DNA of 41,793 nt from Candidatus Eisenbacteria bacterium. Lineage in GTDB: Bacteria > Eisenbacteria > RBG-16-71-46 > JASEGR01. Both the position numbers and the translations under genes were made by a program. Shown here in pieces: positions 1-41,793 of the stretch (positions are counted from its first letter, which is position 1; every line of letters begins with the position of its first letter). Location: contig JASEGR010000009.1 of NCBI GenBank assembly GCA_030017955.1, positions 8,786 through 50,578 of the forward strand. Direction: 5' to 3'. A model generated the notes under the pieces. It was not told the origin of the DNA and made no database searches. It saw nothing but the letters and a program-made list of their open reading frames with translations.

Positions 1-221
1 GGACACGACACTTTCATAGGGGCTTCTCGCCCCTCTGACGCTTCAGAATGCTCCTACTCGTCGCATCCCTACGCTGTCACCCCTGAGGGGGTCGGCCACG
101 ACCCCCTCATACCCCCTGGCAGTGTACCTCATGAAAGGCCCTGCATTTCGTAAAGTTACTTCTGGGACGGCACACTAGCTCCTGTCTAGTTTTTTCGTCA
201 AACATACTTTTGCAGAAGCGT
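1..221. other. Non-coding stretch with two strong hairpins
   Basis: No convincing gene is seen. Two inverted repeats stand out: AGGGGC/GCCCCT at 18-23 and 29-34 with a 5-base loop, and a perfect 10-bp stem GAGGGGGTCG/CGACCCCCTC at 85-94 and 99-108 with loop GCCA. Neither is followed by a clean T run on either strand, so a plain intrinsic terminator is not supported. It lies downstream of the leftward helicase gene and could be a 3'-end structure, a dispersed repeat or part of an RNA. Function is unknown. Confidence 0.5.
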
Positions 222-2648
222 TTAAGGATTCAGCGCGTCTGGGAAGCAAGTGAAATCTCCACGAACCCTTGAACCCTCGATCCCGAGAACCCTCTCCAGG
301 AGTTCCAAAGCGATCTCTTTGCTCGGAATGGTGAATCCGCCATAGACATCCGGGTCCTGTTGTGTCGGAGGCCTCAGGACCGGAAGTCCAACACATGAAG
401 GACACCCCGATGCGCAGGGGCATTCCTTGACGAGCGAAAGACAGGTTTTCAGAATGCCGGCAACCTCGGCGTAGGCCTTCTCGCTGAATCCAAGCCCGCC
501 GGGATAGCGGTCGTAAATGAAGATCGTTGGCTCACCGGTGTTTGAGCTCTCGACAACACCGCCGATATCCGCCCTGTCCGACATAACAAGAATCGGGAGC
601 ACCGTTACAAGAAGATTCCTGATTCCAGCGAGACCTTCCCATGGATTCTTGCCTCTATTCCTGAACTCCGACAGAAGCTCTCCCGGGAGGATGATGCCCA
701 GGCACGTCGTGTCAATTACCTGCTCCGGCAGATCCAGCGATTTGTAGCCTATCGAATCGAGGCTCCCATACTTTATCTTCTTGAACGCGGTTGTCTTCCA
801 CGCAACCGTGCAGTCGCCGACCAGGATTTCTGTCTCTCCTTCCTTTTTCTTTTCTTTCCAACTCGTGACTCTTATGGAAGAGTCGATTACGGGCTGCGTG
901 TAGTAGTCGAGGTCTCTCTTTTCAACAAATGCGACCTTTGCCCTCAGGTCAAGTTCCTGAACGAAGTAGCTTTCGCCTTCATGAAGGTACACACCTTCTG
1001 GATAGATGACCTCTGGGGCGCTTATTGCATCAACAGTGCCGATGACCTCATTGTTTTTCTTTGAATCAAGAATCGTGAATGTGTCGCTTGAAATTGTTCT
1101 CAGGTTCACTTTCCCCCGGGGCATCTCCGCCGAGCTCCAGTAATAGAGGGAATCGATCTCCTTGAGTTTTCCTTCTTCTTCCAGGAGTCTGCAGATTGGC
1201 TTCGCGAGAGGCCCGAAGAGCTTTTCATCGTCCGGGTTGAGAGGAAGCTCAAAGGCAGCGCATGCGAGATGGCTTGCAAGTATGAAGGGATTGTCGGGCT
1301 GGATGATGGCGGCTTCGGGAGATTGCTTGAAGAAATACTCGGGGTGTCTCATGAGGTACTGATCAATCGGATCGTTGTAAGCGACAACGACCGCGAGCGA
1401 TTCATTTTCGCCCCTTCCAGCTCTGCCCACCTGCTGCCAGGTGCTGGCGATGGTCGGCGGGAAGCCAACAAGAATGCTTGCATCAAGTCCACCGACATCA
1501 ATCCCAAGCTCAAGCGCATTTGTGCTTATCACGCCGAGGAGCTCTCCGCTGAAGAGCTTTCGTTCAATTTCGCGCCTTTCTTCCGGGAGATAGCCGGCCC
1601 GGTAAGGGCTGATGAGGGAAGAAAGAGATTTCCCGTGCGACCTCTTTTTGCCCCGGCTCCGCTCCAGCTCTTCTTTCACGTATCTGTAAATGAGCTCGGC
1701 AGTGACCCTGGCCTTTGTGAAAACGATCGTCTGTGTCTCTCTTTCTATCAATTCAGTGAGAAGCTCCTTTGCTTCGACATTCGAGCTTCTCCTTTCCATC
1801 CTTGCCCTATCGATGAACGGCGGATTCCAGAACACAACGGTCCTTTTTCCTCTGGGTGAGCCGTCCGCATCAACAAGGGAAACATCCTCACCGATAAGCC
1901 TGCCGGCCAGTTCGCCGGGGTTTCTTATTGTGGCAGAAGAGAGTATGAAAGTTGGCTTTCCGCCGTAGTGTTCCACGACTCTCCTCAGTCGCCTCAGTAC
2001 GTTGGCAACATGCGAGCCGAAGATCCCCCGGTAAGTGTGAATCTCATCAACGACAATGAATGACAGGTTTGAGAAGAACCTTGACCACTTGGCGTGGTTG
2101 GGGAGGATACCGCTATGAAGCATGTCCGGGTTCGTCAGGATTATGTTTCCCTCGTTTCTGAGAGTCCGCCGCGCATATTGAGAGGCGTCACCATCGTAGG
2201 TGCCGGCCCTCACAAGCTCATCAAGCGAAGGTTCCTGGCTCGCAAAGAGGGCAAGCGCTCTGAGCTGGTCCTGGGCAAGTGCTTTGGTGGGAAAGAGATA
2301 GAGAGCTGTCGCTTCATCCTGCTCCAGCATCTTCTCAAGAACGGGAAGGTTGTAGCAAAGGGTTTTCCCGCTAGCTGTACCGGTGACGACTACAAGGTTT
2401 TTCCCAGCTCTTCCCAGCTCGAGGGCTTTGGCCTGATGAGTGTAAAGCTCCCCTATGCCCAGTTTCTCAAGTGAAGATGCAATCGCCCGCGGAAGCTCCG
2501 GAGACGGAACTCCGTACGCTGCATTTCGCTTCGGGATTATTTCGACATGGCTGATTCTTGGACTATGCTTGTCTCTCCCGCCGAGCTCCAAAATAAATGG
2601 GAGAAAGTCGCTTCGTGCTTTGGCAGTTGCTCTCACGCTTGTTGCCAA
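222..2648 (-). CDS. DEAD/DEAH-box helicase with C-terminal DUF1998 (MrfA/YprA-like)
   Basis: This 808-aa protein is a superfamily 2 helicase. Visible motifs are Walker A GTASGKT (residues 90-96), DEIH (201-204), SSATI (near 240) and QQVGRAGR (near 415). The C-terminus carries a four-cysteine cluster, CPCASGCPSC, typical of DUF1998. This layout matches MrfA (YprA) of Bacillus subtilis, a 3'-5' helicase that works with the exonuclease MrfB in mitomycin C repair; no MrfB homologue lies in the window. The start is a TTG at 2648 preceded by AGGGGTGA at a suitable distance, and the N-terminal Q-motif region is complete from there. It is 50 bp downstream of the small gene ending at 2699 and may share its transcript. 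DUF1998 helicases also occur in defence islands such as DISARM, and restriction genes lie upstream, so a defence role cannot be excluded; a repair role is more likely. Confidence 0.9.
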   Translation of the reverse strand: MATSVRATAKARSDFLPFILELGGRDKHSPRISHVEIIPKRNAAYGVPSPELPRAIASSLEKLGIGELYTHQAKALELGRAGKNLVVVTGTASGKTLCYNLPVLEKMLEQDEATALYLFPTKALAQDQLRALALFASQEPSLDELVRAGTYDGDASQYARRTLRNEGNIILTNPDMLHSGILPNHAKWSRFFSNLSFIVVDEIHTYRGIFGSHVANVLRRLRRVVEHYGGKPTFILSSATIRNPGELAGRLIGEDVSLVDADGSPRGKRTVVFWNPPFIDRARMERRSSNVEAKELLTELIERETQTIVFTKARVTAELIYRYVKEELERSRGKKRSHGKSLSSLISPYRAGYLPEERREIERKLFSGELLGVISTNALELGIDVGGLDASILVGFPPTIASTWQQVGRAGRGENESLAVVVAYNDPIDQYLMRHPEYFFKQSPEAAIIQPDNPFILASHLACAAFELPLNPDDEKLFGPLAKPICRLLEEEGKLKEIDSLYYWSSAEMPRGKVNLRTISSDTFTILDSKKNNEVIGTVDAISAPEVIYPEGVYLHEGESYFVQELDLRAKVAFVEKRDLDYYTQPVIDSSIRVTSWKEKKKEGETEILVGDCTVAWKTTAFKKIKYGSLDSIGYKSLDLPEQVIDTTCLGIILPGELLSEFRNRGKNPWEGLAGIRNLLVTVLPILVMSDRADIGGVVESSNTGEPTIFIYDRYPGGLGFSEKAYAEVAGILKTCLSLVKECPCASGCPSCVGLPVLRPPTQQDPDVYGGFTIPSKEIALELLERVLGIEGSRVRGDFTCFPDALNP

Positions 2649-2698
2649 TTAGATTCACCCCTGCGGCCCGGTCCCATGAAAAGCGTTAATGATGGAGC

Positions 2699-2860
2699 TT
2701 ATTCTTTTTTGTCACCACCGGCGTTCGTAGGATTGCTGTTACCTTGTGAACTCCCGTCATTGTTGACGGCGTCCCGTCTCGGCTGGACGGGTCTTCGAAA
2801 AGCGTTCAGTGCTTGCCCTTTCTTGAATGGGACAGGGACAGTCTTCGTCTCTTTAGTCAT
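2699..2860 (-). CDS. Small disordered protein, translationally coupled
   Basis: A 53-aa protein with no recognised family. The first 30 residues are basic and proline-containing; the tail is rich in Asn, Ser, Gly and Asp and should be disordered. The start is chosen at the ATG at 2860 because a perfect Shine-Dalgarno, GGAGGTGAT, lies just upstream, and the TGA of the preceding membrane-protein gene is embedded in that site. This arrangement strongly suggests translational coupling, hence a real gene despite the short length. There is no signal peptide or membrane helix. A partner or regulator of the membrane protein is a reasonable guess but only inference. Confidence 0.65.
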   Translation of the reverse strand: MTKETKTVPVPFKKGQALNAFRRPVQPRRDAVNNDGSSQGNSNPTNAGGDKKE

Positions 2861-2867
2861 TTCTACA

Positions 2868-3311
2868 TCACCTCCATGTATTGGCTGAGACAAAAGCTAT
2901 GGTCAACAGTATTCCGAGAACAAATGCACCCCCTGACGACAGATTAAGCCGATCCATCCGAGTCGATAGGATCATGCTGACTCTGTAGGAATCTTCGTTT
3001 TCTTCTATGTAGAAGCGCCGAGCCGCATCAATAAGCTTCTTAATCGCCCTTTGCCCGTAAATAAAAGAGGCGATAGTAACTATTATTGCCAGCGAAAAAG
3101 CCAACCAAGACAAGAATAGCAAGTACTTGTGACAAGCAACGTCAATGGGCACGACGTCTGAAATAAATGCTACAGACAACCCGAGAAACGCGCTGGACAG
3201 AGATAATATTGAATGATCATGGGTCTCTGAGTTAGAGATTTGCTTCGAAATCAGTTCATCTAGCGTTTGCTCGTAGAGTTTCTCTCTTTCCTTTCTGTCA
3301 TCACTGTCCAC
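2868..3311 (-). CDS. Three-helix membrane protein of unknown function
   Basis: A 147-aa protein with a charged N-terminal segment (1-33), hydrophobic helices at about 34-54 and 62-85, a charged cytoplasmic-type stretch (86-123), and a third helix at about 127-144. It resembles a widespread uncharacterised family of small membrane proteins with a helix pair near the N-terminus; SLATT-type proteins of conflict systems have a comparable layout, but membership is not established. The GTG at 3311 is chosen as start because AAGGAGG sits 5 bases upstream; a longer reading from 3371 lacks a ribosome site. A TATACT -10-like hexamer lies at 3339-3344 without an obvious -35. The stop overlaps the ribosome site of the 53-aa gene downstream. 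Confidence 0.75.
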   Translation of the reverse strand: MDSDDRKEREKLYEQTLDELISKQISNSETHDHSILSLSSAFLGLSVAFISDVVPIDVACHKYLLFLSWLAFSLAIIVTIASFIYGQRAIKKLIDAARRFYIEENEDSYRVSMILSTRMDRLNLSSGGAFVLGILLTIAFVSANTWR

Positions 3312-3473
3312 AGTACCCTCCTTGCAAGTCTGACGGTAAGTATAGACGTCAGACATACCCGTCGGCGCCACACATCCAAATCCTAACGGAGCGACCGAAT
3401 ACAGGTCTTGGCAGTTGAACGGTGTGTCTTGAAATGGGCGGCGCGTCTGCAGGAGCGTCGTGGTCAGATGATT

Positions 3474-4211
3474 CTATGATTTCTTGCCAGAATTGAACTT
3501 GACCAGTTTCTTCCACATTATTGAGCCGTCCTTAGCACAGTACTCGCGCGCGAACTCAATTGTGAATTTGTTGACGACTTTCGCGTATTCCTTTGAAAAT
3601 TTCTCGTTCCTCTCTTTTGCCCTGTCGCCCAACGGTTCGACGATCTTCGTGTACAGACCTTCGTCCCCAGAAACAAACTCCCAAAATCTCTGTCCGCAAT
3701 ACTTCTGGTAGTCTCCCTTATCTGGACTATCGTCTTTTCCACAACAACAGCCGTTTATCGCAACGATCTTCGTTTTCGATATGGATGTACGCAAAATCTT
3801 TTTCGCTTTCTTGAAGTCATCCTTCATCCTTGCAATTTGGCGACTGTTGCCCCAATTGGGGCCCGACTTTATGGAAACGATGTGTTTGACCCCATCCCTG
3901 TCAAACTCCAGATCAATCCCTTCCGCGGAAGATTTCTTCCCCCCAAAGGCCTGACCGCAAATGAAGAGCGCTAGACTTTCAAGAAAATCTCCAAAGATTC
4001 CTTCTTCTTGTGACGACAAGTGAGCGTCCAACAAGGTTTTCACCAGATCGTGGGCGGTATTCAGGGCCTTGGCCTTCAACAGATAGGGGTTTTTCCTCTT
4101 GAGAATTTTATTAAGTTGGAGGGCCAAGAGACTATCCAATCTCCTCTTGTGAAAACTCTGGATGTTCTTTCCGACAAATCGGACAATGCTTTCTTTTTCG
4201 ATCTTAGCCAT
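3474..4211 (-). CDS. Type II restriction endonuclease, PmeII-like
   Basis: A 245-aa protein resembling PmeII-family type II endonucleases. The conserved block around FGDFLESLA (74-82) supplies an acidic residue, E79. It is followed by GIDLEF (98-103) and VSIKSGPNWGN (112-122). I read this as a PD-(D/E)XK-like site with D100 and K115, where the residue two before the lysine is Ser rather than Asp/Glu, so E79 may substitute. Two cysteine clusters (CCC near 185, and a later C) could bind metal. The ATG at 4211 is chosen because it overlaps the methyltransferase stop (4204-4206) by 8 bases, implying coupled expression after the methyltransferase; a longer reading only copies the methyltransferase 3' end. 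The gene appears intact. The recognition sequence cannot be predicted from this sequence. Confidence 0.82.
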   Translation of the reverse strand: MAKIEKESIVRFVGKNIQSFHKRRLDSLLALQLNKILKRKNPYLLKAKALNTAHDLVKTLLDAHLSSQEEGIFGDFLESLALFICGQAFGGKKSSAEGIDLEFDRDGVKHIVSIKSGPNWGNSRQIARMKDDFKKAKKILRTSISKTKIVAINGCCCGKDDSPDKGDYQKYCGQRFWEFVSGDEGLYTKIVEPLGDRAKERNEKFSKEYAKVVNKFTIEFAREYCAKDGSIMWKKLVKFNSGKKS

Positions 4212-5139
4212 ACTTTCTGCTTCTTTCTTTCCTAGCAAACGGGGCAGCTTGGGCCGCCCCAAGTTTCTTCTTGGCCAGTCTAACGTACTCCGGTTCAACA
4301 TCTATCCCGACTGAATTTCTACCGAGTTGCTGAGCCACCTCACAGGTCGTTCCGCACCCAACGAAAGGATCTAGGACCCAGTCACCTTCTTTGGTGAAAA
4401 GCTTGATAAACCATTCGGGCAGAGCGCGTGGAAAGGCTGCACTGTGATTCCGATTTCCTGTCTCGGTGGCCAGATGGAGAACGTTAGATGGATAGGCCAA
4501 TTCCCTGCCAATCCAGTTCGCAATATTTTTTCCAAAGCCGCTCCCGACTTGAGAGTTGAACCTCTTCACATCGTTTTTCCCAAGGTGCCTTAACCTTGTT
4601 TCTGCCCACTTGCCCATGGGCACCATCACATTTTCTTGATACATATGGAAGTCTTTTGACTTGTTGAACTGTAAACACCTTTCCCATGCGTCGCGGAATC
4701 TGTTCGGCCATTTGCCAGGATGGCAATTCTTCTTATGCCAGATAAATTCCTCAGTCCACAACCATCCTTGCTTTCTCATCTCAAGTATCAGCTCGATTAC
4801 ATAAGTGTGCCTTTCTCCGCCAACCACTCTCTCCTTGATGTTCAGCATGAATGTACCGGTAGGTTTGAGTACCCTGAGAAACTCGTTACTCCTTGGCAGG
4901 AACCAGTCTACGTATCTCTGTGGCTTGATCCCCCCGTAGGTCTTCTCCCGACTGTCGGCATACGGGGGAGAGGTCACAATTAGGTCAAAGAAGTCCCTTG
5001 GATAGTTCTTCAGGACTTCGAGGCAGTCACCTTGCCTTATTTCGTGTTCAGCAGTTCTCATAATGTCAGATATTGGACCCCAGTCGATTCTAGTCTGCAG
5101 ACTCCGCGGTCCGGACGTCAAGCCTTCTTTGTCTCCCAT
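4204..5139 (-). CDS. Site-specific DNA methyltransferase, class beta (TSPPY), partner of PmeII-like enzyme
   Basis: A 311-aa AdoMet-dependent DNA methyltransferase. Catalytic motif IV TSPPY (56-60) comes before the AdoMet-binding motif DPFVGCGTT (near 270), so the motif order is class beta. SPPY is common in N4-cytosine enzymes but also occurs in some N6-adenine enzymes, so the modified base is unsure. The start ATG at 5139 follows GGAGGAGGGTTT, a strong ribosome site; an alternative ATG at 5061 lacks one. It precedes and overlaps the PmeII-like endonuclease and protects host DNA from it. The two form a complete type II system. Local GC is lower than in the neighbouring housekeeping genes, consistent with horizontal acquisition. 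Confidence 0.92.
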   Translation of the reverse strand: MGDKEGLTSGPRSLQTRIDWGPISDIMRTAEHEIRQGDCLEVLKNYPRDFFDLIVTSPPYADSREKTYGGIKPQRYVDWFLPRSNEFLRVLKPTGTFMLNIKERVVGGERHTYVIELILEMRKQGWLWTEEFIWHKKNCHPGKWPNRFRDAWERCLQFNKSKDFHMYQENVMVPMGKWAETRLRHLGKNDVKRFNSQVGSGFGKNIANWIGRELAYPSNVLHLATETGNRNHSAAFPRALPEWFIKLFTKEGDWVLDPFVGCGTTCEVAQQLGRNSVGIDVEPEYVRLAKKKLGAAQAAPFARKERSRKYG

Positions 5140-5257
5140 AAACCCTCCTCCCCACACCCACTCTGTGAAGTGCTCTCGTTGTCCAGGCAATCTTGGACCG
5201 GACAAACTTGCCGCTTGCCTCAGGACTTGCTCTCACTCTTCTTGTTCCGTTCCGACA

Positions 5258-5530
5258 TCAAAGAAACTTGGCCCAGCGGCTGCGATTGAGCTGTTCAAAC
5301 CCTTCGCGCATGTACAAATGGGTTGCGCGATCGTGAGTTATGTCAACTTCAAGGTCTATTGCGGCACAGCCGTGCTCCCGCACACGTTCAAGGACTGCTC
5401 CAAGCATCAGCGAGCCAATCCCGCACTCTCTTCTTTCCGGCACAACATACAGCTCTTCGAGCCAGGCAGTCAGGCCGCCGCGCTCAAGAGTCCAGGCGAT
5501 GCTTATCTGCTTGGATCTTTTGTCTCTCAC
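5258..5530 (-). CDS. GNAT acetyltransferase, N-terminally shortened
   Basis: The 90 residues contain the central GNAT core: LEELYVVPERRECGIGSLML carries the acetyl-CoA-binding motif A, and HLYMREGFEQL is the motif B region. Typical GNAT enzymes are about 140-170 aa; here the first roughly 60 residues (strands 1-3 and helices 1-2) are absent. The GTG start at 5530 overlaps the stop of the DUF72 gene in a GTGA junction, so it could still be translated by coupling. It is either a decayed remnant or a minimal protein; lack of the N-terminal fold makes activity doubtful. The preserved reading frame and intact motifs suggest recent truncation or residual function. Confidence 0.6.
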   Translation of the reverse strand: MRDKRSKQISIAWTLERGGLTAWLEELYVVPERRECGIGSLMLGAVLERVREHGCAAIDLEVDITHDRATHLYMREGFEQLNRSRWAKFL

Positions 5531-6324
5531 TGGCGCCTGCTCTCCATGTCTAAATTGAGCAGCGTTTTCATGAGCTGGGCATTCTTGGCGGCTTGGCCCG
5601 CATGGCAGTTATTGAAAAAGACGTAAGTCTTTTCTGTTGCCCGGGCAAGGTCCCTGATTTTCGAGAGCCATCCTTTGAGCTCGTCTTCGCTGTAAAGATA
5701 ATCGTACCTGTCCGAGACTCCACCGCTTGCCCACCAGTTTTTCGCGTTTCGGCCGTGGAGCCGAACGTAACCGATATCTGTCGTGTTCCTTGCAATCGGC
5801 GGGACAAGGCCTTTCAAGCCCGGCTCATCCACCGAGCAGTAGCCAATCCGTCCTTTCTCAAGCACATGAAACACTTCATCTTTGATCCATTCCGCATTTC
5901 TGAACTCGACAAAAAGAGGGTGGGGGAGGAGTTTTTCCCGCAGGGATAGCAGATACTCCTGATTCTGCCCCGTGTTTTTGAAGCTCCAGGGAAACTGAGC
6001 GAGAATTCCTCCGAACTTCCCCTCTCGAACAAGGGGCCTGCAAATCTCCAGGAAGTCGGCAAAGACCGTTTGGGCCGGGGCGCTTTCGTGAGTCATCGCC
6101 TTATTTGCTTTGAGAATGAACACAAAGCCGGGCGGGGTTTTCTTCTGCATCTGCTCGATAACCGCAGGGTGTGGGATCCGGTAGTAAGTCGAGTTCACCT
6201 CAACCGTATTGAAAATGCGGGCGTAGAAGGACAGCATGTCACCTTTCCTCTGGCCCGCCGGATAGAAATTTCCCACCCAGTCATCAAAACTGTATCCCGA
6301 TGTCCCGACGAGAATCTCCGCCAC
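5527..6324 (-). CDS. DUF72 (YecE-like) TIM-barrel protein
   Basis: A 265-aa member of the DUF72 family, beginning VAEILVGTSGYSFDDW as is usual for the family, with EVNSTYYRIP, LAQFPWSFK, VEFRNAEW, YVRLHGRN and the C-terminal VFFNNCHAGQAAKNA. The family has a TIM-barrel fold related to AP-endonuclease barrels but its reaction is not established. The start is the GTG at 6324, preceded by GGAGGCCTA; the upstream extension of the open frame only translates a palindromic repeat and is rejected. The length fits the family. It overlaps the shortened GNAT gene downstream by four bases. Confidence 0.88.
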   Translation of the reverse strand: MAEILVGTSGYSFDDWVGNFYPAGQRKGDMLSFYARIFNTVEVNSTYYRIPHPAVIEQMQKKTPPGFVFILKANKAMTHESAPAQTVFADFLEICRPLVREGKFGGILAQFPWSFKNTGQNQEYLLSLREKLLPHPLFVEFRNAEWIKDEVFHVLEKGRIGYCSVDEPGLKGLVPPIARNTTDIGYVRLHGRNAKNWWASGGVSDRYDYLYSEDELKGWLSKIRDLARATEKTYVFFNNCHAGQAAKNAQLMKTLLNLDMESRRQ

Positions 6325-6389
6325 TAGGCCTCCAGGGGGTGAAGCCAGGAGAGAGATGTCCTTGAACCGACTTTCCGAAAATCTCCGGA

Positions 6390-6474
6390 CTCCCTTCTTG
6401 GACAAGGGAGCGGCTGCGGAAAGGCTCCCCTCGCCCCGCTCCTTTCCCCAAGGGGGAGAGGTTGGTGAGGGGGT
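6390..6474. repeat. Composite palindromic repeat (copy A)
   Basis: It contains an inverted repeat CTCCCTT/AAGGGAG (6390-6396, 6404-6410) and, beside it, the imperfect palindrome TTTCCCCAAGGGGGAGAGG followed by TTGGTGAGGGGG (about 6443-6473). The same core and flank occur at 21777-21808 and, inverted, at 25579-25610. It lies between dinB and the DUF72 gene. It may act as a REP-like element or transcript 3'-end structure. Confidence 0.75.
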
Positions 6475-6548
6475 CTCACTAGCACAGCCAAGCGCGTGTT
6501 GATGAGCCAATTCTGGCAGAGCCCAGCAGACCTGCCGGACAGTACCAT

Positions 6549-7727
6549 TTACCTTGCCCTCGAAAGAAACGAAGGAAGAGACATTCCCCGTGCTAATACG
6601 TTTTCTCCAAATCGGTCCCTGAGACTGTCAACCGCGCGAACCAGGTCTTTCTTCTTTTCTTCTGTTGAAAAAAGCCCCGGTGCATGCTCATTTCTCCTTG
6701 TTAGGTTGCATGCAGATACGCCGAGGAGTCTTACTGCTTTCTGTCCGGCATTCAAATTATACAGCCTTAGAGCTGCCCTGAAGATAACTTGGGCATCATC
6801 GGTGCTCGAATCAAGCACTTGCTGTCTGGTAAAGGTCGTAAAGTCTGAGTATCTTATCTTTATTCTCACCGTCTTCGACTCATAATCGTCTTTTCTCAAT
6901 CTTCTTGATACCTGTTCAGAAAGCCTGAGGAGCGTACCCTCTATTGTCTCATTATCAGAAACATCCTGGCTGAAGGTGTGCTCATGACCCATTGATTTCG
7001 GCTCGATTCCATCAAAATATGGTACAAGAGGCGTTTCGTCTTCGCCCCTCACAAAATGCGAAAGAAGCTCGCCGTATTTTCCAAATATCCTCTTAAGAGT
7101 ATCTGGCTCAGTCTTAAGAATATCTACTACTTTCCTAATCCCTATTTTTTCAAGCTTTTCCTTGGTTTTTTCGCCAACTCCCCAGAGGCAGTCAACGGGC
7201 TTATCCCCGAAGACTTCAACAAACCGTTCAAATCCGATGGCGTTGAGGCCGTTCGGTTTTTCAACGGATGATGCCATTTTGGCTATGTACTTGTTCGGAC
7301 CTATGCCAATTGAGCAAGAAAGCCCGAGCTCGTGGGATATTATGGACTTTATTTCATTTGCACACCCCTTAGCTCTTGCAACATCGAATCCTTCGCCGGT
7401 AAGCTCAAGGAACGCCTCATCAATGCTGAACGGCTCAACAAGGGGCGTGAACCTTTTGTAGATCTCAAGAAGTTTAATAGAGAAGTAAATGTACTTCTCT
7501 GGATCCCCTTCCACAAAAACACCCGTTGGGCAAAGTCTCTTTGCAACAGCCGCAGGCATCCCGGCGTTGATGCCATACTTCCTGGCCTCGTAAGAAGCTG
7601 CGGAAACCACGCTCCTTCTTTCCGGATTTCCGCAGACGATTACGGGCTTACCCTTGAGATGCGGCTTGCAGAGAACTTCAACCGACGCAAAGAATGCATC
7701 CATGTCAACATGCAGAATTGTTCTCAT
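6549..7727 (-). CDS. dinB: DNA polymerase IV (Y-family translesion polymerase)
   Basis: A 392-aa Y-family polymerase that performs error-prone bypass of damaged DNA. The N-terminus ILHVDMDAFFASVE holds the first metal-binding Asp (D8); SIDEAFLE (101-108) supplies the second acidic pair D103/E104. The palm, thumb (helix-hairpin-helix near 175-200, WGVGEKTKEKLEKIG) and little-finger domains follow in the normal order, and the length is close to the family's usual 350-420 aa. It lies 38 bp downstream of lexA on the same strand with no promoter evident in the gap, so lexA-dinB is very probably an SOS-regulated operon. No clear Shine-Dalgarno is seen before the ATG at 7727. Confidence 0.97.
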   Translation of the reverse strand: MRTILHVDMDAFFASVEVLCKPHLKGKPVIVCGNPERRSVVSAASYEARKYGINAGMPAAVAKRLCPTGVFVEGDPEKYIYFSIKLLEIYKRFTPLVEPFSIDEAFLELTGEGFDVARAKGCANEIKSIISHELGLSCSIGIGPNKYIAKMASSVEKPNGLNAIGFERFVEVFGDKPVDCLWGVGEKTKEKLEKIGIRKVVDILKTEPDTLKRIFGKYGELLSHFVRGEDETPLVPYFDGIEPKSMGHEHTFSQDVSDNETIEGTLLRLSEQVSRRLRKDDYESKTVRIKIRYSDFTTFTRQQVLDSSTDDAQVIFRAALRLYNLNAGQKAVRLLGVSACNLTRRNEHAPGLFSTEEKKKDLVRAVDSLRDRFGENVLARGMSLPSFLSRAR

Positions 7728-7765
7728 GGGAACGTGTTTGATGGGTTCGAGCAGAATCGGTTCCT

Positions 7766-8398
7766 CTATAGCTTCCTTATCACCCCGGTGACTTTGCCGA
7801 GAATCCTGAACGTCGGGGAACTTTTACCCACAGAGATCGGATTGTGAGCGGGATTCTCGGGCTTCAGGATCACTCTGTTACCCTTTTGAAAGAATCTCTT
7901 TACGGTGGCCTCATTATCGAGCAGCGCGACAACAATTTCGCCCGAATTGGCAGTCGATTGTTGCTTTACGACTATTATGTCTCCGTCGAACATCCCGACG
8001 CCCTTCATGCTGTCCCCTTTTACCCTCAGCGCAAAGCACTTGGAATGCCTGACAATGCCTTCATCAAGAGATAGGTACTCCTCAATGTTTTCTTCAGCAA
8101 GAACCGGCGCCCCGGCCTGTACTCTTCCAAGAACCGGGATTCGAACCGGCTTCGGTTGTTTTTCGTCGTCCTTTTCAACAAGCTCAATTCCTCTTGATTT
8201 TGATTTCACTCTCTTAAGAAACCCCGACTTTTGAAGCTTGCCCAGGTGATACCTTATGCCGTTAGTGGATGAGATCCCGAATTTCTCGCACAGCTCTCTT
8301 ATGGTCGGGGGCATTCCTTTCTCTCTGATCGACCAGGTGGTGTGATCGAGTATCCTCTTTTGGAGCGGTGTGAGCTCATCAATTTTGATTTTCTTCAT
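7766..8398 (-). CDS. lexA: LexA repressor of the SOS response
   Basis: A 210-aa LexA. It has an N-terminal winged helix (LTPLQKRILD...RELCEKFGISSTNGIRYHL) and a C-terminal S24-type self-cleavage domain. The cleavage pair is A95-G96, and the Ser-Lys dyad is S130 (GDSM) and K167 (ATVKRF). The ATG at 8398 is preferred because homologues begin at this point and because a near-consensus promoter (8408-8436) ends only nine bases upstream; an open frame back to 8455 would run through that promoter. With that promoter the transcript would have almost no leader. It is divergent from dnaA across the left half of oriC and is followed by dinB. Autoregulation is likely through the dyad in its promoter spacer. 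Confidence 0.95.
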   Translation of the reverse strand: MKKIKIDELTPLQKRILDHTTWSIREKGMPPTIRELCEKFGISSTNGIRYHLGKLQKSGFLKRVKSKSRGIELVEKDDEKQPKPVRIPVLGRVQAGAPVLAEENIEEYLSLDEGIVRHSKCFALRVKGDSMKGVGMFDGDIIVVKQQSTANSGEIVVALLDNEATVKRFFQKGNRVILKPENPAHNPISVGKSSPTFRILGKVTGVIRKL

Positions 8399-8407
8399 CT
8401 TACGGAT

Positions 8408-8436
8408 ATCATAGTGCACATTTGAGCAACAGTCAA
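8408..8436 (-). promoter_or_regulatory. lexA promoter with candidate operator in the spacer
   Basis: On the minus strand, -35 TTGACT (8431-8436), a 17-bp spacer and -10 TATGAT (8408-8413). The -10 ends nine bases before the lexA ATG. The imperfect dyad TGCACATTTGAGCA (8415-8428; half-site TGCWCA, five of seven pairs) fills the spacer and is a candidate LexA operator. The promoter is seen directly; the operator role is inference. Confidence 0.75.
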
Positions 8437-8467
8437 CAAATTTTTCCTGCTTCATCGGGCTTTCTTC

Positions 8468-8616
8468 TTGACACGGGGCATTGGACGGGGTTTTAATTCC
8501 GTTGTCTCAATCAAGAGTAAGCTCTCTCTGCTTTTGGTCTCGCGTTTTGCTTCCAGGAGAGATTCCATCTGCTAAAGAAGTGCCTTTCTGACAATCAGAA
8601 AGGCGTTTCGAGTTTT
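8468..8616 (+). ncRNA. Candidate small RNA between lexA and dnaA
   Basis: On the plus strand a promoter-like pair TTGACA (8468-8473) and TTTAAT (8492-8497), 18 bp apart, predicts a start near 8504. A perfect 9-bp hairpin GCCTTTCTG/CAGAAAGGC (8582-8590, 8596-8604) with a 5-base loop, then GTTTCGAGTTTT, could terminate it, giving about 110 nt. No reading frame of note lies inside. The U tract is interrupted, so termination may be weak. Alternatives are an origin-associated structure or a leader feeding dnaA. It resembles no RNA family I recognise. Confidence 0.4.
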
Positions 8617-8850
8617 AATGGGGTCTTCGGAATGTTTTGTTTGTATCCTGTGGATAAGTTGTTGGGGCCACCTTTCAGAAGTGCTCTCAATCTACTTGAT
8701 TTCCAAGGAGCTATGATCTCACTTTGTTATCAACAACCACCTTGTACACAAATCAAGAATTCTGTCGAAAAAGAGTTGAGACTTCTGGCTCCCGTTGGAG
8801 ATTAGTGAAGTTCTAGATTGTTGGTAACTTGTTTATTTTGAGGTCTCCCT
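8617..8850 (+). other. Replication origin, left part (oriC-1) upstream of dnaA
   Basis: The intergenic DNA before dnaA holds a perfect DnaA box on the minus strand (TTATCCACA, 8649-8657), TTATCAACA (one mismatch) at 8727-8735 and TTGTACACA (two mismatches) at 8742-8750. This spacing and the position next to dnaA support an origin function. No confident dnaA promoter hexamers were found. The dnaA start is a TTG with GAGGT seven bases upstream. Confidence 0.75.
8649..8657 (-). promoter_or_regulatory. DnaA box, perfect consensus
   Basis: TTATCCACA on the minus strand, about 190 bp before dnaA. It exactly matches the strong DnaA-binding consensus. Confidence 0.85.
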
Positions 8851-10206
8851 TTGTCAGTATCTTATGCCGAGAAAACCTGGAACGACATCCTTTCTGCGAT
8901 CTCCCAGAAGGTAAACACTCAGAGTCTCGAGACTTGGTTTAGGCCCATAAAGCCCGTGGTAGCCAATTCTGAGCTATTACTCCTTCAGGTTTCGAACAAC
9001 TTCATCGCCGATTGGATGGAAGAGCATTACGTAGATCTGATTTGTGAAGCAGCGTCAGGATACCTGGGGGCTAATTTTAGGGTGAACTTCTGCATCCAGC
9101 AGGATGCCCCCGACACGAGCGAGGAAACCTCTTCGGCGAAAGACCGTTCCCTTTACGCAAAGCCCACAGGACAGAACGGAAACCAGCTCAATTCCAAGTT
9201 CACGTTTGATAGTTTTGTCGTTGGCGGCGCAAACAACCTGGCACACGCCGCTTGCAGGGCTGTGGCAGAGAATCCGGCATATACATACAATCCCTTGTTC
9301 ATTTACGGCGGAACGGGGCTGGGGAAGACGCATCTAATGCAGGCAATAGGCCACGTTGTCATGGAGAGACAGCCGGCCAGCAAGGTTTTCTACGTTTCCT
9401 CGGAGAAGTTCACCACGGAACTCATTTACTCCATTCAACATGGAAGAACCATGGAGTTTAAGAACAAATACAGGGCTGCCGACCTTCTTCTCATTGACGA
9501 CATTCAGTTCCTGGTCGGGAAAGAAACGACACAGGAGGAGTTCTTTCATACGTTTAATTCTCTCTACGATGCCCACAGACAGATAGTGCTTACGAGCGAC
9601 AGACCCCCAAAAGAACTGGACATGCTTGAAGATAGACTCATCTCCCGCTTCAGTTGGGGTCTTGTAGCAGATATTCAGGCCCCCGATCTTGAGACCAGGG
9701 TGGCAATTCTCAAGAAGAACGCCGAATTCATGGGGTTCAGTCTCTCAAACGACATAGCTCTTCTTGTTGCCAGCAGCATCAAGTCAAATATCCGGGAGCT
9801 GGAGGGTTCCCTTGTCCGGCTTGTCGCCTTCGCAAACCTTACGGGAAAACACCTTGTTCCCGAAGTTGTCCAGGACGTACTCAGGGATTTCATGAGGGAG
9901 GAAATAAAAGCCGTTGATCTCCCAATCATCCAGCAAACTATTTCAAAACACTACGGAATCTCGGAAGAATCCCTAAAGGGGAAGAAACGGACGAATTCGA
10001 TAGCTTTTCCCCGGCAGGTAGGAATGTATCTTGCCCGCCAGCTAACCGAACTTTCCCTTGCTGAAATAGGACAGAGATTCGGAAATAGGGACCACACAAC
10101 GGTCCTTTACGCCTGTGAAAAGATTACATCCATGATTATGACTGATAAAGCTATGAAGGAGTCCGTTGACAAGTTAACCGAAGAAATTTTGAGCTCCTCC
10201 AACTAA
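8851..10206 (+). CDS. dnaA: Chromosomal replication initiator protein DnaA
   Basis: A 451-aa DnaA that binds DnaA boxes, melts the origin and recruits the helicase. Domain I (about 1-80) begins KTWNDILSAISQKV; a short linker (about 85-115) is domain II. The AAA+ domain III has Walker A GGTGLGKT (153-160) and Walker B LLLIDD (212-217). Domain IV ends with the signature FGNRDHTTVLYACEKI for DNA binding. The start is a TTG (8851) with GAGGT upstream, which gives a normal domain I. It is flanked by DnaA boxes on both sides, the usual arrangement for a bipartite origin, and is followed after 326 bp by dnaN, which has its own promoter. Confidence 0.98.
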   Translation: MSVSYAEKTWNDILSAISQKVNTQSLETWFRPIKPVVANSELLLLQVSNNFIADWMEEHYVDLICEAASGYLGANFRVNFCIQQDAPDTSEETSSAKDRSLYAKPTGQNGNQLNSKFTFDSFVVGGANNLAHAACRAVAENPAYTYNPLFIYGGTGLGKTHLMQAIGHVVMERQPASKVFYVSSEKFTTELIYSIQHGRTMEFKNKYRAADLLLIDDIQFLVGKETTQEEFFHTFNSLYDAHRQIVLTSDRPPKELDMLEDRLISRFSWGLVADIQAPDLETRVAILKKNAEFMGFSLSNDIALLVASSIKSNIRELEGSLVRLVAFANLTGKHLVPEVVQDVLRDFMREEIKAVDLPIIQQTISKHYGISEESLKGKKRTNSIAFPRQVGMYLARQLTELSLAEIGQRFGNRDHTTVLYACEKITSMIMTDKAMKESVDKLTEEILSSSN

Positions 10207-10228
10207 GTTCTCCATAATCCTAATAACC

Positions 10229-10237
10229 TGTGGAAAA
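10229..10237 (-). promoter_or_regulatory. DnaA box, near consensus
   Basis: TTTTCCACA on the minus strand, 22 bp after the dnaA stop. It fits the relaxed consensus TTWTNCACA. Confidence 0.7.
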
Positions 10238-10386
10238 CTCCCCAACAATTTTCAATCATCTCACAAAATCAGAGAACTGGGATTGTTTCAAACAGTGTTT
10301 TGAACAAAAACAATTGTTCCAGCCGTGCCGTGTTCCATAGAGAAATCGAGTTTCAAAAAATGTTATTCAGATTTTCATAGTACCAA

Positions 10387-10396
10387 CTACTACTAC
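10387..10396 (+). promoter_or_regulatory. Candidate DnaA-trio element
   Basis: Three consecutive CTA triplets, then further pyrimidine-T/A-rich triplets, lie 15 bp downstream of a weak DnaA-box-like site. The pattern matches single-strand DnaA-trio motifs at unwinding regions. Only three repeats are exact. Confidence 0.4.
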
Positions 10397-10466
10397 AGTA
10401 TTATCTCTTACTTGAATCTTTTGTTTTAGACTCTGTTAGTATCTGGAGAAAATGTGGAAATTTACA

Positions 10467-10495
10467 TTGCATGTTATGAACTCTTTTCCTATACT
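10467..10495 (+). promoter_or_regulatory. dnaN promoter
   Basis: -35 TTGCAT (10467-10472), 17-bp spacer, -10 TATACT (10490-10495). The predicted start near 10502 gives a leader of about 30 nt before the dnaN ATG, which has AAGGTAGGGG upstream. It overlaps the right part of oriC and would drive the dnaN-dciA-gyrB unit. Confidence 0.65.
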
Positions 10496-10532
10496 AAATG
10501 TGGTTTTTCCCAGCGAAAGGTAGGGGCCAAAA

Positions 10533-11660
10533 ATGAAGCTAAAAGTCCTCAAAAGTGAATTCTTCCGCATCCTTCAGACAGTCGTAGGAATCGTGCCGGC
10601 AAGAAGTACGCTCCCCGTTCTCAACAACATCCTTATTGAGTCAGAGAACGGAAAACTCCTGGTCACTGCAACGGATCTTGATACGACGATCTCAACGTCG
10701 ACCGGGAAGTTTATGGGTGAAGAACCGGGTCAAATTTCCGTATCTGCGAGAAAAGTCTGCGACCTCGTGAAGGAATTGCCCGAGGAGGTTATTCTCCTGA
10801 GTGGGGGGGAAACGAGTCTTAAATTGAGTTGGCAAAAGGGATCCGCGTCTTTCCCGGGCATGCCCCCCGCGGATTTTCCCAAACTGCCCACCGCCAAGTT
10901 TGAAACAAAGGTGGTATTCCCTGCACTCTCTCTTGAAAGAGCGGTAAGAAAATCATCTTATGCTGCAGCGGTTGACCAGGCCAGACCCGTACTGAGCGGG
11001 GTTTTGTTTCAAGTCTTTCCAACCGAGGTAAGACTTGTAGCAACAGACGGTCACAGACTTGCGAGATCAAGTTTTACCGGTAAATTTCCGAATGTGGTGA
11101 AGAATGAAACGGTAATTCCTCCAAAGGCGCTTTCCTACGTCACCAAACTCATGGGGAAAGAGTCTAAAGACATCACTTTTTCGATAGCCAAGAACCATGT
11201 GAAGTTTGACGTGGGTGAATCTATCGTCTATTCGAGAGTTCTGGAAGGTCCATTTCCTAACTACGAGCAGGTTATCCCAAAGGAGACGGGGAAACGCCTT
11301 GTTGTAGATAGAGAAGAGCTCATGGCCGCAATCAGGAAAGTGGCAATTTTTTCTGATTCTGTTACTCACCAGGTAAAATTCGCGCTTGCGAAAGACGTTA
11401 TGACTCTGAGTGCCTCCACTACAGACATTGGGACTGCGGAGGAGAAACTCTCGGCGAGCTACGCAGGTGATGAGATGGAGATAGGCTATAACGCCGTGTA
11501 CCTTCTTGACATGCTTGGGAGTATGGAAAGCAGGGAGGTGAATTTCGGTCTCAATACACCTGTTACCGCAGCAGTTCTCACGCCCGGGGAAGGCAAAGAG
11601 GGGGAGGATCTTCTTTGCCTTGTCATGCCGCTGAGGCTCCCGGAACCTTCCACCGTCTGA
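10533..11660 (+). CDS. dnaN: DNA polymerase III sliding clamp (beta subunit)
   Basis: A 375-aa beta clamp with three similar domains of about 120 residues. It forms the ring that tethers the replicative polymerase. Typical stretches are the N-terminal RSTLPVLNNILIE, the central ARPVLSGVLFQ and VATDGHRLA, and the C-terminal LVMPLRLPEPSTV, where the conserved MP(M/V)R-type end forms the partner-binding pocket. The length is normal. The ATG at 10533 has an SD-like AAGGTAGGGG. dciA follows after 23 bp and gyrB 18 bp after that, forming an operon. The usual recF gene is missing from this position. Confidence 0.98.
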   Translation: MKLKVLKSEFFRILQTVVGIVPARSTLPVLNNILIESENGKLLVTATDLDTTISTSTGKFMGEEPGQISVSARKVCDLVKELPEEVILLSGGETSLKLSWQKGSASFPGMPPADFPKLPTAKFETKVVFPALSLERAVRKSSYAAAVDQARPVLSGVLFQVFPTEVRLVATDGHRLARSSFTGKFPNVVKNETVIPPKALSYVTKLMGKESKDITFSIAKNHVKFDVGESIVYSRVLEGPFPNYEQVIPKETGKRLVVDREELMAAIRKVAIFSDSVTHQVKFALAKDVMTLSASTTDIGTAEEKLSASYAGDEMEIGYNAVYLLDMLGSMESREVNFGLNTPVTAAVLTPGEGKEGEDLLCLVMPLRLPEPSTV

Positions 11661-11683
11661 GACCCTACAATCTTGGCTGACCG

Positions 11684-11965
11684 ATGGAAAGAGTAGGAAA
11701 AATCCTGGAGACTGTCCTTCGGAGTTTCTCTCTGGACAGCCAGCTCAAAGGCTGGAAAGCAGTCTCTCTGTGGAATACGGTAGTGGGGGAGAGAGTTGCC
11801 GGCAGGACTAAAGCGGTTTCTTTCCGCGACGGAAAGCTTATAGTTGAGGTCACCAGCTCCGTTTGGATGAAAGAGCTTACTTACCTGAGACAGGACATCT
11901 TGAGGAAGCTGAACGACACACTGGGCGAGGAAAGCATCAAGGAAGTCGTACTCAAGAGAGGATAG
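11684..11965 (+). CDS. dciA: DUF721/DciA-family protein, putative helicase loader
   Basis: A 93-aa protein formed almost entirely of the DUF721 core: an N-terminal helical segment, WKAVSLWNTVVGERVAGRTKAV, and SVWMKELTYLRQDILRKLN. DciA proteins load or activate the replicative helicase DnaB in bacteria without DnaC/DnaI. The variant here is short and lacks the extra tail seen in proteobacterial forms. The position between dnaN and gyrB is a common place for DUF721 genes, normally right after recF. It is transcribed with dnaN and gyrB (gaps of 23 and 18 bp). Function is inferred from the family. Confidence 0.85.
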   Translation: MERVGKILETVLRSFSLDSQLKGWKAVSLWNTVVGERVAGRTKAVSFRDGKLIVEVTSSVWMKELTYLRQDILRKLNDTLGEESIKEVVLKRG

Positions 11966-11980
11966 AATGCGGAGGGATGA

Positions 11981-13930
<1,950 letters not shown>

Positions 13931-14132
13931 GGAAGACACGGTCGCGAGAGATTAAACACAAGATCAGTCTAAACGAAGGCTCGGACCAAGTGATGGTGGC
14001 CGCTCAAGAAGAATGCGAACCGGCCACCGCGAAGGCGTATCTTGCGGTAGTTACGCTCTAGTGTTTGAAGCCCTTCGCGCCATATTGAGATCGTGTACTT
14101 GCAGGCCGGGATTCGCAAGTGCGAGGAGCAAC
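13931..14132. other. gyrB-restriction locus junction with hairpin
   Basis: No gene is seen. A perfect 8-bp inverted repeat GGTGGCCG/CGGCCACC (13995-14002, 14021-14028) with an 18-base loop lies 65 bp after gyrB; no T run follows it. It could be a weak terminator, a boundary of the inserted locus or a regulatory site. No convincing promoter was found. Confidence 0.4.
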
Positions 14133-15005
14133 ATGTCGGAGCTCTGGAACAAGAGCCATGAAAGCGATTTCTTCACAAAGTCGCTGCGAAATGTGGCTCC
14201 GGAACAGCTCTTCTACGTTACCGAAGAAGGCCGATTTGTGGCCTATTGGCCAAAGAAATACGGTGGAGAAAAGAATACTCTCCAGAGCCGAAACGCGCTG
14301 ATTGGCGACTACACGGAGAAGTGAGTTTGTGATTTGCTCGCTCCAGTTTCAAAGAAAGCTGGAGGATATTGCGTACGGGGAATAGTCTGCGAAGAAATTG
14401 GGCTGACGAAACAATCCCCAGCAGATGTGGCAATTTGCAGAGACAGCAAAATTTTGCAAGAACCGGAGAACATTTTGTTGATAACAGAAGTCAAGATGTC
14501 AATAGTTTGGAATTGGGAGTTTTCCCCCACAAGGAAGAGTCTAGACTGTCTTGGTGATTACAAAACTCACCAAGGAAATCCCGGACTTCTGAGATCGGAC
14601 ACAATGCTGAAGGCCATTGGCAAGATCATCAATATCCGCGTGTCCAGCGCCTCTGCTTCCAAGATTCCAATCGTCATCATAGGTAATACTCCCATTACAG
14701 ACACCTACTACGAGAAGGTTGATCATTTGAAAAAGAACGGGATTATCCAAGGCTTTTGGTCTGTGAATCCCAAGCCCCTTGACAAAGCTGGCGAAAACAT
14801 AAAGAACACACCAAATTACGGATTCCGCAGATTTGATAACTACGAAGAACTGGAATCGAATACGCTGAAACTATTGAAAGAAGACAGAGAATTCTTTTCC
14901 AGTATGATGACTAAGAAGAGACTAGGAGAAGTCATTGAACTGGCTAACAGGGAATCGACTTTTGAAGGGAAGGCGCAGAAATTCTTGGGGCTTTTGGGAC
15001 GATGA
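14133..15005 (+). pseudogene. Type II restriction endonuclease gene interrupted by an in-frame TGA
   Basis: One reading frame runs from ATG 14133 (AGGAG four bases upstream) to the stop at 15003-15005, about 290 codons. It is broken only by TGA at 14322-14324, between ...GDYTEK and VCDLLAPVSKK. Homology-like continuity across the stop and absence of any frame change argue for a single TGG-to-TGA (Trp) or similar point change, or a sequencing error. Downstream, SPADVAIC followed by LLITEVKMS gives a PD-(D/E)XK-type D...E-x-K site, so the catalytic half remains open. A weak restart (TTG at 14334) would give a 223-aa product without the first 63 residues. The methyltransferase follows 16 bp later. 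Family within type II enzymes not recognised. Confidence 0.75.
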
Positions 15006-15021
15006 AGGGGGGGCAATACCT

Positions 15022-15948
15022 ATGGAACGACAGGATTCCTCGGTGAGAAGAAGGAGCGGAACGCAGACCAGCGCCTTTGGTACGCCTGGGCGTATTAACC
15101 ATGATTCTTCAAGGTTCTACAACAGCAGACTTTACAAAGGATTGAGCAACGGGACAAACATGGAATATGTTGAGAACGTGATTGAACCGCAATACAAAAA
15201 CAGAATCTTTTGCAAGAGTAGCGAGGGAATGACCGAACTCCCAGACAACAGCGTTCATATGATGGTCACATCGCCGCCGTACAATGTCGGAAAAGAATAC
15301 GATGAGAATTTGTCTTTAGACGAATATCGGGAGTTCCTGAGGCGAGTGTTCAGGGAGACATATAGAGTGCTGGTACCTGGTGGCAGGGCATGCATAAATG
15401 TAGCGAACTTGGGAAGAAAACCCTATCTGCCGCTCCACAGTTATGTTATTGAAGATATGCACAATATTGGTTTCCTGATGCGAGGAGAAATACTGTGGGA
15501 CAAGGGTAGCAGCGCGAGTCCTTCCACTGCCTGGGGCAGCTATTTGAAAGCAAATAATCCTGTGCTACGAGATGTTCATGAGTATATTCTCGTTTTTTGC
15601 AAAGATACCTTCTCAAGGCTAAACCCACAAAAAAGAAAAAGTACCATTTCAAAGACGGAATTTCTGGAATTTACCAAGAGCGTCTGGAAATTTCCCGCCG
15701 AGCGTGCGACTAAAGTTGGTCACCCTGCGCCATTTCCGTTGGAACTACCGTATCGCTTAATCCAAATGTACACTTTTGAGGGCGACGTTGTTCTTGATCC
15801 TCTTGCGGGCAGCGGGACGACCTGTATTGCAGCACTGAAGACCAACAGGGAATATGTGGCTTATGACATTGAGAAAAAGTACTGCCACCTGGCAGAGCAG
15901 CGACTAGGGCGATTTCTTGCCGGGATGGCTAGGTTGTCTCCAATGTAA
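15022..15948 (+). CDS. Site-specific DNA methyltransferase, class beta (TSPPY)
   Basis: A 308-aa DNA methyltransferase. The N-terminal tail includes INHDSSRFYNSRLYKGL, commonly seen in this subfamily. Catalytic motif TSPPYNVGKEYD starts at residue 83, and AdoMet motif DPLAGSGTT is near 263, so the order is class beta; the base modified is N4-cytosine or N6-adenine. The ATG at 15022 is chosen because AAGGGGGG precedes it and the family's N-terminus begins here; the open frame extends upstream into the endonuclease but without a ribosome site. The gene is intact although its endonuclease is broken. It would still protect or mark host DNA. It lies in the interval between gyrB and gyrA, probably through horizontal insertion. 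Confidence 0.92.
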   Translation: MERQDSSVRRRSGTQTSAFGTPGRINHDSSRFYNSRLYKGLSNGTNMEYVENVIEPQYKNRIFCKSSEGMTELPDNSVHMMVTSPPYNVGKEYDENLSLDEYREFLRRVFRETYRVLVPGGRACINVANLGRKPYLPLHSYVIEDMHNIGFLMRGEILWDKGSSASPSTAWGSYLKANNPVLRDVHEYILVFCKDTFSRLNPQKRKSTISKTEFLEFTKSVWKFPAERATKVGHPAPFPLELPYRLIQMYTFEGDVVLDPLAGSGTTCIAALKTNREYVAYDIEKKYCHLAEQRLGRFLAGMARLSPM

Positions 15949-16064
15949 GCCTCTCGGCTACGAACCGTGGGCGTGGGAATTTGGATTGTATGTTGAGATA
16001 GACGGGAGTGGCGAGTTGCAAGTCGAACCCCGTCGACTTCAGCAATCTTAAACGGGAGTATCTG

Positions 16065-18491
16065 ATGGCACTGGGAAGAGAAAGAGTACTGCCGCGCTAC
16101 ATCGAAGATGAGATGAAGAGCTCTTACATCGATTACTCGATGAGCGTAATCGTATCCAGGGCCCTTCCGGACGCAAGGGATGGCTTGAAGCCCGTGCAAC
16201 GAAGAATTCTTGTCGCTATGAGGGATCTCGGCGTCCATCATGACAAGCCCCACCGGAAATCGGCAAAAATAACCGGTGACGTGACCGGTAACTACCATCC
16301 TCACGGAACCGTTGCAGTGTATGAAGCGATGGTTAGAATGGCGCAGGATTTTTCGGTCCGGTATCCCCTTATCGACGGCCAGGGAAACTTCGGCTCGATC
16401 GACGGCGATTCACCCGCGGCCGAGAGATATACAGAGGCAAGGCTCAGCGCTCCCGCAGAGGAGATGCTGAGTGACATTGAGAAAAACACAGTCAATTTCA
16501 GGCCGAACTACGATGAGTCGAGAGAAGAACCAATTGTCCTCCCGGCACTTCTTCCAAACCTGCTCGTAAACGGCTGTTCGGGTATTGCAGTTGGAATGGC
16601 AACGAACATTCCTCCACACAACCTTGGAGAAATAGTCGATGCGGTGGTGAAGGTCGTGGATGACGCGGATGTCGCGCCGGAAGAGCTCCTCAAGGTAGTC
16701 AAGGGACCCGATTTTCCAACCGGCGGCGTGATCTACGGAAGGGCAGGAATCAGAGATTGTTATCTCACTGGAAAAGGGCTCATGAAAGTGAGGGCAAAGG
16801 CCTCCATCGAGACCCAGGAAAGCGGGAAGGAGAGCATCATAGTCGAAGAAATTCCCTTCCAGGTCAACAAATCTTCGCTTCTGGAAAAAATCGCGGACCT
16901 TGTAAAAGAAGGGAAAATTGATGGTGTAAGCGACCTCAGGGATGAGTCAGACAGGGAAGGCATGCGCATCGTAGTTGATTTGAAGAAAGATGCCCAGGCA
17001 AGGGTTGTGCTCAACCAGCTTTTCCATCACACACAGCTCGAGACGACCTTTGGGGCTTCAATGCTCGCTATCGTCAAAGAGCGGCCGAGGATACTTACCC
17101 TCAAGGAGGCAATCGAGCAGTACATAGAACACCGCAAGGAAGTGATTGAGAGAAGGACAAAGTTTGACCTTGATGAGGCAGAGAAGAGAGCGCACATCCT
17201 TGAGGGTTTGAGAATCGCCCTGAATCACATAGACGCGATAATAGCCCTTATTAAGAAGGCAAAAGATACAGAGACTGCAAAAGCCGAGCTCATGGCCAAA
17301 TTCAAGTTGAGCGACATCCAGGCGCAGGCAATTCTCGATATGAGACTTGCAAGACTCACCGGCCTCGAGAGAAAGAAAATCGAGGAGGAGTACCTCGAAC
17401 TCATCAAACTCATTGCCAGGCTCAAAGGGATTCTTGAGAGTGCCAGGAAGATCCGGGAGATCGTAAGAATAGAAGCTCTCGAGCTGAAGAAGAAGTATGG
17501 TGATGAGAGACGCACGGAGATTGTTTCCGAAGGGGTAGAGTTTGAAGTGGAAGACCTGATTGCAGAAGAGGACATGGTTGTAACGATATCGCGCGCGGGT
17601 TACATAAAGAGGCTTCCGGTTACGACATATAGAAAGCAGCACAGGGGAGGTAAGGGTGTAACCGGCGCATCGATGAAGGAAGAAGATTTCATCGAACACC
17701 TTTTCATAACGTCGACCCACAGCTATCTGCTCTTTTTCACAACAAAGGGAAGATGCCACTGGCTCAAGGTTCACGAGATTCCCCAGGCGGGCCGTGTGGC
17801 AAAGGGTAAGCCGATAGTGAACCTGATTGAGGTGGACAAGGACGAGAGAACCACGGCTGTTGTTCCCGTGAAGGAGTTTGATGAGCAGCACTATCTCATC
17901 ATGGCAACGAGGAGAGGAACTATCAAGAAGACAAACCTCTCAGCTTATGGAAATCCGAGAAGGGCCGGGATAAATGCAATCCATCTTGACGAGGGAGACG
18001 AGCTCATAGATGCCCAACTCACCGACGGAAATCAAGACGTTGTCCTGGCAAAGAAGCAGGGGAAAGCGGTGAGGTTCAATGAAAGAGACGTCCGGCCGAT
18101 GGGGCGGAGTGCCCGGGGAGTAAGGGGTGCGACCCTTGAAGGTCAGGACGAAGTTGTCGGGATGGTCAGCGTGAGGAGGGATGGGACACTTCTCGTCGTA
18201 ACTCAGAATGGGTACGGCAAGAGGAGCCCGCTCGATGACTACAGGGTCACGAGGCGGGGCGGGAAGGGGATTATTACGGTAAGAAACACTCCAAGAAATG
18301 GGCCCGTAGTTGCGCTGCTCGAAGTTGTAGATGATGATGAGCTTATGATCATGACAATTAGAGGCCAGATTATAAGACTCCCGGTTAAGGGAGTTTCGGT
18401 TATGGGAAGAAACACCCAGGGCGTGCGGCTTATCACTCTCGATGAAGGAGACAAGGTGGCGGGGGTGGCAAGAGTAATAGCTGGCGAGTGA
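16065..18491 (+). CDS. gyrA: DNA gyrase subunit A
   Basis: An 808-aa GyrA, the DNA-cleaving and wrapping subunit of gyrase. The ATG at 16065 is chosen because GGGAG lies seven bases upstream and because residue numbering then coincides with the Escherichia coli enzyme: the catalytic tyrosine in AAERYT is Y122. A GTG at 16008 would add 19 residues. The quinolone region reads [13 protein letters not shown]82, V83 and E87 replace D82, S83 and D87 of E. coli. The C-terminal beta-pinwheel contains the GyrA-box variant QHRGGKG (near 525) and later GR...GV repeats. It is followed by the WD40 gene after 92 bp. Confidence 0.97.
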
Positions 18492-18583
18492 ACCCTTCAA
18501 GGCCTCCCCCTCGTACTAAAGGAAGCGATACCAACGAGTGAGAAGTGGAAGTTGCGGCCTTTCGCTCGGAAGGGGATGATAGC

Positions 18584-19516
18584 ATGAAGAAGAACCTGGT
18601 TTTGACTCTGATGATCACTGCGATGCTCTGCCTGCTGGCAAACGCGGGGATGGCACAGGATGAACCAAAAGGAACGCCTCCGGGTAGCGATCCAGCTGAT
18701 CCCACTCGGTATCGCCCGGGTCCGCGATCGGGAACAACCCTGAGAAAGCCCGTAACCCCCGACAGGGCACACGGGGGAGCCGTCTACGCCGTGAGTTACA
18801 GCCCAGACGGCATGTATGTTGCTTCGGGAGGGCTGGATTATGGCGTCAAACTCTGGAAGGTACCAGAGGCAACTCTTGTCAAGATTCTCGAGGGCCATCA
18901 GGGTGCAGTGAACTCGGTGGCTTTCAGTCGGGACGGGAAATACCTTGCGTCCGGAGGTTCGGACAATGCGATTATGCTCTGGAGTGTCCCGGATGGCGGG
19001 TCGGTGACGACTCTCGGGAGGCACTCGAAGCGTGTGAATTCGGTGAGTTTCAGTCCGGACGGGAAATATGTTGCCTCCGGAGGTTCGGACAATGCGGTTA
19101 TGCTCTGGAAGGTGCCGGAGGGTAAGCTGGTGGCGACTCTCGGGAGGCACTCGAAGCGTGTGAATTCGGTGAGTTTCAGTCCGGATGGTATGTATGTCGC
19201 CTCTGGAGGTTCGGATAATATGGTTATGCTTTGGAAAGTTCCGGAGGGCGGGTTAGCCAGGACACTCGAAGGTCATTCGGATGCAGTCAACTCTGTCAGT
19301 TTCAGCCCGGACGGAAAATACATCGCCTCGGGCAGCTCTGACAACACTATCGCGCTGTGGAGCACGCCGGATGGAACGTTGATCAGCACTCCCGGACAGC
19401 ATGCCAAACGCGTTTTTTCAGTCTGTTTCGATCCGGCAGGCCAGTGCATCGCCTCGGGCAGCGCCGACGAGACAGTCGGCCTCTGGGGTTCAATCTATTC
19501 CCGCTCCCAGTTCTGA
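18584..19516 (+). CDS. Exported WD40-repeat protein
   Basis: A 310-aa protein with a signal peptide (MKKNLVLTLMITAMLCLLANA, cleavage probably after the AQ near 25), a Pro/Gly linker, then about six WD40 repeats of 42 residues with the pattern H..AVNSVSFSPDGKYVASG.SDN...LW. A closed propeller usually needs seven blades; with the final partial repeat (ADETVGLWG) it may reach that number. Two central repeats are nearly identical in DNA (126-bp period around 19015-19260), indicating recent duplication or gene conversion. It probably acts as a protein-binding scaffold outside the cytoplasm. The partner is unknown. It converges with the M16 genes. The start ATG has AGGGGATGATAGC before it. Confidence 0.85.
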   Translation: MKKNLVLTLMITAMLCLLANAGMAQDEPKGTPPGSDPADPTRYRPGPRSGTTLRKPVTPDRAHGGAVYAVSYSPDGMYVASGGLDYGVKLWKVPEATLVKILEGHQGAVNSVAFSRDGKYLASGGSDNAIMLWSVPDGGSVTTLGRHSKRVNSVSFSPDGKYVASGGSDNAVMLWKVPEGKLVATLGRHSKRVNSVSFSPDGMYVASGGSDNMVMLWKVPEGGLARTLEGHSDAVNSVSFSPDGKYIASGSSDNTIALWSTPDGTLISTPGQHAKRVFSVCFDPAGQCIASGSADETVGLWGSIYSRSQF

Positions 19517-19558
19517 TGCCCGATGCCGCCGTTTCCATGATTCCGTGATGTTTGCGAA

Positions 19559-19577
19559 AGCCCGGGCTCTTCGGGCT
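19559..19577. terminator. Possible bidirectional hairpin between convergent genes
   Basis: Stem AGCCCG/CGGGCT (19559-19564, 19572-19577), loop of seven bases, in the 83-bp gap between the WD40 gene and the leftward M16 gene. There is no T run, so only weak support for termination. Confidence 0.35.
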
Positions 19578-19599
19578 GGCATCGCAGATCTAAGCTCTG

Positions 19600-21732
19600 C
19601 TATTTGATAACGAAGACTGAATCCTGGACGGCCGAGTTAAACTTGACCTCTTTGACGTTGGTCTCCCCGGCTTTTGTGCCATCCTTTTCTATGATTGTCC
19701 TGAATGGAAACTTAACTCCCTTGACATCCCTGAAATCGGAGTACGTGGAAGTAAGAGTTCCAGGCAGTCCCATCAAGCCCTGGCTCTCCACTGTCCTGGA
19801 AATGATCCCCGTCTGCTTTTCCACATAGATTCTTAGGGGCTTATCTTCAAGTCCAATCCTGATCAGTATGATCTGATATGTCTTGCCGCCTTCTTCCACC
19901 TCTTCAAGAAACTGCGGAAGTATAGCTTCTTTTTCAAAGTTCTGGAGTATGTATATGTGGGAAGTCTTGATGGTTGACAGCAGGTCCAGACGCTTCTCTG
20001 CATTGAGCTCTTCGGTGCCCCTCGGGCTCTTCATCCAGCCGATTCTCCCATCGTATGCCTTCACCATTTCGCCCATTGGAGTCTTCACAGACTGGAATAT
20101 CCTGTCGGGGAATTTGATCACCGTCTTTATGTCCACCTCAAGACTCCCCGCCTGGGTCTGCACGGTCAGGGTTGAGGTCTCGGTGATGTCCTTCACGGCG
20201 CCTACATTCTTCCCGCCCGTTGCCGCCAAACACAGTTTGAGAATATCCTTTGCCTTATCTATTGTCTCGGGCGTGGGTTCCGGAAGCGGCTCCTCCTCCG
20301 CCTCCGGAATTGTGATGTCAATCTCGGCGACCGGCCCCAGAGAAGAAAGCGTTTTTGCGAATTCCGTCTCATTTCCGACTGCGAGGATCACAAGCTCCCC
20401 GGGATGGAAATGCTGTTTCGCAACTCTCAGGACATCCTGTCTTGTGACTTTCTCAATATTTGCCTTGTACCTGAAGATGAAGTCCTTGGGATAGCCGAAG
20501 TACTCATAGTTGATGATACGCTCCAGGATTTTTGCCTTGGTGTCGAAGTTGAACACAAATGAATTGAGGATGCCGTCCTTCGCAGTCTTGAGCTCCTTGT
20601 CCGTGACTTCGGATGTCGTCATCTTCTCAAGTTCTGTCTTGAGAGCCGTTATCATGTGTACGGTCTGATCTGATTTTGTCCCGCCCCCGATTTCAAAAAC
20701 CCCGGGGTAGTCATAACTCGCCCCCCAGTATCCCCAGACGGCATAGGCAAGCCCTCCCTGGGAGCGGATGTTGGTGTTGAGCCTGGAGGTCCAGCCCATG
20801 CCAAAAATTCTTCCGGCAATCTGAAGGGCAAAGTAGTCCGGATCGTTCATCTTGCCCCCGATATGTCCGAGTCTAACGTTTGTCTGATTGACTTCGGGCC
20901 TGTCGATTAGACACACTTGATTGCGGAACTTATAAGTAACCTCCGGAAGAGGGGGCAGCTCTGAGTCTTGACGTTTCCAGCTTCCGAAGTAGGTTTCTAT
21001 TTTCTTTCTCATCTCTGCAGAGTCAAAGTCACCGACAATTCCAAGAATCACGTTGTTCGGAACAAAATACCGCTTGTGGAAAGCGACAAGGTCGTCTCTT
21101 TTGATTCTGTCAATTGTCTCGTATTCTGTTGTCCTGGCGTAGGGGCTATGCTCTCCGTAAATCAGTTTGTTAAACTCCCTGTCGGCGACAGCGCTCGGAT
21201 CGTCATTCCTTCTTGCAATTGCATCCTTCTCCTCAATCTTCGCGAGCTCGATCTTGTCCTCTCTGAAAGCCGGGCTCTGCAGGACGTCTGCAAGTATTGA
21301 GAGCCCCTTGTCCACATCCTCCTTGAGCACGGACATGGAAGCGCCGCCTTGCTCGGTGTAGATTGCGGTCTCCACGTATGCGCCCAGGGCTTCGAGCTCG
21401 TCATCAAGCTCATCGCCGGTCCTGGCGGCAGTGCCCCCGGTCCTCATGGCTGTTCCGGTAATCGAAGCAAGACCCACTTTGTCTTCCGGCTCCCATCTTG
21501 CGCCGGTTTTTATGATCGCATGCGCATAAATCAGGGGAAGCTCATGGTCCTCCAGAAGGTAGAGGACAAATCCGTTGGGAAGCTCAGAACGCTGGGGCTC
21601 GGGAATATTGAGCTCTCTCTGGGGAGGAAAAACCAGTTTGTCCCAGCGTTTTGCATTCCCCGCAAGGGCAAGAGCCGTTGAAACAACCAAAAAGCATAGA
21701 GACAGCGCGAGAACTAGCTTTCTCATATTCAT
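19600..21732 (-). CDS. Exported M16-family protein without zinc motif, with C-terminal LolA-like domain
   Basis: A 710-aa protein with a signal peptide (MNMRKLVLALSLCFLVVSTALA), two M16 peptidase-like halves (about 40-250 and 250-460), then an extra domain of about 230 residues. Where active M16 enzymes have HxxEH, this one has GLASITGTAMRTGG, so it cannot bind zinc in the usual way. It is probably the non-catalytic partner of the enzyme encoded just upstream, as in two-subunit M16 peptidases. The C-terminal part (LTVQTQAGSLEVDIKTVIKF, GEMVKAYDGRIGWMKSPRG) resembles outer-membrane lipoprotein carrier-like folds that bind acyl chains. The start ATG at 21732 follows GGAGG; an ATG two codons later is equally possible. 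Probably periplasmic. Confidence 0.85.
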   Translation of the reverse strand: MNMRKLVLALSLCFLVVSTALALAGNAKRWDKLVFPPQRELNIPEPQRSELPNGFVLYLLEDHELPLIYAHAIIKTGARWEPEDKVGLASITGTAMRTGGTAARTGDELDDELEALGAYVETAIYTEQGGASMSVLKEDVDKGLSILADVLQSPAFREDKIELAKIEEKDAIARRNDDPSAVADREFNKLIYGEHSPYARTTEYETIDRIKRDDLVAFHKRYFVPNNVILGIVGDFDSAEMRKKIETYFGSWKRQDSELPPLPEVTYKFRNQVCLIDRPEVNQTNVRLGHIGGKMNDPDYFALQIAGRIFGMGWTSRLNTNIRSQGGLAYAVWGYWGASYDYPGVFEIGGGTKSDQTVHMITALKTELEKMTTSEVTDKELKTAKDGILNSFVFNFDTKAKILERIINYEYFGYPKDFIFRYKANIEKVTRQDVLRVAKQHFHPGELVILAVGNETEFAKTLSSLGPVAEIDITIPEAEEEPLPEPTPETIDKAKDILKLCLAATGGKNVGAVKDITETSTLTVQTQAGSLEVDIKTVIKFPDRIFQSVKTPMGEMVKAYDGRIGWMKSPRGTEELNAEKRLDLLSTIKTSHIYILQNFEKEAILPQFLEEVEEGGKTYQIILIRIGLEDKPLRIYVEKQTGIISRTVESQGLMGLPGTLTSTYSDFRDVKGVKFPFRTIIEKDGTKAGETNVKEVKFNSAVQDSVFVIK

Positions 21733-21776
21733 TCCTCCCTCCAGCGACGTGCTGCCTGACCCCCGCACCCCATTAG

Positions 21777-21808
21777 CCTCTCCCCGTTGGGGAGAGGTTG
21801 GTGAGGGG
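21777..21808. repeat. Palindromic repeat (copy B)
   Basis: Perfect stem CCTCTCCCC/GGGGAGAGG (21777-21785, 21789-21797) with loop GTT, followed by TTGGTGAGGGGA. It lies in the 89-bp gap between the two M16 genes and shares its core and flank with the repeats at 6441-6474 and 25579-25610. It may act on the mRNA between the two genes. Confidence 0.85.
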
Positions 21809-21821
21809 AAGGTCCGTTCTC

Positions 21822-23336
21822 CTACTCCGGTTCTTTCGATTTCTCTATTGCAGCGACCGTTTTGTTTCTCTTTACGAAGCACTCATTTGCAACCCGCTTT
21901 ATATCCTCTGCTGTGACCGCATCGATCTGGTCCAGTTCCTTGAACAGGTTCCGCCAGTCACCCGTCACCGCTTCATATTCCGTCAGCGTTGTAGCCATTC
22001 CCATGTTTGAAGAAAGCTCACGCAGCAGATCTGCTCTTGCCCGCGTCTTCGCCTTCCTGAGTGTCGCCTCGTCCACGAGTTCGGTTTTCAGCTTCACTGT
22101 CTGTTCATCTATGGCCTCTTCAACCTCCTGATTCGTGCGTCCGGGGGCCGGGAAGCCGTAGAATATGAAGAGCCCCGGGTACTTCTTACCGGGCTCGTTG
22201 GAGAGGCCCCCAACCATTGTCGCGACCTTCTTGTCTCTTACGAGACTTCGGTACAAACGGGAGGTCCTGCCATTGCTCATGATGTCCGCTATTGCACTAA
22301 ACACTGCGGCATCCTTGTCGGTTGCGCTCCCCTTGTGGTATCCGATCACAATGATTGGCTGAGACTCCTCCTCCATAACCTCTCTTCTCTCACCCTGTTG
22401 AGGGGGTTCGACGGTCTCAACGGGTTCGGGTCTTGGTTTTGCCGGGATTCTGCCGAAGTAGGTTTCAGCAAGCCCCATGACTTCCTTCGGGTCAACATCC
22501 CCGGCAATACCGATCACAAGGTTACTTGGGACATAGTAGGTGTTGAAGAACCGCTGTGCCTCCTGCCTGGTTATTGTTTCAAGGTCGCTCATGTGACCTA
22601 TGGTGGGTTCTCCGTAGGGGTGCGCCTTGTATGCCATAGCGAGGAACTCCTCGATGAGCTTGCCAATCGGATTGCTTTCCCCCATGCGCCTTTCTTCCAT
22701 GATAACTCGCTTCTCCTTGTAGAAGTCTCTCAGGACCGGGTTCAGGAATCTATCCGATTCCAGGCTCATCCAAAGCTCGAGCTTGTTCGAGGGAAGGCTG
22801 TAGTGATAAACCGTGGCGTCTGCCGACGTCCAAGCGTTGAGTCCAACTCCGCCTGCCTCCTGGACAATCTGGCCGAATTGATTGTCTATCACAAAACTGC
22901 TTGCATCTTTCTCCGCCTCTTCGAATTCCTTCTCGAGTTTTGCGACGCGCATAGCATCGGCCTGTTCGCCCGAGCCCTGCTTGCGCTTGAGCGGGTCCTT
23001 AAGGGAGAGGTAGGCATCATCAAGCCTGTCCATCGCCTTGATTTCCTTCTTGATATCCTTTGTGCCGATTGATGTTGTTCCCTTGAAGGCCATGTGTTCG
23101 AAGATGTGCGCCAGGCCGGTTATGCCCTTTGTCTCGTTCACCGATCCCACGTCCGCGTACGTCGCGAGCGAGACAACCGGGACCTCTCTTCTGGGGAGAA
23201 TTATTATCCTCAGGCCGTTCTTCAAAGTGTGTTCAACAACGCTGTCCTGGACAGCCTTGAAATTCTCGAAGGCACAAAGCAAACCTGACGAGAACAGGAC
23301 GATACTGATGATGAAAAGCACCAATAACTTCTTCAT
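21822..23336 (-). CDS. Exported M16-family zinc peptidase, catalytic
   Basis: A 504-aa protein with an N-terminal signal peptide (MKKLLVLFIISIVLFSSGLL) and the active M16 motif H77-I-F-E80-H81 in GLAHIFEHMAFKGT; the distal glutamate is in VIMEERRMGESN. The charged stretch at about 100-150 resembles a coiled insertion. The second M16 half (about 260-490) has the LYRSLVRDK region typical of substrate binding. The ATG at 23336 is chosen over the GTG two codons earlier because GGGGGAGGA has proper spacing only to the ATG. It probably pairs with the non-catalytic M16 protein downstream to form a clamshell that degrades peptides in the periplasm. Confidence 0.9.
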   Translation of the reverse strand: MKKLLVLFIISIVLFSSGLLCAFENFKAVQDSVVEHTLKNGLRIIILPRREVPVVSLATYADVGSVNETKGITGLAHIFEHMAFKGTTSIGTKDIKKEIKAMDRLDDAYLSLKDPLKRKQGSGEQADAMRVAKLEKEFEEAEKDASSFVIDNQFGQIVQEAGGVGLNAWTSADATVYHYSLPSNKLELWMSLESDRFLNPVLRDFYKEKRVIMEERRMGESNPIGKLIEEFLAMAYKAHPYGEPTIGHMSDLETITRQEAQRFFNTYYVPSNLVIGIAGDVDPKEVMGLAETYFGRIPAKPRPEPVETVEPPQQGERREVMEEESQPIIVIGYHKGSATDKDAAVFSAIADIMSNGRTSRLYRSLVRDKKVATMVGGLSNEPGKKYPGLFIFYGFPAPGRTNQEVEEAIDEQTVKLKTELVDEATLRKAKTRARADLLRELSSNMGMATTLTEYEAVTGDWRNLFKELDQIDAVTAEDIKRVANECFVKRNKTVAAIEKSKEPE

Positions 23337-23644
23337 GATCACTCCTCCCCCTGCGAATGCTTCACTCTCCGAAGCACGTACACCGACGGACCTCTTCGCT
23401 GTCTAAGTGCTCCCCTCATATTGTACCGAAACCTGACAAGTCTAACACTCTGAGTTCCAAAGTCAAATTTCAGATACATTTATTTTTGAGGCAACGAATC
23501 ACCGTTCAGATACTTCTTGTTTTGACGCAACAGGTTGAGGGGGCAGTTCGGGAAACCCCTAAAGACTATTCGCAGAATGACGAATAACTCATTGGGGAAT
23601 GCCGGGATGCGGATTTGAACCGGCTTCCGGGGAGGGAGAAATCT
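23337..23644. other. Divergent intergenic region, M16 / lipoprotein
   Basis: No gene is seen in these 308 bp. It should hold promoters for both flanking genes; a -10-like TACAAT is visible on the minus strand around 23421-23426 but with a poor -35. The stretch 23599-23632 contains GGATTTGAACC, like a reversed tRNA T-arm, but no tRNA can be folded. Confidence 0.5.
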
Positions 23645-24670
23645 ATGAATAACACGGGAAGAATGCGGTTGGTTTGCAGGGTTCTTGTTCTATTTGTGGT
23701 CGGGATACTTATTGGCTGCGGGAAAGAAAAGGTTAGTGCCCCAGAGAGTTCTCTAGGGACTTACCTGTTCTATACGAATGCGTCAAGCACAACGCCGGTG
23801 TTCAAACCCGCGCCTTCGGCTGCAACGACTATTCAAAGCCATAATGTCCGGGCCGCGGCAACCCCCGAGTGGGGCTCCGGGAATCCGTTGTATCACGTTT
23901 ATTATTCACTACGAGAGTTCCTAAGCTCAAGAGATGAGGGCAAGGTGGATCGTGCCAATCTTTACAAACTGCTCATTGATGTTGATCAGGTTTACACCGG
24001 GACGGCAAAAGACGTCCAGTCAATCGCAGAGCAGGAAATCACTCCGCCTTTCGGCAAATTGCAGAAGATGCTCTGCAACAAAGCGGTAAATGATACGGCG
24101 AATAAGTGTGCGATAGCCCTGAAGGAGACAAGCGACGGGGTAAACGCGATACTGGGCTGGATCTGGAGCGATCAGCCGCTGAAGAATGAATACGGCGTTG
24201 CTTCAATGTCATATGGAACGGCTTCGAAGGACCTGACTGTGGACATGACCTACAGCGTTGACTACGACACGGGGACCCCCCAGACCGAGTACAATCTCAG
24301 GTGCAATGTTGCCGGGAATGCTGAGCGAAATGAATTTCAGTTCAAGTACATAATCGGCGATGCCAAGATAGTCGCCAAGGGCGTTTCGCGGGGCGAGGGT
24401 AACTACATGCTTTTCAAGTATAGTGGGTTTGGCAATCCGGTGAAGTACATCGTTGTTCCGGGCGATGCCGACGAAAACTTCTTCATAGGGCAGAATGGTA
24501 ATCCGACCTACATTTTTGACGACCCCAATAGCTTGCCGGCATCAGTCGCGGCATACAAGGATTGGGTTGTGAATGAGAATTTCTTCACGGCGGCCGACAT
24601 GGTCACGGACGTTACTACCCTTAACAGCGGCAATGCTAGACAAGGGACGATATACATAAACTCCAACTAG
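23645..24670 (+). CDS. Lipoprotein of unknown function
   Basis: A 341-aa predicted lipoprotein. The signal peptide ends in lipobox LIGC with acylated Cys at residue 25. After a Ser/Thr/Pro/Ala-rich linker there is a mixed domain including NPLYHVYYSLREFLSSRDEG, a cysteine pair (LCNKAVNDTANKC) that could form a disulfide, and a beta-rich C-terminal half. I recognise no family. The ATG at 23645 has GGAGGGAGAAATCT before it; an earlier in-frame start lacks a ribosome site. Immediately after its stop the DNA becomes recognisable as an internal part of a gamma-glutamyltransferase gene, so this gene may have been placed there by the rearrangement that truncated it. It probably sits on the outer membrane facing the periplasm. 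Confidence 0.75.
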   Translation: MNNTGRMRLVCRVLVLFVVGILIGCGKEKVSAPESSLGTYLFYTNASSTTPVFKPAPSAATTIQSHNVRAAATPEWGSGNPLYHVYYSLREFLSSRDEGKVDRANLYKLLIDVDQVYTGTAKDVQSIAEQEITPPFGKLQKMLCNKAVNDTANKCAIALKETSDGVNAILGWIWSDQPLKNEYGVASMSYGTASKDLTVDMTYSVDYDTGTPQTEYNLRCNVAGNAERNEFQFKYIIGDAKIVAKGVSRGEGNYMLFKYSGFGNPVKYIVVPGDADENFFIGQNGNPTYIFDDPNSLPASVAAYKDWVVNENFFTAADMVTDVTTLNSGNARQGTIYINSN

Positions 24671-24672
24671 CG

Positions 24673-25575
24673 GTTTTTCAGATTTCTCCGTCTGGGATTG
24701 GACTTCTCAACATTCTGGAGCAGGACAGCGTCCCGGGATTGGGCCACAACTCTTCCGCGTTCATTCACACTTTCGCCGAAGCATCAAACCGTCTCTATGC
24801 GGACAGAGCATTCTTCCTGGGCGACCCCGATTTCATTCGCATCCCCCTGGCAAGGTTGATGTCTCAAGAGTATGCGAGGAAGATTCGCGCCCGGATCAAT
24901 CCAGGCCGCCACGTGCCCGGCAGCGAAGTCGTTCACGGAGATAGCGCTTGGCTGGCACAATTCGGCGGGAAAAGGACAGAACCGACGGAGACCACTCATT
25001 TCTCCGTGGTTGACCAATGGGGCAATGCCGTCAGCAACACCTATACACTCAATGCAGGTTATGGGTCGCTCTATGTCATAGATGGTGCAGGCTTCCTGAT
25101 GAACGACGAGATGGACGACTTCAGCGTGAAACCGGGAACACCGAACATGTTCGGCCTCGTCGGCGCCGAGGCGAATGCAATCCAGCCCCGGAAACGAATG
25201 CTCAGCTCGATGACTCCAACGATCGTGACGAAGGATGGGAAGCTGTTCCTCGTGATCGGCTCACCAGGCGGGTCAAAGATCATTACGGCAATCTGTCAGG
25301 TGATTCTGAATGTAATCGACTACGGCATGAACATTCAGGATGCAGTGATTGCCCCGCGCGTTCACAGCCAATGGCTCCCCGATGAGCTTCAAATCGAACC
25401 TCTCGGCGTGCCCGGAGATGTTGTCGAAGGTTTGACCGCAAGAGGTCACACCGTGAGAATTGAAAAAGACGGGTTCATAGGTGAGGTACATGCCATTCTG
25501 GTTGATGAGAAGCACGGGCTGCTGTTTGGCGCCAGGGATCCGCGCAGGGAAGGGTCTTCGGTAGCTGGATATTGA
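24673..25575 (+). pseudogene. ggt: Gamma-glutamyltransferase, 5'-truncated
   Basis: The frame is homologous to GGT from within the large subunit to the C-terminus (about 300 codons; full enzymes have 530-580). GGT-like sequence begins directly after the lipoprotein stop, with FQISPSGIGLLNILEQ matching the family's PSS/GG..LLQ..ILE segment, then GHNSSAFIHTFAEA and YADRAFFLGDPDF. The small-subunit start TTHFSVVD (catalytic Thr codon at 24991) and GSPGGSKIITAI are intact. The N-terminal half with signal peptide and substrate arginine is missing, and only a TTG at 24739 or similar could start it, without a ribosome site. No activity is expected. The full enzyme cleaves glutathione and other gamma-glutamyl peptides. 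Confidence 0.85.
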
Positions 25576-25578
25576 ATA

Positions 25579-25742
25579 CCCCCTCACCAACCTCTCCCCC
25601 AGGGGAGAGGATCAAGATATGATTCTGTGTTGGTGGTTGTGCTTGAGACCTTTCCCATCGGGGGAGAGGTTCAAGACTATGACTCTAGGTTGATAGTGAT
25701 GCTTGAGACCTCTCCGCCAGGGGAGAGAATCAAGAGATGTGG
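25579..25742. repeat. Tandem palindromic repeat cluster (copy C, three units)
   Basis: Three imperfect units of 58-60 bp begin at 25590, 25648 and 25708. Each has a palindrome of type ACCTCTCCCC-n-GGGGAGAG followed by TCAAGA and, in the first two, a spacer ending in TGCTTGAG. The first unit is preceded by CCCCCTCACCAA, the reverse of the flank seen in copies A and B. It fills the gap between the convergent GGT remnant and the phosphatase gene. Spacers are related to each other, so this is not a CRISPR array. Confidence 0.85.
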
Positions 25743-25756
25743 GGTGGTGCGGGGGG

Positions 25757-26977
25757 TTATCTCAGAACAACAAGTTTTCTTGAAGTGGAATTTCCGTCAA
25801 GCGTCATCCTTAATATGTAGATGCCGCTTGGAAGATTTCTGCCCGAGCTGTCTTTCCCCTGCCAGGTGAGCGCATCTCTTCCGGGCATCTTCACCTCATC
25901 AAGAAGGGTTGTCAGCTTCCTTCCTTCTATGTCGAAAACATCGAGAACAAGATGTCCCTGTCTACTAAGCTCATAGGCGATATCGGTTGATCCCTTAAAC
26001 GGGTTGGGATTGTTCTGGAAGAGAGTGAGCACGCTGTTTCCATCAAAGAACGTCACATTAGTGTCAACGGTAACAAAGATTTCATCAATCGAATGGCCGG
26101 TGGAATGCTCTGACGTGAAACCTGCCAGTTTCCCGATGGTGGGGCAAATGTCCGGAATTGAATGGTAGGCGGATGAAGTGTATCCGGCCTTTATGTCGGG
26201 GCCGATCGCAAGGAACATTATCTGACGACATCCGGTGCAACCGTCCCCGTGACTTGTGAAATCGGTGGTGTGCCTTCCGTGATCATTGGTCACAAACATC
26301 GTTGTCTTGTCTTTGTAAAATGGATCGGTCTGAATCTTCTGCCAGAGCATATCCACAATGCTGTCGGCTGTGGAGATTGCCGTCTGGTAAGTTGTCCAAT
26401 TCCCCGAGTGGCCTGCTGCATCCACGCCGGCAAGGTACACTTCAAAGAATCTGGGGTGGTAGACATCCATAATCTGTGATGTGTAGCTCCAGACATTCAA
26501 GTCGGTTGACCCCTGGCTCCAATACGTCGCCCAATATGAAGGCCCGTAGTCGGGGTGATAGCTGAATAACCACGGGCTTGAAAAGTACTTTGCGACGTAC
26601 CAAACGGAGTCCCCGGGAGCAGAAAGCTGCTTTCTGTAATACTCAAACATGGTCGGGATGATTGTGTACTGGGTGCTCTTCCCGCCTATGACAGTATCCC
26701 TCGGCGCAGTCCAAGCCCCGCACCAGATTGCGGGGACCGCCCGGTCGGTCAATGTAATATTGTTGTTGGCGAAAGTTGTTAGCACCGATCCCTGAAGGCT
26801 CAGGTTGTACATTTTGTCAGCATACCTGTGGGCAGGATCGCCGAGAGTCTCTGTATATCTGGCGCCGTCGATGACAACGAGAACAATATTTCGCGTGGTA
26901 TAGCCAAAGCAGAAGCTTGCAAGGACAAGGGTTAGAAGGAAAGCGGAAAGAAAGATAGTGCCCCGGCTGGTGAACAT
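25757..26977 (-). CDS. Exported alkaline-phosphatase-superfamily hydrolase with C-terminal sorting domain
   Basis: A 406-aa protein. The signal peptide (about 1-25) is followed by a sulfatase/type I phosphodiesterase-like fold: VVIDGARYTE (metal Asp D37), LAGVDAAGHSG (near 186) and NDHGRHTTDFTSHGDG hold the expected Asp/His metal ligands. The tail from about residue 318 (FQNNPNPFKGSTDIAYEL...GIYILRM...KLVVLR) is a FlgD-like Ig domain used for export or surface attachment in FCB-group bacteria. The substrate is not evident. A promoter at 26984-27012 ends six bases before the ATG and there is no Shine-Dalgarno, so the mRNA is predicted to be leaderless. The gene converges with the GGT remnant. 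Confidence 0.88.
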   Translation of the reverse strand: MFTSRGTIFLSAFLLTLVLASFCFGYTTRNIVLVVIDGARYTETLGDPAHRYADKMYNLSLQGSVLTTFANNNITLTDRAVPAIWCGAWTAPRDTVIGGKSTQYTIIPTMFEYYRKQLSAPGDSVWYVAKYFSSPWLFSYHPDYGPSYWATYWSQGSTDLNVWSYTSQIMDVYHPRFFEVYLAGVDAAGHSGNWTTYQTAISTADSIVDMLWQKIQTDPFYKDKTTMFVTNDHGRHTTDFTSHGDGCTGCRQIMFLAIGPDIKAGYTSSAYHSIPDICPTIGKLAGFTSEHSTGHSIDEIFVTVDTNVTFFDGNSVLTLFQNNPNPFKGSTDIAYELSRQGHLVLDVFDIEGRKLTTLLDEVKMPGRDALTWQGKDSSGRNLPSGIYILRMTLDGNSTSRKLVVLR

Positions 26978-26983
26978 GCAGAT

Positions 26984-27012
26984 ATACTACCACAAAAAGA
27001 CGACTAAGCCAA
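26984..27012 (-). promoter_or_regulatory. Promoter of the phosphatase gene (leaderless type)
   Basis: Minus strand -35 TTGGCT (27007-27012), 17-bp spacer, -10 TAGTAT (26984-26989), then ATCTGC and the ATG. It overlaps the end of the upstream dehydrogenase gene region. Confidence 0.5.
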
Positions 27013-27021
27013 GCGGGATTA

Positions 27022-28107
27022 TCAGTATCCGGCTCTCTTATCGACGAGATTGAGGAGGGGCCTTCCGCCGAGGAATCGTTTCAGGTTTTCGAGAAACAAC
27101 GCGGTCACTCTCTCCCAGTAGAGAGGAGAAGCTCCCGCGACGTGAGGAGTGAGAATCACATTCGGCAGACGATAGAGCTCGCTTCCTTCCGGGAGCGGTT
27201 CCTTCTCAAAAACATCAAGCCCCGCTCCCCCTATCCAGCCTTTCTTGAGGGCCGTTACGAGGGCTTCTTCTTTGACGGCCGCACCCCTTGAAACGTTGAT
27301 GAAGAAAGGCCCCTTTTTCATTGAGCGGAACTCTTTCTCTCCGAACATTCCTCTCGTTTCGGCTGTGTGCGGAACTAAAACAAGGACGTAATCTGACCGG
27401 GCAAGGACTTCCTTCAGCCTCGCGGTGCCGAAGACTTCATCTCCTAGAGCTTCCGTGTCTTGATCCTGACCGCCCGCGCGGTGCAAGCTCTGTCCTTGCA
27501 GAGTTTCTGATTGCCCGATTGTCTGAAACGGCCTGGTGGAATCCTCAGCGTCAGTGTGGAGATCTGGGGTTTTCCTTACGGCAAGCACTCTCATGCCGAA
27601 AGCTTTGGCTCTCCGTGCGACTTCTTTGCCGATGCCCCCAAAGCCGATTATCCCTATCGTCTTACCGAAAAGCTCGCCGAGTTCCGGCGGCTGAGTCCAG
27701 AGATCGATTCTTCCCCACTTTCCCTCAAGCTGTGCCTCGAGAGCCCTGTTGATCTTTCTCGAATAGGCCAGCATCAATGAAAAGACATGTTCGGAAATAG
27801 GAATCGCCTGGATGCCTTTTGAGTTCGTCAATATGCAGTTACTCTCGACCAGCTCCCTGAACAAGAGGCCGGTGACCCCCGCTCCGGAGCAGTGAACCCA
27901 TTTGAGCTCTTGCGCGCCAAGGAATGCCTCCCGCGGAATCCGCCAGGCGAATGCTATGTCCGAATCCCTGAGTTCCCCGGCGAGATTTTCTGCATTCTTG
28001 AGATGATGCACTGTGCCGCCGGCAAGCACTTTCTCAATTTCGTGGACTCTTTCCTCGGGATAGTTCCAGAGCGGGAAATCGCCGTAGATCGCTATTACAA
28101 GTTTCAA
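27022..28107 (-). CDS. D-2-hydroxyacid dehydrogenase with in-frame palindromic insertion
   Basis: A 361-aa NAD(P)-dependent D-2-hydroxyacid dehydrogenase. The Rossmann glycine motif is IGIIGFGGIG (151-160); catalytic Arg is in NVSRGA (R274), Glu in DVFEKEP (E301 or E303), and His in TPHVAG (H322). It reduces 2-oxoacids to D-2-hydroxyacids; the precise substrate is unknown. Between residues about 183 and 222, where the family has a short loop, is an insertion of about 40 residues (TIGQSETLQGQSLHRAGGQD) coded by palindrome-rich DNA (27442-27561). The frame is kept, so the enzyme may still fold. The start is a TTG at 28107 with only a weak GGGA upstream. It lies 48 bp downstream of the methyltransferase-nuclease gene on the same strand. 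Confidence 0.9.
   Translation of the reverse strand: MKLVIAIYGDFPLWNYPEERVHEIEKVLAGGTVHHLKNAENLAGELRDSDIAFAWRIPREAFLGAQELKWVHCSGAGVTGLLFRELVESNCILTNSKGIQAIPISEHVFSLMLAYSRKINRALEAQLEGKWGRIDLWTQPPELGELFGKTIGIIGFGGIGKEVARRAKAFGMRVLAVRKTPDLHTDAEDSTRPFQTIGQSETLQGQSLHRAGGQDQDTEALGDEVFGTARLKEVLARSDYVLVLVPHTAETRGMFGEKEFRSMKKGPFFINVSRGAAVKEEALVTALKKGWIGGAGLDVFEKEPLPEGSELYRLPNVILTPHVAGASPLYWERVTALFLENLKRFLGGRPLLNLVDKRAGY
27442..27561. repeat. Palindrome-rich in-frame insertion inside the dehydrogenase gene
   Basis: About 120 bp coding for the extra 40 residues. Visible palindromes are ACCGC/GCGGT (27469-27473, 27478-27482) and CTCTG/CAGAG (27488-27492, 27499-27503), with the overlapping pair GCAAG/CTTGC. 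The structure recalls Rickettsia palindromic elements, which insert in frame in coding genes. Boundaries are approximate. Confidence 0.5.
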
Positions 28108-28155
28108 GGTGTATGTTTCCCGTGCACGGGGGTATTCCGCGAAGATACGTAGAGG

Positions 28156-30753
28156 CTACCTTCTACCCGGAAGTTTTTTCCCTCCGGCTGACTCGGGCAG
28201 GCCTAACTTGAGCTGAGACCTGTCCTTCACTTGTCCCGCCATAGGTCTGTCGAGGCTTGTCGCAACGATCGCGTCAACGTCGAGTTTTCCACGGTGTTTC
28301 TGGTATCCCTGCTCAAGATTTTCGAAAAAGACAGGTTTCCAAGAATCTGCCAGGTATCGCTCACCGAATAAAGGAGAGCGAAGCTTGCGAGCCAATTGAT
28401 TTCTTCGTTCAAAGGGAGTAACTAGATATTTGGGAACCGAGGAATCTACGTTGGACCCTCGCTTGAGAGCTTCGGTCATCGAAGTGGTTGTCTCAATCTC
28501 GAAAACAGCTTCCACCGCGCCACCTTTGAGCCACAGGACATCAATATTCTCAACCTCGTCGAGATTCTTGGCATTGCTGAGCTTTTGGAGCGACGATTTG
28601 GAAACGAACTGCCGCAGTTCTCCTTCCCGGTCAGAGAACCCCTCTGCCAGCGGGTCTCCCTGTTCCTTGCGGCCTATCCATATCTCGTAACCGTGAGCCT
28701 TGCCGACTTCGGCCAGGACGATGATCATTCGAGTATGCATCCTTCTGATCGTCTCGCGGTTATATTCGGGCTTCAGCATCCATTCGCCCTTGCCTACAGG
28801 TCGGGCATACGCCTCGAGGGCTTCCTTAATGCTGATAGAATCCGTGGTGAGGGCATTCGGAAACTCCTCGCTGATTGCCTTCCACATATCAGTGAAAGTG
28901 ACTCGCCCCCGTTCTTGAAGCTTCCTCAGAACTGTCTGTTCAACTCGCTCCGAGAGCGGCACGGTCTGCAAACGCGGGATGCTTGAGGGATCCTTGAACC
29001 ACCATGCTTTGCCTTCAGTCCCTCCAATAGCCACAGAAACCAGAATGAACTCCCGGTCCAGTTGGTTTTCAAGTGCGGTCTTGACGTCCAATCCAGCTCG
29101 CAGTTCAGAGAAGTAGCCATTTTTGGCCAGCTCCGGATCAATCGCGTTGATGAGAATCGTATAAGGCGTTGGCTCGGCGCGTTCAGCAAGCACACGCTTG
29201 GCTGTTTCCAACACGATGCGCTCAAACCGTGCGGCATCTATTTCCTCGGGAGGAACCGCCTTTCCCGTGGTCTTTGGTTTGTGGAATCGAAGATAGAAGT
29301 CACCCTGAGCAGAGCCGAAGGGTTGCAAAAGGGACTTTGCCGAAGGACGCGCCAGCTCTTGATGGTAGATCTTCTTCAAATCCAAGCCTGCCATGACACA
29401 TGCATAGATCGTTGCATTTCGGACTTTGAACGTCGGATTGTGGAAGGTCAATGTCAGATGAGCATCAGGCTTAAGCACATCATGCATCCTTCGAAACGCA
29501 TTACGGAGGAGGGCGTGATACACATCAAACGGCTTGTGCTGACGTTCGTTTCGGACAACTTCCTTCGCAAGGATCCTGTCCAGATAATCGGCGTTCTTCT
29601 TAAGCCAGGCAACCCAAAGATAGGCCAGCTCCCCATATTGCACAGACGCGTCGTAAGGCGGATCGGTAAAGACATAGTCCACGCATTGACCGTGATTTTC
29701 GGCCATCTCTTTCATCAAGTCCAGGCAATCACCACCATGGATGTACACATCTGCCCGGTCTTCAAGCACCTCCTCAACCGTCTTTCCAATCCGAATTGAC
29801 GAGAAGAATCGGTTGGATTCCTCCTTTGCCCTGATAAGCCCCTGATGTCCCATCACGGCGCTTTCGAACTTTTCCCAGACATTCTGTTCCATATGGGGTC
29901 CCGAAGGGTACCAGTAGCTATGATGTATCCAGGCTGAACTAAACGGAGTGAAGTGTCCGGCTTCTGAGATCGGACACATATTTGTGCACAGATGCACCAT
30001 CGATGTGAACGCAATCTTCAAGAAATCCTGCAGGTCGCGCTTGGGCTCGTCTTCGATAGCCTCCATCAGCCAGGCAAGCGCGGTCAGGTTTCGCTTTGTG
30101 AAAAGTTGATCAAGCGATTCGTACTGCTGTTTCTCTTTGAACGGCGTGCCATCGGGATAGTAGAGCCGGTTGCGCGGATACCAGGCCTTACTCCGCATAC
30201 GTTCAATCTTCTCAAGAAGAGCTTTGTCAGCTCGATTTGGGCCGCAATCCTTTTCCTGCCGATCGCCGCAGGATGGACAAGCCTCGTACCGGATTTCCAC
30301 GCACTGGCCGCCGTCCCAAACAGCGCAGGTAAACGGGAATGTGTGGCGACACTTACGGCAGCTCGTCTCGTATAGTTTAAGAATGCGACCTTTCGCACGT
30401 TTCTCAACTCGTTCAAAAGCTTGTCTCAACTGCTCCAGATCGATGGGCTTTATCGTAAGGCGGGTAATTTCAGCAGCAATCGGAAGGAGATCGCAGACAA
30501 TCGCCTTCCGGCCTGCTCTGAGTGCCTCCATCGCGACCACCCCACTACCCGCGAACGGATCCAAAACTATTCCGCCCTCAGGACAGTAGGTTTTGATGTA
30601 TTCACCCACAACATTCCAGGTTTTTCTTCCCCAGAATTTGTGCCAAACGTACATTGGCGTGTGGGCTAACGGAGGTATCTGCTGGCTTATGTGTTTTGGG
30701 TCTCGAGCGGAAGAGGGGGCCGGTGCTTGCTTGACTCGTCTCTTGGATTTCAC
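28156..30753 (-). CDS. DNA methyltransferase fused to a C-terminal nuclease-like domain
   Basis: An 865-aa protein. AdoMet motif LDPFAGSG (64-71) precedes a zinc-ribbon-like insertion (C132, C135, C143, C159, C162) and catalytic motif TDPPYDAS (363-370), so it is an amino-type DNA methyltransferase of the large DUF1156-like group (FWGRKTWNVV and SAQGDFYLRF also fit). After about residue 500 come a helical linker, a probable winged helix (600-660), and a C-terminal domain with GYEIWIGRKEQ (688-698), IDVLW (737-741) and FEIETTTS (751-758). The D...E-x-E pattern resembles degenerate PD-(D/E)XK restriction folds. The start GTG at 30753 overlaps the stop of the RadC-like gene in a GTGA junction. 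Methylation, targeting and perhaps cleavage in one chain suggest a single-protein restriction-type system. The nuclease assignment is inference. Confidence 0.82.
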   Translation of the reverse strand: MKSKRRVKQAPAPSSARDPKHISQQIPPLAHTPMYVWHKFWGRKTWNVVGEYIKTYCPEGGIVLDPFAGSGVVAMEALRAGRKAIVCDLLPIAAEITRLTIKPIDLEQLRQAFERVEKRAKGRILKLYETSCRKCRHTFPFTCAVWDGGQCVEIRYEACPSCGDRQEKDCGPNRADKALLEKIERMRSKAWYPRNRLYYPDGTPFKEKQQYESLDQLFTKRNLTALAWLMEAIEDEPKRDLQDFLKIAFTSMVHLCTNMCPISEAGHFTPFSSAWIHHSYWYPSGPHMEQNVWEKFESAVMGHQGLIRAKEESNRFFSSIRIGKTVEEVLEDRADVYIHGGDCLDLMKEMAENHGQCVDYVFTDPPYDASVQYGELAYLWVAWLKKNADYLDRILAKEVVRNERQHKPFDVYHALLRNAFRRMHDVLKPDAHLTLTFHNPTFKVRNATIYACVMAGLDLKKIYHQELARPSAKSLLQPFGSAQGDFYLRFHKPKTTGKAVPPEEIDAARFERIVLETAKRVLAERAEPTPYTILINAIDPELAKNGYFSELRAGLDVKTALENQLDREFILVSVAIGGTEGKAWWFKDPSSIPRLQTVPLSERVEQTVLRKLQERGRVTFTDMWKAISEEFPNALTTDSISIKEALEAYARPVGKGEWMLKPEYNRETIRRMHTRMIIVLAEVGKAHGYEIWIGRKEQGDPLAEGFSDREGELRQFVSKSSLQKLSNAKNLDEVENIDVLWLKGGAVEAVFEIETTTSMTEALKRGSNVDSSVPKYLVTPFERRNQLARKLRSPLFGERYLADSWKPVFFENLEQGYQKHRGKLDVDAIVATSLDRPMAGQVKDRSQLKLGLPESAGGKKLPGRR

Positions 30754-31397
30754 GACAGAGCGTCGGCGACTCGTTTACCAACCTCAAGTGCAGCGATGAT
30801 GCGGATAATCTTTACAGAGTTCAGCCCCTTGATGCGGAGCTCCTCGCCCAAGAACTGTCCGAAAAGTCCCAGAATGGTGCCATCGAACCGGGCAAGAAGA
30901 TCTTTGGCGATTACTTTCGGTGGTCGTCCGCGCACCCCCGAGCCGATAATTGTGGCAAGCAGGTCTACATCATCGGGTTCTTTGGGCTGCGGCTCTGAAT
31001 CTGACGGCGGTTGAGGGGTCTGAAAAAGACCATCTTCAATACTTGGGCTTGACCAGCTCAATTTGTAGGCGCGATAACGTTTTCTGCCAATCTCAATCGC
31101 TGCCATAATGCGTGATGCCTTCCGACGGCCGAGACCGGCTATCTTGGCTAGATCCTCAACGGTGGCTTCCCGGTGGATTCCGTACAGGCCGATATAAATG
31201 TCGAGCACTGCATTCGCAATGCTGGTCGCGGGGCGCCCTGCTGTGCCTGAGCCGATCAAAATCGCCAGTAACTCATATTGCTTGAGGGTGTGGGATCCAA
31301 GCTCGACGAGTTTTCCTCCTGGATGGCTCCATCTCTTTTCTTGCTGAGAGGATTTCTCGGAGGGGACTGCCGAGCTAGACGCGGCCCGATCATTCAT
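30750..31397 (-). CDS. RadC-like protein with two UPF0758 helix-hairpin-helix domains, no JAMM domain
   Basis: A 215-aa protein. Two copies of the RadC N-terminal domain are visible: residues about 38-108 (YELLAILIGSGTAGRPATSI...KIAGLGRRKASRIMAAIEIG) and about 143-213 (LLATIIGSGVRGRPPKVI...RIKGLNSVKIIRIIAALEVG). Each ends in a helix-hairpin-helix DNA-binding motif. They are joined by a Pro/Ser-rich linker. The C-terminal JAMM/MPN metalloprotease-like domain of true RadC is absent. It is the first gene of a pair, overlapping the methyltransferase-nuclease gene by four bases. A promoter ends six bases before its ATG, predicting a leaderless mRNA. It may supply DNA binding or substrate sensing for the fusion protein; this is inference. 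Confidence 0.8.
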   Translation of the reverse strand: MNDRAASSSAVPSEKSSQQEKRWSHPGGKLVELGSHTLKQYELLAILIGSGTAGRPATSIANAVLDIYIGLYGIHREATVEDLAKIAGLGRRKASRIMAAIEIGRKRYRAYKLSWSSPSIEDGLFQTPQPPSDSEPQPKEPDDVDLLATIIGSGVRGRPPKVIAKDLLARFDGTILGLFGQFLGEELRIKGLNSVKIIRIIAALEVGKRVADALS

Positions 31398-31403
31398 ATC
31401 TTT

Positions 31404-31432
31404 ATCTTATCCACCGTGGGGGAAGCGGTCAA
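31404..31432 (-). promoter_or_regulatory. Promoter of the RadC-like/methyltransferase cassette (leaderless type)
   Basis: Minus strand -35 TTGACC (31427-31432), 17-bp spacer, -10 TAAGAT (31404-31409), then AAAGAT and the ATG at 31397. There is no Shine-Dalgarno. Confidence 0.65.
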
Positions 31433-31609
31433 GGACTTTGCGGATGGTCACTTTGCTTCGAAGTTGCAGCAGCGGACAGCCACGAGGTCTCCCGTCCTAA
31501 GAGACATCGTCTAACCATTGTGCTGGAAGTCTCATTCGACAACGCTGGGGCTGAATCCGGCAGAATGCCCATCGCTTCAACGAGCATGAACTGTCACGAT
31601 TCCAAGAAG

Positions 31610-31638
31610 AAAGGGAAGAGCGCTTTGCCCTTCCCTTT
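31610..31638 (-). terminator. Intrinsic terminator of the metalloprotease gene
   Basis: Perfect 9-bp stem AAAGGGAAG/CTTCCCTTT (31610-31618, 31630-31638), 11-base loop, followed on the minus strand by a T-rich run (TTTCTTCTT). It starts 28 bp after the stop of the leftward metalloprotease gene. Confidence 0.75.
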
Positions 31639-31665
31639 TCAATGTCATGCTGCGCGGGTCGTTCG

Positions 31666-34359
31666 TTATTTCAGCAGGACGACTTTCTTCGTGCTCACGA
31701 AGCTTCCAGAGAGAAGCTTTGCAAGATAGACCCCGGCCGGAAGCTCGGCTCCCCTGTCGTCTCTTCCGTTCCAGGTCAAGTTGTGCCACCCGGCATTGAC
31801 TCTCTGATCCAGGACCGTCCTGACCAGTCTGCCTCTCGTGTCGAACACGGCTAGGTGCACATCTCCTTCAGCTGGGAGAGCGATCCTGAAGATTGTCTCG
31901 CTGTTGAACGGATTCGGATAGGCCTGTGCAAACTCGAATCGAGCCGGTATGGGATCGATCCTTGAGACGACACCTACCGACTTTTCGATCGTGAAGAGCG
32001 AATCGCTCACGTCCTGACCCATGTTGAGTGTCTTGTCGTATGCTTCCACTTTTATCTTGCACTGACTCACGGATGTGTCAGGCAGGAGCCAGAAGAAGCT
32101 TCCATCGTTCACTTCGTTCCTGGCGACAGTATCCGGATAGGTTGCTCCCCCATCCGTTGAGAAGAGGATGTGGATGCTTGCTGTGTCGCCCGGAGTTGCG
32201 TCGGTAACGGTCCAGGTAACGGAGTGCAACGTTCCGCTGGTCCAGGTCTCGCCGCCATTTGGTGTCAGGACGGTGACGGACGGGGAGTAGGCGTCCTGGA
32301 TTGTGAACACGGCATTACTCACATCTTCACCTGTGTTAAGGGCGCGGTCGTACGCCCTTACTTTTATCTTGCACTGGGTTGACGGAAGATTCGAGACTGT
32401 CCAGGAATAGATTCCATCATTTGTTTCTCCGTGAGCCAGAGTGACCGGATAGGTTGCCCCGCCATCCGTCGAAAGGTAGATGCTTGTCGAATCAACAACC
32501 GTGCTGTCTGTGGCTGTCCACGTAACATCGTGGCTGGTCCCCGAAAGCCAGGATTCCCCGCCGTTTGGAGAAACGACAACGGCCAGAGGCGGATAAGCAT
32601 CCGGAGTTATGTCGAGCGTGATATTGCCTCCTGCCTCGGCTATGTTCGTCACCGCAACATACCTGTTACATCCATAGTAGGAGCTGCTGTTTGGGGTAGT
32701 AGAAGCGTTAAAGGTGGTTTTTCCGGAAAATGATGAATAGAAATCGCCTGCGTTTCCGCCAGATAAGTTGAGCTCCAATTCATAGAGGCCGTCCGCCTGT
32801 TCAACGGAAATGCCGTACCACTTCTCTCCATTTGAACCATTTGGTGGAAGCAAGCCGCACTTGCAGTTCATCTTTCCAACATATACGCCGCCCGATACAC
32901 ACTCCGCTTCATTCGGCCGCCAGTATGTTCTGTCGAAAACATTCTCGTCCACATGCCAAATAAGCAGACCGTGCGCATTGGCAGTCATCCTTATGAATCC
33001 CTGATCAAATCCCAACTGCTGTCTGTTCTCAAGGAGCCAATATTCCTTGCCAGAGGTGCCCCACTGTTCGACCTTCAACATCGAACCTGTTGGAGTATTC
33101 TTGATGGGGGGGAGAGTCACCCCCGTTGTACTTTGGGTGATCGCTGTTGGTGTGACGAAGCCAAGCTCAGCAATTCCCCAAGCACTTGGATGAGCAGGCG
33201 CGTTTCCCGCATTGTCCGGATAGACGTTGGGATGACGATTCCAGCTTCCGCCTGCCATGAGACTGAACCGGCCAGTGCCCTGTGATTGATAACCGTAATC
33301 ATATTCGTCGGGCAGGCCGAGTACGTGTCCAAACTCATGAGCATAAACCCCAACCGTCGGGAGGAATGGTCCTGTAACTGCACCGCCATAACCGGTCGTA
33401 TTGCCTCCACACTCAGGCTCCATTGAATAGTCATCTATTGTGACTCCATCCAGCGTTACAGCGTAACTCCCAAGACCCCAGGCATGGGACCAGATAACTG
33501 CTGGGTCACCGCTCCACTCTGCCCCGGTCCCCGAATGAACTATGAAAAGGTTCTGAACAACACCACCGACTGCATATTGCGAGAAATCAACAAGTGGGTC
33601 GGCAGCTATACAGGCATGTCTTGTCAGTCCCTGAGCGTTGGTCGGATATGGCCCAAAACCGTTATCGTGGATACCGTCGTTCTGGCAATAGTAGGTGTAT
33701 GCATTCGGTACGGTCACCCATCCAACACTGCTGGGAAGGTTTAACGTAACTATGTCAACGTTGTCATAGGAGATTTCCTTCAAGAAGTTCTTTAGTGTGC
33801 GATTGGTGGTTGTGTCTGCTCCCCCGCGAATGTAGCTTGTCCCGAAAATCATGCTGTCGAAGACCCCGGGGGAGTACCTGGTCGCTGGCCCTCCGGGCGG
33901 GTTTGTCGTGAATTTGACAAGGATGACGAGTGCCTTGAGCGTTGTCGTACTGGTCGCGTTCAACTGTGCCGGTCTTTGAACGCGATTAACTCTGGAACCG
34001 GGTTGAGAGACAAACGCGGCCTCTGTTCGGGCGTAAGGGACCTTAAGTCCGCGAGCGTGATAAGACTGAACAAGGTCCGGGTCAAGGGGCATGAGAACTG
34101 GCCTATCTTGTGAGGATTTCAGGTTCTCCCCGCCCGATGCTTGTGCCGAAGGGCTGGAAGCAGGTAATGAGAACGCCTCTGACAGGAAAAAGCTGGCACC
34201 CGGACTCCTCTCCGGGGCCGGAGACAGAGCTGTCGGGATGAACAAAGCGATCAGGGCTAGGACGGCGAAGGGAGTCAGAAGAACTAGGGCGTATCTATTG
34301 AAAATTGAAAGGGTTAAAGCCTTTTGCTGCGAGCCTGCGGTCCTGGCACAACGTTTCAT
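31666..34359 (-). CDS. Exported M6-type zinc metalloprotease with Ig-like repeats and sorting tail
   Basis: An 897-aa secreted protease. After a membrane/signal segment (about 18-45) and a pro-region comes an M6 (immune inhibitor A-like) domain with zinc motif HEFGHVLGLPD near residues 339-349 and a downstream Met-turn-like FSLMAGGSW. Two Ig-like repeats follow (each with PNGGE.W.SGT.H.VTWT and STDGGATYP), and the C-terminus is a FlgD-like domain (YPNPFNSETIFRI...GVYLAKL...KKVVLLK) also seen on the phosphatase in this window. It probably degrades extracellular protein. The ATG at 34359 has AAGGAG upstream; the open frame from 34452 lacks a ribosome site. Transcription is from the promoter at 34443-34471, and a terminator follows at 31610-31638. 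Confidence 0.92.
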   Translation of the reverse strand: MKRCARTAGSQQKALTLSIFNRYALVLLTPFAVLALIALFIPTALSPAPERSPGASFFLSEAFSLPASSPSAQASGGENLKSSQDRPVLMPLDPDLVQSYHARGLKVPYARTEAAFVSQPGSRVNRVQRPAQLNATSTTTLKALVILVKFTTNPPGGPATRYSPGVFDSMIFGTSYIRGGADTTTNRTLKNFLKEISYDNVDIVTLNLPSSVGWVTVPNAYTYYCQNDGIHDNGFGPYPTNAQGLTRHACIAADPLVDFSQYAVGGVVQNLFIVHSGTGAEWSGDPAVIWSHAWGLGSYAVTLDGVTIDDYSMEPECGGNTTGYGGAVTGPFLPTVGVYAHEFGHVLGLPDEYDYGYQSQGTGRFSLMAGGSWNRHPNVYPDNAGNAPAHPSAWGIAELGFVTPTAITQSTTGVTLPPIKNTPTGSMLKVEQWGTSGKEYWLLENRQQLGFDQGFIRMTANAHGLLIWHVDENVFDRTYWRPNEAECVSGGVYVGKMNCKCGLLPPNGSNGEKWYGISVEQADGLYELELNLSGGNAGDFYSSFSGKTTFNASTTPNSSSYYGCNRYVAVTNIAEAGGNITLDITPDAYPPLAVVVSPNGGESWLSGTSHDVTWTATDSTVVDSTSIYLSTDGGATYPVTLAHGETNDGIYSWTVSNLPSTQCKIKVRAYDRALNTGEDVSNAVFTIQDAYSPSVTVLTPNGGETWTSGTLHSVTWTVTDATPGDTASIHILFSTDGGATYPDTVARNEVNDGSFFWLLPDTSVSQCKIKVEAYDKTLNMGQDVSDSLFTIEKSVGVVSRIDPIPARFEFAQAYPNPFNSETIFRIALPAEGDVHLAVFDTRGRLVRTVLDQRVNAGWHNLTWNGRDDRGAELPAGVYLAKLLSGSFVSTKKVVLLK

Positions 34360-34442
34360 CTCTCTCTCCTTTTCCTTGAGCAAGTTGCCAAAATCTCTTC
34401 GGGAGGGATTCTTGTAGGCATTCAAGTGATATACAACAGCTA

Positions 34443-34471
34443 ATTTTACCATGAATTCCCGCCAAACTCAA
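34443..34471 (-). promoter_or_regulatory. Promoter of the metalloprotease gene
   Basis: Minus strand -35 TTGAGT (34466-34471), 17-bp spacer, -10 TAAAAT (34443-34448), predicting a leader of about 75 nt. It is overlapped by a perfect inverted repeat (34453-34479). Confidence 0.65.
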
Positions 34472-34479
34472 GGGAATTC
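34453..34479. promoter_or_regulatory. Inverted repeat over the metalloprotease promoter, candidate operator
   Basis: GAATTCCC (34453-34460) and GGGAATTC (34472-34479), separated by 11 bases, lie across the spacer and -35 of the promoter. The spacing of the two arms is about two helical turns, as expected for a dimeric regulator site. No regulator gene is adjacent. Confidence 0.5.
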
Positions 34480-34659
34480 GGCCTGGGCAGAAATCCGAGG
34501 CGCAACGGGGTGGTTAAGACGCAAAATCAACAGGATAAATGGGGGATGTGACCTGCTCTTGCAGGTCCAACGAGCAGTGAGAGCCAGCACCGGTGGGACC
34601 ACGGAGGGCATCGCCCGCTCAATGGCCAGGGAAACACTCTTCAAGAATTCAATATAGTT
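34480..34659. other. Intergenic DNA between protease and pxpC
   Basis: No gene or clear terminator is seen. It receives transcripts only from the pxpABC side. Confidence 0.4.
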
Positions 34660-35577
34660 TCAGATTGCCGGATTGTCAATGGGTATCGACATCTGAGTGC
34701 GCAGGACGGCCTGGGCCTCGGCGATACTGACTGCTTCAAACCGAACATGATCGCCAGGCAGGCACTGGGCCGTGAGCGGCAGGTCGGCCCGGATGATGGT
34801 CGCGATTTTGGGATAGCCCCCGGTTGTCGGATGATCGACCATCAGTGCGATTGGCTGGCCGTCCCCCGGAATCTGAACACTGCCGGTGACTACTCCATCG
34901 GAGACAATATCAACCTGATTGCGGTGGGCCACCAGTGGGCCCCGAAGCCGACAGCCCATCCGGTTGGAAGCCGCAGTGACCTCGTATTCAGAGTTGAGGA
35001 ACGTTGCCAATCCCTTTGCTGTGAAGCAATCATCCTGCGGTCCAAGCACGACACGCAATGTTGGGTGAGGCGAATAGAGAGGCCGGGCTGAGCGGGGCCA
35101 GGTTTTCCCTGCACAGAGCGCCGGATTGTCCTTCATCGGACCGAGCGGCAGCTTATCTCCTGTCCGCAGCGGGCGGCCTTCAAGACCTCCGAGCCCGCCC
35201 GTCAAGTAAGTAGCCCGCGAATTCAAAAAGTCTTTGACAGCGATGCCCCCTGAGATAGCGAGATAGGCGCGGGCGCCGCTCCGCCGTTCACCGAAGCGGA
35301 TCTCGCATCCGGCAGGTACCGGGGCTGAACACCAGGCCGGCAGTGGAGAGTTTCCCACCGATATCTCGAATTCCGCTCCGCATGCAGCTATGAGACATTC
35401 GCAGGATGCGCGAAGCACTGGCCCGGCGACGCCGGGATCGTTGCCCACGAGAATGTTGGCCGCCCGCAACGCGAACGGGTCGGCCGGACCGGCTGGCGGA
35501 ACTCCAAAGCGCGCCCAACCGGCACGGCCCGAGTCCTGAACCGTTGTGAGCAATCCTGCCCGGACAACTTCAAGCAT
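34660..35577 (-). CDS. pxpC: 5-oxoprolinase subunit C (biotin-dependent carboxyltransferase-like, KipA family)
   Basis: A 305-aa protein starting MLEVVRAGLLTTVQDSGRAGWARFGVPPAGPAD, the hallmark of the family, with YLAISGGIAV, GGLGGLEGRPL and the C-terminal GDGQPIALMVDHPTTGGYPKIA. With PxpA and PxpB it hydrolyses ATP to open 5-oxoproline (pyroglutamate) to glutamate. The ATG at 35577 follows CGGAGATCGC. The gap to pxpB is 40 bp, and all three genes run leftward in the order A-B-C. GC is higher than in flanking genes. Confidence 0.92.
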   Translation of the reverse strand: MLEVVRAGLLTTVQDSGRAGWARFGVPPAGPADPFALRAANILVGNDPGVAGPVLRASCECLIAACGAEFEISVGNSPLPAWCSAPVPAGCEIRFGERRSGARAYLAISGGIAVKDFLNSRATYLTGGLGGLEGRPLRTGDKLPLGPMKDNPALCAGKTWPRSARPLYSPHPTLRVVLGPQDDCFTAKGLATFLNSEYEVTAASNRMGCRLRGPLVAHRNQVDIVSDGVVTGSVQIPGDGQPIALMVDHPTTGGYPKIATIIRADLPLTAQCLPGDHVRFEAVSIAEAQAVLRTQMSIPIDNPAI

Positions 35578-35617
35578 GCGATCTCCGCAGTGCATGAGAA
35601 GCTCCAGATTTTCCGGA

Positions 35618-36274
35618 TCAATCTACTGGTAGAAAGCGCACCCGGTCGCCTGCGTGGAGGACGAATGGATCGTCACTGTCAGGGTCAAAGAGTGACGTCG
35701 GCGTCCGCCCGATAATGCGCCAGCCTCCAGGCGTGTGCAGCGCGTATATGCCTGTTTGGAGACCGGCGATGCCAACGCTTCCCGGCTCCACCCGCGTTCT
35801 CGGAGTCGTCAGACGAGGAGTGGCAAGAACTCGTGGCAAGCCAAAAAGGTAAGAGAATCCCGGTGCGAATCCCAGCATCGCCACGCGGTAGGCCGGCTCA
35901 GTGTGGAGACGGACGACTTGCGATGGTGTCATCCCACAGTGGGCCGCTACATCTGCAAGATCGGGCCCGCTCGTGCCGCCGTAGCTCACAGGAATTTCGA
36001 ACAGCCGTCCCTCAGGAAGACGATCAGCACGCAATCCCTCCAATGCCCGAATCAGCGCCGCACGGACTTGTGTCTCACCTGCCGTGAGCGGGTCGTACAT
36101 CACCAGCAGTGAGCGGTAAGTGGGGACAGTCTCCAGCATCCCCGGGAACGGCTGAGCGTTCAGGGTTGCATCCAGTGCGCGAACCCGGCGATTGAGGGCC
36201 TCGTCCATCCGGTCGCCGAATTCAACTGTGAAGGCGGAATCGCCGGCGGCCAGAATGCAAGGGTATTTGCTCAC
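35618..36274 (-). CDS. pxpB: 5-oxoprolinase subunit B (KipI-like)
   Basis: A 218-aa protein of the PxpB/KipI family: ILAAGDSAFTVEFGD at the N-terminus, IPVSYGG.SGPDL in the middle, the conserved MLGFAPGFSYLFGLP, and TPRTRVEPGSVGIAGLQTGIY. It is the second component of the three-part 5-oxoprolinase. The GTG at 36274 is chosen because it overlaps the pxpA stop in a GTGA junction and is preceded by GAAGGT; a longer open frame would lie inside pxpA. Expression is coupled to pxpA. In Bacillus the relative KipI inhibits a sporulation kinase, but the operon here points to pyroglutamate metabolism. Confidence 0.92.
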   Translation of the reverse strand: MSKYPCILAAGDSAFTVEFGDRMDEALNRRVRALDATLNAQPFPGMLETVPTYRSLLVMYDPLTAGETQVRAALIRALEGLRADRLPEGRLFEIPVSYGGTSGPDLADVAAHCGMTPSQVVRLHTEPAYRVAMLGFAPGFSYLFGLPRVLATPRLTTPRTRVEPGSVGIAGLQTGIYALHTPGGWRIIGRTPTSLFDPDSDDPFVLHAGDRVRFLPVD

Positions 36275-37038
36275 CCAAGTACCTTCGTAAGCGGAACCAC
36301 TTCGACGCCTGCGGACTCGAGTGCCCCGCGCGCTTCCGTTGCGATGCATGCCGCTCCCGGCGTATCGCTGTGGATGCAGATAGTCTCGATGCGCAAAGGA
36401 ATAACGCGCCCATCTATTGTCTCAACCTCATTCCGGGTGACCATTCGCACTGCTTGATCCGCTGCCTGGATTGGATCGTGGATTACAGCCCCCGGCTCAC
36501 TGCGCGGGACAAGCGTGCCGTCGGCGCGATACGCGCGATCAGCGAACCCCTCGCGCGCTACGCGCAGATTCAGAGTCCGGGCAGCTTTCTCGAGGGCAGA
36601 GACGGGCAAGGCAATCACGACAAGCCTGGGGTCGAATGCAACTATTGCGCGAGCCACAGTCTCCGCGAGCGCAGCATTCCGCGCAACGGTGTTATAGAGA
36701 GCACCGTGCAGTTTGACATGAACGAGAGGAATGCCTGCTGTGCGCACAAAGCCGGCCAATGCGCCAATTTGATAGATGAGAATGGACTCCAGCTCATTCG
36801 CCGATAGCTCCATGTCGCGGCGGCCAAAACCTTGCAGGTCCGGATAACCGGGATGCGCCCCCACCGAAACCCTATTTCGCTTCGCCAGCCCCACTGTCCT
36901 CGCCATCACCACCGGGTCTCCTGCATGCAGCCCGCACGCAATGTTGGCCGAGGTGACAGTCCGCAGCATTGTCTCGTCATCTCCCAGGTTGTAGTGCCCA
37001 AAACTCTCCCCCATGTCACAGTTCAGATCCACCAACAT
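36271..37038 (-). CDS. pxpA: 5-oxoprolinase subunit A (LamB/YcsF family)
   Basis: A 255-aa protein with the family start MLVDLNCDMGESFG and further conserved blocks SANIACGLHAGDP, VGAHPGYPDLQGFGRR, VKLHGALYN and ICIHSDTPGA. The fold is a deacetylase-like barrel that binds 5-oxoproline. The ATG at 37038 follows GGAGGGTCATAAC; the open frame extends about 100 codons upstream but with non-homologous sequence, so that is rejected. It is the first gene of pxpABC, with a promoter about 100 bp upstream (37146-37173). A working 5-oxoprolinase would recycle pyroglutamate from glutathione or protein turnover. Confidence 0.95.
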   Translation of the reverse strand: MLVDLNCDMGESFGHYNLGDDETMLRTVTSANIACGLHAGDPVVMARTVGLAKRNRVSVGAHPGYPDLQGFGRRDMELSANELESILIYQIGALAGFVRTAGIPLVHVKLHGALYNTVARNAALAETVARAIVAFDPRLVVIALPVSALEKAARTLNLRVAREGFADRAYRADGTLVPRSEPGAVIHDPIQAADQAVRMVTRNEVETIDGRVIPLRIETICIHSDTPGAACIATEARGALESAGVEVVPLTKVLG

Positions 37039-37406
37039 GTTATGACCCTCCGCCGGGTTCCCCGGAAATCGTCCGACTCGCATTCGGCAACAGCGAAACT
37101 CTTCCAGTCTCCGATTTGTGCTCTCGTTCTGGCATCCGGAAGATTTGTATAGCCGAACCGTTACTGATGTCAATAGTCGAAAGAGCCAAAAATTGGAAGT
37201 GAGCATTCCTGTCGGCATAGTGGATTGTTGTTCGCGGCACCCAATCCGGCAGGAGGGAAAGGACATCTCGAAGTGACTGTGATATGATCGCGGCCGTCGG
37301 GAGCTCGCGCGATGCAGCTCTTGCGTGTGCAAACTGTATGAGGGTGCGTGCGTGCAAGTCCCACAGTATTATCGACATGCCGGCTGGTTCAATCAAGGGG
37401 GGAGAC
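37039..37406. other. Divergent promoter region pxpA / TldD-like gene
   Basis: 368 bp without a supported gene. The pxpA promoter is clear (37146-37173). For the rightward gene, a TATGAT hexamer at 37283-37288 is the best -10, but no matching -35 is seen. Confidence 0.5.
37146..37173 (-). promoter_or_regulatory. pxpA promoter
   Basis: Minus strand -35 TTGACA (37168-37173), 16-bp spacer, -10 TATACA (37146-37151). The leader would be about 100 nt. Confidence 0.6.
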
Positions 37407-39116
37407 ATGAGAAAGAAAATTCTGTGGTTCAGCGGGGTTTTGCTCGCTGTGGTTGCCGTCTCTTGCGCCTCTGCTGCCAAGCAGGGCGACGACCTTCCGA
37501 GCCAGCTCAAGGTGATGAAAGGGGAACTTCAGAGGAATTTCGAAGCCCTGCAGAAAGGAGAGAATCCCCCTTATTACATTAGCTATTCTATTAACCACGT
37601 CCGGTCTCAGTCTGTCTCGGCCTCTTTCGGCGCGATCACGTACAAGAATGATGATTCGGAAGCATATCTGAACATCAGTGTCAGGGTTGGCTCGTATGCG
37701 CTCGACAATTCCCACGAAATCCGCGGGGACCAGTTCGCCAGGTACCAGCGAATGATTCCCAGGTCCATGCGTGCGCCGCTCGCGGACTCACCGGAGGCCT
37801 TGAGAGTCCTTCTCTGGCAGGGGACTGACAAGGCGTACAAGGACGCGGTCGGGATGCTCGCCAAGATCAAGACCGACAGGAACCTGAAGGTCAAAGAAGA
37901 GGACCAGTCTGATGACTTTTCCCTGGCGGAGCCGCACGTACAGATTGAAAAACCCCTCGAAATCACCGTGGATCTGAACCGGTGGGTTGAGAAAGTGAAA
38001 AAGTTCTCTGAGCCCTTCAAGAAGAATCCAAACATCCTTGAATCAGGAGCGGCTTTCACCAGTGAAGTCAGGAACAAGTACTTTGTAAGTAGCGAAGGGA
38101 CGATCCTGCTGACGCCGGTCAACTATATGCGCCTCCGGGTCACAGCGACTGCGAAGGCAGAGGACGGCATGGAGCTGCCTCTCTACCTGAGCTATTTCGG
38201 ATACAAGGAGTCCGACTTGCCGAGCGACAGTCACGTCATGGCCGAAGTCAATCAGCTGATTGCGACTCTTGCGGCGCTAAGAGATGCGCCTCTCGTTGAT
38301 CCTTACACCGGGCCGGCTGTCCTGTCAGGCAAGGCGAGCGGAGTATTCTTCCACGAGATACTTGGGCATCGACTTGAAGGGCACCGCCAGAAGAGTGAAG
38401 AGGAGGGTCAGACCTTCAAGAAGAAAGTCAATGAGAAGGTCCTGCCGGACTTCATGTCGATAACCTTCGACCCTACAATCAAGGAAATAAACGGGCTGAA
38501 ACTGTCCGGGTACTACGAATTTGATGATGAAGGCACAAGGGCGGAAAAGGTCGTCAGCATTGAAAACGGAGTCTTGAAGGGTTTTCTGATGAGCCGTTCC
38601 CCGATTGAGAAATTTCCAAAATCGAATGGTCACGCCCGTTGCCAGCCGGGAACGGAACCCGTCTCGAGGCAATCCAATCTGATCGTCAGCTCCAAGAAGC
38701 AATTATCCGAGCAAGAGCTGCGGCAGAAGCTGATCGATGAATGCAAAGAGCGGGGCAAGCCCTTCGGACTTGTCTTCAAAGAGATCCAGGGCGGGATGAC
38801 AATGACGGGCAGAATGATTCCCAATGCGTTCACCGTTATACCGATTCTTGTCTACAGGGTTTATGTTGACGGCCGACCCGACCAATTGGTTCGCGGAGTT
38901 GACCTCATCGGAACCCCGCTGACTACGTTTGACAAAATCGAAGCCACGGGTTCAGACATCCAGGTATTCAACGGAATGTGCGGCGCCGAAAGCGGCTCCG
39001 TGCCGGTGTCGGCAGCGTCTCCTTCCATTTTCGTCTCACAGATTGAAGTCCAGAAAAAGGAGAAGTCACAGGACAAACCGCCTATTCTGCCCCCGCCATC
39101 GTCGGTGAACGAATAG
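37407..39116 (+). CDS. Exported TldD/PmbA-like metalloprotease, catalytic
   Basis: A 569-aa protein with a signal peptide (MRKKILWFSGVLLAVVAVSCASA). The VSC near residue 20 could also be a lipobox. The second half has the TldD motif H316-E317-I-L-G-H321-R-L-E324, then FDDEGTRAEKVVSIENGVLKGFLMSRSP and the C-terminal PILVYRVYVDG...LVRGVDLIGTPL typical of TldD proteases. Classical TldD/TldE are cytoplasmic and process microcin or CcdA-type peptides; export is unusual. The ATG at 37407 follows GGGGGGAGAC; 41 codons upstream are in frame but carry no family sequence. It is 26 bp ahead of a paralogue without the zinc motif, forming a pair like TldD-TldE. Confidence 0.88.
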   Translation: MRKKILWFSGVLLAVVAVSCASAAKQGDDLPSQLKVMKGELQRNFEALQKGENPPYYISYSINHVRSQSVSASFGAITYKNDDSEAYLNISVRVGSYALDNSHEIRGDQFARYQRMIPRSMRAPLADSPEALRVLLWQGTDKAYKDAVGMLAKIKTDRNLKVKEEDQSDDFSLAEPHVQIEKPLEITVDLNRWVEKVKKFSEPFKKNPNILESGAAFTSEVRNKYFVSSEGTILLTPVNYMRLRVTATAKAEDGMELPLYLSYFGYKESDLPSDSHVMAEVNQLIATLAALRDAPLVDPYTGPAVLSGKASGVFFHEILGHRLEGHRQKSEEEGQTFKKKVNEKVLPDFMSITFDPTIKEINGLKLSGYYEFDDEGTRAEKVVSIENGVLKGFLMSRSPIEKFPKSNGHARCQPGTEPVSRQSNLIVSSKKQLSEQELRQKLIDECKERGKPFGLVFKEIQGGMTMTGRMIPNAFTVIPILVYRVYVDGRPDQLVRGVDLIGTPLTTFDKIEATGSDIQVFNGMCGAESGSVPVSAASPSIFVSQIEVQKKEKSQDKPPILPPPSSVNE

Positions 39117-39142
39117 GAAAGGACAGGGAGAGGAGCTTCAAC

Positions 39143-40939
39143 ATGAAAAAACTAATGATTTCCGTCGTGGTGTTCGTTGCTTTCTTTCTGGTGAGCACGC
39201 TTGCATTTGGACAGGAGGCGCCGGTACTCCTCAAGGCGATGCAAGATGAATTGGCCCGGTCGGTGGATAAGCTCAAGCTCGAGAACGAAGAGGCTCCTTA
39301 TTTCATTTCCTACCTTATCAAGGATTGTCAAATGTTGGAGATCGTTGCGAATTCGGGAGCCGTCACCCGTAACGATGAGAATCGATTCCGAAAGCTGGAT
39401 GTGGATGTGCGGGTGGGGAACTACGATCTCGACAATTCTCATTTCCAGAGCTTCCAGAATATGGGGTTCTCGATGCGCATGTTCGGCGGCAGGGCGGAGG
39501 TCACGCTTGAAGACAACTACGATGTGCTGCGAAGAGAGCTATGGCTTGAGACTGACCGCGCTTACAAAGATGCGTTGGAGACGTTCACGAAGAAGAAAGC
39601 CTACCTGCAGAACACGATCCGCTCCGATTCGCTGCCGGATTTCACCAGGGAAGAAAAACTCTCCAACATGAAACTGCCTGCCGCCTTCGATGCCAAGAGG
39701 GATTTGCTATCGAGAACCGTCGGCGACATATCAAGGCTGTTCCTGGGAAACGATAAGATACAAAAATCGACAGTTGCCCTTAAGAGATCGATTGAGAACA
39801 CCTATTATGTCAACAGTGAAGGAGCGGTCTACGTCGAACCTCACGTAGCTTCAAGATTGTCCATCAGTGCCACCGCCCAGGCCGAGGATGGAATGCCGCT
39901 CAAGGATTTCCTCGTCTATGCGTTTGCCGATGTCGATGGCATGCCTGCCGTGGAGACGCTCAAAAAGGACGTTGAAGCCATGATGCGGGAGCTGGCGGCA
40001 CTGAGGAATGCTCCGGTCGCAGAGGATTACAGTGGCCCCGTCCTATTTGCCGGCCAGGCGGCCGCCGAAATCCTGGCTCAGGGGTTCGTGGACAACCTTG
40101 TGGCCGAGCGCACCTCGGCAAGTGACAATGCCCAGTTCAACATGTTTTCCGGCAAGAGAGAAAACCCTTTCCTCAGCAAGGCGGAATTGCCGGTCACTGC
40201 AAAATCGATTTCGGTCAAGGCCCAGCCGACGCTCAAGAACTACGGGGGTGCCGCTCTACTTGGCTCCTATGAAGTAGATGACGAAGGAGTGAGGACCCAG
40301 GATGTCAGCCTGATCGAAAACGGTATTTTGAAGAACTTCATGATGTCCCGCTCCCCCGTTAAAGGATTCAACAAATCAAACGGCCATTTCCGCGGCACCT
40401 CTGCGGCCCCGAGTGTCGTCCGGCTGTCATCGAGCGAAGCATCTCCATACGGGGCGCTGAAGGACAGGCTGATTCAGGAAGTGAAGGATGACGGCCTCAA
40501 ATACGGATACATAATCAAGTCCATCATACCGCTCTCAGAGGCGAAAGAGCTTGGCGACATTGATATTCAGTCGATGGTGATGAGCATGTACACGTCGAGC
40601 CCCACCGAGATCAAACTCTCCAGGCCCGTCGTCGTTTATCGCGTGTATCCCGATGGGAAAGAGGAACTCGTACGCGGGGCAGAATTCGCAAATCTGGGGA
40701 TAAAGTGCTTCAAGGACATCATTGGAACTTCGGATGATGCATTTGTGTACAACTACCCAATCCGGTCCTCCGAGATGCCGTTTGATCTCGGAATTTTCGG
40801 TATAAGTGTCCCTGGATCCGACTACTACGCAAGCGTCATCACGCCGGCGATTATCATTTCTGAGATCGACGTAAACAAGTCTATCGGGAACTACGGAAAA
40901 CCGCCAATCGTCAGCTATCCTTCTTTGGTGGGGAAGTAA
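39143..40939 (+). CDS. Exported TldD/PmbA-like protein without zinc motif (partner subunit)
   Basis: A 598-aa paralogue of the preceding protein along its whole length: same signal peptide type (MKKLMISVVVFVAFFLVSTLA), the same N-terminal pattern (MQDELARSVDKLKLENEEAPYF; VRVGNYDLDNSH) and a similar DDEGVRTQDVSLIENGILKNFMMSRSPV segment. Where the upstream protein has HEILGH, this one reads AEILAQGF, so zinc binding is lost. In the TldD/TldE pair the E subunit is likewise non-catalytic and needed for activity, so a heterodimer is likely. The ATG has GAGGAGCTTCAAC upstream. It is co-transcribed with the first gene. A possible role in substrate recognition is inferred. Confidence 0.85.
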   Translation: MKKLMISVVVFVAFFLVSTLAFGQEAPVLLKAMQDELARSVDKLKLENEEAPYFISYLIKDCQMLEIVANSGAVTRNDENRFRKLDVDVRVGNYDLDNSHFQSFQNMGFSMRMFGGRAEVTLEDNYDVLRRELWLETDRAYKDALETFTKKKAYLQNTIRSDSLPDFTREEKLSNMKLPAAFDAKRDLLSRTVGDISRLFLGNDKIQKSTVALKRSIENTYYVNSEGAVYVEPHVASRLSISATAQAEDGMPLKDFLVYAFADVDGMPAVETLKKDVEAMMRELAALRNAPVAEDYSGPVLFAGQAAAEILAQGFVDNLVAERTSASDNAQFNMFSGKRENPFLSKAELPVTAKSISVKAQPTLKNYGGAALLGSYEVDDEGVRTQDVSLIENGILKNFMMSRSPVKGFNKSNGHFRGTSAAPSVVRLSSSEASPYGALKDRLIQEVKDDGLKYGYIIKSIIPLSEAKELGDIDIQSMVMSMYTSSPTEIKLSRPVVVYRVYPDGKEELVRGAEFANLGIKCFKDIIGTSDDAFVYNYPIRSSEMPFDLGIFGISVPGSDYYASVITPAIIISEIDVNKSIGNYGKPPIVSYPSLVGK

Positions 40940-41080
40940 GAGCTGACAGAGCCTGTGCTTTGAGGCGGTCTTCTCATCTTTACAAAGGAAAATCACTCTC
41001 TTTCGGGATACGGATCTAGCCTTCCATGCGCCCCGTTTCCCAATAAGGGTAACGAGATTCGGCTTTTTCCCTTGACTTAG
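40940..41080. other. Intergenic DNA after the TldD-like pair
   Basis: Nothing identifiable. A TTGACT at 41072-41077 has no partner -10. A stop (TAG, 41078-41080) marks where the downstream partial reading frame opens. Confidence 0.4.
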
Positions 41081-41725
41081 GCTTTTAAGTGTGGAGAACC
41101 CGGTCTGGAGAAAGTCGATATCACCACGGATTCGGGGAGAAAGACTTCTTCCGGCAAACAGGGTCTTTATGTCATCCCAAACATGTCGAATCTCTACAAA
41201 ACGCGCGTCAGCTTGCGTCCGGAAACACTTCCGGCAATCTATACACCGACTCAGGCGACACAGGAGGCAATTCTCCGTCCGGGAATGTTCACCGAAGTCA
41301 ATCTTGGAGTGGCAGCTTTCGGGATAGTCACCGGTGCGGTCCTTGCGGCGGACGATGAAGAGAAGCGGCAAGCTGAGAAGACTCTGGGCAGAGCCCTCGG
41401 GGAACCGAAGTGGACGGGTGTCTCCAACGTCAGAGTGATTCTTGTCGATGGAGACGGGAAGATTGCCGCCAACTCAATTACGGGAGCTGACGGCTCGTAC
41501 TATCTCGGCGATGTCAGGCCGGGCAAATACACAGTCCAGGTTGATGAAACAACGCTTCCGCCGGACTTTGTACTCGAGACAAAAGAACAGCAAGTTGAGG
41601 TGCTGTCAGGTATCGAGCCCCCCGTGGTCGAGAATGTCAACCTATTGGGAAGATACACGGTCCCGCGCGAGAAAGAGCCCGAAACCAAGACGGAAGAAGG
41701 AATAGAGTACAAGATATTCAAATAA
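41081..41725 (+). pseudogene. 3' part of an Ig/CNA-B-like surface protein gene
   Basis: The frame is open from 41081, directly after a stop, and already reads like the inside of a repeat: GLEKVDITTDSGRKTSSGKQ then GLYVIPNM, followed by LPAIYTPTQATQEAILRPG and FTEVNLGVAAFGIVTGAVL. A second repeat (GVSNVRVILVDGDGKIAANS, ITGADGSYYLGDVRPGKYTV) is a CNA-B/SdrD-like or carboxypeptidase-regulatory-like beta sandwich with the usual GSYYLGDV..GKY turn. The first ATG (41183) has no ribosome site and would cut the first repeat. It looks like the C-terminal end of a longer gene that has lost its 5' part, or a small protein with an unseen start. The full-length version would be an outer-surface protein. 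Confidence 0.6.
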
Positions 41726-41736
41726 TCCGAATTGGG

Positions 41737-41758
41737 GACACCCATAACCGTGGGTGTC
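41737..41758. terminator. Hairpin after the last reading frame
   Basis: Perfect 8-bp stem GACACCCA/TGGGTGTC (41737-41744, 41751-41758), six-base loop, 11 bp after the stop. There is no clear T run, so terminator function is tentative. Confidence 0.45.
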
Positions 41759-41793
41759 AAGGGTCCTTGCTGCATGACGTCACGTCATAGTCA

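Follow-up and report, generated by a model that had tools for sequence, protein, structure and literature searches.

A small RadC-like HhH protein encoded with a predicted methyltransferase-nuclease fusion and with other restriction-modification enzymes

Restriction-modification (RM) systems are commonly regarded as complete once R, M and S functions are present. In a two-gene cassette within a 41,793-nt stretch of DNA from a Candidatus Eisenbacteria bacterium (the window), a small HhH protein may be a further part of such a system. A first-pass annotation of this DNA had proposed two ORFs that overlap as GTGA, and both were found, with the overlap at 30753-30750. The cassette is laid out as follows:

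30750..31397, minus strand: HhH gene; 215 aa, putatively RadC-derived, UPF0758_N, two HhH domains, no JAMM domain
28156..30753, minus strand: fusion gene; 865 aa, predicted Dam-like DNA methyltransferase, winged helices and ExE nuclease-like domain
30750..30753, minus strand: GTGA overlap; HhH stop and fusion start, four shared bases
31404..31432, minus strand: promoter-like site TTGACC-17-TAAGAT upstream of the HhH gene, 9/12 matches

The two genes had also been credited with a shared, near-consensus promoter. One -35/-10-like site does precede the HhH gene, but "near-consensus" was slightly generous, since the site matches at only 9 of 12 positions; it is the single such site, 0.1 were expected in shuffles, and it is no evidence of function.

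Pfam matched UPF0758_N twice in the 215-aa protein (5.4e-19) and found nothing JAMM-like in it, including the JAMM/RadC domain PF04002, which bears out the description of the first gene as two UPF0758 HhH domains without JAMM:

31071..31325, minus strand: HhH domain 1, residues about 25-109, starting with W-S-H-P-G-G-K (Pfam UPF0758_N, alignment, motif tally)
30756..30986, minus strand: HhH domain 2, residues about 138-214, tandem copy

Many homologues of the small protein have a single HhH domain, and the hairpin glycine is invariant in the alignment. Full RadC JAMM proteins are encoded at other sites of the host genome. Judged from its sequence, the small HhH protein is a RadC N-domain that lost the JAMM part.

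The 865-aa protein was matched in Pfam by N6_N4_Mtase and D12-MTase and not by N6_Mtase/Eco57I, and E. coli Dam (4rtj) was the PDB structure whose fold best matched the complete model. The predicted domain order is a Dam-like methyltransferase, winged helices and a C-terminal ExE domain. Residue conservation was scored over 19 aligned full-length homologues of the fusion:

30541..30561, minus strand: AdoMet motif I, D65-P-F-A-G-S-G71 (Pfam N6_N4_Mtase; conservation in 19 homologues)
30268..30360, minus strand: Zn-ribbon-like insert, C132-x2-C135 ... C159-x2-C162 (cysteine conservation)
29653..29664, minus strand: catalytic motif IV, D364-P-P-Y367, invariant in 19/19 homologues
28774..28956, minus strand: predicted winged-helix domain, residues about 600-660 (AlphaFold model; Foldseek to tandem winged-helix proteins)
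28285..28758, minus strand: C-terminal restriction-nuclease-like domain, residues about 666-823 (model secondary structure; homology to stand-alone nucleases)
28492..28542, minus strand: putative nuclease active site, D738 ... E752-x-E754 (residue conservation)

Six of the seven residues of motif I (D65, P66, F67, G69, S70 and G71) were invariant, as were C132 and C135, with C159 and C162 nearly so (over 90%). The AdoMet motif, zinc-ribbon insertion and DPPY read from the window were thus conserved, and the winged helix was predicted by AlphaFold, residues 507-586 forming a further helical or wing region in the model.

The C-terminal region had been likened to a degenerate PD-(D/E)XK fold. D738, E752 and E754 were invariant in the 19 homologues and in distant stand-alone relatives, and PADLOC REase_II matched the domain (2.9e-7). 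In the AlphaFold model an alpha-beta core surrounds these residues: D738 lies just before strand 739-743, E752 and E754 end strand 746-753, and helix 759-766 and strand 775-779 follow, a predicted secondary structure that fits PD-(D/E)XK. The usual PD-(D/E)XK lysine is replaced by glutamate (ExE for ExK), a substitution known in BamHI. Stand-alone and EVE-fused relatives have the pattern I-D..W..FExE..R..R..P in common, and two of the stand-alone relatives carry EVE-like modified-base domains. The fold itself was less clearly recovered: Foldseek with the fusion model placed FokI only at rank 4 (E 0.017) in a list dominated by winged helices, a PDB sequence search gave no nuclease, PDB profile searches gave no match at all, and the domain's profile could not be matched to the nuclease-like N-terminal part of an HhH-linked 892-aa family. 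The conserved residues and profile matches support placing the domain in a restriction-endonuclease-like family.

Among loci collected with the fusion protein alone as query, a JAMM-less HhH gene lay directly upstream of the fusion homologue in all 24 that had upstream sequence, across about nine phyla. The expected co-occurrence of the two genes therefore held, and an arrangement kept at all 24 loci is not due to chance. Phyla were intermixed in the tree, and of 47 genomes from the phylum to which the host belongs, one had the pair; together with the linkage, this indicates that the pair moves together. Both genes are under purifying selection (dN/dS about 0.07-0.13 in the closest pair: 0.038/0.537 for the fusion and 0.040/0.305 for the HhH gene) and co-diverge (Mantel r 0.84 between the HhH and fusion distance matrices; 0/5000 permutations). 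These results support the earlier suggestion of a self-contained system, in the form of a horizontally spread unit. The suggested enrichment in defence islands was not borne out: flanking genes at homologous loci were mostly housekeeping genes, and a defence-island context was rejected. A phage origin was likewise rejected, as viral contigs contained no relative of the fusion protein, apart from one weak methyltransferase-only phage match, and an HhH scan of them returned full RadC-type proteins only.

A second set of loci, searched with the HhH protein alone and beyond the window, revealed other partners. A type IIG-like enzyme or a type I HsdR-S-M operon partnered the HhH gene at 19 of 20 evaluable loci, whereas none of 30 RadC control loci adjoined such an RM enzyme. 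The partners comprised three type IIG-like families, with N6_Mtase/Eco57I and PADLOC REase_MTase_IIG matches down to 4e-85, and one type I HsdR-S-M operon. The HhH gene overlapped the partner gene in 10 of 15 measured pairs and, whatever the enzyme type, was next to the chain that bears the nuclease; in L134 that chain is HsdR. The HhH family is therefore not specific to the methyltransferase-nuclease fusion, a wider RM link that the first-pass annotation had missed.

RM-linked HhH domains formed a clade apart from RadC (support 99/99), within which the enzyme partners were swapped. An HPG/DGK signature was present in 32 of 36 RM-linked HhH domains versus 0 of 28 from RadC, and most RM-linked proteins had W-x-H-P-G-G-K at the position of RadC's RPRERL. 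The small protein is thus homologous to the N-terminal HhH domain of RadC (UPF0758 / COG2003) but differs in having no JAMM domain, in often carrying HhH in tandem, in having HPGGK for RPRERL and in its separate clade; RadC is solitary, whereas the small protein adjoins a large RM enzyme. The divergent HhH of L086 grouped with RadC, which may point to more than one recruitment event. Type IIG relatives at a greater distance, both plasmid-borne and in G919, had no HhH gene, indicating that type IIG-like enzymes can work without it. L135 has a tandem HhH gene with no RM gene nearby. In L152 a single in-frame ORF joins UPF0758_N to a downstream Zn-ribbon methyltransferase; it may have arisen where a methyltransferase gene interrupts a RadC gene. 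Two candidates were discarded. A RadC fragment beside a stand-alone nuclease (L066), considered as a second HhH-nuclease pair, has RadC's RPRERL motif, and the sister nucleases L067 and L075 have no HhH gene, so the adjacency was treated as a coincidence; the supposed small HhH gene of L136 is a frameshifted RadC.

We consider that the cassette probably encodes a compact RM system, consisting of one bifunctional enzyme and a small, transferable, DNA-binding HhH accessory subunit. We infer its enzymatic activities, the contact between the two proteins and the function of the smaller one as follows. The HhH protein would be made first from a common transcript, with translational coupling to the fusion. 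The 865-aa chain would methylate its target base (probably adenine, at N6) as a Dam-like alpha-class methyltransferase, with its target recognition region between motifs I and IV, while the winged helices may contribute extra DNA contacts and the C-terminal D...ExE domain would cut DNA without the methyl mark. The HhH protein would most likely bind the enzyme and the DNA backbone beside the site, and so support target binding or license cleavage. Because one HhH family is found with a number of unrelated RM enzymes, both type IIG-like and type I, it is a candidate for a general, exchangeable RM accessory and not the recognition subunit of one enzyme. More tentatively, and with somewhat more doubt than belief, we propose that the JAMM-less RadC HhH protein with W-x-H-P-G-G-K is an exchangeable third RM component recruited by unrelated enzymes, to which it would add DNA-state sensing or cleavage licensing.

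Other roles for the HhH protein were weighed. Controller proteins or antitoxins are usually encoded by the first gene, and type II RM controller proteins delay restriction in a new host. The HhH gene always comes first, usually overlapping, and lies beside the nuclease-bearing chain in every type, HsdR in L134 included, as would suit a brake or controller that shields host DNA from the nuclease or postpones restriction on entry into a new host. We regard this role as unlikely, because HhH domains are usually sequence-nonspecific DNA binders, unlike HTH controller proteins, fused methyltransferase-nuclease chains need less timing control, and distant type IIG relatives manage without HhH. The HhH domain of RadC is thought to bind DNA structures, and its apparent descendant here, with an invariant hairpin glycine, might be a structure sensor that directs the enzyme to DNA that is being replicated, is branched or has just entered the cell; the swapping of partners would suit a sensor usable with any nuclease. 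RadC's own function is, however, disputed (PMC5512222), and a sensor of this kind appears doubtful.

The remaining alternatives concern the enzyme. The absence of a clear nuclease fold match, the ExE in place of ExK and the housekeeping neighbourhoods would agree with an epigenetic modification system whose C-terminal domain is dead or only binds DNA. This is improbable, given the invariance of D738, E752 and E754 even in distant stand-alone relatives, the fusion of some of these to EVE, a combination shared with predicted type IV restriction enzymes (PMC7641849), and the recognisable RM enzymes among the other HhH partners. Partial profile matches to PglXI (1.6e-38, residues 170-462) and DUF1156 (1.2e-10), together with one methyltransferase-part relative that adjoins brxA, point towards a BREX-like or DUF1156/PglXI-type system with the methyltransferase as marker only and restriction left to other genes. 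We hold this to be very improbable: DUF1156_antiphage (NF042963) scored 40.2 bits against an NCBIfam cut-off of 1000, HhH is the only gene common to the loci, whose flanks read as unrelated housekeeping genes, and no PglZ, BrxC or helicase partners were seen among the ORFs, read by eye, that surround the cassette in the window and 22 homologues.

A compact RM system, the preferred reading, would resemble the type IIG (IIC) enzymes Eco57I, MmeI and BpuSI in combining methyltransferase and (here predicted) endonuclease in one chain, and both are solitary one- or two-gene systems; some typical type IIG-like enzymes are themselves preceded by members of the same HhH family. The fusion departs from the type IIG canon of an N-terminal PD-(D/E)XK domain, a gamma-class N6_Mtase and a C-terminal recognition domain; it has instead a Dam-like N-terminal methyltransferase (motif I before IV, Zn-ribbon insert), a C-terminal ExE domain and an HhH partner that is always present. 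It shares the order of motif I, recognition insert and DPPY with Dam and other alpha-class N6-adenine methyltransferases, but its insert is far larger, with a Zn ribbon and helices, and winged-helix and nuclease-like domains are added. A Zn-ribbon-type methyltransferase core is in common with PglXI (BREX type 3) and DUF1156 methyltransferases, from which the fusion differs in the predicted nuclease in the same chain, the lack of visible BREX partners and scores far below the family cut-off. The D...FExE nuclease-like domain is homologous to that of EVE-PD(D/E)XK type IV enzymes and PADLOC family PDLC03534, where an EVE or some different N-terminal domain precedes it, whereas in the fusion it is joined to a methyltransferase.

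In the open-licence literature, neither the pair nor an RM-linked RadC HhH protein was found to be described. The HhH clade suggests an overlooked accessory part of anti-DNA defences, and the recurrence of one small HhH family, usually overlapping, before five RM enzyme families implies that a functional component is missing from the usual R, M and S scheme. Such a subunit might account for any predicted type IIG enzyme that proves inactive when produced on its own. It would also give a RadC-derived domain a testable function, the role of RadC itself being still disputed. Further members can be recognised by W-x-H-P-G-G-K before UPF0758_N, either in proteins shorter than about 130 aa or in tandem forms of about 215 aa.

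The cassette comprises two genes, delineated by ORF and Pfam analysis:

30750-31397, minus strand, HhH gene, 215 aa
28156-30753, minus strand, fusion gene, 865 aa

The GTGA overlap of the two genes reported in the first-pass annotation was present in the window sequence. The near-consensus promoter claimed there was recovered as a promoter-like site upstream of the pair, but with a match of only 9/12. As that annotation had stated, the 215-aa protein carries two UPF0758_N helix-hairpin-helix (HhH) copies (Pfam, 5.4e-19) and gave no JAMM match; it is RadC-derived but lacks RadC's defining JAMM domain. The 865-aa protein was matched by Pfam DNA-methylase models.

Alignment of 19 full-length fusion homologues showed that most of the proposed AdoMet motif (D65, P66, F67, G69, S70 and G71 of motif I), DPPY (364-367) and the zinc-ribbon residues C132/C135 are invariant, as are D738, E752 and E754. 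The full-length AlphaFold model (mean pLDDT 75) best matched E. coli Dam, consistent with an alpha-class methyltransferase carrying the zinc ribbon in the insert between motifs I and IV, where target recognition probably resides.

A model of the C-terminal part, residues 500-865, had a mean pLDDT of 82 and bore out the suggested winged helix: winged-helix domains lead into helix 666-686, after which come strands 690-693, 739-743 and 746-753, then helix 759-766 and, after it, strand 775-779. D738 precedes the second strand, and E752/E754 close the third. This layout fits the proposed PD-(D/E)XK-like fold with ExE for ExK, a replacement also found in BamHI, but Foldseek gave no proof: winged helices dominated, and FokI ranked fourth (E 0.017). 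At the sequence level the domain is related to stand-alone proteins, among them several with the annotation type II restriction endonuclease. Two of these proteins carry EVE-like domains, one passing the Pfam cut-off and the other falling short of it, and resemble the predicted EVE-PD(D/E)XK type IV enzymes (PMC7641849). A nuclease is probable, though not proven.

Three stand-alone relatives of ~420 aa (L046:5266-6528, L047:5233-6495 and L051:4263-5528), variously annotated as type II restriction endonuclease or hypothetical protein, sit inside plasmid copper or heavy-metal resistance clusters without an adjoining methyltransferase. Four EVE-nuclease-like proteins of 366-372 aa (L068:3337-4449, L069:7394-8497, L070:8575-9693 and L076:7426-8526; EVE domain examined in L068 and L076 only) adjoin housekeeping genes, e.g. 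guaA, fumarase or dnaE, and are predicted type IV restriction enzymes.

With the fusion protein as sole query, 84,980 species genomes yielded 22 relatives (53-73% identity across nearly full length) from Rokubacteria, Nitrospirota, Nitrospinota, Planctomycetota, Bacteroidota, Lentisphaerota, Fidelibacterota, Myxococcota and Thermodesulfobacteriota. Wherever upstream sequence was available (21 loci), the gene immediately preceding the fusion gene, in the same orientation, was a UPF0758_N HhH gene, and in most cases the two overlapped by a few bases. Later searches added cassettes in three genomes, G403 (L077), G686 (L081) and G975 (L086), the last of them divergent, each with the HhH gene, so that the expected co-occurrence held in 24/24 loci. 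The cassette is rare (4/395, 3/392 and 3/77 genomes in three phyla; 1/47 in the host's own phylum) and its tree intermixes phyla, indicating that it probably moves between genomes as one unit. Purifying selection acts on both genes: in the closest pair, dN/dS was 0.038/0.537 for the fusion gene and 0.040/0.305 for the HhH gene. The distance matrices of the two genes are correlated (Mantel r 0.84, 0/5000 permutations). The anticipated defence-island enrichment was not borne out: flanking genes are mostly housekeeping, so the cassette is not tied to such islands. In the most divergent cassette, a second methyltransferase, of SPPY type, lies directly downstream (L086:687-1529).

About half of the cassettes encode one HhH domain (92-128 aa) and the rest a tandem (186-217 aa). 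A search with a single-domain HhH protein, blind to the neighbouring gene, found small JAMM-less copies unlinked to the Dam-like fusion at two loci in the Nitrospinota sample and further ones in samples of 395 and 392 genomes. A restriction-modification (RM) gene adjoined, or shared a small operon with, 19/20 HhH loci with enough sequence, and 10/15 measured pairs overlapped. The partners were:

Family 1, type IIG-like, 1005-1160 aa, N6_Mtase/Eco57I: loci L122, L125, L126, L127, L128, L131 (start only), L132, L141, L142, L143
Family 2, type IIG-like, ~1350 aa, Eco57I + TaqI_C: L129, L130
Family 3, type IIG-like, 892-1085 aa: L121, L133 (start only), L144, L145, L147, L148
Partner 4, type I HsdR-S-M operon: L134

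A small RelE-like ORF intervenes in L127 and a DUF3800 gene in L122. PADLOC assigns the linked enzymes to the type IIG restriction-methyltransferases, with scores down to 4e-85; its models of these systems contain no HhH component. The sole exception, a window-type tandem HhH gene with no RM gene nearby (L135:6766-7404, minus strand), is an orphan or a remnant. Near an hsdR fragment, a truncated 68-aa HhH ORF (L137:5958-6973) looks like a decayed copy of an HhH-type I system.

RadC loci served as the control (n=30; 26 full-length loci from the same HhH search and four JAMM loci of the host): none had an RM-enzyme homologue within 1.5 kb, flanks being short and compared with our RM set only. 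RM-linked HhH domains formed one side of a 99/99 branch with RadC on the other; since the tree was built on few columns, only its best-supported forks count. Inside the RM-linked clade, proteins paired with type I, with type IIG and with 892-family enzymes were interleaved, so enzyme partners were exchanged. An HPG/DGK signature occupied the position of RadC's RPRERL in 32/36 HhH proteins versus 0/28 RadC proteins. Distant type IIG relatives, whether plasmid-borne or in genome G919, had no HhH gene beside them, which marks this gene as an accessory of particular lineages.

We infer that the fusion would act as a bifunctional modification-restriction enzyme, with the HhH protein as its putative dedicated DNA-backbone-binding partner. 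Because the family is common to enzymes that differ in their recognition and nuclease domains, the HhH protein is unlikely to set sequence specificity; stabilisation of the enzyme on DNA or licensing of cleavage is more likely. Its main rivals are that the HhH protein acts as a brake or as a DNA-structure sensor. A single ORF at L152:2395-5379 (minus strand), in which a RadC-type UPF0758_N HhH domain precedes an in-frame zinc-ribbon DNA methyltransferase, supports a physical HhH-methyltransferase link, although it might instead be a RadC gene interrupted by an insertion.

The window enzyme resembles type IIG enzymes in its presumed mode of working but differs in domain order and methyltransferase class, and is therefore not filed among them. 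A BREX or DUF1156 identity was rejected, the score being far below the family cut-off and no partner genes seen. No published description of the cassette or of an RM-linked HhH protein was found in the open-licence literature. By itself the cassette would be a variation on a known kind of system; the recurrent HhH partner is the wider and more surprising point.

Two other RM-like pairs were observed in the window. One (14334-15948, plus strand) comprises a short nuclease-like ORF (14334-15005) and an SPPY methyltransferase (14935-15948) and lies in the dnaA-dnaN-gyrB-gyrA origin region, flanked by gyrB (11984-13930) and gyrA (16008-18491). In the other (3474-5205, minus strand), an SPPY methyltransferase (4204-5205) overlaps a 275-aa ORF (3474-4301) resembling a restriction endonuclease.
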